From assembly GCA_021292105.1 (NCBI GenBank), contig CM037867.1, forward strand, positions 12,548,183 through 12,612,182: a stretch of DNA of 64,000 nucleotides, read 5' to 3'. The notes under the pieces are model-generated. The model made no database searches. It saw only the letters and a list, made by a program, of their open reading frames with translations, and had not been told where the DNA came from. This document shows, in pieces, positions 1 through 64,000 of the stretch (the first letter of the stretch is position 1; each line of letters opens with the position of its first letter). The DNA comes from Anadara kagoshimensis. Taxonomy: Eukaryota; Mollusca; Bivalvia; Arcoida; Arcidae. Position numbers and translations under genes: made by a program.

Positions 1-157
1 ATGTAGCTAGCTAAACAAAAAGTGCTTACCCTTCCGGAATATTTGGCCTCACTTTCCTGGTGGAAGTTCACGTATTTAACCTTATTTATAAATTTTAAAA
101 TTTGCTTTGGTCCTGGAATGTGATTCAGACATGGATATGTATGTTTGTTTTTTTATT
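1..157 (+). mobile_element. R1 retroelement 3' fragment (sense), cut by window edge
   Basis: Matches the 3' untranslated tail of R1, the main dispersed family here. It shows the landmarks in order: agctagctaaac, cttacccttccgga, cctcactttcctggtgga, ttcacgt, then tgtgattcagacatgg and a terminal gtatgtttgttttttt. R1 sense strand is defined by the reverse-transcriptase reading frame found in the copies at 24.4, 51.1 and 58.8 kb. The 5' part is outside the window or truncated. Confidence 0.75.
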
Positions 158-939
158 GTTTAAGTTGTAACCGTGTACATGATTTACAACGTGGTTAATA
201 TATGTCTAAGGTTAAGGAACAGCACTACTGATAAGGCATTGTATTTCGAAACGGTCGTAATATGGTAGAATATATAAATAAAGTTAAGACAATGTCATGT
301 ACAGAATTTTGATCAAAACATACAATTGATAGAAACTCAAAATTATGTATTTGCACGCTTTAAAACCCCTATGCACATCACACTAAGCGCACAACGATAT
401 TAATAGGCAAAAGGTTTGCCACTTTTCCTGGTGCCGGCGACGGTCCTATTATGCCTATAAAATTGAAATTTTCTTGATAAGACATAAAATCCAATTTAAT
501 CAATCAATCAATCGATCTTTGTTTGAAGATATGTAAACACACTGTCGTTGAAGATATCTACGCACACCCCCATATGCAATCATTTAAATTAGAAAAAAGT
601 TATTGTATTAAAGGATCGAATCGTTCGCAATGTCGACATGATCATTTTCATTTAATAAAATATTTAAAACACAGTTCAAAGACTATTCTTATCGCCTTTC
701 TTTTAATATAACTAACAGGTGTATTTTATAGAAAGAAAGACATTTTACATTTGATGTCCGAATATTAATATCATAACAGATTAAAAACATAAAACACCTC
801 CGCTAAAGATCAATCTCTTATACGCAATGCCATTTTGGAATGTCCAGCTTTTTCGTCATTGGTTAAACGTATATTGAGATTTATGACAGAAGAATAATTG
901 GCGTGGAAAGAATTGTTGTCTTAAAATTATTACAAAATT
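158..939. other. no recognisable feature
   Basis: AT-rich sequence with only short ORFs. I see no gene, repeat family or structured element here. Confidence 0.5.
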
Positions 940-2530
940 TGAAGTTAAGTTTTATTTCAATTTCTTGTCAGTAAGGTTTAGATAGATGAAGTCTGGGATT
1001 GTATACTTTTGTTTTATACTCTCATTTTTGTATTGGCTCTACATATTGTAACATAATCGTTGAAATAACCGTAAAGGTGCAGAATAACGTATGCTATAGG
1101 CTTAATGAACTGATATTTTGAAATATTGTCATGAAGATGCTCGACATTTGTGCGAGCTACAATATAGCAGTGGGACATACTAAATACCATTGCTTTAATC
1201 ATTGAGGCATTGTTAAGATTCATCAAGGTAGTTTTTCCTGCTTTAAACACCAATACATCTGGTTGACAACAACTTTTGAGCACATTCGTGTTAGTTGAAA
1301 CAATGTCTTCTTACAACAAAACTCCAACTGACTAATTGTTCTTGATGGAATTGTTGGTTGTTGGCATGTTTTTGTGCATTGTTGTCAACTGCAACAATGT
1401 CATCTGACAAATTGATACTCACATGAAATTATTCATCAATAGGATATATTTTGCAACACACAGCTAACTGTCGACTGACACGCTGTTTTTACAACAAAAG
1501 TTTGGCTTGCAACTTTTTTAATTCAACAGCAAAATTGGTTCGACATTGGTGCGAAGGACAATATAACGGTATGGGCATAGTTTTATCTATTGATGTATTA
1601 GCATTGTTTGCAAACAAAAATTGATTAAATGTGTATTCAAAACAATCATGCATACTTTATCAAAAAGGTATCAAGCCCATCGAAAGAGCCATTTAAATTT
1701 TAAATTCGAGACATAAATGCTCTTTTTTCCCCATTAATGTTAAGCTAAATGTTTGGATGTCCATAATTTTGGCCGAGCACCAGGCCTATTCATGATAAGT
1801 TTTTCCAAAATGGCTTGTGCTGCAAAATTAAAGCAGTTTTGGTAATAGTTCTTAACACCCTTGCCATAAATAAATTATTCAGAGTTAAAACGTTTTTCCA
1901 TTTATAAAACTTATATTGGAATTTATGATAAAGGGATCAAAGAGTGTTGGCACGGAAGCCTCATTAGAACATCAAGATACGCTACACCTTGACAATTACT
2001 CAAGTATTTCAAACGGGTATGCAATATCAAACTGTTTCACAACTGTCAGAGAACCATTAACGTCTATTTTAAAGTTCAATTTTATTTTATTTTTCTGTCG
2101 GTAAGATTTAGATGGAATATGATTGTGAAGTCTTTTTTCTCTCATTTCTGTATTTGGTTACAAATAAAGCACTCAACAAGAATACCATTGTAACAAATAA
2201 AATAAAAAAATAAAAAATGCTCAATGCACTGTCCTTGTTTTTGAGACATCGTTAAGCTTTATAAGGATCGTTATCCCCTGTTTTAAAGATCGAATAGACA
2301 GATCGTTGGTTGACGGCATGCGTTTTACGAATTGTAGTCAACCAAAATAATGCCTTCTTACAACACAATGTCATCTGACAAAACTATGGTTTTACCAAAT
2401 ACATTTTTTTACAGTTAATTGTCAAGTGACACGCTGCCTTTTAACAACAAAATTGTGGCTTGCAACATGCATTAATACATGTCAATTTTCAATTCAATAG
2501 GAAAATGTTAATTGTCAGTCTGGTTTAAAT
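940..2530. repeat. diverged direct duplication (940-1560 and 2080-2530)
   Basis: Two stretches about 1.1 kb apart share an ordered set of words: gtcagtaaggtttagat / gtcggtaagatttagat, ctcatttttgtatt / ctcatttctgtatt, tcttacaacaaa / tcttacaacaca, caatgtcatctgacaaa in both, and tgacacgctg followed by ttggcttgcaac / gtggcttgcaac. A second smaller echo inside the first copy (tcgacatttgtgcgag at 1141, tcgacattggtgcgaag at 1538) suggests more than one round of duplication. No coding capacity is seen. The spacer holds nothing recognisable. Confidence 0.6.
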
Positions 2531-2770
2531 ATCAGAGAAGAATATATAGGTCTTTCTGGATTTTGTCTTATCTTTTTTGTTTTAAAAATAACTTCCTTAT
2601 GTCTATATTCTATACAGCCACAGATTAGACTACTGGTAAATGTTTCATTTAATAGTACGAGGGCGAAGTGGCTAGACGTTATACGAATACATGTACATTC
2701 TGATGTTTTATGATTCCATTATAATTACATAGGAGTGTTTTAGTGGTTTTGTATTTCATCGGTATATATA

Positions 2771-2994
2771 TAGGCAAACAACAATGACCTGTTCGCTTGA
2801 CCTTTTAATTAAATATATATTACTGACCAGTGCATTGATGTATAGGGAATACCTTGCTGATTTGGTTTATATCAATTTCGTATTGTTCACGTATTACCTG
2901 TAAATCCTAATACTATCTATGTATTGAGTTGATTGTCACTCGTATATGAATTTTGTTATGGAGGGTCAAGCAGATAGGTTAATGTAATTTGCTT
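2771..2994. mobile_element. T1 foldback MITE, copy 1
   Basis: The left end TAGGCAAACAACAATGACC and the right end, read in reverse complement (TAAGCAAATTACATTAACC), are imperfect terminal inverted repeats flanked by TA. The same ends, with better conservation, bound the copy at 20190-20428. Non-coding and about 225 bp, so it would depend on a transposase elsewhere. The TA duplication fits Tc1/mariner-like elements. Confidence 0.6.
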
Positions 2995-3309
2995 ATACCC
3001 GAATAAATATAAAACGTTATATTATATTTCATATTGTTCAGCGTTTTATAGGTTTATTTTTAACAGTGATGTTTTTAATCGAGAGATTAAGCAAGGAGGT
3101 TAAGTAAAATGTGCCATGTACAAAAAACCACACCCATCTATGTTAACATAATTAGTATACTGCCTGTAGTTTTATTTATGTACATTTTGTTGTGAGTAAA
3201 TAAAAATAAACCACTTGTCAGTGTTTTCTGCACAATATGCTACTAGATACCTCTGTCTTGTAATTTCGACAATATTGTAAGCAAAGCGAAAAAATTAAGT
3301 TAAAATTCA

Positions 3310-3545
3310 CATGCAAAATAATATACCAAACAATGTCCAGATGACAATCTTAAAGCAAAGTAAAAACTTTGAAGATTGAAAATTAGGTTAAACATTTAAG
3401 CGTCCCCCAGGGAAGTGATGCTTAGTGTCCCAGAAGGGTATGCACCTCCTGTTTAGTTACCTACACCTGCCATTTGTGTAATAACAAATTAAATGGGAAT
3501 GAAAGGATATCTTCATACACTCAATCCCTAGCAAGCAATTAGATA
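3310..3545 (-). mobile_element. R1 3' fragment (antisense)
   Basis: In order it contains accaaacaatgtccag, aagcaaagtaaaaacttt, attaggttaaac, cccagggaagtgatg, cagaagggtatgcacctcctg, and a decayed version of the following block. Diverged by substitutions and small indels. Confidence 0.65.
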
Positions 3546-4884
3546 CCTCGTCTTGTTATTTTTCTATATACTAAATGCAAAAAATTAAATTGATTTGAAC
3601 ATTGACCAATGTTTGTTTTTAGGTATTATTTTATTGTTCAAAGCTAAATCCTCAAAAAACATAATTGTAGTCTATGCCAATGAACTCAACTTGATGGGTC
3701 ATGTAATGCTGACATAATTCGCAACGTGTGTGTGTGTTTGTGTTTGTGTGCTAAAATGAAACTCTTAATGTTAGAACCAAATAAAAAATTCTTAAATATA
3801 TTATTGTGCTTCAATGATATATAACCGTCTAAAAATGATTGTATCTGTTGTTTTTGTGAGAATGATGTTGTCTTATCCGACTTTTGTAAAATGCATACGA
3901 ATATAATGAAAAATATATCATTTAGTACATCAATTGATTACAACCTCCACAGTAAAACATTTACCGATATATAGGTTAAGGCATCATACACAAACAAAGA
4001 AACCAGTCCATGTTCAAATAAAAACAATAATCGAAGTCACAAAAGCACATTGGGACAACTGAATGTTGCATTCTCGATTTTGGTTTGGCACTAGAGTAAG
4101 TTTCCAATTTTAAAAATACTGTTGAAGGGCACTTATCCCTCACATTGATTTTTAAAACCGAAACTTTAAATGGAAATTTGGTAATTTCGGTTTTACGTTT
4201 TTCAGTTAAAGACACTCCTCTAATATTTTGAATTCGGTTTATTAAAAATTTGGTTAACATAATGTAAAATCATACGAAATATTAGATGAAATTAGAGATA
4301 CATTAGGTAATCGGATGTCATAATTTTTATTTTGCCTCTATAAAATGTTTTATATAATTTATCAATTTTGGGAAGGAAGACAATTAATGTTTGTAATATT
4401 TGTTAACTAGATTTTTATTAGATATTCTTAAATTTTAATATCATTTGATATTAAAGAACAGATATTAAAGAACAAATAGTCAAATTTGCTAATTAAGTGC
4501 TTGAAGGTAATATTATGAAATGTCATATACTTCTTAAACACTAGAAATGCAACAGGTATTTATTAACCGATTATTCAATAATTTATTATCTATTTTTTAT
4601 TATTTCGATTGAACAATTCATATATTTTGATAACATAAATGAATTGAAGTGGGAATTTAAATTAGTTTTCTTCAGTAAATTTTATATGATTTAGAGCTAT
4701 TTTAACTCAGATGCATCAAATAGATAAAACCGTTTTAATAACCAATTGTATATTGTATTATGATGAATTGGTATTTTTTGTTTTGATTAATAAATTCTGT
4801 TACGGTGTTAGTAAGACAATATCTATTTCACGGATAAATTAATCAGACACGTATAAAACAAACGTGGCGGATGTAGTTTGTTAA
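3546..4884. other. no gene recognised; possible R1 end near 4000
   Basis: AT-rich. A short GT-rich run lies near 3725. Around 4000-4045 the words aaaccagtccatgttcaaat and aatcgaagtcacaa faintly resemble the R1 3' end. Nothing else is supported. Confidence 0.4.
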
Positions 4885-5155
4885 ACAGTATGCCCTTTTT
4901 CTTCCAGAGTACCCGGGCTCCCTTTTCCGGTAAAGTTTACGTGTTGAACTTAATTTTCCAGTTTTAACTATTTGACGTCCCTAACTTCAATGTCATTTTC
5001 AAATAAATGTGAGTTCACATATTGCAGATATAACTACCTAAACAGGAGACGCTTAACCTTTCTGAGCCTCTGTCTCACTTCTCTGGTAGAGTTCAGAGTT
5101 GTTGTTTTGCTATGGGATTGTGATTTAGTTATAGTTTTTTTATTTTGTTTATGAT
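4885..5155 (+). mobile_element. two adjacent decayed R1 3' fragments (sense)
   Basis: The first (about 4890-4970) shows cttccagagtacccgggctc, ccggtaaagtttacgtg and ttccagttttaac. The second (about 5040-5155) shows aacaggagacgcttaacc, tctcacttctctggtag and gggattgtgatttagttatag. Both are 3'-tail pieces in the same orientation. Confidence 0.6.
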
Positions 5156-5919
5156 TTATTGACTATTTATTATTAAATTTCTGTAGTAAAAATGTCTTTT
5201 TTTTTTAAAAAAAGTTCCGTGTTAGAGAATAATGTATAAAACATTGTCAAAGAACAACGGACAATGCACGATTGTTAACTAGATGCTGATAATATTATTT
5301 GTTTGATAGTTGCGTGTTGCTCCGAGTAAATTTGCACCCAGATTTAGAATAGCTACTGAAACTATTTTTGACTTATATCAATTGGGTTTGTTTTAGATAT
5401 TGTTTATTGGTATGTAATATTAAATTTAGAAATGTATGTTCCAAGCTTCAAAAGATGGATATTTTGTATTCACACGTTCTGTCTTTTATTAATTTGTCTA
5501 TACCTCTCATCAATTTAATATATTAGTGATCAAAGTTATTTTTGTTTGAAGATATTTTATAAACATATCATGTGCATCAAAAGCGTTCAAGTATCCGTAA
5601 ACTACATATAACAAATTGGCTTATGGGTATGCCGTCAACAAACTCAAAATAAGATATTTCCGATTGTAAATTATAGAATCGTGCTCATATCAATATCAAT
5701 TATCAATGATACTAGGACTGTCTTTCTAATTGATAAAATTTTAAATTATATTTTCCTGGATGCTTATGTGGACAAGAATTATAAAGAATAAAATAAAGTA
5801 GAAATAAATGTTTCTGAGCTTTGATAGAACGTGTCACATTTAAAAACCACGTATAATCTCTAGTTTAATTGGTGATGTTCATATTTCCATCTATTCTTGA
5901 TAACGTCTTCAGTTTTGCA
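5156..5919. other. no recognisable feature
   Basis: AT-rich, short ORFs only. No repeat family recognised. Confidence 0.45.
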
Positions 5920-6190
5920 TCAATATCAACAAAAATACAAATCCATGTCCAATCCAAATCCCCAAAGCAAATAAAATAATTGAAGGTGGAAAATAAGGTT
6001 AAACAACGTACATTTACGTCAGAGAAGAGAGAACGGGTGCTCTGGAAGGTTAAGCACATTCTGTTACTTAGCTACAACTGTCACATGCGTAACCAAAACT
6101 TTGAATGAAATGAACATAGATCCATGTAGCGTCAAATATGTCCAGGGTAAATTTGGACACAGAGACATCGTACTATCAACAATACTGTGA
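5920..6190 (-). mobile_element. R1 3' fragment (antisense)
   Basis: Starts aaaaatacaaatccatgtcc, then aataaggttaaac, gggtgctctggaaggttaag, agctacaac, gtcaaatatgtccaggg, acacagagacatc and tcaacaatactgtgat. The last words correspond to the very end of the R1 reading frame and the start of its 3' tail. Confidence 0.7.
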
Positions 6191-7621
6191 TATTAAAATG
6201 ATATAATTTTGCAATCATCCTTTTTAAAAACATAAATATTACCTGTTATATATCTAGGAAGTATTTATGTTAATGAAGATTGTTAAATTGCTATAATTTA
6301 AACACGGATCTTTATGTTTGTAATATATTATTAGTGAAATGACTAGATGAATATTACCAATTTCCAATTATTTTTGAGATAGTGGGTAAAATTGTCTTGC
6401 GTTGGTCATCGAGCGTGTGAACGTGTGAGCGTCTATGTGTGTAAATACATATAATACCAGTGTAAAGTTTTCAGCAGTAGAAAACTGTTACGAAATAATT
6501 TCTCATCTGTAGTGTTTGGGCCAAAACTGTGAAACCAAAATATATTTTCTGACTATACAAAAGTATAACCTACTGAGTTTATCATACTCTCTGGGATTCT
6601 TAATCCACCAACGGAAATACTTGTCTAGTGGTTTTAAATTACAAATCATACCAGTTTTAATTTACAACACTAGGTGGCCGTTTTGAAATACAATTCCAAA
6701 TTAGAAGTGGTTGTAAAACATTGTGAAACCTTAATTTTTAAGTGTTTAAAACTAGTACATAGTGTGTAATATTGTAACTTACAAATAAAATCGAAACCGA
6801 GTCTCAAATTTCTCTTAGCTCAAAGATCTAAATTAAGGTAACAATTAATAAGTAATTTGAGATTTTGAACGTGAATTTTGCCCGCCCGCTAAATGTGAAG
6901 GTTAGCAAAAACTTGGATGTATAATTAATTCGGAAGCGATAGTGCTTGTAAACAAACTCAACACAATGCATATTAAAACTTAATATTGTTTTGTGAAAAA
7001 ACAAATGGTAATTAATTTTCATACATATTTAAAATAATGTAACAGTGCTTTCTGCTGTTATTGCAATTAAAACGTGAGAAAATCGTAAGGTTTCTCGCTA
7101 AATTTCATCTGAAAAAATGAATATTATTTTTCTTTTTATACCAATGAAGGTCAGTGGTTGACAGTTTGTGTTTGAAATACTAACCTATCAAGATTATTTA
7201 TCGTTGTTTTGAAAACAAAACAAACCTTGTCAACTAAGTTAATTTTATATTTAGCGACTAAATGTCTCTATGCTACCAAATCAATTAGTTTAATAAGTGA
7301 AATAAAAACAATTATACAATATTTGGACCTAAATAATCTAATTTTGTGTTTAAATTTTAGTAAGTTCATTTTGTTGAGAATATTTGTGACAGTGAGTTTC
7401 TTTGTATTTGCAACACTGTCATTGTTCCATCTATATTATAAATACTTTCAATTTCTTTTATCTAGCTTCTCGGAAACAATTACATATCTTAGTTACAAGA
7501 ATATACATTATATCAACTAAACTGTTAATCTTTTATACATTATTGTTTTACCCTTTTCTTTTTGAATTGAGAGAAAGTCAACATATAGTTATGCAACCAA
7601 ACCACTAGTCTCAATGAAAAC
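6191..7621. other. no recognisable feature
   Basis: AT-rich. An ORF of 103 codons at 7209-7520 has low-complexity Leu/Ile/Tyr-rich content and no motif I recognise; I do not treat it as a gene. Confidence 0.45.
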
Positions 7622-7743
7622 AAAACAAACAAAAACAAACATACCAATCCATATGCACACGAAAATACCAAAGTAAAAAAAAATAAATCCGTGAATTGCC
7701 ATCAGGTAAACCAAACCTGTTCTGTTTAGCTAGCTACATTAAG
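7622..7743 (-). mobile_element. R1 3' fragment (antisense), abutting a MITE
   Basis: Begins aaaaacaaacataccaatcc and ends agctagctacattaag, directly before the TA that starts the MITE at 7746. After the MITE the R1 sequence does not resume, so the junction may be a truncation rather than an insertion into R1. Confidence 0.65.
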
Positions 7744-7745
7744 TA

Positions 7746-8306
7746 CTGTAAATCAAGAAATTAATGCGAGCAAGAAATTAATGCGAAAAATGCGAGGCCT
7801 GTTTTATCGCATTAATTTCTTGTCGCATTAATTTTCCGATTTCCAAAAGTTCAATGTAAAATTATTTATCTCCCTTGAACCGGAAGTTGTAATCATGGGT
7901 CATTTATTAGAACTCATGACGATAATAGTCTCTAGTTCTGGTATAAAGTATTATTAATCTCTTCATAAATTGTAGAGAAATTTAGCGGTATAAGTAAGAC
8001 TTTTTTCATCACAAACTTCCACATTGCCATGTTTGAAACACAATGATTTACAGTGAAACGGGACATTCTTTTTATGCACCAAACGAATTTCTTTGTGGTG
8101 CCGAAGTGTATGATTATTACATGTTTATGGAATAATAAACAAGTCATAAGAAAATAATTCAACATTTTTTGTTATTTTTTCAAGATAAAAAATGGCAAAA
8201 GTAATTTTTGGAATTTAAAAAAAATCGCATTAATTTAAATACGCATTTTACAGCAAAATCGACAATTCGCATTTATTTCATGACGCATTAAATTCCTGAT
8301 TTACAG
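7746..8306. mobile_element. 561-bp MITE, TIR CTGTAAATCAnGAAnTTAATGCG, TA target site
   Basis: The left end CTGTAAATCAAGAAATTAAT and the right end (reverse complement CTGTAAATCAGGAATTTAAT) match over about 23 bp, both continuing into GCG, and are flanked by TA at 7744-7745 and 8307-8308. Subterminal copies of attaatgcg / cgcattaat recur several times near both ends, a common feature of DNA transposons where transposase binds. No transposase ORF, so non-autonomous. TA duplication points to the Tc1/mariner superfamily, by inference. Confidence 0.8.
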
Positions 8307-8308
8307 TA

Positions 8309-10084
8309 TTTTTATTTTATAATTAAGTTTGTTGTTGTGCTAATGTTACACTGTACTTTTGCATTTACTGCAGATAAATATACTCAATAACCCGGTGATC
8401 TTAAAATTCATGATACAATACACTAAGCTACTGCAGCTTTGAAAAATAAGCGTGTTGATATATTTTACCTGCACTTATTGAATGCGTTGTAATAAAATTG
8501 ATTCTGAAAAGTGAACGAACAATTGAAATGATAGAACTTTGTTGAAATTTAAATATTCATGTTTAAACTTTTAAAGTTTTAACTTTGGAATTGTGATTTA
8601 TATATGGATTAGTATATTCCCTAAAATATAATAATTGAAAATATGAAAAAAAAAGTTTTCTCGAAATTATATAAGTCATAAATACGAAAGGTATTTGGAT
8701 TAATGTTGGCAAACTATGATTTTTTTTAAATTTTAAATATGTTTCAATATGTACAATGGCATAAAGGTAATTGTAGATAAATTGAAGGCAGACTCAATAT
8801 TTTACTATAACTACACCACCTGAAATGTACTCCTATTTTGAAATATTTTTACGAGAAGTGATCCAATATGTATTTGTAGTTCTTTGTCCAGTCTTGTATC
8901 AATTGATTTAATTGTGTCGTATTCATTATTTTGTCTGTTTCTACGTACCTATTATGTCCTTACAAATTAAATGTATTCAAATTTTAGTATTGCATGTTGA
9001 ACTACCACAAATGGTTAAACAGTTCCTGTCAAGACAATTTACATTTATTTTATTAATATTCTAACAACAATCAAAAACTTCAATACCAGTGGCATTGTAC
9101 ATTTTTTGGAACCAACAGCTTTAATTATTCGATCACGTTTACAATTCAGAGTTAAAGTATAATATTGCCATTAATTTATATTGTCTTTCCGGATCATTCG
9201 GCATAACTTTCATTGTTGAAGTAATTACTACATTTGTTTAAATTGTGCAGGTCTAGACAACCATTTTGGGAATAAAATCCATCTTCAGCAGTGGTCGGAC
9301 CACTGTGTTTAATTTAATTTGCCCTTTTCAATATTTTTATTGTAATTGAACAATGACACTTGTTTAGTTCCATTTATCGTGCCAATATACCTTACCACGG
9401 ATTAGTATACTTAATGACCTAATGACTCTGTAATTAGTGTCAATCTGACAATTTTTGGTACATAAATTTATTAAACACGTTAAATTGTTTTTATCTGAAT
9501 TAATTGCACTTATTGAAGGTGTTGAAATATTACATGTATTTGAAATACGGACCAAGAATTTAATTATATAACCCACGTTCATTTATTTCAATAATTGGCT
9601 ACTGACACTCTAAGAACGACACATAATTATGTTTTCAAATTACTAAATAATAAAACCCCTGTTGTATAAATCAACTGCAGACAAACTATTTAATATATAT
9701 CTTTGTTTCGTATCCCCACCTATTAAAATATATTCAGGATTTCACGATTTACTCTAATAAATTGCTGATTGATGACATCCTTTGAATTAAAATGATGAAA
9801 AAGGAAACTCAAGAAAAATAATTGAATTTGGTATAAACACGTAATTGTAGACACTGATAAATTAATTTTAAAATCTTATTAGTTTCAGTTCAATAAATAA
9901 GCAATATCATTCATTGTGAGAAGTAACATGTTGAATTTGCAAATAGCAGTTTGTCTTTTTTAAGTCTGATACTTAAGATTTTATTATCTTTAAACTGTGA
10001 TATATATAAATTGTTTTAGAAATTCCACTATTGTATTATTTGCTAAAATTATAGATGCTTGATGTCCTCTGTAATTTACTTCAC
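8309..10084. other. no recognisable feature
   Basis: AT-rich; only short ORFs. No repeat family recognised. Confidence 0.45.
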
Positions 10085-10260
10085 GAAGTTATTTGAAAAG
10101 GCACTGATCCTTCCGGAGCACCATGTCTTAGATCCTTAGCGGATAAAGAAAGCTCAACCCTTTGAGGCACCCGGTTCTACATGTCTGGTTGCATTCCACG
10201 TGTTTTACTTAGTTTGTCAATTTTTACTTATATTTTTGAAATTATGATTTTGAATATAAA
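10085..10260 (+). mobile_element. R1 3' fragment (sense)
   Basis: Contains ccttccggagcacc, then a second decayed start (ctcaaccctttgaggcaccc), ttccacgtgtttta and tttgtcaatttttact. It ends in a degraded version of the usual gtgatttggacatgg block. Confidence 0.6.
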
Positions 10261-10577
10261 TTAATATATTTGATGGTGGTTTGCATATATTTTACATACT
10301 TTCACTAATCTAATCAAATTTCTATGCAAGTCTATGAATAGTCTTGTCCATTTTTGTTGTTTCCAAATATGTACTTTTTCTCTTACAATGTTTTTTCCTA
10401 TTTGATGCCTTTAAACTTGTTTGTTACAATTTAGGAATATTTAGCATAAACATATTTTTTATTCAATCGGCGCATGCCAATGTTGATGATATGAATTCTA
10501 AGACATATTACGCGATCCTATTCTCAGAAAGCATGTAATAGTTTACATTTGCATCCGATGTTCTAATTGTATATATA

Positions 10578-10770
10578 ATCATAAAACATAAACATACTAA
10601 TCCATATCCAAATCACAATCCAGAAGCTAAGTATAATTTTCGAACTGACAAGTTAGGTTAGACAAGTGAAATTCCACCAGGGAAGTGAGGCCGGGTGCTC
10701 CGGAAGGGTAAGCACTTCCTGTTAAGCTAGCTACACCCACCACGTGTGTAATCAAAATCCCTGCACCCCG
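10578..10770 (-). mobile_element. R1 3' fragment (antisense), well conserved
   Basis: Runs from aaacatactaatccatatcc through cacaatccagaagc, aactgacaagttaggtta, ccaccagggaagtgaggc, gggtgctccggaagggtaag, ctagctacacccaccacg to gtgtaatcaaaat. It breaks off before the reading-frame end. Confidence 0.75.
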
Positions 10771-11267
10771 TTTGAAAATTTGGTATATCGACGCTCTCAG
10801 AAAATCGGAATGCCTAAAGAAACATTGATTATCAACGAGCTTCTTCACATTAGAAATGCCTACGTTTGATTCAACTGATAGTAATTAATAATAACAATTA
10901 TTATGTGTGGTTTACATCCATCATTCATTCTTCAAAATCATTTTTTTTTTAAATTCGATAAAAACATTCCAAATTTAAGAAATGATGCAAGGTATGTCCG
11001 TTATGTTATATGTTATTCCAGATATAGTATCAGTGGAGTGGATATTAAATATGAGGGTTAATAAAAAGTGTATATGTGTCGAAGATCATATCAAATAAAC
11101 ACATGACTTTTTAAATATTGAAATGATATCATGAAAATACTGTGTCATATTGGAAACCAAATATTCTGCAACATACCTTAACTAAGAATTTATTAATTTA
11201 AATCTGTCGAATTTAATATAGCTTTGTTATTATGTTACTCAGAAATTAATGTTGTCATTTTAACACC

Positions 11268-11365
11268 CTCACATGTTTAACCTTATTTGCTAGTTTCAGA
11301 GTCTTAACTTGGCCTTGGGATTGTGATTTCGATATTGGGTTGGTATGCTTGTTTTTAATGTTTAT
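11268..11365 (+). mobile_element. R1 3' end fragment (sense)
   Basis: Shows ctcacatgtttaacctta, gctagtttcagagtctt, ggattgtgatttcgatattg and tatgcttgttttt. About 40 bp further on an antisense R1 end begins (11408), so the two 3' ends face each other. Confidence 0.6.
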
Positions 11366-11407
11366 TCTTAGTCGAAAAGTATTCCCAAATGATGCTGAAG
11401 TTAAAAT

Positions 11408-11500
11408 AAAAACAAACATACTTATCCATGCCCAAATCAAAATCTAGAAGCTAAGCCAAATCTTGGAAACTAACAAATTAGGTTAAATTTGTAAGCATTA
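11408..11500 (-). mobile_element. R1 3' end fragment (antisense)
   Basis: Shows aaaacaaacatacttatcc, cccaaatcaaaatctagaag, tggaaactaacaaattaggt. With 11268-11365 it forms an inverted pair of R1 3' ends. Confidence 0.6.
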
Positions 11501-12147
11501 GTTAGTGCTGCCAGAATATTTTATGAAAAACATTGGTTAAAAATGAATATGAATCTGGAGTCCGTTCCGCTCGTGTCTCTAAGAAATGTACAATTTCATA
11601 AATGTCCATTCCATATTAATTTTTACCAGGAACTAGCATTGCTTTTTGAAGAAAGCTAATACAATTCTTCATAAAATAGAACTAATAAGGTTTTATAAAA
11701 TAAACATAAATTGTATATCTGCTTATGCATTTCTCATGTACAACAAACAATATATTAATGTAATAATAATATTAACCATGAGGAATTGTTTAGTAAAATA
11801 GTTTTTGCTTACGTTTTATTTATAACCCTTTGCTTCGATATGTTTGTATTGTCTGTTTTGCAGATGTAATATTAACCTCTTATTTCTCGTTCTTGTTTGT
11901 ACTGGCTTGTTGACAAACTGCATGTAGATAAGATATTCTTAAGACATATATTTATCATTTTTTAATTTCAAATTTTCAGCTATAATTTGATAAAACTCTA
12001 CTATAAAGTATGTGAATACAAATTGCACATTTCTGTTCTGCATTTTAAAATGACAGATCCGCTTGAGGTTTTCAGGTTTTCGTCTATTCAGATGGGAAAT
12101 AGCTATTGGTCTTTTTGCTACTTGACCTCACATTTTCATAAATCATA
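11501..12147. other. no recognisable feature
   Basis: AT-rich; nothing supported. Confidence 0.45.
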
Positions 12148-12205
12148 ATCAACCACAAACTTACCCATCCACGGTCAAGTCACAATCCCAGAAACATAAA
12201 TAAAA
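12148..12205 (-). mobile_element. short R1 3' end (antisense)
   Basis: Only the outermost ~55 bp: caaccacaaacttacccatc, cacggtcaagtcacaatccc, agaaac. Low information but in the right order. Confidence 0.4.
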
Positions 12206-12531
12206 AATATAATTATGATCAAGCTATGAGAGGAATTAAGAATTCGTGTCAACTGTATGTATATTTCAATTGATTCATATAGTAATTTTCATCGATTTAA
12301 AGTTATGTTCATAAACGTCATACAACCCACTGTGAGATCGTAGAAAAACAGTTGAATTAGTGCGATTATTTTCTATTTAAATTATTTTTCACACGAGGGT
12401 ACGACCCAGGAGGGTAATCATACCCATATAATAATTCACTCCCACATAGTATGTCTTGAAAATAAAATGTTATTATAGACGAGTAAAATGTACTTGTCAG
12501 ATGTTAAAGTCACTGAGAACATTGTATCATA

Positions 12532-12856
12532 TCAAAAACAAACATAGTTATTCATGTAAGAATCACAATCCAGAAGCAATGTAAAAGCTTTGAAACTGAC
12601 AAGTTAGGTTGACACTTGACTTTTCACTAGGGAAATGAGGCCGGGTGATCGGGGGGGGGGTAAGGTTATCCTGTTCAGCTAGCTACACCTGCTACGCGGG
12701 CAATAAAAGTTGTGCGAAAGGAACATGGAACTATTGGGTGTGAAATATATCAAGGCAATCCTAAACACAGAGACATCAAACTTATCAAAAATACTGTGAT
12801 GTCGGTCATAAAACTTTTTGAGGGCATTGATAAGCTTTGGCTTGCAATATAGGTAA
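12532..12856 (-). mobile_element. R1 3' fragment with a poly-G expansion
   Basis: Runs from aaaaacaaacatagttattc to the reading-frame end (tggaactat, cacagagacatcaaactta, aatactgtgatg, ggccttgataag-like and ggcttgcaatat). At 12651-12660 ten Gs replace the usual ccggaagggt, giving a local mononucleotide run. Confidence 0.75.
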
Positions 12857-12977
12857 TGAAATAGTTATTTATTCAAAAATCAATAATCAATATGACATGT
12901 TCTCGTTTGGGGGTCTCAGCGAACGAGTGGTATATGACGCGCGCGATTACGGATTGCGGTCGCTCAATGTAAACGTA

Positions 12978-13045
12978 CAGTAGAACTTCGATAACCAGAA
13001 CGTCACTAGAATACTATTGACAACTCGAGGTCGTTATTTATTCCT
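12978..13045. mobile_element. pogo/Tigger-like MITE end (partial)
   Basis: The word tacagtagaacttcgataac resembles the TACAGTAAAACCTCG terminus of the complete element at 57080-57266, and a reversed echo (aactcgaggtcgttatttat) follows within 60 bp. Both ends are too decayed to fix a boundary. Confidence 0.35.
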
Positions 13046-13217
13046 ATCAGTGAAATACTTATACTAGAACATCATAATTCCTTTAAATGTGTTTGATTTA
13101 ATACAATGCTTCACTTTTGCATGTTGATTATACAGGCTTCCGTTGCTTATAGGTCTCACCTTTAATAAGGCACGTCAACTTAACTAAAACTCTAGAAACG
13201 TTGTATAATTTCCCGAA

Positions 13218-13436
13218 ATGGTATCTTGGCTTCTCGTCGAGAGTCATATATTAAAATACATTGCAAGATTCATGATTTCTCATTCTGGTTATTATGTTTC
13301 CTGTTTATTGAATTTGTTTATAGCTACGGTATACCGCATTGCCAATACAGAAATAATGAAAGACGAGGCTAACAAACAAAAAGTTGAGTCAGATATATAT
13401 CGATGTTTAGTCTTGTCAAGACCCTCAAAATATTAA
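13218..13436 (+). other. 72-codon ORF, not recognised
   Basis: An ATG-started ORF with a hydrophobic middle. I recognise no family and see no splice or promoter signals, so it is probably a chance ORF. The flanking sequence 12860-13590 otherwise holds nothing clear. Confidence 0.15.
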
Positions 13437-13589
13437 TGGTTGAGATTACAATATTGTTAAGAACACTGTTCCTGTATTCAAATTATTATGGGTATATATT
13501 CCGTGTTTCTTCATCATCAATTTTGATTAACGGCGTGACTGGTGTAGGTAGCTAGATAGATGGTATCTATTCTTCGAGATCACACAGCA

Positions 13590-13830
13590 TCACTTCTCTT
13601 GTGGAAAATCACTCAGTTTGTCAGTTTCCAATGTTTTTACTTTTGCTTCAAGAGTTTTAATTCGGACATGGGTCGGGTTCTTTGTGTTTGGTTTGAAAGA
13701 GTAAGCAGAAATACTTCAGTTATCTAAATCTGGCATGTGTAAACAAAATTTAAAATGAAAGAAAAATGGAACTATGGGACGTCCAGGATAATATAAGATA
13801 CAGAGAAACCATTAAAAACTTAAAACCCTA
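13590..13830. mobile_element. two R1 fragments in opposite orientation
   Basis: About 13590-13690 is sense (atcacttctcttgtgga, tttgtcagtttccaat, ttcggacatgggtcgg). About 13700-13830 is antisense (agagtaagcagaaat, ggcatgtgtaa, ggaactatgggacgtccag, tacagagaaacc). They join nearly head to head, as at 11268/11408. Confidence 0.5.
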
Positions 13831-14089
13831 TGCAGGATTATAATAACTGGTTCTTTTTAACATCATAAAACCACAAAATCAAGTACAATAATACAAGTCT
13901 TCAAGGATTTAATCACACCTTACAATTATAAGTTCCTAAAAATTATGAAGCTAACAACCTTATTTTACCAAACAATAAGAAAACAAAATTAAACGCAAAG
14001 GTAGTGGACGAACGGAAAAAATTATGGACGCAATCTTTTTGAACTAAATAGAAGTCAAGATATAAAGTTTAGGATCGGTGATAGTGCCA
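13831..14089. other. no recognisable feature
   Basis: AT-rich spacer between R1 fragments. Confidence 0.4.
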
Positions 14090-14500
14090 AAATAAATCAC
14101 AAAATAACTACCCGTGTTCAAATTACAATCACAAATCAAAAGTAAAAGTCTTTAAAACTGAAATTAAACTCGTCAATTCCTACAAGGGAATTGAGCCTTG
14201 TTTCTCAGAAAGGGTAAACCCATCCTCTCCACCTGCCTACATACGCAATGTTTGTAATGAAAAATTTGAGAATGAACAGACCATATATTATGACACATTA
14301 AATAATTTAAGATAATTTTAGATACAGAGACATAACAAATATGTGACGACGGCTATACATATTTTCGATAGTCTTAGCGTTGCAATATCCTTGCGTCTTC
14401 GTTGTATGGAGTAACCGCAATTATTACAAGTACTGCTAAAGCCATAGCGTATGAACTGTGAAACAAATACACCGTAAACAGTTTATTACTGCAGTTTCAT
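14090..14500 (-). mobile_element. R1 fragment reaching into the reading frame (antisense, decayed)
   Basis: Beyond the 3' tail (cgtgttcaaattacaatcac, aagggaattgagcc, cagaaagggtaaac) it includes words of the R1 coding end: tgacgacggc, gcgttgcaatatcc, tcttcgttgta, aagccatagcgtatgaactg, gaaacaaatacaccgtaa. These match the copies at 24.5 and 51.2 kb. Too broken to give a reading frame. Confidence 0.6.
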
Positions 14501-15224
14501 TGAAGCAGATTTCGGTAGATGACAAATTATTTCATATTTGTAAAAATCTTTGTGTTTGACTTAGGTAATGGTATCTGAAAATAGATTACATTTAAACATT
14601 TAACTTGAAAAGTAATATCTTGAAACAAGTTTACATCCAAATTTTAATAGTATTTCAACTGGGAACAGTATTGAGAATAGTTATAAAGCAAGCACGAACA
14701 AACAATGTAAAAACAAATTAACTATTACATTAAAATGATCGTATTTTAAACGCCCCCTGTCTGAATTAAAACACATCTCTAGCAGAAGTTCAAAGGCATC
14801 CCAACTGAACTGTGCTGTACTTGCTGAAATGTCTAAAAGTGGATAAATCATGTTGAATAAACGAGTCCAGCAGGATTGTCTGGTTATAAATATCGTTCGT
14901 ATTATGAATGATATATCTTTCTTTTGTAAATAACTCCACGTGGCATCATGAATTATAAATTATGTGTATGACCGTTTTAGATAAAGTTAATTGTTTGATT
15001 TCCTATCGGTATTAACTTTATTCTATTTATGGTAAAAGAAAATGACAGAATAAAATGTTGAAGTATACCTATACCGTCACCTCCCACATACATACTGATT
15101 AGAAAAATTACCTCTCGAAAAATAGAAAAGTCATTTTGAATTATCGCATACGCATGTGCATACCTCGGATAGACAATCCTTGTCATGATTATATCTTAAA
15201 AAAATCAATGCAGTATCTCTTTAT
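14501..15224. other. no recognisable feature
   Basis: AT-rich; short ORFs only. Confidence 0.4.
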
Positions 15225-15330
15225 GATAGTACACTCCTTTAACTTAAATCTTGTTTAAGTTTTCATTTTGCATTGGGATTGTGATTTAGACAGGAATTGG
15301 TGTGTTTTTAATTTTTGCAGCAGAATATTA
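15225..15330 (+). mobile_element. R1 3' end fragment (sense)
   Basis: Carries tttaacttaaatcttg, ttttgcattgggattgtgat, ttagacaggaattggtgtg and a terminal ttttt. Only the last ~100 bp of the family is present. Confidence 0.5.
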
Positions 15331-16564
15331 CTTATTTTTTAATTTTTTGACGAAGTAGGATTATAATTTTGAGATTATTGCAGATGATTTAGATCTAACC
15401 TTGATTTGATTAACATTTTGCTTGAAATTTAAATTCTCGTGTCGTTCGTTTCATCAATTGACACCCTCTAAAAATTACAACAATAGACATAAAATCAAAT
15501 CTACAGATTCAATAACATGTTCTTTTTACTTGAATTCCTATAGGAGTTTCCCGCCAATACAATTTATACAATAAAATATAGATCACCCTTATATACCTTG
15601 GTCTTTTTCTGTCAGCTTAAAAATAAAAAAACAAAGTCGTAATGAAAAACATTCACATGGTGTCCTTGATATAATAAATAATTCATTTCTCAAATACAAA
15701 AATTAAAATTACAATGTCTTATGTATTTAATAATTTTTCATATTCAAAAGTACAAGCAAGAAAACAAATCTGAAAAAATAAACTTTGACATTGTTATAAT
15801 TAAAAGACGAAAAATTCAAAATGATAAAGTTCACTTGGCATCTTTGAAACAATGAATTGTCTTTAAAACTGCATTTGGATTTAGGTAGACAGTTATTCCG
15901 AAATTTCATCAAATAACAAATTTATATAACGTCGCTTGATTGGAATCCATGACAACCATTTTATTTCTTATTTATCACTATTCATTAGTTATAGCTTTTA
16001 CATGACATCATTTTATAAGTCTGTAACTTAACACTATACATTGTTTTAATTATCTCCCTCTTACCCGTGACAAAAAGCTATATCATTGTTAAACATATAT
16101 GAACATGTCGCATTAGTAAAGTAGTGGCTTCCTGTTCAGGATATAAAACGTTCCAATTTAGGATCATATTTCTGACTAATCCATCCATCTTACTGAAGAT
16201 AATGGCGAATTCATACACAACATGCCTCTTTAAAACTGTACAAAACTTTTTTAAAAACAATTAAAACAAAAATACGTCGTTTCTTAATGCATCATCTATC
16301 ATCTGACATTGTGTTTTTTAGTTTGACTCTCGTACAGAATATATAACATTCAGACATTGAAAATCAAGAATAAAACATACCTACATACAGAACAAAGCAA
16401 TATATAACTTCAAATACAGTATTTCGCAACAGTCTATACAAATAAGAACACGACTTCAGAAAGGAATGCTAAAAACGGACAAAAAAATCGACAAACACAA
16501 GTTCTGAGTTTGGTAAAGTAATGCAGTATACATGGTATAGGTGTGGAGTAAACGTAGAATTTCT
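15331..16564. other. no recognisable feature
   Basis: AT-rich; nothing supported. Confidence 0.45.
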
Positions 16565-16835
16565 ACTAATCAAAAACAAACATACTAATCCATGTCCAAA
16601 TCGCAATCCAGGAGGAAACCGACAAGTTAGACAAGTGAACTTCCACCAGGGAAGCGAGACCTGGTGCTCCGAAGGGGTAATAACCTCCTGTTTAGCTAGC
16701 AACACCCGCCACGTGTGTAATCAAAAATGTGTGAAAGGAACCTGGAACTATGGGACGTCAAATATATCAAAAACAATCCTGGACACAAAGACATCAAACT
16801 TATCAACAATACTGTGATGATGGCCATAAAAACAT
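16565..16835 (-). mobile_element. R1 3' fragment (antisense), well conserved
   Basis: Complete from the 3' end (aaaaacaaacatactaatcc) through aagcgagacctggtgctccg, agctagcaacacccgccacg, ggaactatgggacgtcaaat to tcaacaatactgtgatgatg. One of the best guides to the R1 tail sequence. Confidence 0.8.
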
Positions 16836-17169
16836 TTTCCTTGACTGTATAAGTGGTTTTATAATTACGCATATTTGATTAAAACAGACCTTATTTTACC
16901 AAACAATAAATCAGAAACCCTTGCATAAATTTCTAAGCCTATTAAATGCAAATTTTTATGTTTAAAATATGATAATGTTAGTTTCTTGGAAACTTGAAAC
17001 ACTATACATTGCAACGCCTGACAGTTTCACACAAACAAGAGCTTAAAATAATAAAAAAGAGAAATCTCATATTTATGAATGTTGCTTTTATAATTATTAT
17101 CATTTAAATTTAGAAATCAACAGCATATTTGAAAACACTTCGTGCACGTTCGCGGTGTTATCTTAATTT

Positions 17170-17245
17170 TCAAGTCTTCAATAAAGTATTTTTTCTTTTT
17201 GGATTGTGATTCGGACTTATAATTGAATAAAATGTTTTTGATTTG
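17170..17245 (+). mobile_element. short R1 3' end (sense)
   Basis: attttcaagtcttcaataaa, tttggattgtgattcggac resembles the last ~70 bp of R1. Weak. Confidence 0.35.
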
Positions 17246-17599
17246 GATATAAGAATAGTAATATACTGTATTTTTTAAGCTATAACTTGATATCTTTATT
17301 TCAATTTATTGCCTAATTCATGGTCATTAGTAATGCATCACGTTTTCTAATTTTCTTTCATAAGTGCTGTTCTATATTAGGAATGGATTAGCAAAGTTTT
17401 TAAGCTTTTAAGCCTTGCTGATATAAATACAGTAAAGATAGATTTATTAATCCGACACTCGGTTCCCTAAATGCGTCATTCTTTGGTGTACAATTAATCT
17501 CCTTTGTAATCAATTATTGTATAATTCCTTTGACGATATAAAATCATATCTATTCGTTTTCTTTTCCTTAGATGTAATTTGGATTACAATAACGCAGTA

Positions 17600-17830
17600 C
17601 ATTTTTACACCCTCGCAAACTAGTTTGAGGGTGGCGTATATAGGAATCATCATGTCTGTGTCTGTCCGTGTAAAATCATGTCCGAATCATATCTCATAGC
17701 TGCTTTGGGCGACTTTCATTAAACTTAACATGGATAATCCATAGTGTGTCCTGACATTGGTTATAAAATTCAAGGTCGCGGGAAAACATTTAATGTTTGG
17801 CTCTCAAGAGACAGTTCTAGTTCATTAGGG
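17600..17830 (+). repeat. D2 dispersed repeat, copy 1
   Basis: Starts accctcgcaaactagtttg, then gtatataggaatcatcatg and tctgtgtctgtccgtg, and ends agagacagttctagtt. The same order (acaaagttggggcc, gtatatgggaatcaccctg, tccatctgtcc, agagctgctctagtta) is at 28470-28720. Non-coding, about 230 bp, unclassified; possibly a non-autonomous DNA element. Confidence 0.5.
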
Positions 17831-18184
17831 AACCATAAACATGCATAAACGTTATTTCTGTATCTGTTAATAAAGTTGCCTTACAAATACAAAACGATTA
17901 AAATGCTAAAATTATATTGTAACAACAAACAACAAAAACAGATGCAATGAAATGGGTTGAAAAAATATAAAGGTTAAAATTTACCCAAGGTGTTCGAGTA
18001 AATGACTCCTTATTTATACGGGTGTGAAATTAAAGTTTCAATTTTAATGAAATTATTATTGGCAAATTTAATTTTGATTTTTAGCATCATCTATCTTAAA
18101 CATACATAAGATTTTATACAACCGAAATTATCGTATAAACATTCGTCGTCCAATGGTCTCATGTTCCTTTAATTACCAATTTCG

Positions 18185-18350
18185 ATTTCACAAGAAGTGG
18201 GTATTGCTGGTGGCTGTATTTAAGGTGCCATTCTGCTGGCCTCCGTGGAAGTCCACTTGTTCAACCTAATTTCTCAGCTCTCTACATTTCACCATGTTTT
18301 TAGGATTGGTATTTGAACATGAACCAATATTTGTGTGTTTGGTAAGCATT
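18185..18350 (+). mobile_element. R1 3' fragment (sense)
   Basis: Shows tgctggcctccgtggaagtc, acttgttcaacctaattt, ttaggattggtatttgaaca, tgaaccaatatttgtgtg. Decayed. Confidence 0.55.
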
Positions 18351-20187
18351 TTTATTCTCTTTTGTTGAACTATCTAATCGAACACAAATGTATCCTGTTC
18401 AACATTTTTAATGTTGAATAAATGCAATTCAAACAGCAATAAGATTTGAACAGTATTAAAATATCTTTATAAGGTTTGAAGTTTAAGAATTCGTCGTATT
18501 AACTTGACCAAATCTGCATAATAAAATGTATAATATCTTCTACTCTACTCTATCTTAACTTTAAATTATAGAAATCTGGAGTCATGAAACCATTATTGAT
18601 ATAAACCGTTTAACAGCTTCGGTTAGTCTATATGTGACAAGTTAATGGTGATTGATACCCATGCATTATATCATTGACGTTTCATACACTCTCGTTGTCT
18701 TTTAATCGTCAATAATATAGCAGTCAAATTCAGGATGATACTTAAACACTTCGGTCTGTTGCTGTTTATTGTGCGTTTATTACAAAAACTCGCGCCATCA
18801 TAAAACAATGTCTATACATGCTGATAGACCGTAATTAGGTGATCTATCAAAATAATTTTGGCTAGATATTTTAGTGTTATGCTTCTGGTATGCTTTTTGA
18901 TCAAACATTTATTTTCTTAAAAACAAATCTCAAACTTGAACACAGATGACCGTTTAATAGTTCTATAGCATTATGCATTTAAAAAAAGGCTACAAACTAT
19001 AGCCTTAAAGATTAACCAACAACTGATTAATGATAATAAAAATGAATAACGATTGGACTTTAAGACCACTATGTCAAAGGATTTATTCTAATTTTAACAG
19101 CAAGATATAATGCAAAATAAATACCAGAGCTTTAATCTATTTTGCTTATTTGTTGAAAAAATCCGAATTCTTTCAAAACGACTCGTTTTGAAATCAATCG
19201 AAATCTTGCGAGGTTTCATTGATAACACTTTCGTTTATGTTTCAAAATTGCGTAGTTTTGCAAAAAATTCCACTTAAATATGACAAGGATTTTTCAACTT
19301 ACAAGTATAGGGATTATTGAGTTGGAGTTATTGGCTTTTTGTTTTAAATCATGTCAACACGTAATCCATGCTGATATCACTTACTATAAGAGCATCCTTT
19401 TGATTTGAAGATATTGCTCTGTTTCCGATGTTTGTGTATTATTTTCAATCTAATAATAATCTAATAATCTAAGATCATTAATTCTTCTAAACCCAATGAG
19501 CAAGCAGTTTTTTATTTAATGATGTCATAAACACGTTGCAATTTTGATCGATGTATCAACAACAACCCTATGGTCAAACCAAAACCATAACGACAAAAGC
19601 AAATTAAAATATTTCACATCTGACTAATTTGGTGAGATATACATTTAAAGACAATTCCATGTGTGACATTTCATGATGGAATTCCGTTAGAGAGAATTAT
19701 TATTTGTATACATGTATATAATATTGTGCCAGTCATATAAATAAACCTAACAAAATTTGTGCAAGGCGATAAAACCTTTCGGAACATGTCTTGATATAGG
19801 ATACATCAGAATTTAAGCTGTATACCTGTATTGTAGCTAACATGATATGTTAACTTCAGTTTTATTAACAGTTAGATTTTTAAGAATATGATTATGAGAA
19901 AAATTATACTGTTCAAACAAAATAACTGCAACGTATAACTATTAAGGGTCGTCAATATTGTCAAACTAAAAGTTCAGAAAGCAACATAACGAAAATAATT
20001 GTATATATTTGTGATGATAATGTACATTTGGAACTGGAACTACCAACTCATTCGCAATTTGTTCTGAACGTCAAAGTTAATATAACCCTAACTTTGCCAA
20101 AGAAACATATATGAATACATTTTGATGAAATTTTAAGCTTTGAATAACATGTGCCATTTATGTTTGTTGTTTTTGTGTAATACCTAG
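18351..20187. other. no recognisable feature
   Basis: AT-rich; short ORFs only. No family recognised. Confidence 0.45.
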
Positions 20188-20189
20188 TA

Positions 20190-20428
20190 TAGGCAAACAA
20201 CTTTGACCTGTCCGTTTGACCTTTCATTAGGAATATTCATATAGAAGGATCCACCCAATACATAGGTAGTGTTAGGGTTCGCAGTTAATACATATACACA
20301 TGGCCCATGATTAGTGTCCACAACAGGTATACGAAATATACACTCATGATCCCTATTACTTGAATTCACTCTTCCATAATGAATATTTAAATCAAAGGTC
20401 AAGCGGACTGGTCAATGTTGTTTACCTA
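20190..20428. mobile_element. T1 foldback MITE, copy 2 (long TIRs)
   Basis: The left arm (TAGGCAAACAACTTTGACC, then TGTCCGTTTGACCTTTCATT) and the right arm read in reverse complement (TAGGTAAACAACATTGACC, then AGTCCGCTTGACCTTTGATT) match over about 45 bp with few differences, flanked by TA at 20188-20189 and 20429-20430. About 239 bp, non-coding. Same family as 2771-2994. Confidence 0.8.
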
Positions 20429-20649
20429 TACAAGCCAATTGAAAGTAATGGTAAATATGAATCAAGGATTTGTACTTCTCTAACATATTCAAACAATGTT
20501 CCAATATTGGCATAGTTACTTCTTTCTTCTATATATATCAAACACTTCCCTGGTGAAAAGTGTAAAACTATAAAACTAAATATGCCAACGTTAAAAAATT
20601 TTGCTCTCTTTTGTGAAATTGGAATTACATTCAATTTTAAACGTGGACG

Positions 20650-22440
20650 TTATTAAACCACTGGTTGTACAATACGTTGGGTTGCTCAGGACGCATCAAA
20701 AGTTATAATAATCATAACATTGAATAATTGGTGCATGGTCGTCTAAAATCAAGGATTGTATAATTCGTAAAACTTAAGAGGCGTTTGTGCTTTCTAGTTT
20801 TGTATTGTATCATGTTAAGTTTTACTATTGGCAAAAACATGTGTTTTAGCTATAATTTTTTTTCCTTTTTTAAAATTTATTATATATGTTTCAGCAACCT
20901 TTGTACGATATAATCCCTTATAGTGTACTTGTAGCTTAAATGATCTGTTTTATATCTTGTTGTCAACAGATAATTTTATAACAGACATTTTTTTATATTT
21001 CATTACAACTAACTGTATTGCTTCATGTTAAAAACTTATGTTTTATGTTTTAAAATGAATTTTGTTTCTTAATTTACGTAAATGGATCTTAAATAGAGGA
21101 CTGGTTCCGGAGATTGGTACAGATAAAGTCTGTAATAAATGTGTTTAATGTTTATGTTTAAAAGTCTTGGTGATGTAATACATCTCTATATAGGAAATGA
21201 TTAGTGCACATCAAACATTGAAATCAGACATTTTCATCAAACAACGGTAGCTTATATTACAAACAATTACTCTGTTCAATGATACAATTCAGTAAAAATA
21301 TTTAAAATTAAAAAAAGTGGGTTGTATATATATATATATATTTAAATATGGATATTTATAGACCATTGGCTGAATAATAAGTGGGATGTTTTCGTGGCCA
21401 TGAAAAATTTTATATTAATAATACAATAAATGGTATTTCTAATAAACCATATGATATTTCGTCTAAAGTCAAGATTTTTTACCGGTGTCCCTAATACGTA
21501 TCATTGTTTGTACTTTCTGGTTGTGTCTTGTTTGTCCTCTTATTGGGTTTAATATCTATGTCGTATCATGATCTTAGTTACGTTTAACACTTCACAAGTA
21601 CATTTTATTCAGCCTTTCTTCTTCAAATCATCGTATCTGTCTTTGAACATACCTTTTGCGATACAATCCCTGGTAGTGTTTTAGCAACATAATTGAGCTG
21701 ATTTATACCTCTTTGTCAACAAATAATTTTAAACAGACTATTGTTATATTACATTACAACTAATTGTACTGTTTGGTGTTTAGAACTTCTGTTTTATGTT
21801 TTCAAATTGAATATTCTTTCTTAACTCACGTAAATGTATCTTAAATATAGAACTGGTTCCGGAGATTTTACAGACAGAATCTGTAAAATCAAAGACAGAA
21901 GTTTGTAATAAATATGTGGCTAATGTTTAAAAGCATGGGTAATGTAATAAATTTCTATAAAGGAACTGTGTATTGCACACCAGACATTGAAATCAGGCTA
22001 TTTTACAAAACAATTGTTATATTATAAACAATGCCATTGTTGAAATATTCAATTCAGTAAATATATTTGAAATTGAACAAAGTGGGTTGTAATAAAGTTT
22101 AAATATATAATAATAGACCATTGGGTGTACAATAAGTGGAATCTTTTTGAAAGTTTTTATTATAATAATAAATGATATTATAGATAGTCTACTTGATATT
22201 TGCTTCATGATCAGTAGCCGTCTAAGTCAAGATTTTAAAATGGTGTCCCTAATACGTATCAGTGTTAGTCTGTTCTAGTTGTGTCTTGTATGTCTACTTA
22301 TTGACTTACGTCGTATCATGATCTTCCTTTTCTATTACACAAAATAGTGTATTGTACCGTTTAGTGGTTAACATTGGAACAATATCTCTGTTGTGAAAGA
22401 TTCAATACAGTAGATTAAAAAAAGTATATCTTTGACAATA
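20650..22440. repeat. tandem array of ~0.75-kb units (about 2.3 copies)
   Basis: Landmarks recur at a constant distance: ctggttccggagatt at 21101 and 21853; gaccattgg at 21361 and 22116, with a diverged form at 20657; ctaatacgtatca and cgtatcatgatctt in the second and third units; and attacaactaa-tgta in the first two. Period about 750 bp. Units are diverged and non-coding. A perfect 11-bp-arm hairpin lies at 21864-21890 in one unit and a (TA)n run at 21324-21341. Confidence 0.75.
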
Positions 22441-24171
22441 AAGCATCAGTTGCAACAAAAAGGGCTAGTAATAAAATTAAAATTCAATATAGTATTCAAT
22501 AGGAAATGAACACAGGATCTAAGAAATTAGAATACACAAGATATATATTATTGAGAAATTTTGACTTTGGTCTGGGAAGGACAATAACAAATACTTGCTA
22601 TTGTGTGGGGACAGAAGCTACTTAAAGGAAAAAGAAACTGCATGCATAATGAAACTATGTATGCGCCCATCAAAGTCATCACACTCGCCTAGCAAAACGT
22701 TTTTGGCATAATAATGTAATTATTTGTAACTAAATATGTAACAAGGGGGTTTCTGAATGTTGGTAAATTGACAAGAACCACAGTGGAAATGTATACCAAT
22801 AGTAAGTACATACAATCTTTTGATTGATAGGAGGTGTTAAGTCTTGTTCTGTATTGAAATTTATACATCTAAGTGCATTCATTAGAAAGCCAAACGATGC
22901 ATCTCAGTTATGAATAATGAGCAACATTAAATTAAAATTAATTATCAAATGCAAATTACAAAAGTTTTAAATTCGTATACAATGTCTAATTTACTGCTTA
23001 ATGACATAAATAGTTTGAGTCCATCCTTAATCGTTATTGTTGTTTTGTTAGGGTTATTGTTAGGGTTATTGCCCCCCAACATCTGCGTAATCAACTAGGA
23101 CTGTTTAACTGAAAAGCAGTGCATCTGAACTATATACTGCTTGCGCGTTTTTAAAAATAAAAATAATGTCTTTGAAAGCACCTAACAGATTACTCGCTAT
23201 ACATAGGGGTTAAAACCCTTAGATAATAGCTAACATTATCAAGAAAATTAATCAGTTAAATGGCGTGGAATAATAAAACCATTTTATTGTTATGAACTGT
23301 TTAACAACTTGTTGGTGATGATTGATATTAAAACATTATAACCTTGCTGTTCTAATACACTCTGTCTGCTAATCGCCAATACTTACAAGATTCCTACTGT
23401 GGTGGTAATTTTGATGCAGCGTTATTATTAATAATAGTATTTATTGGAATAAAGTAAAAACGAGATTATAACCCCACATATATTGATGTTATTGTATCTG
23501 GTGTCTTTGTGAATCTGTGGGAATTATACAAAATATTTTTTTTTATTTTTAAAGATAATTACATAATTATATAATTTTGTATGAAAACGTTAATGTTCAA
23601 AATAACCTGTTTGAACAGTAATATAGCTGTTTATTTTACTCTTATACAAATAACGTTTCTGCTTCTCCCTGTGATATTTTAATTCATTGATACTATTATT
23701 GAATATAAATGACATTTTGATTTCCCTCTTTATATTGAACTCGCTTTGATTGACAATTCGTAAATTTGAAGTCTTTTTTTTTTCAAGTCCCCTGACCGAT
23801 TGAAGTGATTTTGTATTTATAACATTATTAATAAAATATTATTTTTGTATATTTCAATGTTTTTCATTTTCTCGGATTGTATTTTACCATCACTGTTTAT
23901 ATTTAACAATCCTTCGTCAAGTTATATATTCTACATTATCCTCATATTGTAAATGTGTTTGGGCTATAAGCTGTATTTTGCTGTATAAATGCTAATAAAA
24001 ATATTTAATAATAATTTTTTTTTTTATTATTATTATTAGTATTATAGTGTTTATTTTACAACGGTTAATTTTAAGTAACTCGGCTTAATTTCTACAGGTT
24101 CATATCGTTAACAAACTATATATGTACATAAAAACGTATGTGAATGTATGTAGTTCTCTCAATGCATATAT
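22441..24171. other. no recognisable gene
   Basis: AT-rich. Two copies of gttagggttatt sit at about 23048-23072, too few to be telomeric. Nothing else supported. Confidence 0.45.
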
Positions 24172-24830
24172 CAAAAACAAACATACTAATCCATGTCCGA
24201 ATCACAATCCAGAAGCAAAGTAAAAACTTTGGAACTGACAAGTTAGGCTAGACACGTGAACTTCCATCAGGGAAGTGAGGCCGGGTGCTCCTGTTTAGCT
24301 GGCTGCACCCGCCACGTGGGAATCAAAAGTGTGTGAAAGGAACATGGAACTATGAGACGTCAAATATATCCAGGGCAATCCTGGACACAGAGACATCAAA
24401 CTTATCAACAATACTGTGATGACGGCCATAAAACTTTTTGAAAGCCTTGATAAGCCTAGGCTTTTAATATCCCTGAGTCAACAATTTATTTGCAAGCAGC
24501 CTACTTCGTTGTACAAAGTCCCCGTAGTGGGAACAAGCTCTACCATAGCGTATTAATTGGGAAACAAATACACCATAAGCAGGAGAAGCAGGTATATTGC
24601 TGCATAAAAAAGGAAAGTTGACAATAGAAAAATTCAATTCATCACGTTTGTCATAAAGTTTCAAATGTAGCCTTTCGTGTGCGTCATAATTCAGGTATAA
24701 GTCTAAATATGAAGCAGAACTTGAGGAATCAGTCGTGTCTTTTATTTCAAGCTCACTAGGATAAGATAACATTTACATAGTCTCCAAATTTAGGATTGTT
24801 AAGAAACATATATATCATACAAACCAAAAT
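24172..24830 (-). mobile_element. R1 retroelement, longest copy in the window
   Basis: Read on the minus strand it has a degraded piece of reverse-transcriptase coding sequence, a stop codon at 24350-24352, then a 3' untranslated tail of about 180 bp that ends in the word family ggacatggattagtatgtttg. The 5' end is truncated near 24830. This copy and the one at 50821-51362 fix the orientation and content of all other R1 fragments. Confidence 0.85.
24350..24830 (-). pseudogene. R1 reverse-transcriptase C-terminal region (broken)
   Basis: The readable block (24464-24772) has ELEIKDTTD, SASYLDL, KLYDKRDELNF, IVNFPFLCSNIP, SPAYGVFVSQLIRYGRAC and a C-terminal FYGRHHSIVDKFDVSVSRI. From memory, this combination belongs to a family of reverse-transcriptase proteins common in mollusc, cnidarian and lancelet genomes, with the block lying just after the catalytic Y-I-D-D motif. 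Seen breaks: one in-frame TAA at 24464-24466, after which the frame stays open for 37 codons to the natural stop, and a one-base frameshift near 24772. Upstream of that a degraded sequence sits where the Y-I-D-D region should be (about 24785-24820). The retroelement class (non-LTR or Penelope-like) cannot be fixed from this part. Confidence 0.75.
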
Positions 24831-24974
24831 AATCACTGGGTTGTTTTACGCAGAATGTATTTTACAGGATAGCTACTCCAACAAAAAGGAAATAATAAAC
24901 AATAGATGAAATGTTTGAAATTATTCAGAATAAATAATGTAAAATAAAATATGTGTTTTTTTGTGGTCTTATAT

Positions 24975-25165
24975 GTATAACACGAACGTGGAAAGTGAGA
25001 CAGAGTGCTCCGAAATGGTAAGTACATTCTAAGCTAGCTACATTGTACATCTGCTAGGTGTAATCAAAATTGAAAATGAAAGAACCGTGGAACTCTAAGG
25101 GACGTTAAATATATATCCGGGTTAATTTTGAATACAGAGACAACACATGATAAATACCTTAACGT
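24975..25165 (-). mobile_element. R1 3' fragment (antisense)
   Basis: acacgaacgtggaaagtgag, gtgctccgaaatggtaag, aagctagctacattg, ggaactctaagggacgttaa, acagagacaacac. Lacks the outermost 3' end. It lies 145 bp from the longer R1 copy, in the same orientation. Confidence 0.6.
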
Positions 25166-26338
25166 GTATCTATTGTGTTTGAACTGAATTATTCATACAG
25201 ATAACTGCATAAGTTTTTGCGTTGAAGCAAACTCAAAAGTACATGTACTCCGGTTTTCGCTACCATCCCTAACCGACAGTCTCGATATATGTAAAAGAAT
25301 CTTGTCTTTGGCGTAAACACTTTGACTCCCCTCTAAAATATATTCCCGTTGTCATTTATCAAAAACTACAAAGGAATTGGTTTATACATGTGTGTAAGAT
25401 ACTGTGGCAATAAATAGAAAAACAACTCACTGCTAGAAACAAAGACAATTATTAAAAAATGGACAAATAAGAGAAAAGCAATTTCTCTTTTGCAGACATT
25501 CTGATTTTTTTTACAGAACCGATTGTGTTTTGCTTTCCAGACTATTGATATAACATATCTTTATTACTACATAAAAGAAACTTAAAGACTTATATTTATT
25601 TCATCAATATCTGAGGAAATCTTGTTAGGATTTACAATCCGAGAAAATCGTGACATGAAACTTGTTTTAAATAATTGCTTTTCTCTGGACGATGTTATTA
25701 TCATCCGACTAAAACACTATCCTTTGTTTGCTTAGGACGACAGAACGGGGGAACTTTTATTGGATTACAAAACTTAATTCTGTGCAGGTCTATTCAATTT
25801 GCTACATATGACAAAACCTATAATGTTCTCATATACCGTATACGTAAACATTGTGTGTGGCTTCCATTAGCGTGTAAAATGCTTATAACGCATGTCCTGA
25901 TACAACTATAAACAATTAGTAGATCAGATACCTCAATTTCCCCAACGGTCATTTAAGATACGACCGTTAAAAGGACTTTAATTAAGCATAATAATACGTA
26001 TTACACAGTTAGTGTATGACTTGATGGATGGTAAATCGCTTTTTGTAAATTCTGGACATATCTGACCACCGTTTATGCTTTATTGTTGTTTATCGGATAA
26101 GAGTTGACACAGGACCCTTTAGTACCTCCCATAGTTTTATGTCTAAAGCTTCTTGTATTTTTAGTATTCTAAAGTACATTGTATATGAAACGGCGTTCGG
26201 CTTACCATGGGTTTAGTTCTAAACACACGCACTTGTTAACTTTTAAACGTATTTGGCTAGTTTAAAAAAAACAACTTTACACACAAGTACTAGTTGAATA
26301 TCATTGAAGCTCGGTGATCTTTTAAAACATTTAAATGC
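25166..26338. other. no recognisable gene
   Basis: AT-rich. Around 26278-26326 a ~48-bp word set (acacacaagtact-gttgaatat, gaagctcggtgatctttt) is shared with 35356-35403, so a small dispersed repeat lies directly left of the TTAA element. Nothing else supported. Confidence 0.45.
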
Positions 26339-28469
26339 TTAAAGTGTAAGTTAAACGATTTTCGATAATTTGAGTATAAATAATAAATGCCGTAATTAAA
26401 ACAATGTCGAAAACCCCATGATCGTACATGGTCTCCTTTTCGAGATATGTGGTGAAACCTCCATTTTGCACCTGGAAAAATTTGTAATCAAGCCTGTACA
26501 GGCAACTTCCGGTTTTCGACGATCACACTTGTGACGTCATCAATAAGTACATGTAGCGCGAAAGTGCGCGTGATGCACTAACAACTGTCTGGGTTGCAAC
26601 GACTGAAAGGTGCGCTTCAGCTCTCCATCAACGGCGGAATTTACGGGAATACAAAATACTGACAGACTTCAAGGTGTAAACATGACAGAACATTCAGTAA
26701 ATTTTACGAGCCATACGAAACTGTGAGGTGGAAAATGTATCAGATTCATCAGAAGAAACTGTCTGACAGGGTTAATGCTGTACATGGTAGTGTATATTGT
26801 AATTTTTACGAACTATTTTCTCATTTTTTACAGCAGATCTACAGTGTATTGTCATTTTTTTTATTTCCTTGCGTTTGAGGTCAATGTTTAATGAAAGTAG
26901 GTGTCTATGTGTCACAACCACACCACATGCACGTTTTAGTACAGGCTACCGGTTCCACATACCACAATCATGACAATGACCAGCTGACAATCCTATTATT
27001 TTGCCTTATACGGGTACAAATTCCAATGCATTCTGGGGTTTTAGGTTTACATTTGCATAGGTTGTTATAACCACTATCTTGGCACTGCTTGTTAAAATAT
27101 AATATAGTGTGATATGAAGTTACTGGTTGGCTACTTGCCTTAGGTTTGAACCCCATAATCCTTACTTTCACAACTTGAGCTGATCAGCTAGTGTCAGTTT
27201 CAACATGTCAAAACATCATTTCTTAATAATAATAAAAATAATAATAATTATAAATCTGTTAAAGTCTAGTTTTAAAACATCACCACTCAGGATTATATTT
27301 ATTGTAAATTGAAAAAAATGTATTTGATTATTCTTTTCTGTTACATGGGTATCTAAGGAAGACATTCAACATATCCATCATTAATCAGTTTGTGCTGTTT
27401 AATAGGTATACAGTGGGGAGGATGTACAATTTTGTATCAGGCAGATGAATTGAAATATCCATAATCTGTGAATACCCAACCTCATGTGTGTATGCAAATC
27501 ACTTGTTTTAATCCTGACTGGATAATAGCTGTTATCCAATTTGTGGTCAAGACAGTCTAATGACCATCTTGTTCTCTGGTAAATATGACATTGTCCAACT
27601 TTCTTTCCAGAAAAACTTATTACACATGTATATGGTTAATCTGCTGTTGTGTCTATCTGTTTTACCCTACCATACACTCTTGATAGCATGTCCTACCCCA
27701 GGTACCAATTATGTGTCTAATTATGTTGGGTTAGATTTAAATGTAAAAAAATGTTTTCAAACAATCAAAATTCATTGCACTTTAAATAACTTGGTATACA
27801 TAATTATGATATAGCAGAAATTAATGGTTAATTATTTCATTGTTTTCAATGAAGCCTCTTTTAATACTTAAAATATTTCTCTTTTCAGATAAAACAAATT
27901 GCATATAAAAAGATAATGAAGGCTTAACAAATACAGTATAGCAGTCACATGATGGAATTTACATTGATCTGTCATGATAACAGTGGGGTTCAAAATTGAC
28001 AAGATTTTGACAGTCCTTGTAATTAATGTTATTGTTTATTTAACTACTTCAGTAGATTTGGGACATATCCTCAGGTGAGTGTTAATTAAGGCATATGTGA
28101 CATATAAATAAGGGGTTCAAGATTTCAAACATATTTTTTTAATTAAAGGTCCAGGACCTTTTGCCTTTTTTCATGGGTTCAACATAATTTTTTGAAAGAC
28201 AAATATCACTGAAAGTTCCATGTGCAATTGAATTAACATTTGAAAATATGTAATCATTTGAAAAAAGTAGTATTTTCTTGTTAAGAGAAAAATTTTGGGT
28301 CCATCAGACTTTTCAGTTTTAACTTTTAACTTTTCAAGGGTCCCAACACCCAATATATCCCAGACCAAGACAATTTTGAACCTCTGTATATTCATAGGTC
28401 TCACAGGCCAAATATGGCCAAGTTCTATTTTTCATTATATTCAATAATTCAGAGTTGTATATTTATACT

Positions 28470-28720
28470 CAGTGCAAACAAAGTTGGGGCCCACTAGGGT
28501 ATATGGGAATCACCCTGTCCATCTGTCCAAATATAATGTACACTCCATATCTTCTATGTCTATGGATCAATTTTAATGAAACTTGCAACAAATGAAAACA
28601 ACATGAGACAATGTGTTGCATACCAAATTAAGGTGAATATAACAAGGAATAAATCTTACAAATGACAACTAGCAAGATGGGGGGGGGGGTGGGGCTGTCT
28701 AAAGAGCTGCTCTAGTTATG
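28470..28720 (+). repeat. D2 dispersed repeat, copy 2
   Basis: Same word order as 17600-17830, ending agagctgctctagtta. It carries an 11-G run at 28679-28689 that the first copy lacks. It lies inside the TTAA element. Confidence 0.5.
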
Positions 28721-29342
28721 TGAAGTAAGTGCGATTATTATCTTACATTCATGACAAATTCTTGTTTATTTTGGCTATTGTGTGATTTGTATGATCAAAT
28801 TCAATAGAAAATACAGTGTATTCATTTATATTTTGATAGGTACACATTCATTGCAATACAGATTCAACCTGATATTGATAGAGAATTCAAAATTCAGAGA
28901 GGAAGGGAAATATCCGAGACAAGTTTAAAGGAAAAGAAACTATGTATAATATTTCATTTTGTACTAGTCAATATGCATTTAATTATTTAAATTTTTTGTA
29001 GTGGTTTAATTACGTCAATATACACAGCTTAGCATTTAAAGATGACATACTGGACATGAGACAGCTGAACATCAAGTGCTAGGTCTAGATTCTCAACTAC
29101 AGTTTTGCAACCACTTGACCAGATTGTTCAATAACTTTACCAAAATGCAAAAAAGATAAATTATATGTTAGCACAAATTTGTCTAATTGAAGAGTAGCAA
29201 GATATTTTCATTACATGAATTTGTTTATGTATCATACATGTATTAAAATTATTTTTGAGAAATAGTTTGTTTTTACTACCAGTACTCAAGAGTTTTTTAT
29301 AGATCTTACTCAAAAACTATCTGATAGAAATTAATTTGGAAT

Positions 29343-29362
29343 GGGGGGGGGGGGGGGGGGGG
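29343..29362 (+). repeat. poly-G run, 20 G
   Basis: Twenty consecutive G bases in AT-rich sequence. Such runs are unstable in replication and sequencing, so the length may be inexact. Confidence 0.9.
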
Positions 29363-29799
29363 TTAATCAGATTTTATGGCACGGGTTCACTGCCACAAGT
29401 ACATGTAACAGGTACCCACAATATTGGTACTGGCTAACTTCATCTACACAGCTATCCATAAATAAATATAGATTTTTATAGTCAAATTCCATCCATATTA
29501 CCAATATATCAGAGGTTTTGCAGTATTTTGAAATGGTAATAATGATCTAAATTTTCATGTCATTTTTTTAAAACCAGTTTTCATGGAATTTATTTTTAAT
29601 TTGAGAAAAAATATAAAAATCTGTGAAAAATATATTTTCCAAGTTAAAAACAATATTTTACCTAAAACAACACCCAGATTTACAAACATATTTTGATAAT
29701 GTAATTTTGTGGAGATTTTCTGCCTATAATGAAATGACCAGTTTGAAATGTGTATAAATTTATGGATAGCAGTGTATATGTAGACCTATTTCAAGGGGG

Positions 29800-30190
29800 T
29801 TGGTGGCAGATTGGTCTCTATTACACCTTTTAATTTCAAGGCTTGAATCCCACTTGGGACTGATCCTAGTGTAAAAAATTTTGTCAATCTGTCTGTTTAT
29901 GTCAGTGGTTATCTCTAGACACTCCAGATTCCTCTACATTTTGAAATCATCACCATGATATAAGTAAAATGATTTTGATTGGGTGTACTCCAACACATAT
30001 ATTTAGGAAGATGCCACTTGGAACTTATCCTAGTGTGAAAAATTGTCAATCTGTTTGTTAATGTCAGTGGTTTTCTCCAGACAGTCCAGATTCCTCCAAC
30101 ATTCCAGAGATGTCCACCTTGATATAAGTAAAATAATTTTGGTTGGATGTAAACTTTACTCCAACACTTATATTTAGAAAGAGGTATCTA
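29800..30190 (+). mobile_element. S1 tRNA-derived SINE with duplicated body
   Basis: The head has an A-box-like tggcagattggtctc and a B-box-like aggcttgaatccc, about 40 bp apart, as in tRNA-derived SINEs. The body (atcctagtgtaaaaaatttt, gtcaatctgt, tgtcagtggttat, ccagattcctc, gatataagtaaaat) occurs twice in tandem, from 29863 and from 30025, with a period near 160 bp. The same head-body order recurs at 32625-32790 (minus) and 46650-46790. Confidence 0.65.
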
Positions 30191-30300
30191 TGGCCTGACT
30201 TTGATATGTACAAAATGATTCCATAGAAGCTTGGCTCTGTGCATGTAGGTACTTAGTGCAAGCATATATAAGAGTGGCTTTAATTGATAGCTAACAACAT

Positions 30301-30495
30301 TTGTATAGGTTGCTGCCATATTACCACATTATCTTTGCACTGAAGCCAGTTACCACTCAGTCCATTATACCTAAACTAACACAACCAGTAGGAGTCTATG
30401 ACTTCCAGATGCAGTCAACTGAATTTCTCAAAGCTGCAGGAGCAGGCACACAGGAAAGTTGCAGTTTCCTTTTTCTGTGGATAATTCAATGTTGA
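30301..30495 (+). other. 64-codon ORF inside the TTAA element, not recognised
   Basis: Reading starts at a TTG rather than an ATG, and no domain is recognised. Slightly less AT-rich than its surroundings, so it could be a decayed exon, but this is not supported by splice signals. Confidence 0.12.
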
Positions 30496-30789
30496 CTAAA
30501 TAAATAAGATGTTCTTATATTTTACATCATGAGAGGCAGACAGTATAACATCTGACCATTTCCATATTGCTGGTGCATTGACATGTGTGCTGATTCAAAG
30601 CAAACCAGAAACACATGAATTTCACACAACATGAACTTGTGCTTCCATCAACAAGAAAAAGTTTCTGGTGTGATGTAGCTTGCATTCAACCATCCCCTTG
30701 CACCTTCTAGTTATGATGTAAGCCATTTTGTAACCAGTACTTACATTTGTGACCCTACCCCCTCTCCATACTGAAAAGCAAGTGTGGTT

Positions 30790-30868
30790 GACCGAACCCA
30801 GTAGTTACGACGTAGTATATCCCGCAAGTATTGTTGGGAAGGTCTTGGGTTCGAGTCTCGGTTTGGTC
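30790..30868 (+). tRNA. tRNA-like sequence (degenerate, probably SINE- or pseudo-tRNA)
   Basis: The 79-nt segment has seven pairable end bases (GACCGAA with TTTGGTC, one G-T pair) and a good B box (gggttcgagtctc). The D arm lacks the usual GG, and no normal 5-bp anticodon stem with a 7-base loop forms, so it is unlikely to be a working tRNA. The minus strand reads RDSNPRPS, a string often produced by translation through tRNA-derived repeats. Confidence 0.35.
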
Positions 30869-31499
30869 GCTGTATTTTTCTTTCCCTATTGCATTTTGAG
30901 GCTCGCCCAACCCTGGTCTTGGAAGTGACCGACAAACAGATAGCTATATCGCAACATACACGTTATACGGCAACGATTGTTTTGTTAGCAAAGGATTTAA
31001 GGATTATTAGGTCAGTCGTGATTAAATTCTGCTATGAACTCAACATCAACAACAGGGAGGAGGGGTCATGTGCATGTGTTATGGAACGGTTGCGGCTGTT
31101 TACAGGCTAATTTAACCACCAAACCTCATCATAATGCATTAACAGATCACTTGCGATTTATTCGTCTTCTTCTTACTAAACCTATGTAAAGTTGTCCTCA
31201 GTGGAGATCCTTTAATGCGGTTTGACTGAACATTTTTAAGTTTCGGCGGGCGCCATACTTGTTTATGTTGTAAACAAGTGGGTGCTTATGCGCATGTCTG
31301 CAAACATTGGCTGTCACACTTGTGACGTCACGAGTCATCAGAGAGAAATTCAAGTTTCCATTCAGGTGTGCAAAAGGGGTTATTTCAAAATTTCTCCGTA
31401 ATTAGTGATTCGATTTTTGAAAGAAATACGGCGTTCGTCTCACGGAAAGGAGTTTATTAAAATATGTTAATATCGTTTTTCATTGTACTTACACTTTAA

Positions 31500-32624
31500 G
31501 TGTTATAAGATAAAAACTACTGAACGATGAATTCTTGTATAACTTTTCAACATACTAATTGCCTTACGAGTTAAAATCAGTGACGTACTTTATCCCTGCT
31601 AGGGACGGGACTCGGCTTCAAAAGGAGTGAAGAGGAGAAATGATGCTTAACAACACCAGTCAAGATTCTTTTACTTAGCTCTGTTTACATGGTTTAGGTG
31701 GAGTAAAATCGGAGTGCACAATAAAAAAAACCCAGATAAACTTACTTTGTTACACTTAGATCTGTCACAGCGGGTTTCTACGACATGAGTACACGAATAA
31801 GACCACTCGCCACAAAAGCAACGGCTTTGTGCATGTGTCATTAAATTTAAACATAAAAATCCTCATGTATTTACCTTTATTTATACCCAAGATGTTTCAT
31901 ATTTGTAACATAGGTTATATTACCTAGATTTAAGTTTTAAGTTTTAAACGTGTTGATAGTTGTAATGTGAATGTATGTTTCAAGTTTCTCTTTAATTTCG
32001 TATCATTTACAGTCTTCAGTGCCAAAAGTCGTGACTAACATCAAGAAGATTGACGACACAAACGACCAAATAACTTCTATGTCTCGGTGTCTCGGGAAGT
32101 TGAGATAAGGCAAAAAGTGTATCTATGCAATTAAAATCCTAAAACAATTCACTTATACTACAACGAATCGAAATAGTTTTTAAAAACGCACGTCATTCTT
32201 AAAGTTCATAAAATAATATTTTATCAAGCTAAGACTTGGCGAGCAAGTGACTTGCGTCAGAGATGAAGCAGCTTTCAACTGCCAAATTAAAGTAATAGTC
32301 TAGATGTTTTATTGGCTTACGAAGGGATTTATTGTATATGATCAGTCATGTCAATCATGTATAATTTTAGTCCATAAGAAGATTTTACAACCATCGGATT
32401 TGTAATTGTTATGAAGCGGTAAATGTTACGGGTCATCTCGATTTTAATCATTGCCTTCGGCGCTGAAGAAGTTCAGTTTTGCCGTTTTCAACTAGAATTA
32501 TACTTTTTTCTCAATAGGTTGCCCATCTTGTACAAATATCGTTCTAGAGAAATTTCGATTGGATTGGTTTACATTCAGAGTATCTAAGGCCCTTGTCATT
32601 GATTTCATTTTGTTCAGATATTTG
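31500..32624. other. no recognisable gene
   Basis: AT-rich. The word set cgagcaagtgacttgcgtcagag (32240) is weakly echoed at 32995 (gagcgagtgccctgcgtcag), followed in both by ttattggctt; possibly an old duplication about 760 bp apart. Confidence 0.4.
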
Positions 32625-32790
32625 ATGGTGGAGGAAACCTGTATTCTCGAAGAAAACCACCGACTTTTGGCAAGCGATCTGACAATTTTCTCACACTAGG
32701 ATGTAACAGAGTGACATTCGAACCTGTGCGATAATGGGCGATTTGGCTCGTTATTGCATGCTTTACACCACCTGGCCATTGAAACCCCTA
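32625..32790 (-). mobile_element. S1 tRNA-derived SINE (minus)
   Basis: On the minus strand: A-box-like tggccaggtggtgtaa, B-box aggttcgaatgtc, then the S1 body catcctagtgtgagaaaat, tgtcagat, gtcggtggttttctt, cagg-tttcctccacc. Single body unit, unlike the copy at 29800. Confidence 0.65.
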
Positions 32791-34529
32791 GTTAATTATT
32801 GAATATACTTTGAATGCTAATTTTGCTGACAATCGCCTAGACATCTGCGCTTTATCCGTCAGTTGCTTAATTTACGTAATTTTTCTTTTTTTAGCACAAT
32901 TTAAATTTTTAATAATTCTTAAGCTGTTTGTAATTTTCGGATTATATTTGTTATATCCAACTTACCTTAATCTGTAGTTCTGTCTTCTAGCTTGTGAGTG
33001 AGCGAGTGCCCTGCGTCAGAGAATTAGTAACCCAATGCTTAAAATCATCTTATAAATATCAGTTAAGCCGTATTTATTGGCTTGCTGAAAGAATGAAATC
33101 TGATGTATGTTTCACAAGATTGTCTGTCAATCAAGGTTTACTCTTGCAATGAAGCTATTACAAAAACGGGTGAAAAGAGTTATTAACTTAGAAGGGTGAC
33201 ATTGTAAAGCGGTAATAGACCATATATATAGTAGAAATAACCAGGGAGATGTAAGACAATTTATTGTTAGGTGTGAATTATTGGTTAATTGTCTTTTAGC
33301 ACAACATTAATCCACATGATAGGCCCGTGATAATATGTGAGAATGGGGCTTATTGATTCTGGACCGTAATCACACTGTGTTGTCTGTCCTTCTTGGTGAT
33401 TTTTCGTGTCTAATTATAAACCTATATTGTTTAATCAAATCTCACTGTTTACAGAGGCATCTAATTCATTGATTTGACTGGCGTGTTCTGAATCACTCTG
33501 ATTATTGTTTAATTAATTTACATCATGAAGGTCATCTTTTTTACGTTTATTTAGAACAGGGAACGTAATTTTTATTTCGTTGTTAGTAGGGAATTACAAG
33601 TAATGAATTGGAGAAAACATACTTGTATCTGCCAATGAAAATTGTATTAGTACACTCCCTGAAGTAAAAGAAAACACCCAAAAAACACAAATATATGTTT
33701 CTGATCATTTTAGTTTAGTTCAATTATCTTGCTATTCATATTTTAAATTTCATGATTCTTCTACTTCTTTTTTTTTCAATTACAGCAACCAATCAAAATT
33801 TGAATACAAGATGTTGACATGCGTAGACGTATGTAAAGAATAAATTTGCAGAAAATAAGTGAAAAAACTGGTGGTGATTAAAAATATTTACAAGTGCGTA
33901 AAATGAGATTTAGAAGAGATGTGAGAACAACAATATCAGTTGTTCTCGGAAAGAGTCAACAATTGTATTGAAGAATAAGGCAGATGAATGAGAGTGTGGA
34001 CGGAATTTTACAAATGCTTCATTTAAAATTAATAAAATATGATCAAGCCAGGTTGAAAATGATAAAAAACATGACCACAAATTTTCGCAAACCGACTGAA
34101 AAGTTACTGGCTAGGATCTAAATAGACACCGAAAGAACTGTGGTCCGAAACCTGGTGCTTTAGACAAAAAGACCTCTAGCCTCAGTAAGCGTAACAATAT
34201 TCACTTTACCAAAACCCAATTTTAGAGGTTAAGCCACATTTTACAAAACTGAAGACAATTTTTCTAGTGCCATCATAGTGTTTAAACATGTATGTCATTC
34301 GCGTTTTAAAACCTTACTTCATAACGTCTACATACTCTATAAAAGTTACCCTTTCACTACAAAATGAAAATTATCTATGTACATCATCTCCACCTTTTGA
34401 TCTTTATAAGGCAATATTGATAACAGCTAATGTGGAAGACATCACAAATTTATGACAAAGTAAAGTACTGCCTAACACCTGTGAACCTTCACCATGCGAC
34501 CATGCATGCAAGAGTACACCAGGAAAACA
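32791..34529. other. no recognisable gene
   Basis: AT-rich; short ORFs only. Nothing supported. Confidence 0.4.
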
Positions 34530-34640
34530 ACGATGACAGAGCGACTTAACATCTAGGCTCGAATCCCATTCAGATAGATCTCAATTATTTGGCTTATCGG
34601 ACGGCATAGCTTTTAAAAAGAAATCCAGTTTCCTCCACCG
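34530..34640 (+). mobile_element. decayed S1-like SINE fragment
   Basis: B-box-like taggctcgaatcccattc followed 70 bp later by the S1 word gtttcctccacc. The middle is poorly conserved. Confidence 0.4.
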
Positions 34641-34945
34641 TTTCGGTAGCTCAGTTGGTAGAATGTCCGCTCAAAAAGTGGGAGGTCGTGGCGTGAGTCT
34701 TGAAAGTAGTTAGTGACTGTGGTTTCGCACTCTGCAGTACAAATAACAGTCACGGTTCTTTCGGACGAGAACTTAAAATAAACGATCCCCGTGTCACGGT
34801 ATGCTTGACACGATAAGGAACCCTGCTGTATAATGCATTAAGCGCAACACACAGGCAACATTTCTGCACATTCGACGCCTATAGCTTGCAACGTCTCGAT
34901 ATAGGTGAAATATTCTTGACTGGAACGTTAAACGCCATTACTCCA
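34641..34945 (+). mobile_element. S2 tRNA-derived SINE
   Basis: The head matches a tRNA well at the A box (ggtagctcagttggtagaa, 34646-34664) and less well at the B box (ggcgtgagtc, 34690-34699). A long non-tRNA body follows (gtttcgcactctgcagta, ataaacgatccccgtgtcac, ggaaccctgctgta, gcaacgtctcgata), ending tggaacgttaaacgcc. About 300 bp; its layout (tRNA head, conserved body, short tail) is that of a typical SINE. No second copy seen in the window. Confidence 0.65.
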
Positions 34946-34982
34946 CTGACCTCAGCCGTTTTAGAACTGCTCAACTGTATTT

Positions 34983-35245
34983 TCTGTGGCACATAAAGCT
35001 ACATTACTCCACTCTATTTACGAGCTTATATTCAAATCAAATAAAAACAACACAAATATCCTTAATAACTGAAACAATTAAAAAAATGAAAGTAAACACA
35101 TTATATGAAGCATAAAACCACATTACTTCACTTTATTACAACTTTCACACCTTTTCTATATGGCATAGCCTACAAAGAAAAAACGTCAATATTCCATGCA
35201 ATAACTATTATTAGTATGAAAATTGAAAGTAAACACATAGATAAT
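34983..35245. repeat. two diverged ~125-bp direct repeats
   Basis: cataaagctacattactccactctatt (34992) and cataaaaccacattacttcactttatt (35111) begin two units that both finish with gaaagtaaacacat-a. Directly downstream of S2, so they may derive from its tail. Confidence 0.5.
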
Positions 35246-35621
35246 ATGGATTAATAAAGCTATCAATAGAAATAAATATGATATACACAGCAATCAAAAT
35301 GCAATCAACATGGCTAAGATTCGGTATTCCTTAAGGAGATGGAAACAGATTGAAATTACACACAAGTACTGTTTGAATATAATAGAAGCCGAGTGATCTT
35401 TGAATCCGTCTTAACCCTGTTTTCTAAAATAAACCTTGGACAAACATTTCAAAAGGATTTACCACGAAAACTAATTTCATTTTATAAATATTTGATCTCA
35501 ATATTATATGAATATATTCAACATGCTGTTTTTTCTAATCTCTGCGTTATTATCTAAACAAATATAAAGATTGCACTGTAGTTCACTAGGACTCGGATGT
35601 ATTTTCATAATAAGAGTACAG

Positions 35622-36045
35622 TACAGACCTGTCGAAAGTTTAACACTGAACTAACGAAAATAAGTCGAAGCTAAGACTTCGAACGACCGATAGTGTTAGG
35701 GGCATGCGGATAACATAGTTCATATGCAGATGATTTGAAGAAGCTCGGTAGAGCGCGGTACATAAAAAAAAAAACAAAAACAAACAACGTGGTCTTCGTT
35801 TTTTGTTTTTGTATCGGAAGTCAACAAACAACTCACAACTACAAAAAAGGAAACGGATAGGTACATATATCCGGAATTATGAGTAATGACAAAAATAACC
35901 AACAAAATACAAATAGGAAATGGATGCGAATAGATAAACCGGAATATACATGTACATAATAACAAAATTACTGATCCTACATAACCCATACATATAACAA
36001 TAGTTCAAATCTAAACAAGCTGTCGAGAGATAACTGCAGTCCACA
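35622..36045. mobile_element. M1 element fragment
   Basis: Begins with the M1 terminus cagacctgtcgaaagtttaac, then actgaactaacgaaaa, agtcgaagct. A matching right end is not clear; agctgtcgagagataactg at about 36020 may be an internal M1 word. Internal sequence holds only chance ORFs. Confidence 0.45.
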
Positions 36046-37193
36046 AACTAATATTATATAGTCAAGGAGGGACCAACGTGTGGTTTTGATTTAGCACCGA
36101 GTCGTTATAGTCTAGTCAATCTATGAAAAAATAGAATCAAACCTCAAAGTAATTGCAACAGAAAATATTTTTGTGTGATTTTTTTCAGAAATGGTGTTTT
36201 TATTCACCATAAAAAATCTACCAATTTTAATCCAGTGAAATTAGGGTTTTTTGCCAATTAAAGTTACCAATTGCAATTTCTATAGAAAAGGGAGATAACT
36301 CTGTATTGTGATCCTAAATTTTACACAGAAATTTTCAAAAACTTCAAGTATTTTCTGCTACTATATGAAGAACAGCATAGAAATCAGATAAAAATTTATA
36401 CATAGACTTAAAGCAAATCATTCAAGACAATTTAGAAGTACTCTTGAAAATAAATTATTTTGTTGGAAGACTTTATGCCAAACGCTGAATAAGGACATGT
36501 TGAAGGGATAAAAAAAAGATTCAGTAACCTCAGATATATTTTATTATGCACAGCATTTCTTTGCGTATTCTGCCATTAATTCTTCATTACTCAAAATATT
36601 AGATTATGACAGACCAAAAATAAAATGCAACTGACTTAAAATGGGATGATGATTTAACTTTAAATAAACTGAGAAATGTTAAATGCATATATGAAAACAA
36701 TTACAATTGGTTAAATGCGGGGTCTTTGCTTTATATTTTGCTGAAATAGCAAAAAAATAATATGATAATAGGACTAAAACTCCACCTGTTTTACAAAAGT
36801 TATCTACCTTGTCTATAAAAATCCCCATAAGAAATTAAAAATCCTCAGAAATTGTTTTATCTTTATCAGATTTTAGTAGACTTTTTTACTATAACCATTT
36901 CACGTATATTAGTATCAAAAATAATTTCTGTAGCAATTAGTTTGAGGTCAAACCGTTAGTTGATTTGCCTATTAGCGTTTTTACTTTTAACAGGGCTGTA
37001 CTTCATTTCCATTAAAAGAATTTATAAGTTGATAAAAATGAATAAAAACGAAAATATAAAAAATAATCCGTGTTGAGACATTTTAACGGCTGTAATGCTT
37101 GTTGTCTATATTAGTGTTAGCATTGCACTTGTTAGGAATTCAATTTAATGACATTCTTGAAAACATGATAACTTGTTCACGATTTAAACAAAT
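36046..37193. other. no recognisable feature
   Basis: AT-rich; nothing supported. Confidence 0.45.
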
Positions 37194-37195
37194 TA

Positions 37196-37673
37196 CTGTA
37201 GGAACCGCTGTGACTGTGACAGTGAAATACTCATTATATCCATAGAAAATCAAATAAATTTAAATAAAGATTGATATTTTTCACTTACTTGTACCTAGTC
37301 GTAACAGGAAATCTGTATGCGCATCCGCGATTAGCCTAAAATATATCTGCATGGGGTAAAACGTTGGTGCTATGGGGATTTTACATGGTGAAAAACCAGG
37401 CAAATGGCGGATTCTGTTGCGCATATGACGTAAAACGTCACCAAGGACATCACTTCCGGTGTAAACATCGTCATTTTTGCATGTGTAAAATCCCCATACC
37501 GCCAACATTTTCCTTTCTACAGACATACTTTATGACAATCGCGGATGCGCATACAGATTTCCTATTACGACTAGGTGCAAGTAAGTAAAAAATATCAAAT
37601 TTTATTCAAATTTATTTGATTTTCTATGGATATAAAGAGTATTTCACTGTCACAGTCATAGTGGTTCCTACAG
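37196..37673. mobile_element. 478-bp foldback element with ~190-bp inverted arms
   Basis: The left arm (37196 to about 37385) and right arm (about 37485 to 37673) are inverted copies with roughly 85-90% identity by eye. Shared words include ctgtaggaacc at the tips, gactgtgacagtgaaatact, ccatagaaaatcaaataaat, cttactt, aggaaatctgtatgcgcatc and atggggattttacat. TA flanks both ends (37194-37195, 37674-37675). The ~100-bp centre contains tgacgtaaaacgtcac. Two ORFs on opposite strands here are mirror images of the arms, not genes. A Tc1/mariner-type MITE is the likeliest class. Confidence 0.85.
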
Positions 37674-37675
37674 TA

Positions 37676-38033
37676 GGTTTACGCTCAGAACTTATCCATG
37701 CTTATCAAACAACGCTTGATAAATATTGTGAAAGGATTGACGTTATTAACAACTTTAAAAATGTTTTGGATTTGACAGCAAACTGGTCTAATGTTTACAG
37801 AACAGAGTTCGTCTATCAGAGCCTACTGTATTTTCAAAAACAGCTCAATATAATATTCTATGTGAGAAAGTCTGTCAGTTCACTTGCCAAAGGTCGGAGG
37901 TCTTTCCGTGAACTATGGTGTAATCCAATATCCCAAAACTGACCGCCTCGATAAAAGTAAAATACTATCGCTTAATTTAACTCTTCTTCAAAAGATCTAA
38001 GTGCTTTCATGTTTTTGGTTTATATATTTATGC

Positions 38034-38035
<2 letters not shown>
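37676..38035. other. short ORF region, not recognised
   Basis: A 108-codon open frame at 37616-37942 overlaps the foldback arm and has no motif I recognise. I do not call it a gene. Confidence 0.2.

Positions 38036-38085
<50 letters not shown>
38036..38085 (+). repeat. (GA)25 microsatellite
   Basis: Fifty bases of perfect GA dinucleotide repeat. Confidence 0.98.
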
Positions 38086-38088
<3 letters not shown>

Positions 38089-38439
38089 GCTTTTAAGCTG
38101 TTAGTATCAGTAATATATCGCATTGCAATTGGAATTGGAAGTTCAAAACGTACCTTCAAGAGCCAGTCAGGCTGCTTTATAAAACAACATGTACTTTATG
38201 CCATACTATGTCTAGCTACCGATTTTTAAAATCAGTTGTAAACCAGACACCGAATTTCATTAATCTATATTTTCGTCGAAGAAAATTATAAAATGTCCAA
38301 AGATAATATGCTATATCTATTTCTATCCAGCATTTTAGTTTTTACATATAACCTAAGAATTGAAACACGACAGTATCATTTAATGTTAAATAGTGGGTTT
38401 CATATCACGTCTGGCTTCTGAAGTAAATATTAAACACCA

Positions 38440-38970
38440 ATATACCGAACCATCTTCAAATCGCAATTCCAAATCGGCGTACATACTTCGAAAACTTGTA
38501 CATTAAGCCAAAGCAGTTGAACTTCCATCAGGGATATGAGGTTTAGTGCTCCGGAAGGTTAACCACTTACCACATGTAAAATCTAATCAAAAACAAACAT
38601 ACTGACCCATGTCCGAGTCTCAATCAAGAAGCAAATTAAAAACTTTTGGATGTCACGGTTAGACACGTGAACTGCCACCAGGTAAATGAGGTCGGATGCT
38701 CCGGAAGGTTAACCACCTGGTACATGTAAAGTCTTTGTTGTTTTTGTATAATTGAAACTGGTATAATACGTAATAATGAAAGGAACATGAGGATTTGAAA
38801 CGTCAAATACATCCAGGATAATTTTAAATACAGAGACATAATTCTTAGCAACAAGTGTGATTACAACCATAGGATGTTTTGTAGGCCTTGATAAACCTAC
38901 TTGCAATATTCCTGAGTTAACAATTTATTAATATGCAGCTTGCATCGTTTTACAAAGTTGTACAAACATC
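38440..38970 (-). mobile_element. two R1 fragments in tandem (antisense)
   Basis: A short copy (38440-38586: accgaaccatcttcaaatcg, gaacttccatcagggatatg, tgctccggaaggttaacc) is followed at once by a longer one (38587-38970: aaaaacaaacatactgaccc, gctccggaaggttaacc, then the reading-frame end with ggccttgataaacc, cttgcaatattcctgag, cgttttacaaag). Both share ctccggaaggttaaccac, a variant not seen in other copies, so the pair probably arose by local duplication. Confidence 0.65.
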
Positions 38971-39162
38971 AAAGCTTCTTCATGTTCATGAAGTTTTAAT
39001 TCAAGCTGACAACAGCAATATTAAATGTGTATATGACACAATATTACTCTAGATACACGTAAAAATCATCTACAACAAAAACGGATAATCCGGTCGATAT
39101 TCAATAGTCCAGTACTTTTGTTAACAATGTTCATCATAGGTATATTGCTTCATTTAATAACG

Positions 39163-39183
39163 TTTTTTTTTTTTTTTTTTTTT
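39163..39183 (+). repeat. poly-T run, 21 T
   Basis: Could be the poly(A) tail of a minus-strand retroelement ending here, since the LINE remnant at 39298-39900 is on that strand, but the 115 bp between them is not recognised. Confidence 0.6.
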
Positions 39184-39297
39184 CATTCGATCGAGATTTA
39201 TTCATGTAGAACAGTTAGTTTTGAAGTCGTATACATGGTATAATCTCAGTATGTTATAAGCAATCCGACAATTCGGACACCGTTGATACGATATACA

Positions 39298-39900
39298 ATC
39301 TTTGACATAAAGCGAGCAACAATGATCTTTTCGCTTACTGGTTCCCATTCCATGAGTGATGTTTTTGCCTTTACTGAGAAGAATGCCAACTTCATTGTTG
39401 TGATGGTCGTTTTAATTTAGTAGTTCTGAGAATAGTAAAGTATGGCCTGAGGTAAGAGTCACATTTCCAGATGTTGTCCAGCGAACTTCACTTAGTCCAA
39501 ATATGTCTAACTCATATCAGTCCATCTCTTTTGCCACCTGGGCTGACCTCCCTGTTTCATGAAGTGTTCTCACATTCCAACGTCCAATCCGTTACACGGT
39601 CTTAGGCGAGAGAAGATGCATCGGTGAATTTCTCCACTTCATTCGCTCTCCCCTGGGTCGATTCCGTAATCCATTTGAAGTATTTTCTATTGTCTCAGTT
39701 TCTGTAACTAAGTGTCTTTTTACTGAGTAGAGCAGTTAACACTACGCCAAACCTCCACTCTGTTGGACCGGGTTTGTCCTCTGGGTATGACCTTCCCATA
39801 GACGATTGCAGAACCAACTGCTAACGAGCTCCATCTGCCCGGATTGTCTTTCTGGGTTTACTCCAATAGCCTTTGACTCCCCCAAGTCATCTACAAGGCA
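39298..39900 (-). pseudogene. LINE APE-type endonuclease fragment and 5' region (broken)
   Basis: On the minus strand, about 39310-39592 reads as the start of an apurinic-type endonuclease: WNVRTLHETGRSAQVAKEMD, then YELDIFGLSEVRWTT, SGNVTLTSGHTLL, VGILLSKG, and in a shifted frame SLMEWEPVSEKIIVARF. The N of WNVRTL and the E of LSEVRW match metal-binding positions of this fold. This is the pattern of 'craniofacial development protein 2-like' LINE ORFs. Two in-frame stops and one frameshift make it dead. 39592-39900 looks like the LINE's 5' region, by its less AT-rich content and continuity. The 3' side is truncated at about 39298. Confidence 0.75.
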
Positions 39901-42900
39901 GTAGAGCCAATTCACTCATATTTGGGCCAAGGTTGATGAGTGCTAGGGCATATCCACAAACCGTTAGGCCTACACACTGCATCTCTAGGGTCCTTGGTAC
40001 TCCGAGTATTTGACATTGTTAAAATTGTGTATGTTCGTGTTAAGAGATAATTGACAAATCGCCGGTCACGCCCACAATGTTCCAACAAGGCCACGTATGT
40101 TTGAATTACACACAAAAAGAATGAAAACTCGACCTGAATTGTTCCATTTCATTACGTCACTGACATTAGTACACCATTAGTTGCCGTGACGCTGCTTTGG
40201 TACCGTGATGGCGGCCAGTGTCGGAAAATAAAAGGCGTGGCCAGCAATATGCTAATTGTTCTAATAAACAACTTTTATACCTTCAAAATCTTTGTAACCA
40301 AAAATTCCTTTTTGATTAGAATTTACGCGTCAAAAATAGTTTTTCTGTTTTTACTTATCCGTTATTCTCTTAGATATCCAATACCTCCCTGTAAAGAAGT
40401 ACATGTTTGAGTGGATTCCATTTAAAACAGTCACCGGCAATTACATCAACTTTATTTAAATACCATTACAAATAATCCCACTATATTTACTGGGATTATA
40501 CCATAACAATTGTTTACCGGCGTCGACAAAGACAGACATCACCTATGGACAAGAAACACAATTATCTGAGAGAAGACAACTTGACCCTATAGATGATATA
40601 TACATGTGTAGGAAATATCTGATTTTCTGTGACTCCATGTCAAAAGTTTATCCTTTACCATCAAATCCCAGGACAGATATAATGTTGATCACTTAATTCA
40701 TACCATAAACGCAATATCACTAAATTTACTAATATTACATTACAATTTAATTTGAATATTACCGATGTTGAACTGGACTGTTAGCCGCCTAGAAAACTAA
40801 TTAGATTAAATTATTGTCGACTTTATCTGATTGCAATGATTTATTGATATGTACACTGGAGTAGTTAAATGCTTAAAATGTTCTCAGTGCTGTAAAAATT
40901 GTTTGCGTATCTCACTGTGCTAAATCCCATTGGGAGATTCAGATAGATTAATCCTAGTCATCAGTTTAATGGTTAAAGCGGGAATTTCATCGGAAACAGA
41001 GGAGCAGTTGTATATCAACTTTAATCTATTAACCCTTGTATTTAAGAATAAAAATATTTTAAAGCATGTATTGTACACACTTAGGAACATAGAACGGTCA
41101 TAATTACGTAATTTTACCATCGAACCCATTCTATAAAGCGGATAATGATCAAAAGAGGGAAATCTAAGGTTTTTATCTTAAAAAACTACAACTACTACGC
41201 TACTATTCATAAATAGCTATTCAAGTTTATTTTAATTTTGCAAAAGGATTATATTATATTCACCATGCCCAATGCCTTTCATAGAATTGAAAAAATTCAA
41301 ATCGTTGCGTTTTATTGAGCTACTATTTTTAATTAATGATTGAATGCATATTTATGCAACAAACTTGTTTTTTTCTTATAATTAATTGAAAGTTTTGATT
41401 TTTTTAAACAATTTCATTTTATTAAGATTTTCAGTCTATAATGACACGACCGTGTACGAATTAGTAGATGGCAGGATATAATGGGTGCTGTTAAAATGTA
41501 GTCGAAAGCACAGAAAAATACAAAAAATATTGACAAAAATACAAAAAATATAGCAAGAAGATAGAAACAAATACTGTATAATGATTATATTTCGTTGTAG
41601 TTTTAATTTTATTTTTACGGTCCCTTTTATTCCCGCAAAAATAAAACCTTCGCGAATGTATAATTTGAGACATTCGTTAACGTTTTGGGTTCTCACCCGC
41701 ATCCCTCCTTTTAATCAAATAAGACCGCGAATATTTGACATCAAGAATGCACTGGGCATCAACAAACTGCGAAAGTTGACACCGTTAATATAAAGGCATT
41801 TAGTTACTGGGACCATTAATTATAAAATTCTAGAAATAGGAAGAATAATCTCTGCATTGCAATTATTTTTATACAGACCTTGTAACATATTCACCACACC
41901 TACATGTACTCCATTCCATTTATAGCTGCTGCCCTAATCAACAGACCTGTGAGTTTATGACACGTTTTTGACGCCTCCTCTAACACTACCGACATTGTAA
42001 GCCATATGTTATGTTAGCCCTTGGGATTTTCAGTTTCATTATTTTTATGCAATGACCTTTAAAGCGAGGTCAATGTCAAAGAATTGACTAGTTTTTTCTT
42101 GTCTCAGCTAATTTGAAAATATTTTAATAAGGAATTTAACATATTATAGATAACCATTTTAATAAAGGAAAATTTGCCATTTTTGTGAATTTGGTTTGCA
42201 ATCTAAAACACAATAAAGGGAATTTTATTTTTGAAATGTATTATTTCAACTCTGAACATATGAGCGTATCAGGCCCATTGAGACCTTTTTTTCGAATTTA
42301 CGCTGCCACCTGTACTGTACTGGTTGACACAAGTAATGTTCCATACACTTCACATACAATGCTTTATATCTCAGGAAGCCATAATCTCAATACAATTCTG
42401 ATTTTAGGTACTTGTATAGTAAACCTCGAAGGAAATTGGATGTTTTGCAACCAATGTATAAAACGTTCCACTGATAAACATTTGCGCAGATTTTGTAATT
42501 TTATTCGATTGATTACTTTTGCAAAGCGAAATGTTTTAATAGGTTGTATAAATATGCTATAAGAGACGCCGTTTTGTGTTAGTTTACATTTGTGCAACTG
42601 TTGAAAAACGAACAAATGGAGGAAAGCGGTATGCCTTGAGAAAAACGTAAAATCAAACAGGCAAACTTCAAACTTTTACATACGCGACACTTGGCTGTAT
42701 CGTTTTATAACTAAATCATGTCATTTTTTATTTTTGATACGTTAATACCACGTTTATGACGATCGATTTCAACCATACTATTAAGACATACTTATGAAAC
42801 CTCGACAGAACCACATAAGACTTCATTCTCCCGCATAAGGCTTCACTTGTACACTCCCGTGTTGTATTCCAAGTTCCTACTTGTTCTATGATACGTACAA

Positions 42901-43010
42901 TACAGCTTCAAATAATAACAAAATCTACTATCATCTACAAAATTAATAATTGGATATTGGAAATAACATTAAAAGATAAAAAAAACCCATCAATGAGTTT
43001 ATATTCATAA
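39901..43010. other. no recognisable gene
   Basis: Mostly AT-rich. 40140-40260 is less AT-rich, with cattacgtcactgac and accgtgatggcggcc; it could be a promoter-like or first-exon remnant, but the ATG opens only seven codons. An open frame at 42185-42562 (GTG start, first ATG at 42235) gives no family match. Short tandem words (aatacaaaaaatat) lie at 41518-41560. Confidence 0.35.
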
Positions 43011-43217
43011 CAGACCTGTCGGAAGTTAAACATTGAACCAACGAAAAGGAGTCGAAGCTATGCTGCCGAGTAACCGAGATATGGACAGCTGGTAAAAGAA
43101 AAGCTGTCGGGAGATAGATTACAGGTTCTGTAGACATATATGTAACCAAAGACAAAATGAGCTAGCGATTCAACACTAGTTTGTGAAGAAGCTAGTGTTA
43201 AATTTTCGACAAGTCTG
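43011..43217. mobile_element. M1 MITE, complete copy
   Basis: The left terminus cagacctgtcggaagtt-aac and the right terminus, read in reverse complement (cagacttgtcgaaaatttaac), are inverted repeats of about 25 bp continuing into act. Internal words gagtcgaagct, ctgccgagtaaccgagata and agctgtcgggagat recur in other copies. About 207 bp, non-coding. Confidence 0.7.
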
Positions 43218-43597
43218 CACTGTCCTTACTGCACTGCATTTATACTGAGGCCAATCAGATAAGAGAAAAATGGGATTTTATTATTCAGATTAGAATGTTT
43301 ATATTGGTTTGACATTTTGTCTTGTGTTTTCTGATTCCAAATAGAATGTATATAACTTTATTGCTTTAAGGCTTTAAAGCCTCCAGCCCTTGGCATTATA
43401 AGATATACATCAAACATCAATGACGTGTTCAATAATGTTCCAAATGTATTATAATACTTAACACATGCTGTAAACATCTTGCTAAATATTACAAGTTTCA
43501 ATAACTTCTTTTGTCCTTTTAAATGCATAGAAAATAAACATGCTGACTTGTTGTAGTAGTTTGACATTTTGTGACGACATAATTATAACAAACTTAT
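43218..43597. other. no recognisable feature
   Basis: AT-rich spacer between two inverted-repeat elements. Confidence 0.4.
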
Positions 43598-45018
43598 TAA
43601 GGCGCCCAAACAAAGTTTGGCGACTTATTGTTTTTGCACCGTTTCTTCTTATTATTATTATTATTTTTATTATTCTTCCTCTTCTTCTTCTTCCGGCCAT
43701 GAACTTGTCCAACCAATTTCTCAAAGACCGTTGGTCCAATCTTAACCAAACTTCACACGAAGGTTGATCCCCATCTCCTTTCCCGGAGGTCGAGGTAAAA
43801 TGCCCAAGGGGCCATAAGGGGAGGGACAGGGGGCGGGGTCTTAAAAACAATAATGCTCAATTTTGCTATTTATACTATATTTTGTACTATAAAACCATAT
43901 ATATTCATGACCAGTGTCTCCAGATGTACAAGTCTGTATCACAAAATTTTCCCGGGGGTATTAGGGAGGGAGGGGATGGGTGGGGCAGTATGCTAAATTT
44001 TAAACGGTTAATATCCCCTCCCATAAACTATATATTTTCTGGTTCTACATGAAAAGTTAAATAGAGTGATACTAAAGAAAGTCCCATGGGGTCATTCTTG
44101 ATGGAGGGTGGGGATGGGCGGGGCTTGGTACTAACTTTTAAATGGTTGATATCCCCATCCTGAAACTATATATTTTCCAGTTTGGCTTTTAAAGTTGAAT
44201 AGAATAATACTGCAGAAATACAAATGACGTTATTCCAGAGGAGGGTGGGGACAGGCGGGGCTGGGTACTAACTTTTGATCAGTTGAGATCCCCACCCCTA
44301 ACATATATATTTCCTTATTCTTTATGAAAAGTTGAATAGATTGATACTAAAGTAAACCCATATGGTCATTCAATAGGAGGGTGGGGACAAGTAGGTCTAG
44401 GTACTAACTTTGAGATCCCCACCCTCAAACTATAGTTTTCTTCATGGGATGGCTGCTATCATTTTGTTTAAGAATTAAAACCATAAGCTTGAATTTTCAT
44501 TGTAAAGGATACTTAAGTAATCACTGATCCATGTCCAAAAGCTCTCAAGCTAAATCTTTTTTATAAGCAACACCAATAGTCATTTATCCCTGGGGCATGA
44601 TTTATTATTCCATTCGATAGAGTAGCTGTATTTAGTTATCAATATGACATTACATTGGTAAATGCTTGGATTAATTTAAAATCAACACATCATTAGCTCA
44701 TCAAAACAACAGCTTGTGATATTGGGTATAGGTGATGTCAGTCAACTTTGTCTATTGTTTGAATTTAACCAAGTGGATTCATGTACTACTTCTACTTTAA
44801 TTTGACACCAAGACAATAACTTTTTAGAATAAAATTTCAGAGAGAGAGAGAGACCATACACAAACACGCTTGCTCCAAGTATATATTCTAAATGACCAAA
44901 AAAGGTTACATTTCTTGAATCTTTATTTCATTTAAACCTTGAAGTAAAAAAAACTGTTAATTTCTAATAATATGACTTCTGAAAACAGGGTTTGACTTTT
45001 ATTTGTTTGGGCGCCTTA
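43598..45018. mobile_element. 1.42-kb DNA element, 17-bp perfect TIR, internal tandem repeats
   Basis: TAAGGCGCCCAAACAAA at 43598-43614 is matched by its exact reverse complement at 45002-45018. Next to the left end is a (ATT)n/(CTT)n-rich stretch (43648-43694). The middle holds about four ~125-bp tandem units, each with ggagggtggggacaggcggg-like, tactaacttt, gatatccccatcc-like and aactatatattttc, spanning about 43950-44440. No transposase ORF. The target duplication is not certain (left flank TTAT, right flank TCTG). The G-rich units contrast with the AT-rich surroundings. Confidence 0.75.
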
Positions 45019-45067
45019 TCTGTAATGATGCATCCATTTTTACATTAATACTCGTTATATGTTGGTT

Positions 45068-45448
45068 TTAAAAAATATTTTGGTAAAAGAAACTTCTTCC
45101 TGAGATCACGGTATGCTTTACAAATAAGTAAAAATGATATTCATCTTCCACACAACTGGAATTACATATAATGCAAACTCCGTCATTCCTATCAAGACCT
45201 CCGTGTCTACCCACTTCTATCATAAAACCGTGTCTACTACATCTAAATTTTGACATTGCATGTATATTTTTTAATTTTAATTTGGTCGAGGTATAACTCC
45301 TTTTCATATATATGTTTAAACTTGTTATATGTGAAAGTTTGGGTTTACTAGACATATCACTATACCATGTTTGTAGGAAAATATCTTTCAGCCTAAGCAC
45401 AAAAGCTTCCATCAAAATATCCCTATTCCCCACTCCTTGGTTAAACAA
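45068..45448 (-). pseudogene. LINE ORF2 C-terminal fragment (zinc-knuckle region)
   Basis: The 126-codon open frame has a block RLKDIFLQTWYSDM, then KFRCSRHGFMIEVGRHGG, then CIICNSSCVEDEYHF. From memory, the pattern FRCS-H-IE-GRH followed by C-x-x-C...VEDE-HF is the C-terminal end of many LINE ORF2 proteins, just after the reverse transcriptase. The usual Cys-Pro after HFLL is replaced by FVKH, so a metal ligand is missing. The N-terminal side is truncated near 45450 and lies among unrelated sequence. It abuts the 43598-45018 element. Likely dead on arrival (5'-truncated). Confidence 0.65.
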
Positions 45449-46649
45449 TTCTTCACCAAAATATTAATATGAAATATTAAAACAAGTGAATCGAGGGTCG
45501 CTAATCTGATTTCAAAAGAAGTATCAGTAAGACGGTGTTATATTGTCCCCTAAGTCGGATTTATTAATCACTTGCACTATCCTATGACATATGTTTAGCA
45601 TTTTGTTAACCAATTTCTAGCAATTTGGACAATGGCAACGACCGTTTGACTATGGTTGCGATTTTAAACATGTATAAGAGAATAATGGTCCTCAAAGGAA
45701 TTAAACATTTAACTTTAAGTATTACAAAATGTGTATATGCCATTATGTCTAGATCTCGTAACTGTTATATTGTTTTTTTTACAGAAATATAAAAGGTATA
45801 ACAACCATTTTACCTATTTTAAAGACGTCATTAAGAGTGGTTCATATACATGTACCTTAAACTGTGGGTCCCAAACTATCTTGCGTGTAAACAACCAATG
45901 CATTTGATTTAAAATTTCCACGTCTTCTTCATTTTACTGAAGCTTTTTAAAGTTATATTCAACATCAAGACAAGGAAAGACATTACTTTATCGTGGACAC
46001 TACAAATAAAATAATAACTAGCATCTTCTAAAATACGAGGTTGGACTTAGGATAAATTGTCTCCTGCTTATTTTTAATCTTTATAAAACAATATAAGAAG
46101 TGCACGTTACGGATATCTTGATTGTCCACCGTTTATGTTATATGCTATTTTATATTTAGTGTAAATACACACCAGATATTTTAAACTGTAAGAATAAAAT
46201 TGCATTCAAATTATTGATCTAAATTATACGATTGAGCATGACTTTAAGTTAAAATACTATTTAAATCGTCTGCGATTTCTCTAAATCTTTAGAAAAAAAC
46301 AAAAATAAGAAAAACACATTTTATTACGACGCACATTGTATTTTATCATACTTTTTTTCCTTTTTCAACTTAACGTTGTTATTTTCAATTTATTTATTTT
46401 GCAAAAACATTTAAATTCATAGAAACTAGATAAACCCCTACCAAGTTCATCTAAATTACCAGTAAACCTTAAGCATGAATTATTAACTCATTTCGGTATA
46501 TAAATTGTCTGTGGTTAGATTTATTTGAGAAATGTACTCTGATCTGAACAGCGAAAACCATAGCTGAAATAATAAACCAAATAACCTTGTTTGATCGACG
46601 ATATTCAACTTGTGTATCACTATGGAATCGTTATCACACCTACATGAAC
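45449..46649. other. no recognisable feature
   Basis: AT-rich; nothing supported. Confidence 0.45.
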
Positions 46650-46790
46650 TCCATACCAAGCGATCGCCCACCATGCTCATGGTCTGAGTACGAACTTAGG
46701 GATCACATCGCCTCACATCACCTAGGTTCGAATCTAACACGCGAAGATCCTAGTGTGCAAAAGTTTGTCCATTTGCTTGCACCCCCGGGC
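46650..46790 (+). mobile_element. S1-like SINE head followed by (AT)n
   Basis: B-box ctaggttcgaatctaac, then gaagatcctagtgtgcaaaa and gtttgtcc, the start of the S1 body. The body is cut at 46790 by a long AT microsatellite. Confidence 0.55.
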
Positions 46791-46791
46791 T

Positions 46792-46800
46792 TATATATAT

Positions 46801-46849
<49 letters not shown>
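46792..46849 (+). repeat. (AT)n microsatellite, one interruption
   Basis: 58 bases of TA repeat with a single AA interruption near 46811. It encodes only artefactual Tyr-Ile ORFs. Confidence 0.97.
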
Positions 46850-46851
<2 letters not shown>

Positions 46852-47519
46852 CTTAACTAAACTCCACACGACCCAGGACTACTTGATAAGTCTCCTATTC
46901 ATTCACGCTCATAAGTACATCGATCATAAAGTAAAATATAATAAATGCATTGAAAGCTATTTTAAGCATCTATGTAGTACTAGCATCACGTATTTTAGAA
47001 ATTGTGCAAACAATTATTCATATTTTTAAGAAAGATACAACGAAGCAAGCTGCTTAAAATTTAATTGTTGATTCAGATATTGCGTGCCTAGGCTTATTAA
47101 GACCCTCATAAAGTTTTTAACGGTCACAATATTTTGATATTTGTATATTCAAAGTATCGATATATTTTACGTCTCATGGTTTCATATTTCATTCTCAATT
47201 TTTATTTTCAACACGGATGTTGTAACATAGAGAGAATGTTCTTACTCTTCTGAAGCAACCGTCTTCATCTTCTGGTGAACTTTCACGCGTTTTTAATTAC
47301 TTAAAAACTTTGCTTTTGGTAATTCTGATTTGAATGTGGGACAGTTTTGTTTATTCGGTAAAGAGCAATTGCATCAACAATATACCGATCTCTTGATACA
47401 ATTACGAAATGTGAAAAGAAAAAATACATTGTTCATTAACACACTTAAATAATTCAACAAAAATAATACATCATGTACAATATATATATTTTTGTAATTA
47501 AGAATGATATGTTATTGTT
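46850..47519. other. possible R1 trace, otherwise nothing
   Basis: Around 47040-47200 the words gcaagctgcttaaaat, gcctaggcttattaagacc and taaagtttttaacggtc vaguely match the R1 coding end in sense orientation. Too weak to call. Confidence 0.3.
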
Positions 47520-48480
47520 TTATGTACGTCAGTAATAGTTTTGTAACACAAAAAGAGAGAATAAAAAAACAACAAACGGGTTAAAAACATGTAAAAATAA
47601 TTAATCGAATTAGCCTTTTTATCTGCTTTTGAAGTCATCAATGCGCCCTAATGAATTTACTACATTGAAAATATAAAAAATACTATATAGAATTGTTAAA
47701 CGGACCAGAAAAAATCTTGTATGATTTTCATGACATTGGAAAAATTAATATAATTTCGTACACGCGTCAGATGATGGTTGTTATATTCGAAATTGTTTTT
47801 ATATATTGGGATTCTTTTTTTGACATGGAGGCAGTTTGTGGCTGATGCAATTACGTCATTCAAAAAGAAAACAGGAAACCAGGCCCCAGTTTCACAATTA
47901 ATCCTTAACTAAGATTTTCCTTATTTTAAATATTTCAACTTGTACAACATAAAAAATTTAACAAAATTATAATATAAATATAATAAGCTTAAAATAGTCT
48001 TCGCAATGACACTTTAAATCATGAATATCTTGAAAACTAACAAATTTATTCAACTTTCAATTTTTTCCCGATTTAAGGTAAAGAAATCCTTAGTTAGGAA
48101 ATAATTGTGAAATTTGAGCCTGCATGCATTGTTCATTTAAATTACTTGCTTTTTTATCAAAATAGATTTATAACAAAAATACATGTTGTTAGATAAGGAA
48201 TTACAATTTATAGATATATATGTACGTCATATTTGTAACTCAACCGAAGAGGATAAATAACACAAAACAAAATGTGTAAAAATAACTAATCACATTAGCC
48301 TTTTTATCTGCGTTTGAAGTAAGTGCGCCCCAACGACTTTATTCATAACGAAATAAAAAATATTATCATATAGAAATGCTAAACAGACCAAAAAATCTTG
48401 TATGATTTCCATGACACTGGAAAGAATTAATATAATTTCGCACACGCGTCAGATAATGGAGTCGTTATACGCGTATATTG
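47520..48480. repeat. direct duplication (~280 bp) around a MITE
   Basis: 47520-47800 and 48220-48480 share tatgtacgtca, aatcgaattagcctttttatc / aatcacattagcctttttatc, tgcgcccta / tgcgcccca, aaatcttgtatgattt, catgaca-tggaaa, aattaatataatttcg and cacgcgtcagat-atgg. About 80-85% identical by eye. The MITE at 47882-48121 lies between the copies. Confidence 0.75.
47882..48121. mobile_element. 240-bp MITE, TIR GGCyCmArTTTCACAATTA
   Basis: The left end ggccccagtttcacaattaa and the right end read in reverse complement (ggctcaaatttcacaattat) match over about 35 bp, including tcctaactaag-like words. The interior is very AT-rich and non-coding. The target duplication is not clear, so the superfamily is open. 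Confidence 0.75.
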
Positions 48481-48490
48481 TATTTTATAT

Positions 48491-48699
48491 ACAGTCCAGG
48501 CATGTCGAAAGTTTAACACTAAGCTAACGGATTGGTACCGAATTGGCAGCTCATGTTGGCCACTTGCTACCTACATCTTGACAGTTTTGGGCATGTGCTA
48601 TATCTTTCTTTTTTGACATAAATATCTCGGTTACTAGTCGGTCGAGTTTCAACTCTTTTTGTTTGCCCAATGTTAAACTTTCAACATGTTTCTACAATA
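48491..48699. mobile_element. M1 MITE, diverged full-length copy
   Basis: Left ccaggcatgtcgaaagttta, then acactaagctaac; right tgttaaactttcaacatgtt. The centre contains aaatatctcggttactagtc, an internal M1 word also seen, in reverse, at 43070. Confidence 0.65.
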
Positions 48700-49439
48700 C
48701 ACTATATCATAATCTCATTACTGTTTTAGATATTGTAGTAAATGTTCCATGAATCAAAAGCTGTTCAAAATAATCCGTATGAAAAACGGTTAGAAATTAT
48801 CGAAATAGATTATTTTAAGGTTTCGAAGGGAAATTGAAGTTCTATCACTTGTCAACAAATATAAATTAATATCGTCTTTGAAAACTATAACCCAATTATA
48901 GATTAATCGAAAAAGCAAAATCAGTAATTTGATAAGTTTTACATCAAACAAATCATTTTCAATGTGTCGGTAATAAAAAACTTAACAAATAAATAAATCA
49001 TCACCATGGCAACGGAGGAAATAGAATTAATTGTGAAGAAATTGAATTAAAGAGATTTATGGTTTAGTAATTTGACCTTTGTCCTGATGAAACAGTGATG
49101 GACGAAAATTTATCCAGAAAGATTTAACATTTTTTTAGTTTTTAATTGGACTAAAATGATAGAAAGAGTACCTCAAATGTTTTTGTAAAATGTGTGACTT
49201 TGATATAAAAGCGTGTTTAGAAGGCAAGGACACATTTTACGATGCGGATTTATAAAATGTGTTTTGATTGCATTTGTGAGTGCTATGTAAATGCCTTTCC
49301 ACTACAAAGTGTTTGCTTCTAGAGTCAAACCTATCTTAGTAACTACATGTCTATAGTGGTCACGTTTGTTTTAATATATAATTAAATTACGTATCTGAAA
49401 ATTGAAGTCATCTTTGTTCAGTATTAGTGACGACCTGTC
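48700..49439. other. no gene; small local duplication
   Basis: ctatagtggtcacgtttgttt (49353) and ctatagtggttagatttgttt (49439) repeat about 85 bp apart. An ATG in good context at 49005 (caccatggc) opens only 14 codons. Confidence 0.35.
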
Positions 49440-49606
49440 TATAGTGGTTAGATTTGTTTGGTTTAATGCATTGTGCATTGTACTTTAAACATTTATACAC
49501 ATACACCTTAAAGTTACTTGGCTTCAAAACCAAGGTCACATATTCCGTATTAACCTTGTTTTGAGAACTGATGAACTTTAACTGAGCGCAAAAAAATTAA
49601 GTAATA

Positions 49607-50339
49607 CGCCGTTTCTGAGATACAAAGTTCCGGACGAAGTATCACGTGACTATCATCACCACGTGACTTTATTAAGGGCACTTTTTTGCCGCTTCGATTT
49701 TAAACAATGAAGTGAATCGCTACATGACATTATTTTCAGTGATAAATTAAAAATGACAATTTCTCGTCTAAAAATATCATTTGAAAATCTTTAAAGTGTT
49801 GTAAAAAATGATATAGGCAATTTAAAAAAGATTATTTTATTGATTGAATTTCGGTGGACACGGCGCTGCATGTTGTGATCAGGTGATCGTTGCATACGAG
49901 ATTTCGAGCGACCGAAATTCCTATTTTGCACCAGATATATTTTAGTTTATTTTGTCAAATAATAAATAATTCAATTTAAATCAAGTGGAAAATCTAGCAG
50001 TCTAAACTTAAGTAAAGCAGCGTATCTCCATCTAATTTCTCCTTGCCTGAATAGGGGTTTCCTACTGCCACAGACAAAAATATCCGATAAATCTTTATGA
50101 ACTATATTTAGATGTTAAAATGTCATTAAATCTATTTGTTTAAAGTATTTTAATTTTTTGATGCAGGTATACGTTCGAAAAAAAGGTGTAATAAATGTTT
50201 AAATACTGCCCATCGCTAGCACCCTCCAGTCGATCAATGTTGACATTTGTGTATTGATCTAAATTACAGACTAGTCACGTGATTTAGGTAAATGCTAAAT
50301 TCCGAATTGGCAATGAATACATACGTCCAAGAAACGGCG
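49607..50339. mobile_element. 733-bp DNA transposon (TIR CGCCGTTTCT), inserted in the tandem array
   Basis: CGCCGTTTCT begins at 49607 and AGAAACGGCG ends at 50339, each next to TA (49605-49606, 50340-50341). A second inverted word, ATCACGTGACTA, lies 34 bp in from the left and 56 bp in from the right. Taking the element out joins two halves of one array unit (aaattaagtaata and gatcagtttc), which confirms both boundaries. No ORF of transposase size. TA duplication suggests Tc1/mariner-type. Confidence 0.85.
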
Positions 50340-50820
50340 TATAGATCAGTTTCTTTTTACAAATCTCACAAAGAATCTGATTTGACCCGAATGAGTGTAT
50401 AAATAAACATCTATTGTTTTCTCTGAAATGTTAATTTGAAGTTGAGTGGGTGTCGTTATTAGATTCAATATAAAAACTTAATGAACATTTTCAAGGTTAA
50501 TGCATTGTGTATTTTACATTCAACACATATAGCACACAAGTCATAGAGTTGCATGGCTTCAAATTAAATCCAGGTCACATATTCCGCATTCACCTTGTTT
50601 TGAGAACTGGTGAACTTTTAATGAGCACAAAAACTGAAGTAATATGTCTAAAATATTAATCTATAGGTGAGTGTCGTTTCTTTTAATCGTATACTGTATA
50701 TTTTAACAAAACGTAATAAACATTTCTGCATAATGGATTGTGCATTGTACTTTCAACACTTACAGCACACACGTCTTAAAGCAACCAGGTCACATATTAT
50801 GTATTGACGTATTGAGAACC

Positions 50821-51362
50821 AAAAACAAACATACTAATGATAATCCATGACTAAATCACAATCCAGAAGCAAATAAAAACTTTGGAACTGACAAGTCAGA
50901 TTATACACGTAAATTACCACCAGGGAAGTGAGGCCGGGTGGTCCGGAAGGGTAAGCACCTCCTGTTTAACTAGCTACATCCGACACGTGTGTAATCGAAA
51001 TTGTGTGAAAGAAACATGGAACTATAAGACGTCAAATATATCCAGGGCAATCCTGGACATAGACACATCAAACTTATCAACAATACTCTGATGACGCCCA
51101 TAAAACTTTTTAAGGTCTTGATGAGCTTGGCTTGCAATATCACTGAGTCAACAATTTATTTTCAAGCAGCCTACTTCGTTGTACAAAGTCCCCACAGTTG
51201 GAACAAGCTCTACCACAGCATATTAATTGGGAAACAAATACACCATAAGCAGGAGAAGCAGGTATATTGTTGCATCGAAAAGGAAAGTTGACAGTAGAAA
51301 AATTGAAGTCATCGCGTTTGCCATAAAGTTTCAAATATAGCCTTTCGCGGGCATCATAATTG
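50821..51362 (-). mobile_element. R1 retroelement, 5'-truncated, inserted in the tandem array
   Basis: Complete 3' tail plus about 250 bp of coding sequence, on the minus strand. Left and right flanks (ttgagaac and tgacaaactttcaatg) rejoin to give the expected array word, so both ends are exact to within a few bases. No obvious target duplication. Length about 540 bp. Confidence 0.85.
51120..51362 (-). pseudogene. R1 reverse-transcriptase C-terminal fragment (broken)
   Basis: Reads KLYGKRDDFNF, TVNFPF, NNIPASPAYGVFVSQLI, CGDFVQRSRLLENKLLTQ, closely matching the copy at 24.5 kb. Seen breaks: a TGA at 51140-51142 and two one-base deletions just after it, relative to the other copy. It starts in the middle of the protein because the element is 5'-truncated. 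Not functional. Confidence 0.75.
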
Positions 51363-52860
51363 ACAAACTTTCAATGTGCGCAAAAATTAAGTAATTGATC
51401 AATTTCCTCTTACAAATCTCGTAGAACAATTTGTTGTGTCCCGAATGTGAGTGTATAATTATATATTTTAATTTCCCCCTCTGAAATGGTAATCTATGGG
51501 CGAGTGGATATGGCTTCACAACCAGGCCACATCATACCATACTTTGCATTTAAAGCTGATGAACGTTTACTGAGTGCAAAAAAATAATAGATCGTTTTCC
51601 TCTTAGAAATCTCGTAAAACAATTTTATTTGATTTTAAGAAATCTGAATTTCTTCTCAAATGCAATCTGTAGGTGGGTGGGTGTAGTTTTTCCCATATAT
51701 TGATATATGCATTGTACATTTTACCTTCAACACTTATAGCACAAAAAACCTGAAAGTTGAATGGGTTCAAAAGTAGGTCACATATTCATATAAACCTTGT
51801 TTTAGAGAACTGGTGAACTTTTAATAAGCACAAAAACTAAAGTAATAGATCTAAAATGTTAATCTATAGATGGTGGGTGTCGTTTCTTTTAATCAAATAA
51901 TGTGTATTTAAAAAAAAACCTCAATGGACATTTCCCAGTTCATTATGATCGTGCATTGTATTTTCAACACTTGCAGCACACACGCCTTTCAAAACTAGGT
52001 CACATTTTCCGTACTGACCTTGTACTGAAAACGAATGAACTTTTAATTAGAGCAAAAAATTAAGTAATACATCAGTTGCATCTTATAAATCCCATAAACG
52101 ATCTGATTTGACCTGAATAAGTGTATAAGTAAACATCTATTTTGTTCTCTTAAATGTTAATTTGAAGTTGAGTGGGTGTCGTTATTAGATTCAATATGAA
52201 AAATTAATGAACATTTTCAAGGTTAATGCATTGTGTATTTTACCTTCAACACGTATAGCACGCAAGTCATAGAGTTACATGGCTTCAAAACCAGGTCACC
52301 TTTTCTTTATTAACCTTGTTTTTAAAATTGATGAAATTTTAATCAGCGCAAAAAATAAAAGATCAGCTTCCTCTTAGAAATCTCGTAAATTAATTTGATT
52401 TGACCAGAAAAAGTTTTTAAATAATATTAATTTCTTCTCAAATGTTAATCGGTAGGTGGGTGAGTATCGTTTTTATAATCAAATGATATATATTTTAATA
52501 AAAACTTGATGAACATATTCAAGTTAAATGCATAGTTCATTAAACTTTCAATATCTAAAGCTAACAAAGCATTAGAAAGCATGCTGTCAAAGCCAGGTCA
52601 AATACTATTTGCCTGTATTATTACTTTATCACCTGTAAGAGTACGACACTGATGCAGTTTTATTGGGTACAAAAAATTAATAATAATCAGTTTCCTGTTA
52701 CAAATGTCGTAAACCCTTCTATATGACCTGGATACGTGTTTATATAAATCTTTTTTTCTCTTTGTGAAATGTCAATCTGTAAGTGAGTGGGTGTCGAATT
52801 TTATCATATATTTAAATATATTTTAATATAACTTATTGAACATGCAGCATACAAATTTAC

Positions 52861-53165
52861 GAGACTTTACGCTGGTAAAAGTCAAAGGAGCTTAATTAAT
52901 TCAAGTTTGAATAGACTGACACAAATTCGAATCCGATCTCTAAATTATCAAATGAATATATGTCAGCATGATTAAGTTACATACCCAGTAACAGATCAAT
53001 GGAAAGGGACAAACTTCAAATTTGATATGTGACAAAACAACAATAAAATGGTAAATTAAATAGAATAAACGACTCTATTTGTATATAAGCCAATAATACA
53101 TTCTGTAAATTGAACCATTTTCTTAATTGATGAAGCTCTTTCAATTTTTTCCAGAAAATACCATT
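52861..53165. other. no recognisable feature
   Basis: AT-rich spacer between the array and the hairpin. Confidence 0.4.
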
Positions 53166-53226
53166 AAAAGTTTGATGTAGTTTTTAGAATATTGGATCAA
53201 CATTCTAAAGACTACGTCAAACTTTT
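53166..53226 (+). ncRNA. 61-nt perfect hairpin (possible small-RNA precursor)
   Basis: 5' arm 53166-53190 and 3' arm 53202-53226 pair over 25 bp with an 11-nt loop. On the + strand the pairing is 23 Watson-Crick pairs and two U-G wobbles with no bulge; on the minus strand the same two sites would be A-C mismatches. That asymmetry would fit an RNA made from the + strand. It could equally be a tiny foldback MITE remnant. Nothing shows that it is transcribed. Confidence 0.35.
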
Positions 53227-53300
53227 TTTAAAGAAGAAAAGCAATCAGTTTTGTTTTTGTTTTCTAATAAAACTAGTTCCTGTTAAGGGAGAAAAGCTAG

Positions 53301-53895
53301 CATTGTTGTTTTTAGAGGTGTTTCTGGAAGTGTGGGCGAGGATTGTTGTTTTTAAAGGTGTTTCCGTGGGTCTGGGCGAGCATTGTTGTTTTTAGAGGTG
53401 TTTCCGGGACTGTAGGCGAGCATTGTTGTTTTAAGAGGTGTTTCCGGTAGTGTTGGCGAGCATTCTTGTTTTTAGAAGTGTTTCCGGGAGTGTGAGCGAG
53501 CATTCTTGTTTTAGAGGTGTTTCCGGGAGTGTGGGCGGGCATTGTTTGTTTTTAGAGATGTTTTCGGGAGTGTGGGCGAGCATTGTTGTTTTAGAGGTGT
53601 TTCCGGGAGTGTGAGCGAGCATTCTTGTTTTAGAGGTGTTTCCGGGAGTGTGGGCGGGCATTGTTTGTTTTTAGAGATGTTTCCGGGAGTGTGGGCGAGC
53701 ATTGTAGTTTTTAGAGGTGTTTCCGGGAATGTGGGCGAGCATTGTTGTTTTTAGAGGTGTTTCCGGGAGTGTGGGCGAGCATTGTTGTTAGAAGTGGCGT
53801 TTCCGGGAGTGTGGGCGAGCATTGTTGTTTTTAGAGGTGTTTCCGGGAGTGTGGGCGAACATTGTTGTTTTTAGAGGTGTTTCCGGGAGTGTGGG
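53301..53895. repeat. ~40-bp GC-rich minisatellite, about 15 copies
   Basis: The unit contains gttgtttttagaggtgtttc, then cgggagtgtgggcgagcatt. Units vary by one or two bases and length 39-41. A three-unit block (gtgagcgagc at 53492 and again at 53611, 119 bp apart, with cgggcattgtttg and agagatgttt variants) is repeated, showing a higher-order duplication. All ORFs here are read-through of the repeat. Much richer in G than the surroundings. Confidence 0.95.
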
Positions 53896-53994
53896 AATAC
53901 AGGACGTAAACTGAAATATTCAATTAAATTTATTTTCAAGCTGAATTTATTTTTCTAAAACTGCTTAATGAAAAAATTCTCCATTAGATTTTGT

Positions 53995-53998
<4 letters not shown>

Positions 53999-54062
<64 letters not shown>
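53999..54062 (+). repeat. (TA)32 microsatellite
   Basis: 64 bases of perfect TA repeat, 17 bp before an R1 fragment. Confidence 0.97.
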
Positions 54063-54066
<4 letters not shown>

Positions 54067-54081
54067 CCACGTATTTATTAA

Positions 54082-54225
54082 TGCTTACCCTTCCGGAACA
54101 CCCGGCATCACTTCCCCGAATTAAGTTTATTTTGATAGCCAGTTTTCGAAGGTTTTTTAAAGTGTATACTTTGCTTTTTTAATTCTGATTAGGACAAAGA
54201 CTGGTACGTTTGTTTTTGGTGAAAT
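54082..54225 (+). mobile_element. R1 3' fragment (sense)
   Basis: tgcttacccttccggaacac, ccggcatcacttccc, ttctgattaggacaaagact, ggtacgtttgtttttgg. Missing part of the middle. Confidence 0.65.
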
Positions 54226-54529
54226 TGGTTGAAGTTTGTATAACATTCTGAACATATAACGAAACGGTACATATATTTATCTGGTTAAATTGTTACAGCG
54301 TAAGCCTCGGTTTTGATTTAATATGTTTTTTACGAGATATAGTTCCAATTCATTTCAACACATCGGAAATGGTACATGAGATTAAACATTTAAACTGCAT
54401 TATGCAGTGTAATTATAACATTCAACTTTTATTTCATACAACTGGTTAGCATAATACAGTCACCACATGTATATACATTCAAATAATACTCAATAGACGT
54501 GTTTCCGTGTTATATCATGCAAGTAACAG

Positions 54530-54624
54530 TACAGGCCTGTCGAAGTGTTGACACTGGAAAGACTCGAAGCTCGGCTGCCGAGAGGCTGATATAAGGATAG
54601 CAAGTGACCAAAATGCTGCCTTTG

Positions 54625-54689
<65 letters not shown>

Positions 54690-54760
54690 CTGCCAAAAAG
54701 CTGTCGTGGTATAACTCACGAGGGTCGAGATGAGCTGTCGAATAAGCACTAATTCATAAG
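54530..54760. mobile_element. M1 MITE split by an (AT)n expansion
   Basis: Left terminus tacaggcctgtcgaagtg, then agactcgaagctcggctgcc, gagaggctgatataagg; after the AT run, atcagctgcc, aaaagctgtcg and gagctgtcgaata. A right terminus is not clear. The (AT)n at 54628-54686 lies inside. Confidence 0.5.
54628..54686 (+). repeat. (AT)n microsatellite
   Basis: 59 bases of AT repeat inside an M1 copy. Confidence 0.97.
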
Positions 54761-55284
54761 CTTAATATTAAAAATATATGTTCTGTAACTCGGCTGTGAA
54801 GTCAATTGAATAGCAGCTTAACTGAATGATAAGCAGAACATGGGATACCAATGATAATTTTGAAGCTTGTCTATTAGCGCTGTCGGTTATACAATTGTTT
54901 GTGTCTATTAGCTCTTTCGTTAACAATCATTCATTTCAATTGCTCACACTTTCAAAAAAATCTGATAATATTTTTGCTATTCGCACTTTTTAGGAACAAT
55001 ACATGTTGTGTAACATAATTAAGTTGTCACAGTCAAGATAATTACGTTACCTGGGAAGTGGAAGTGAAAACTTTACATTTCTGATCAATAACATAATGTT
55101 TAATTAAAAGTACATACAACTTTATTTAATTGCTTTTATTAGTTTTAATTTCGATGTTTAGCAACAATTACAGGAAATTAAATGTCTTGTATTATGTTGA
55201 AAAGGGGAATGGTTTGACATAACAAAAGATATTCTGATTAATGTTTCTCGCGAAATACTTTATCATTAATAATTTAGAATATTA
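54761..55284. other. no recognisable feature
   Basis: AT-rich; nothing supported. Confidence 0.4.
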
Positions 55285-55360
55285 CCGGGTATTTTACTCA
55301 ATTCCCTGGTGGAAGTTTATATTTTTACTTGTTTCATTTTCAAATTTTAAATTGGTTGAG
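55285..55360 (+). mobile_element. short R1 fragment (sense)
   Basis: accgggtattttactcaatt, ccctggtggaagtttat, ttgtttcattttcaaatttt. Weak but ordered. Confidence 0.4.
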
Positions 55361-55814
55361 TGGGAATAAAACATTTAAATAATTTTAGGCAAATGTTATT
55401 ATTTAAAGAATTAACTTCAATGTTTCCCTGGCCAGTTAATATTTCGAAATCTGGTTCTTTAATTAATGACCAAGGAACAAAAGGCATTCAATTCTTTTAT
55501 ATTTAAAAATCAAATCTGGAATAAATTGAAAAATGTTGAAAAAATACTTGTTTAATGCTCGGAAAATTTCTTTTTCTTCATGTAAATGCGCAATATCTGG
55601 AGCAGTTAATCTGCTGAGCCTACATAATTTTTAATATCGTTCTAATGCAAGTAACAAAGACGTTCATGATGAATTCATTGTTGAACATACTTTGATTTTA
55701 ATTTAATTCTTGTTTAATAACATCGGTCTCTTCCAAAGTACTTCGATTCTTTTGTTTCTAAATGCAAAAAGCTTGTCGAATGAACAATTACTACCTTTTT
55801 TCAAATTTTGGTCA

Positions 55815-55900
55815 GAGTTCTGTCCGGGGTTCGAATCCGAGGCCTCTCATATACAAAGCGAGCACTATATCAACTGATCTATCGTAGCGGTATATATGAT
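55815..55900 (-). mobile_element. tRNA-like SINE head (minus)
   Basis: On the minus strand: A-box-like tagatcagttgatatag, loop word gctcgctttgtatatg, B-box cggattcgaaccccgga. A- and B-box distances are as in a tRNA. No body recognised, and it does not fold cleanly. Confidence 0.5.
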
Positions 55901-57077
55901 AGTAACCTTATAACAGAATGATGTAATGTGTATAATAGTTTATTCAACTTTGTCCTTAACATTGCTTCTTTATGTCAAGGATCTTCATTATATGTAATTG
56001 TGCTACCTCTTCAATATTATTCACCTACTTGGTATTGTTTTCGATTTAGTCCTGATATGTTGCATTTTACAAAATCCATCTTTTAAATGATTTTTTATTA
56101 TTTCTGTCATATACTACTTTTGAATGCATTATTTCATTAAAAATTCAAAGGCAGCACATGACATTATTCTGATAAGCTCTTCTTAACCTTTTTAATGTTT
56201 TTCATTTCAATAATTGGTTTTGATTCTTAAAACAGATTTCTTTTATTTATGCTTGTAAATGCTTTTAAAAACGCCGCATGTAGGTCGACTAGCTATAGAA
56301 TAAGCCAATTCGTGCTCTAAATGCTTTATAAATTTTATATGGACTGAAATAAGCTTCTACGTGGTTTAGTTTGCAGCAAGCAGCAACGTTATTTCTGATA
56401 CTATCGAAATTACTGGTAAATCATGAAAATACGAACTACTTGTGATTTCACAGTAAATGTATAAATATCACTTAATGTTATGTTATTTTAATTTTAGCAA
56501 ACTTTCAGAAGATGCAAGATTCATTGCACAACGTACATCTTCCAACCCAATCAACCCTGTTTACGTCATCTTACACATATTACGTACATATATTATCTGG
56601 GTAGCATTTAAGCTGCAATTTTGATACATCAAATATTGTTCCAAACCGTTTTATTCTATCGATATATTTTGTTTTTTTTATATTTATATAGATTTTACGT
56701 TAACAACGAAGACTTTCTAGTCGGAAGTGTCGATGTATCATCTATTCACTAACATGCCTGTCTCTTCCCGCGCTTTTATCAATCACAGTTGTTTTAAACA
56801 AACTGCCATTTAAGAGATCGCGATAAAATTTAAAATAAACTCGAATTAATTCCAATACATTACGAGTAGAAAAAAATTGAAAATTTGAGAGATTTCTGTC
56901 CTAAAGATAATCAAATTTTATATTACACGTGATATACAAGATTTAGAAATCAAAGTGCTGACGGTGCTTACCTCTGTATGACTCTGGTTTACCAAATACC
57001 AATGTTATTAGAATTATAGCCAACCGAACAATATGATTGATGGATAATTTGGTATTGAAATATTTGGCAATTTTACA
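55901..57077. other. no gene; one small repeat at 56110-56172
   Basis: acttttgaatgcattatttc, attaaaaattcaaaggcagc, acatgacattatt at 56110-56172 matches the right part of the foldback in intron 1 of the transporter gene (60460-60530). Otherwise AT-rich with nothing supported. Confidence 0.45.
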
Positions 57078-57079
57078 TA

Positions 57080-57266
57080 CAGTAAAACCTCGATTCATCG
57101 CCACCATTTGTTCAGTCAAATTTTGGCGTTATAAAGGGGTTTGGCAATAAAATGAGAGAGGCTCATAAAGAAAAACATAAACAAAATGGATTTTGGGACT
57201 TCAAAATAGTGTGGCGATAAGCGAGGTGTCAAAGTTATCGAGGGGCATTATAACGAGGTTTTACTG
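57080..57266. mobile_element. 187-bp pogo/Tigger-like MITE
   Basis: CAGTAAAACCTCG at the left and CGAGGTTTTACTG at the right are perfect 13-bp inverted repeats flanked by TA (57078-57079, 57267-57268). CAGT-AAACCTCG termini with TA duplication are characteristic of pogo/Tigger elements. Non-coding. Confidence 0.85.
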
Positions 57267-57589
57267 TACTTGGAAATGTATCTGTACTGACATAAAATTG
57301 GGTATGACACAGTCTATAATTTAAGTCATGTTTTAGTACATGTACAATACAGTACATGTAAATGTGTCGGAACAACACAATTGTTATATCCGAATTAATA
57401 TATGATTTGTATATCATAAACATCTATATGTATATAAATGATGTCGACATTTCATGTGGCGTAAGTATGACGTGATCATCTTGCGTTTGTGTGTGTCTAC
57501 AAAGTGCTAGACTAATATCAAGATATGTCTTCGTGATATTGAACCATCAACAACGTCCACTGCACTAATAAGCTAACGAAACAGTAGAC

Positions 57590-57757
57590 AACATCGGTTC
57601 TTTGATAGCTAAATCTTAGCAGCATTTTAGCCCTTGCTGTGTATCTATCGACAGCTTTTCGACAACTAGATATCCTTCTTGGTCACTCGATTTTACAACC
57701 GAACATCAATTCCTTTTCGTTACATTTAGCTCAGTGTTAAGCTTTAGACATCTCTGT
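57590..57757. mobile_element. M1 element, reverse orientation, partial
   Basis: The right end tcagtgttaagctttagaca, then tctctgta, is the M1 terminus reversed; internal words cgacagcttttcgac and ccttttcgttacatttagct fit other copies. The other end is not clear. Confidence 0.45.
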
Positions 57758-58019
57758 ATTGCAGTTGAGTTCATTGCAATAATGGATTTTTACGTCCCAA
57801 TAAAGATTCCTTCATTTAAGTAGGAATGTGTAAGAAACCGGATTACGAGGATAAATCTACCCGGGTGTGTTTCAAACCTAGGTGGTAAGAGGGCTGTTAC
57901 CATAGGTTCGCACTATTACTTAACCAATCCACAGCGGGTTCCCCGACCTAGATGTAGTGTATGTCTAATTAAACCATAAAGACTAACAATTGCCAAAAGA
58001 AACAGATGTAGTTGTAATC
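57758..58019. other. unassigned, slightly GC-richer
   Basis: 57855-57955 contains tRNA-like words on the minus strand (tgtggattggttaag and ctaggtttgaaac), but spacing and folding are poor. Confidence 0.25.
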
Positions 58020-58180
58020 AAACACAAACATACCAATCTATGTCAAAACCACAATCCTAAAAACAAAGTAAATATCAACACAAACAAACCGTTCCATGCC
58101 AAAATCATAATTCCAAAGTGAAGCAAAAACTTTGAAAATTTGCAAATTAAGTTAAACGCATGAACTTCCACAATGGGAAT
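58020..58180 (-). mobile_element. R1 3' fragment, two nested 3' ends (antisense)
   Basis: aacacaaacataccaatcta is followed 60 bp later by a second end (aacacaaacaaaccgttcca), then gcaaaaactttgaaaatttg, aattaagttaaac and ttccacaatgggaatt. It looks like an end-to-end duplication of the tip. Confidence 0.55.
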
Positions 58181-58273
58181 TAGGCGAAATTTAACTTTTT
58201 TCTGTGAATAGCAATATATAGAAGTCCATGAAAACTTTTAGTCAAGTTTTATTACAGATAATACAAAAAAAGC

Positions 58274-58276
<3 letters not shown>

Positions 58277-58326
<50 letters not shown>
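58277..58326 (+). repeat. (AG)25 microsatellite
   Basis: Fifty bases of AG repeat. Confidence 0.97.
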
Positions 58327-58328
<2 letters not shown>

Positions 58329-58539
58329 AATTTCGAAAAATCATTGCTATTAATTTTAGAGTTTATTTAAAAGAAAATAAATTTTATTTTTGAATTGAAT
58401 TATTAAATAAAAATTAATGTTACATATGGCTAAAAATTACACTATATGTAAGATAGAACACGGCCTCCAAAATCTAAAACACAACGCTTGTTTACCTCAA
58501 TAGACGTTCCGAAAGAAGAATTTTTATTAAATGAAAACA

Positions 58540-58665
58540 TTAAAAACAAACATCCCAATTAATGTCAAAATCATTATTTTAAAGAATATAAATCACTTTG
58601 AAACTGGTAAATGAAGTTAAACATGTGAACCTCCGCCATGGAAGTGGGACCTGGTGCTCAAGATT
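58540..58665 (-). mobile_element. R1 3' fragment (antisense)
   Basis: aaaaacaaacatcccaatta, cactttgaaactggtaaatg, cctccgccatggaagtggga, cctggtgctc. It precedes a sense R1 copy at 58750, so the two 5' sides face each other. Confidence 0.6.
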
Positions 58666-58749
58666 AGTACATGTAACTACATGCTCTTATCTCGTTGTTT
58701 GTGAATATCTTCGTTAGCTATTTTTATAAAATGTAACCTTATTATCCAA

Positions 58750-58990
58750 CGAAAGGCTATATGACAAATGTTATTACTACAATTTTTCTATTGTCAACTT
58801 TTTTTCTATGCAGCAAATATACCTGCTTCTCCTGCTTATGGTGTACTTGTTTCACAATAATACGCTATGGTAAAGCTTGTTCCCACTGCGGGAACTTTAA
58901 CAACCAAGCAAATTGCTTACAAAAATTCGGCATCACAATATTGTTGATAAATATGATGCCATTGTGTCCAGGATTGACCTTGATATATTT
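58750..58990 (+). pseudogene. R1 reverse-transcriptase C-terminal fragment (broken)
   Basis: In three frames it reads RLYDK, FSIVNFF, then NIPASPAYGVLVSQ followed by a stop, then HHNIVDKYDAIVSRI. The same residues occur in the copies at 24.5 and 51.2 kb. Several indels and a stop make it dead. It is the only coding R1 copy on the + strand in this window. Confidence 0.65.
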
Positions 58991-59184
58991 GACTTACCAT
59001 TGTTCGAATTCCCTTCACTCTCAATTTTTATTAAACATGTGGCAGGTGTAGCTAGCAAAGCAAAAGGTGCTTACTCTTCCTTGTTGGAGGTTCACGTGTT
59101 TAACTTAACTTGTCAGTTTCAAAGTTTTTACTTTGCTTTTGAATTGTAATTTGGACATTGGTTTAAATATGTTTGTTTTTTTTA
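58750..59184 (+). mobile_element. R1 retroelement, sense copy with coding end
   Basis: Starts in the coding part (ggctatatgacaaatg), runs through the reading-frame end and the 3' tail (gtgtagctagcaaagc, ggtgcttactcttcc, ttggaggttcacgtgttt, ttggacattggtttaaatat, gtttgtttttttt). 5'-truncated, about 435 bp. Confidence 0.75.
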
Positions 59185-60032
59185 TTGTATACTTATAGCT
59201 TTTGAAAGTGATTTCTATAAGGATGTTGTTTAAATTGTCTTTTCTTAGCTTGATCATATAATTAAGTACTTTTCTTAAACTTTATAAGTTCTTACTGATT
59301 ATATAAGCATTTTTCAATTTGTATCTATGAAGATATTTTTAGTTTAGCTTTTCTCTCTTATGATATTCAACCATTTTGTGTCTTGAGCGGTTTTCAACTC
59401 AATGCCTGATGATCAGTATGAACGTCAACCCGGCTTTTTCCGAGAATTGTGTTTCGGTGTTACAATTTTTTTATCCTTCCGCCGATTTGAAAATTGGGAT
59501 TACTTTTTGACAAGTGTGTGAAGAACAATTTTTTAAATTTTAGTCAGCGACTCGTTTTTATCTCTGAATTAAGATAATAAAATGTAACCAGAATTGTTAA
59601 AAGGAGTTGTGGACGAGTTTCATATATTCTGATTTTTTTATGTTAAAACCCTGCTCATAACATCCGGTGATATATTGAACACAATTCCCGATTTTGCCTC
59701 GTCCAAAGGTTCGCCATTTTTTGCCCAATTTTATTCCATTTTTGCAAGTTCACAAATTTTAATGAATCCCTACGCCAGCGGCTTTGGCGTTCCTACTGGA
59801 TATTTGATAAATTCAGTTTAATTATATAATGGTTTATGTGTGACCAAAATCTCCATAATTGTTCATCATAAACTTACATTACCAACGCTCATTTACATTG
59901 ACAATATATGACTAAACACACTTATCAGTTTATATATATATATATATATATAATTGGTGACCTACAAGCTACTGTATCAGTTACAACAGGGATATATCCA
60001 TATATTGTAAACCGGTCTTTATATCCCTTGTG
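59185..60032. promoter_or_regulatory. region upstream of the SLC22-like gene
   Basis: AT-rich. A (TA)n run at 59930-59952 lies 81 bp before the start codon; such a run could act as a TATA-like element, but no transcription start can be placed. An untranslated exon further upstream is possible. Confidence 0.2.
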
Positions 60033-60262
60033 ATGGAGAAATCGGACTATAAAATTGTGGATAGATTTGATGTTAGTGACAAAGAAACAGAAATTATCCC
60101 TGGAAACGAGACAAATTCAACATCATATGATGATTTTATCGTTCATCTTGGAGAATTTGGAAGATATCAAAAACTGATTTATTTTCTGACGGCACTACCA
60201 GCAGCATGTGTTGCGTTTGCACCAATGTCCACTGTTTTTACATTCGGGGAGCAGTCATTCAG
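60033..60262 (+). CDS. SLC22-like transporter, coding exon 1
   Basis: Encodes residues 1-76 and two bases of Arg77. It begins at the ATG at 60033; a GTG lies directly upstream in frame but is not a likely eukaryotic start. The exon ends in CAG before the donor gtgaga at 60263. It holds the cytoplasmic N-terminus and the first membrane segment. Intron 1 is 1225 bp and contains a small foldback repeat (60413-60525). Confidence 0.85.
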
Positions 60263-62703
60263 GTGAGACTATGATACCGGTGTTGAGAGACTATCCGCTT
60301 ACCAACTAAATCACCACCATCAACAAAAATAGGGGAGGGTAAACATTAAAATTGATAATGCATAAGATATGCAATTCTACTTTAACATATATATTCTACA
60401 GTTTTCTGTCTGTAATGTTATTTGTTACTTTTGAATATGTAGTTTAAAAAATGCATCCAAAAGTATGCCATTGATACTTTTGAATGTAACATTTCATAAA
60501 AATTCAAAAGTAGCAAATGACAGTAATATGGATGGATTGTGGTCGATTCTAAAAAATAAACAATCCAGGGTTTTAGGTCTGTCTGTATTCGTATGCTATT
60601 TGGCAATGGGTGATCCCTATAATTGGCCATTGGTAGATTTTAGATGTCTAAGGATTAAAGAATCAAGTTTCTCATTCTTATTAGTCTATATACAAATAAA
60701 AACGTTTACACGGAGTTTAAGGGCATAATAATATATAGATGTACATTGCATGCGGATTATAATTAATAATGTTTAAATGTGTGGTATTTTTGTAGTGATA
60801 TGTCAGCTAAGATTATAAAGTTATTGATAATTCTCCAAATATAAACAGTCCTGAGTGCCTTGGGACCAATGGTCAACATAAATCAAGATATAGAAGAGGG
60901 GATTTTCCTAAGAGACTAGTGATGCATGTAGTTGTCATCCACGAGTACAAATAAAGTCCAGTTAATCCTTACTAACGACATCAAATCCTAAGAACAAATA
61001 TTTTCAACTGGAAAATGCGAAAATCACCCACCTTCCATGACAACAAGCAGGTCGAAGGTCCCGTGTACCCTTTACCAAAATCATTGCCATATACATTTTT
61101 ATTGTATTTTATGATTTTTTTTAAATCTATTTGACAGCACAATCACATGTTAAAATGAACAGAAGAGTAAATATCAGCTTATACCTTTCGCTGGAGTTTT
61201 TAACATTGGCTAAATGGCTCATTTTTTGCTCCAATATCCCCTGCACGCTGTACCATAGTGATCTAGTACTGTTATAATTGGTTTACACACATTTTGCATC
61301 AAATCTTGTCTTTTGTGCTAGTTGTGTTTGTCATTTTTTGGGTGAATCGACTGATATGCCATTTGAAATATTTGATTTACTCTTAAAATTCAATTACATG
61401 ATGTATTTTAGGTGTGCCTAAAAAATGTTAAAAATGACTTTCATTTCCTGCTGCTTTTTGATTTAAATGTTTAAAATTCCGTTTTAGGTGTTCCATTAGA
61501 AATATGGCAAATGACACATTCTTCTCACAAAATGATGCACATGCGGCCATGATAAACCAAAGTATACCAGTGATAATGAAAAATGGGGCTGCAGCTTACT
61601 CGGAATGTGAAAGATACCAGATTCCAGCGAATTACACCAATAGTATAAGAGTTGAACAACAAACAGAAAACTGTGATAGTTGGGTATACGACAAGTCCGT
61701 GTTTGAGAAAACTGTCATATCTGAGGTCAGTCATGATTTTTATAACTAAAAGTCACTATAACACCCAGTCTCGATTTTCGAACAATTTATGGAGCATTTT
61801 TTGTTTGATATTATATTGTGATACCTGCAAATTTGAACAAATAGTATCTTATTATAATACCTGTATGTACAATGTGTTTCATTAAGGTACCGCGTGATGA
61901 ATACATCCATGTTTTGTAGAACGTTATCAAAAGTAACGACTGTTAAATATTCAAAAATAGATAATTTGTCTATAAATTGATAAGACGTTTTTCTTTCTGT
62001 ACACCGGGCTCCATTTAAACCCAATTTTATGTTTATTCAAAGTATTAAATTGCTTTAAGTAATTTAAATTAAGAGGATGTTAAAGAGAATTTTATACCAG
62101 ACCCAGCATGTGTCAATTGATCATGCATCATGGATGTTTGAAAAAAAAATAATTTTCCATTTTCACCAAAACAGTCTGGAGTTTTAGTCAGTTCGATGGC
62201 ACCAGAATAATTTCTAAATTTGACAAGTTTAATAATTATTGCAAGTTGAAATTAAAATACTATATAACCAAGGGTATTGTTTCAGTCTAGCATAAACGAT
62301 ATACAAATGTATCTAAAGACAAATCTATCATGTTACTATAACTTAAAGTGGTACATATAATAATTCAGTCAAGTTTTTTTTAGGAGAAATGCATAAATTG
62401 TAAATTGAAATCTTGAACCAAAACAAATTTAAATATATCATAGCTAATAAATCGAATACAAATCATGAACCCCAGCCTAATCACAAGCTACTGTTTTTGA
62501 ATTTTTTTATACGAATTCCGCGGTCTAAAGGTTTAACTTGGAAAGAAAATATTATATAATTTTGGAAATGAAAGACTGACAAAAATGTTTCTTTTACAGA
62601 TGAATCTTGTTTGTAATGACCTTATTGATCAGTCCCACGCTGGAATGATTTACTTCTGTGGTCTACTGTGTGGTGCCTTCTTCATGGGTATATGTGCAGA
62701 TAT
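60033..62703 (+). CDS. SLC22-family organic ion transporter, first three coding exons (partial gene)
   Basis: Major-facilitator transporter of the SLC22 (OCT/OAT/OCTN-like) group; members move organic cations, anions or carnitine across the plasma membrane. The three joined exons (60033-60262, 61488-61725, 62600-62703) give residues 1-190 plus two bases of codon 191. Seen: an acidic N-terminus, then the family-like GEFGRYQK (residues 40-47), a first membrane segment (about 47-70), a large extracellular loop (about 71-155) with cysteines at 78, 117 and 139 and N-glycosylation sequons at N85, N100 and N125, the motif SEMNLVCND (155-163), and a second membrane segment (about 172-188) ending in CAD. 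SLC22 proteins usually have about 550 residues and 12 membrane segments, so roughly two thirds lies beyond the window. Splice phases agree (2, 0, 2). The start is the ATG at 60033, with G at -3 and +4. The substrate cannot be told from this part. Confidence 0.9.
60413..60525. repeat. foldback repeat in intron 1 of the transporter gene
   Basis: Arms 60413-60436 and 60502-60525 pair over 24 bp with three differences, all T-G in the + strand sense. A smaller hairpin (caaaagtat / atacttttg) lies in the loop. A partial relative is at 56110-56172. Probably a small MITE. Confidence 0.55.
61488..61725 (+). CDS. SLC22-like transporter, coding exon 2
   Basis: It follows a T-rich acceptor ending ttttag (61487) and ends in GAG before the donor gtcagt (61726). 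It encodes the large extracellular loop typical of SLC22 proteins, with cysteines at residues 78, 117 and 139 and sequons NDT, NQS and NYT. Reading continues into exon 3 in phase 0. Intron 2 is 874 bp, with no other feature seen in it. Confidence 0.85.
62600..62703 (+). CDS. SLC22-like transporter, coding exon 3 (104 nt)
   Basis: The acceptor is ttttacag (62599) and the donor gtacgt (62704). It encodes MNLVCND followed by the second membrane segment and ends after CAD plus AT, just before where the family motif D-x-FGR(R/K) is expected. From memory, a 104-nt exon at this place is also found in vertebrate SLC22 genes, which supports the splice sites. The next exon was not found before 64000, so intron 3 is at least 1.3 kb and holds the miniature LTR element. 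Confidence 0.85.
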
Positions 62704-62748
62704 GTACGTAGTTCAGATAAAGTTGACATTACACACACGAGTACAAAT

Positions 62749-62767
62749 CACACACACACACACACAC
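62749..62767 (+). repeat. (CA)n microsatellite
   Basis: 19 bases of CA repeat, with a short acacacac run just upstream at 62731, 46 bp after the exon 3 donor. Confidence 0.9.
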
Positions 62768-63029
62768 GCCCGCGTGCGCGAGAATGGTTGGTTAAGGTTT
62801 GGGGCAGTTCTAGAGACACAAATTGCAATTGCCCCCGATGTCTGACAATCGAGCAACTATAATTATTTTCACATAATGCCCAAATGTTAATTAATCAGAA
62901 CTTACAATCAGCAGGCCACTGACAGTTTGTTGCACGGGGGAATTGGGAGAAAAATGTATGGTTCCAAAATTGAGGCTATATATAGTTGCTTTCTTCAAAA
63001 TGTATTTACTTGCACTTAATATCCCATTT

Positions 63030-63170
63030 TTACTATATGTGTGCCTCTCAATTACCCGGCTCACTTCCAAGGTGAAATTTTAAGTGTTTAATTTCATGCC
63101 AGTTTTCATCCAAAGTTTTACTAAGCTTTTGCGATGGCGTTTTGAACATGGGTCGGGTATGTTTGCATAT
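63030..63170 (+). mobile_element. R1 3' fragment (sense) in intron 3
   Basis: tgcctctcaattacccggct, cacttccaaggtgaaatttt, tttcatgccagttttcatcc, gaacatgggtcgggtatg. Decayed but ordered. Confidence 0.55.
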
Positions 63171-63295
63171 GATTACACAGAAGCTAGAAAGCATTTGGGT
63201 GATGCACCATTACAAGTTAATAGATTTGCATATGTGGGTGGACATTATATTGAACAACAACTCGTAAAAACCATAATAACTGCAATTTGTACGCA

Positions 63296-63504
63296 TGTAA
63301 CAGGAGGGAGGAAACACCAGAAAAAACACTTCCTCACCGAGTGCCCCGGCTGAGGATCGAACGCGGCCCTCCCGGGTGAAAAGCGAGCGTTCTACCACAA
63401 GGCTAAAAGATCCGGACCAGAAAGTCTGGCAGTAAATCACTCTATTATATCTACTACATGTATATACAACACAACAACACCACGACTAGCTCAGTTCCGC
63501 TACA
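63296..63504 (-). repeat. TRIM long terminal repeat A (3' LTR of the minus-strand element)
   Basis: 209 bp, TG...CA termini on the minus strand. Its A box is at 63387-63405 and B box at 63352-63363. Confidence 0.7.
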
Positions 63505-63584
63505 TTCCTCCCCTGTTATCTTGAGATTTCCCACCTTGGAAATCTCACACACAACCCCTCCGTGGGTTTTTTGTTGGGCGCCAA

Positions 63585-63740
63585 TGTAACAGGAGAAAGG
63601 AAACACCAGAAAAAAACACTTCCTCACCGAGTGCCCCGGCTGAGGATCGAACCGACCCTCCCGGATGAAAAGCGAGCGTTCTACCACAAGGCTAAAAGAT
63701 CCGGACCAGAAAGTGTGGCAGTAAATCACTCTATTTTACA
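63585..63740 (-). repeat. TRIM long terminal repeat B (5' LTR), internally shortened
   Basis: 156 bp, nearly identical to LTR A over the shared part. A box at 63676-63694, B box at 63642-63653 (closer to consensus than in LTR A). About 53 bp present in LTR A near its outer end is missing here. Confidence 0.7.
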
Positions 63741-64000
63741 CGATGACAATAATACAGTTCAAAATAATGTGTAAAAATGAAATTAATTGTTTAAAATATA
63801 CTAGAGTATAACAATAAAAATAATTTCATATTGTATAACAAATAAATAAATGAATAAATCAAGACTTTGTCAGGTAAATTAAAGAAAATTCATTCATTAA
63901 AAAATAATATAACCAGTAACTATTCATATAGCAGTTTAAAAATAATGCAATTGATTATTTTATTAAAAATACACGATCAAAATCTAGTATCATTTTCGAA
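63741..64000. other. intron 3, no recognisable feature
   Basis: AT-rich to the end of the window; exon 4 of the transporter gene is not seen. Confidence 0.5.

Follow-up and report, generated by a model that had tools for sequence, protein, structure and literature searches.

The window analysed here, a stretch of 64,000 nucleotides from the genome of Anadara kagoshimensis, contains at its end a damaged copy of a genuine miniature retrotransposon with tRNA-like ends. This copy occupies 445 bp (positions 63740 to 63296, with the minus strand as its sense strand), and is best explained, with a probability of roughly 0.85, as a TRIM of the Helenus type, which has no proteins of its own and is moved by those of another element. 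Its 80-bp interior leaves no room for the genes of transposition proteins, and its size, about 500 bp when complete, is that of a TRIM.

The original prediction described paired LTRs, a primer-binding site directly after the 5' LTR and a polypurine tract directly before the 3' LTR, and all of these are located on the minus strand of the 445 bp (Table 1). Boxes A and B are likewise found in each LTR at tRNA spacing, with 43 bases from the start of one to the start of the other in the complete LTR. The LTRs are evident as direct repeats (63295-63449 versus 63584-63738), with an identity of 94-100% per block and about 95% overall across 155 bases, and the longest exact repeat is 49 nt, whereas single-letter shuffling of these 1201 bases, done 200 times, never gives more than 16 nt. 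That one LTR is shortened was also seen correctly (156 versus 209 bp), and the alignment refines this to an internal 53-bp deletion. The shortened LTR begins with TGTA; as an alternative to internal deletion, its true end may have been lost, and the TGTA may be there by chance. A G precedes the box B-like motif in the 5' LTR, such that GGTTC is intact there, versus CGTTC in the 3' LTR. The two LTRs differ at 5 of the 148 compared sites (K2P 0.035), and the copy is therefore not among the youngest. As predicted, no matching 4-bp target duplication flanks it (ATCG before, TGCG after). The motif that adjoins the 5' LTR, TTGGCGCCCAAC, is a putative tRNA-Lys primer site.

Table 1. Features of the element copy in the window, listed in the sense direction of the element
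Feature	Position	Strand	Basis and remarks
5' LTR, shortened, 156 bp, ~53 bp missing near outer end	63585..63740	-	alignment
Box A-like TAGCCTTGTGG, 5' LTR	63684..63694	-	sequence and box motifs from PMC10886601
Box B-like GTTCGATCC, 5' LTR	63644..63652	-	sequence; preceded by G
7-T run, 3' of box B, 5' LTR; Pol III-type terminator	63610..63616	-	sequence and family count
Primer-binding site TTGGCGCCCAAC, adjoins 5' LTR	63573..63584	-	sequence, genome junction count, copy comparison
Interior, 80 bp	63505..63584	-	begins TTGGCGCCCAAC, ends AGGGGAGGAA
Polypurine tract AGGGGAGGAA, adjoins 3' LTR	63505..63514	-	sequence, copy comparison
3' LTR, complete, 209 bp, TGTA...TTACA	63296..63504	-	copy comparison, alignment
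Box A-like TAGCCTTGTGG, 3' LTR	63395..63405	-	LTR motif scan
Box B-like GTTCGATCC, 3' LTR	63354..63362	-	preceded by GCGTTC; GGGTTC in most copies
6-T run, 3' of box B, 3' LTR; Pol III-type terminator	63321..63326	-	LTR motif scan

The element was also predicted to lie in an intron, antisense to a host gene. The antisense orientation is likely, given a plus-strand stretch upstream of the element (from 59961 on) which matches SLC22 transporters (E 1.2e-7); the intron is unproven, as no downstream exon emerged. A second plus-strand stretch, from 62537 on, has a weak SLC22 match (E 0.76), and a Pfam search of the neighbouring frames gives no match of the SLC22 type.

The genome of the host (1.115 Gb in 36 contigs) contains at least 46 matches to the full element, with 40 of 1816 candidates scored, and 44 of the 46 extend over 432 or more of the 445 bases, including both LTRs and the interior. 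They are thus not merely single tRNA-like units, the outcome which the original prediction had set against itself. The interior alone has at least 40 matches (40 of 285 candidates scored). The exact junction between LTR end and primer site occurs 111 times and the exact 3' end of the LTR 417 times, and the reversed control of each occurs 0 times. On contigs C1 and C2, which were compared by hand and for which both lists are complete, 27 of the 34 exact LTR ends are more than 300 bases away from any exact primer-site junction; these are candidate solo LTRs, some of which may be elements with an altered primer site.

The copies measured are the best-scoring matches together with exact primer-site junctions, a choice by which young, well-kept copies are over-represented; 78 of the 100 junctions listed fall in the loci that were read, and 33 of the 111 lie outside the sample. 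From 100 BLAST hits, 98 were usable and yielded 83 distinct units, 52 of which have two complete LTRs (31 being dropped by filters on ends, length and identity, with the flanks unused), and these divide into 15 tandem and 37 stand-alone copies. The interior is 80 bp long in 23 of the 37 stand-alone copies and 67-88 bp in the remainder, and 35 carry the exact primer site, by which many of the copies had been chosen. The polypurine tract which Helenus carries before its 3' LTR is present in the family, as nine or more consecutive purines directly before the LTR in 35 copies, and exactly as AGGGGAGGAA in 28. The LTR pairs are 78% to 100% identical, with two pairs at 100%, such that some insertions are recent.

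Several loci display other arrangements. A tandem array at L081:223-1457 (within G000:C17:30477300-30479000) comprises seven units of about 147 bp after one full LTR, each unit being an interior plus an LTR without its tRNA-like core. At G000:C3:42927000-42928698 the LTR 3' end recurs every 105 bases or so, 17 times in all. Locus L082 contains two primer-site junctions 3342 bases apart with identical upstream 200 bases, in which a window-type LTR is found only at the very end. Matches to microRNA families (Rfam) in locus L035 fall within repetitive, A+T-rich DNA beyond the element and were set aside.

The insertion signature is the most direct record of how the family has spread. A genome search for 4-bp target duplications, proposed with the original prediction, reveals an exact one around 32 of the 37 stand-alone copies and a 5-bp one around none, whereas shuffling the flanks among copies (2000 trials) gives 2.0 4-bp duplications on average and never more than 8. 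The five copies without an exact duplication mismatch at one base (three copies), two bases (one) or four (one). Six copies (L034, L040, L063, L069, L072 and L078) have identical 20-base flanks, nearly identical in two others, and here the element was thus probably carried inside another repeat or a duplicated segment; when copies with shared flanks are counted once, 26 of 31 independent insertions have an exact 4-bp duplication. The 4-bp duplication of Helenus in animals is therefore a property of the family, although the window copy has none. The copies record a process of the integrase type, operating over a long time and up to recently. Taken with the primer site, the polypurine tract and the TG...CA ends, the 4-bp duplications support tRNA-primed reverse transcription and integration in trans as the presumed route.

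The LTRs carry the tRNA-like boxes of Helenus (box A TRGCY..YGG and box B GGTTC). Among the 74 LTRs of the stand-alone copies, TTAGCCTTGTGG is present in 58 and GGGTTCGATCC in 56. Boxes A and B lie 43 bases apart in 41 of the 46 LTRs, out of 62, that could be measured with the strict motif patterns used. The 10-bp blocks with boxes A and B are conserved at 98.1% and 97.8%, versus 91-98% for other blocks, and conservation across copies does not by itself set the boxes apart. After box B, a run of at least four T follows in 36 of the 5' LTRs and in every 3' LTR of the 37 copies (33 and 35 of them, respectively, run to six T or more), and the longest interior T-run reaches three T in 36 copies and four T in the other. 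ARAGORN finds no tRNA in the window, and does not call the tRNA-like part of the family a tRNA in the window or in loci L050 and L005; Rfam does not recognise it either, in window positions 62500-64000 (E up to 10) or in L050, L005, L001 and L035 (E up to 1), and its 4 matches in those window positions are all below the gathering scores and are taken as chance. Among 22 loci, ARAGORN reports no tRNA in 21, and the single call, in L047, belongs to a different element. The latter (L047:396-750) is a divergent tRNA-like element with a different interior, and one of its LTRs is called tRNA-Ile.

A second family in the same genome carries this architecture further, and is little more than a tRNA-like gene with the ends of an element. 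A search with the element of this family that forms part of the chimera described below yields at least 45 matches at 88-100% identity (40 candidates scored out of 3646), and the family is apparently larger than the window family; four copies and a chimera were read out of these matches. In the four copies, the LTRs are 103-104 bp long and consist mostly of a tRNA cloverleaf and a T-run, in the order TGTAGC, tRNA-like fold, T-run and TTTCCTGTTACA. Six bases alone precede the tRNA-like unit, and there is no upstream region of the window type. All four copies have exact 4-bp duplications (TTAG, GCTA, TAGG and CATA). ARAGORN calls tRNA-Tyr(AUA) in all eight of their LTRs, and Rfam assigns 30.3-47.5 bits to tRNA (threshold 29) in all four LTRs of two of the copies. 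As these calls illustrate, tRNA-like LTRs can inflate counts of tRNA genes. The local alignment of a window-type LTR (from L050) with a second-family LTR scores 50, where 300 single-letter shuffles reach 41 at most; the two have their ends and box order in common, but in the window-type LTR the part upstream is longer and the fold has decayed.

At least one event, whether template switching, a nested insertion or recombination in the genome, has joined the two families. The chimera is found on the minus strand of two duplicated loci (approximately L075:1616-2116 and L076:1594-2094), and is composed of a partial window-type LTR whose outer part is missing, its primer site, eleven bases and a complete second-family element. 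The primer site of the latter is TTTGGGGGCTCGTCCGACC, which resembles a tRNA-Pro primer site. At another locus (L046:2340-2890), a solo window-type LTR lies in the opposite orientation inside the LTR of an older second-family relative, with CCTG on both sides. In the window itself, positions 30836-30939 match the LTR end and the start of the interior of the second family at 75%, with a box B-like GTTCGAGTC, and are probably an old relic.

The most interesting point is the terminator in both LTRs, and the need for read-through which it brings. Pol III transcription of the element would begin with the binding of Pol III factors at boxes A and B of the 5' LTR, and would start just upstream of box A. 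Since each LTR has its own terminator, transcripts from the 5' LTR should mostly stop before the primer site, and a Pol III-type terminator in both LTRs of both families means that a full-length RNA needs read-through. The simplest reconciliation with the terminator of the 5' LTR is read-through by a minority of polymerases, which would pass the first T-run and stop at that of the 3' LTR, thereby producing an RNA that has the same sequence at each end. To judge from the conserved sites, the priming of reverse transcription at TGGCGCCCAAC would then fall to a tRNA, probably tRNA-Lys, and that of the second strand to the polypurine tract. The reverse transcriptase and integrase of an autonomous element, in animals probably of the Gypsy type, would insert the DNA with a 4-bp duplication, and this is the signature seen in the copies. 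The solo LTRs and tandem arrays that are observed would come later, probably via recombination between LTRs. More tentatively, and at somewhat less than even odds, the LTR may be a complete Pol III gene, with promoter and terminator and almost no U3, as the second family would suggest. If so, short tRNA-like RNAs would be made from both LTRs by default, and the genomic RNA would be a rarer product, made only by read-through at the 5' terminator. This would be the Pol III equivalent of what retroviruses do when they disregard the poly(A) signal of the 5' LTR.

The strongest alternative, though an unlikely one, is a TRIM whose transcription by Pol II begins in the U3 of its LTR, and in which the tRNA-like stretch is the passenger of an old SINE insertion. 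A TATA-like motif, which lies some 60 bp before box A and is present in the 3' LTRs of 21 of the 31 independent insertions (at LTR position 39 in the window copy) is consistent with such a promoter, the tRNA-like stretch of the window family no longer scores as tRNA, and the T-run would hinder read-through by Pol III. Yet a Pol II poly(A) hexamer is found in 1 of these 31 LTRs and a T-run of at least four in 73 of the 74 LTRs, and in the second family, which has the tRNA-like unit and the T-run, the upstream region is wholly absent. It is more doubtful still that the tRNA-like part serves for packaging or primer mimicry rather than for transcription. The second-family LTR does fold as a near-complete tRNA, which exceeds the needs of a promoter; however, the corresponding part of the window family is not scored as a tRNA and yet retains the boxes in the majority of LTRs, with some of its insertions being recent, and in the available text on Helenus the tRNA-like part is not complementary to the primer site (PMC10886601). 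Two adjacent tRNA-derived SINEs or a local tandem duplication, which might account for the tRNA-like boxes and the arrays of related units, are hardly credible in view of dispersed copies with like paired structure, primer site and polypurine tract: a tRNA-derived SINE is a single unit, without paired LTRs and with duplications of variable length, and two neighbouring SINEs are ruled out by the paired LTRs and the 32 exact 4-bp duplications, which fit insertion by an integrase.

The Helenus-type TRIM thus remains the preferred reading, and its known relatives allow the window family to be placed. Helenus elements, as portrayed in the available text of their description (Kojima 2024, PMC10886601), are TRIMs with tRNA-derived sequence in their LTRs, a primer site, a polypurine tract and, in animals, 4-bp duplications. 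They measure 311-1263 bp and occur also as solo LTRs, as several families per genome and, in zebrafish, as tandem arrays. Their hosts include bivalves, with five orders of Pteriomorphia, where the primers include tRNA-Lys and tRNA-Pro; mobilisation in animals is attributed to Gypsy-type elements, and a working Pol III promoter is expected, not proven. The likeness to Helenus drawn in the original prediction agrees with this account on the structural features tested, by structural description and not by published family sequences: each has paired LTRs that contain boxes A and B, a putative primer site, a polypurine tract and the 4-bp duplication, and occurs also as solo LTRs and in tandem arrays. 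The window family also falls within the size range of Helenus and shares its genome with a second such family. The two-family chimera and the array of LTRs without a tRNA-like core find no mention in the same text. The literature searched yielded no second primary report of Helenus, the word being contained in a meeting report of 2026, and the target duplications and copy structure described here are thus an independent check on an element class with one primary report in that literature. The presence of two such families in one genome makes it testable whether genomic RNA is produced by Pol III despite a terminator in both LTRs.

Other small elements share part of this design. The Cassandra and Ajax TRIMs have the promoter of a small-RNA gene within their LTRs, as does the window family, yet this promoter is derived from 5S rRNA and not from tRNA, and the duplications of Ajax are of 5 bp, according to the consulted text of PMC10886601. 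Cassandra further has terminators in its LTRs and tandem arrays in the portion of PMC7215508 consulted, where the like arrangement of terminators accompanies 5S sequences, such that this arrangement is not unique. The biv-TRIM elements of bivalves (Satovic 2019, PMC6934838) share with the window family their paired terminal repeats of miniature size, and both occur as solo repeats and as tandem copies, but no clear primer-binding site was identified in biv-TRIM, and the main text of that report does not contain the term "polymerase III". The window family fits best as a clear further example of the Helenus kind, named in 2024, rather than as a new kind of element.
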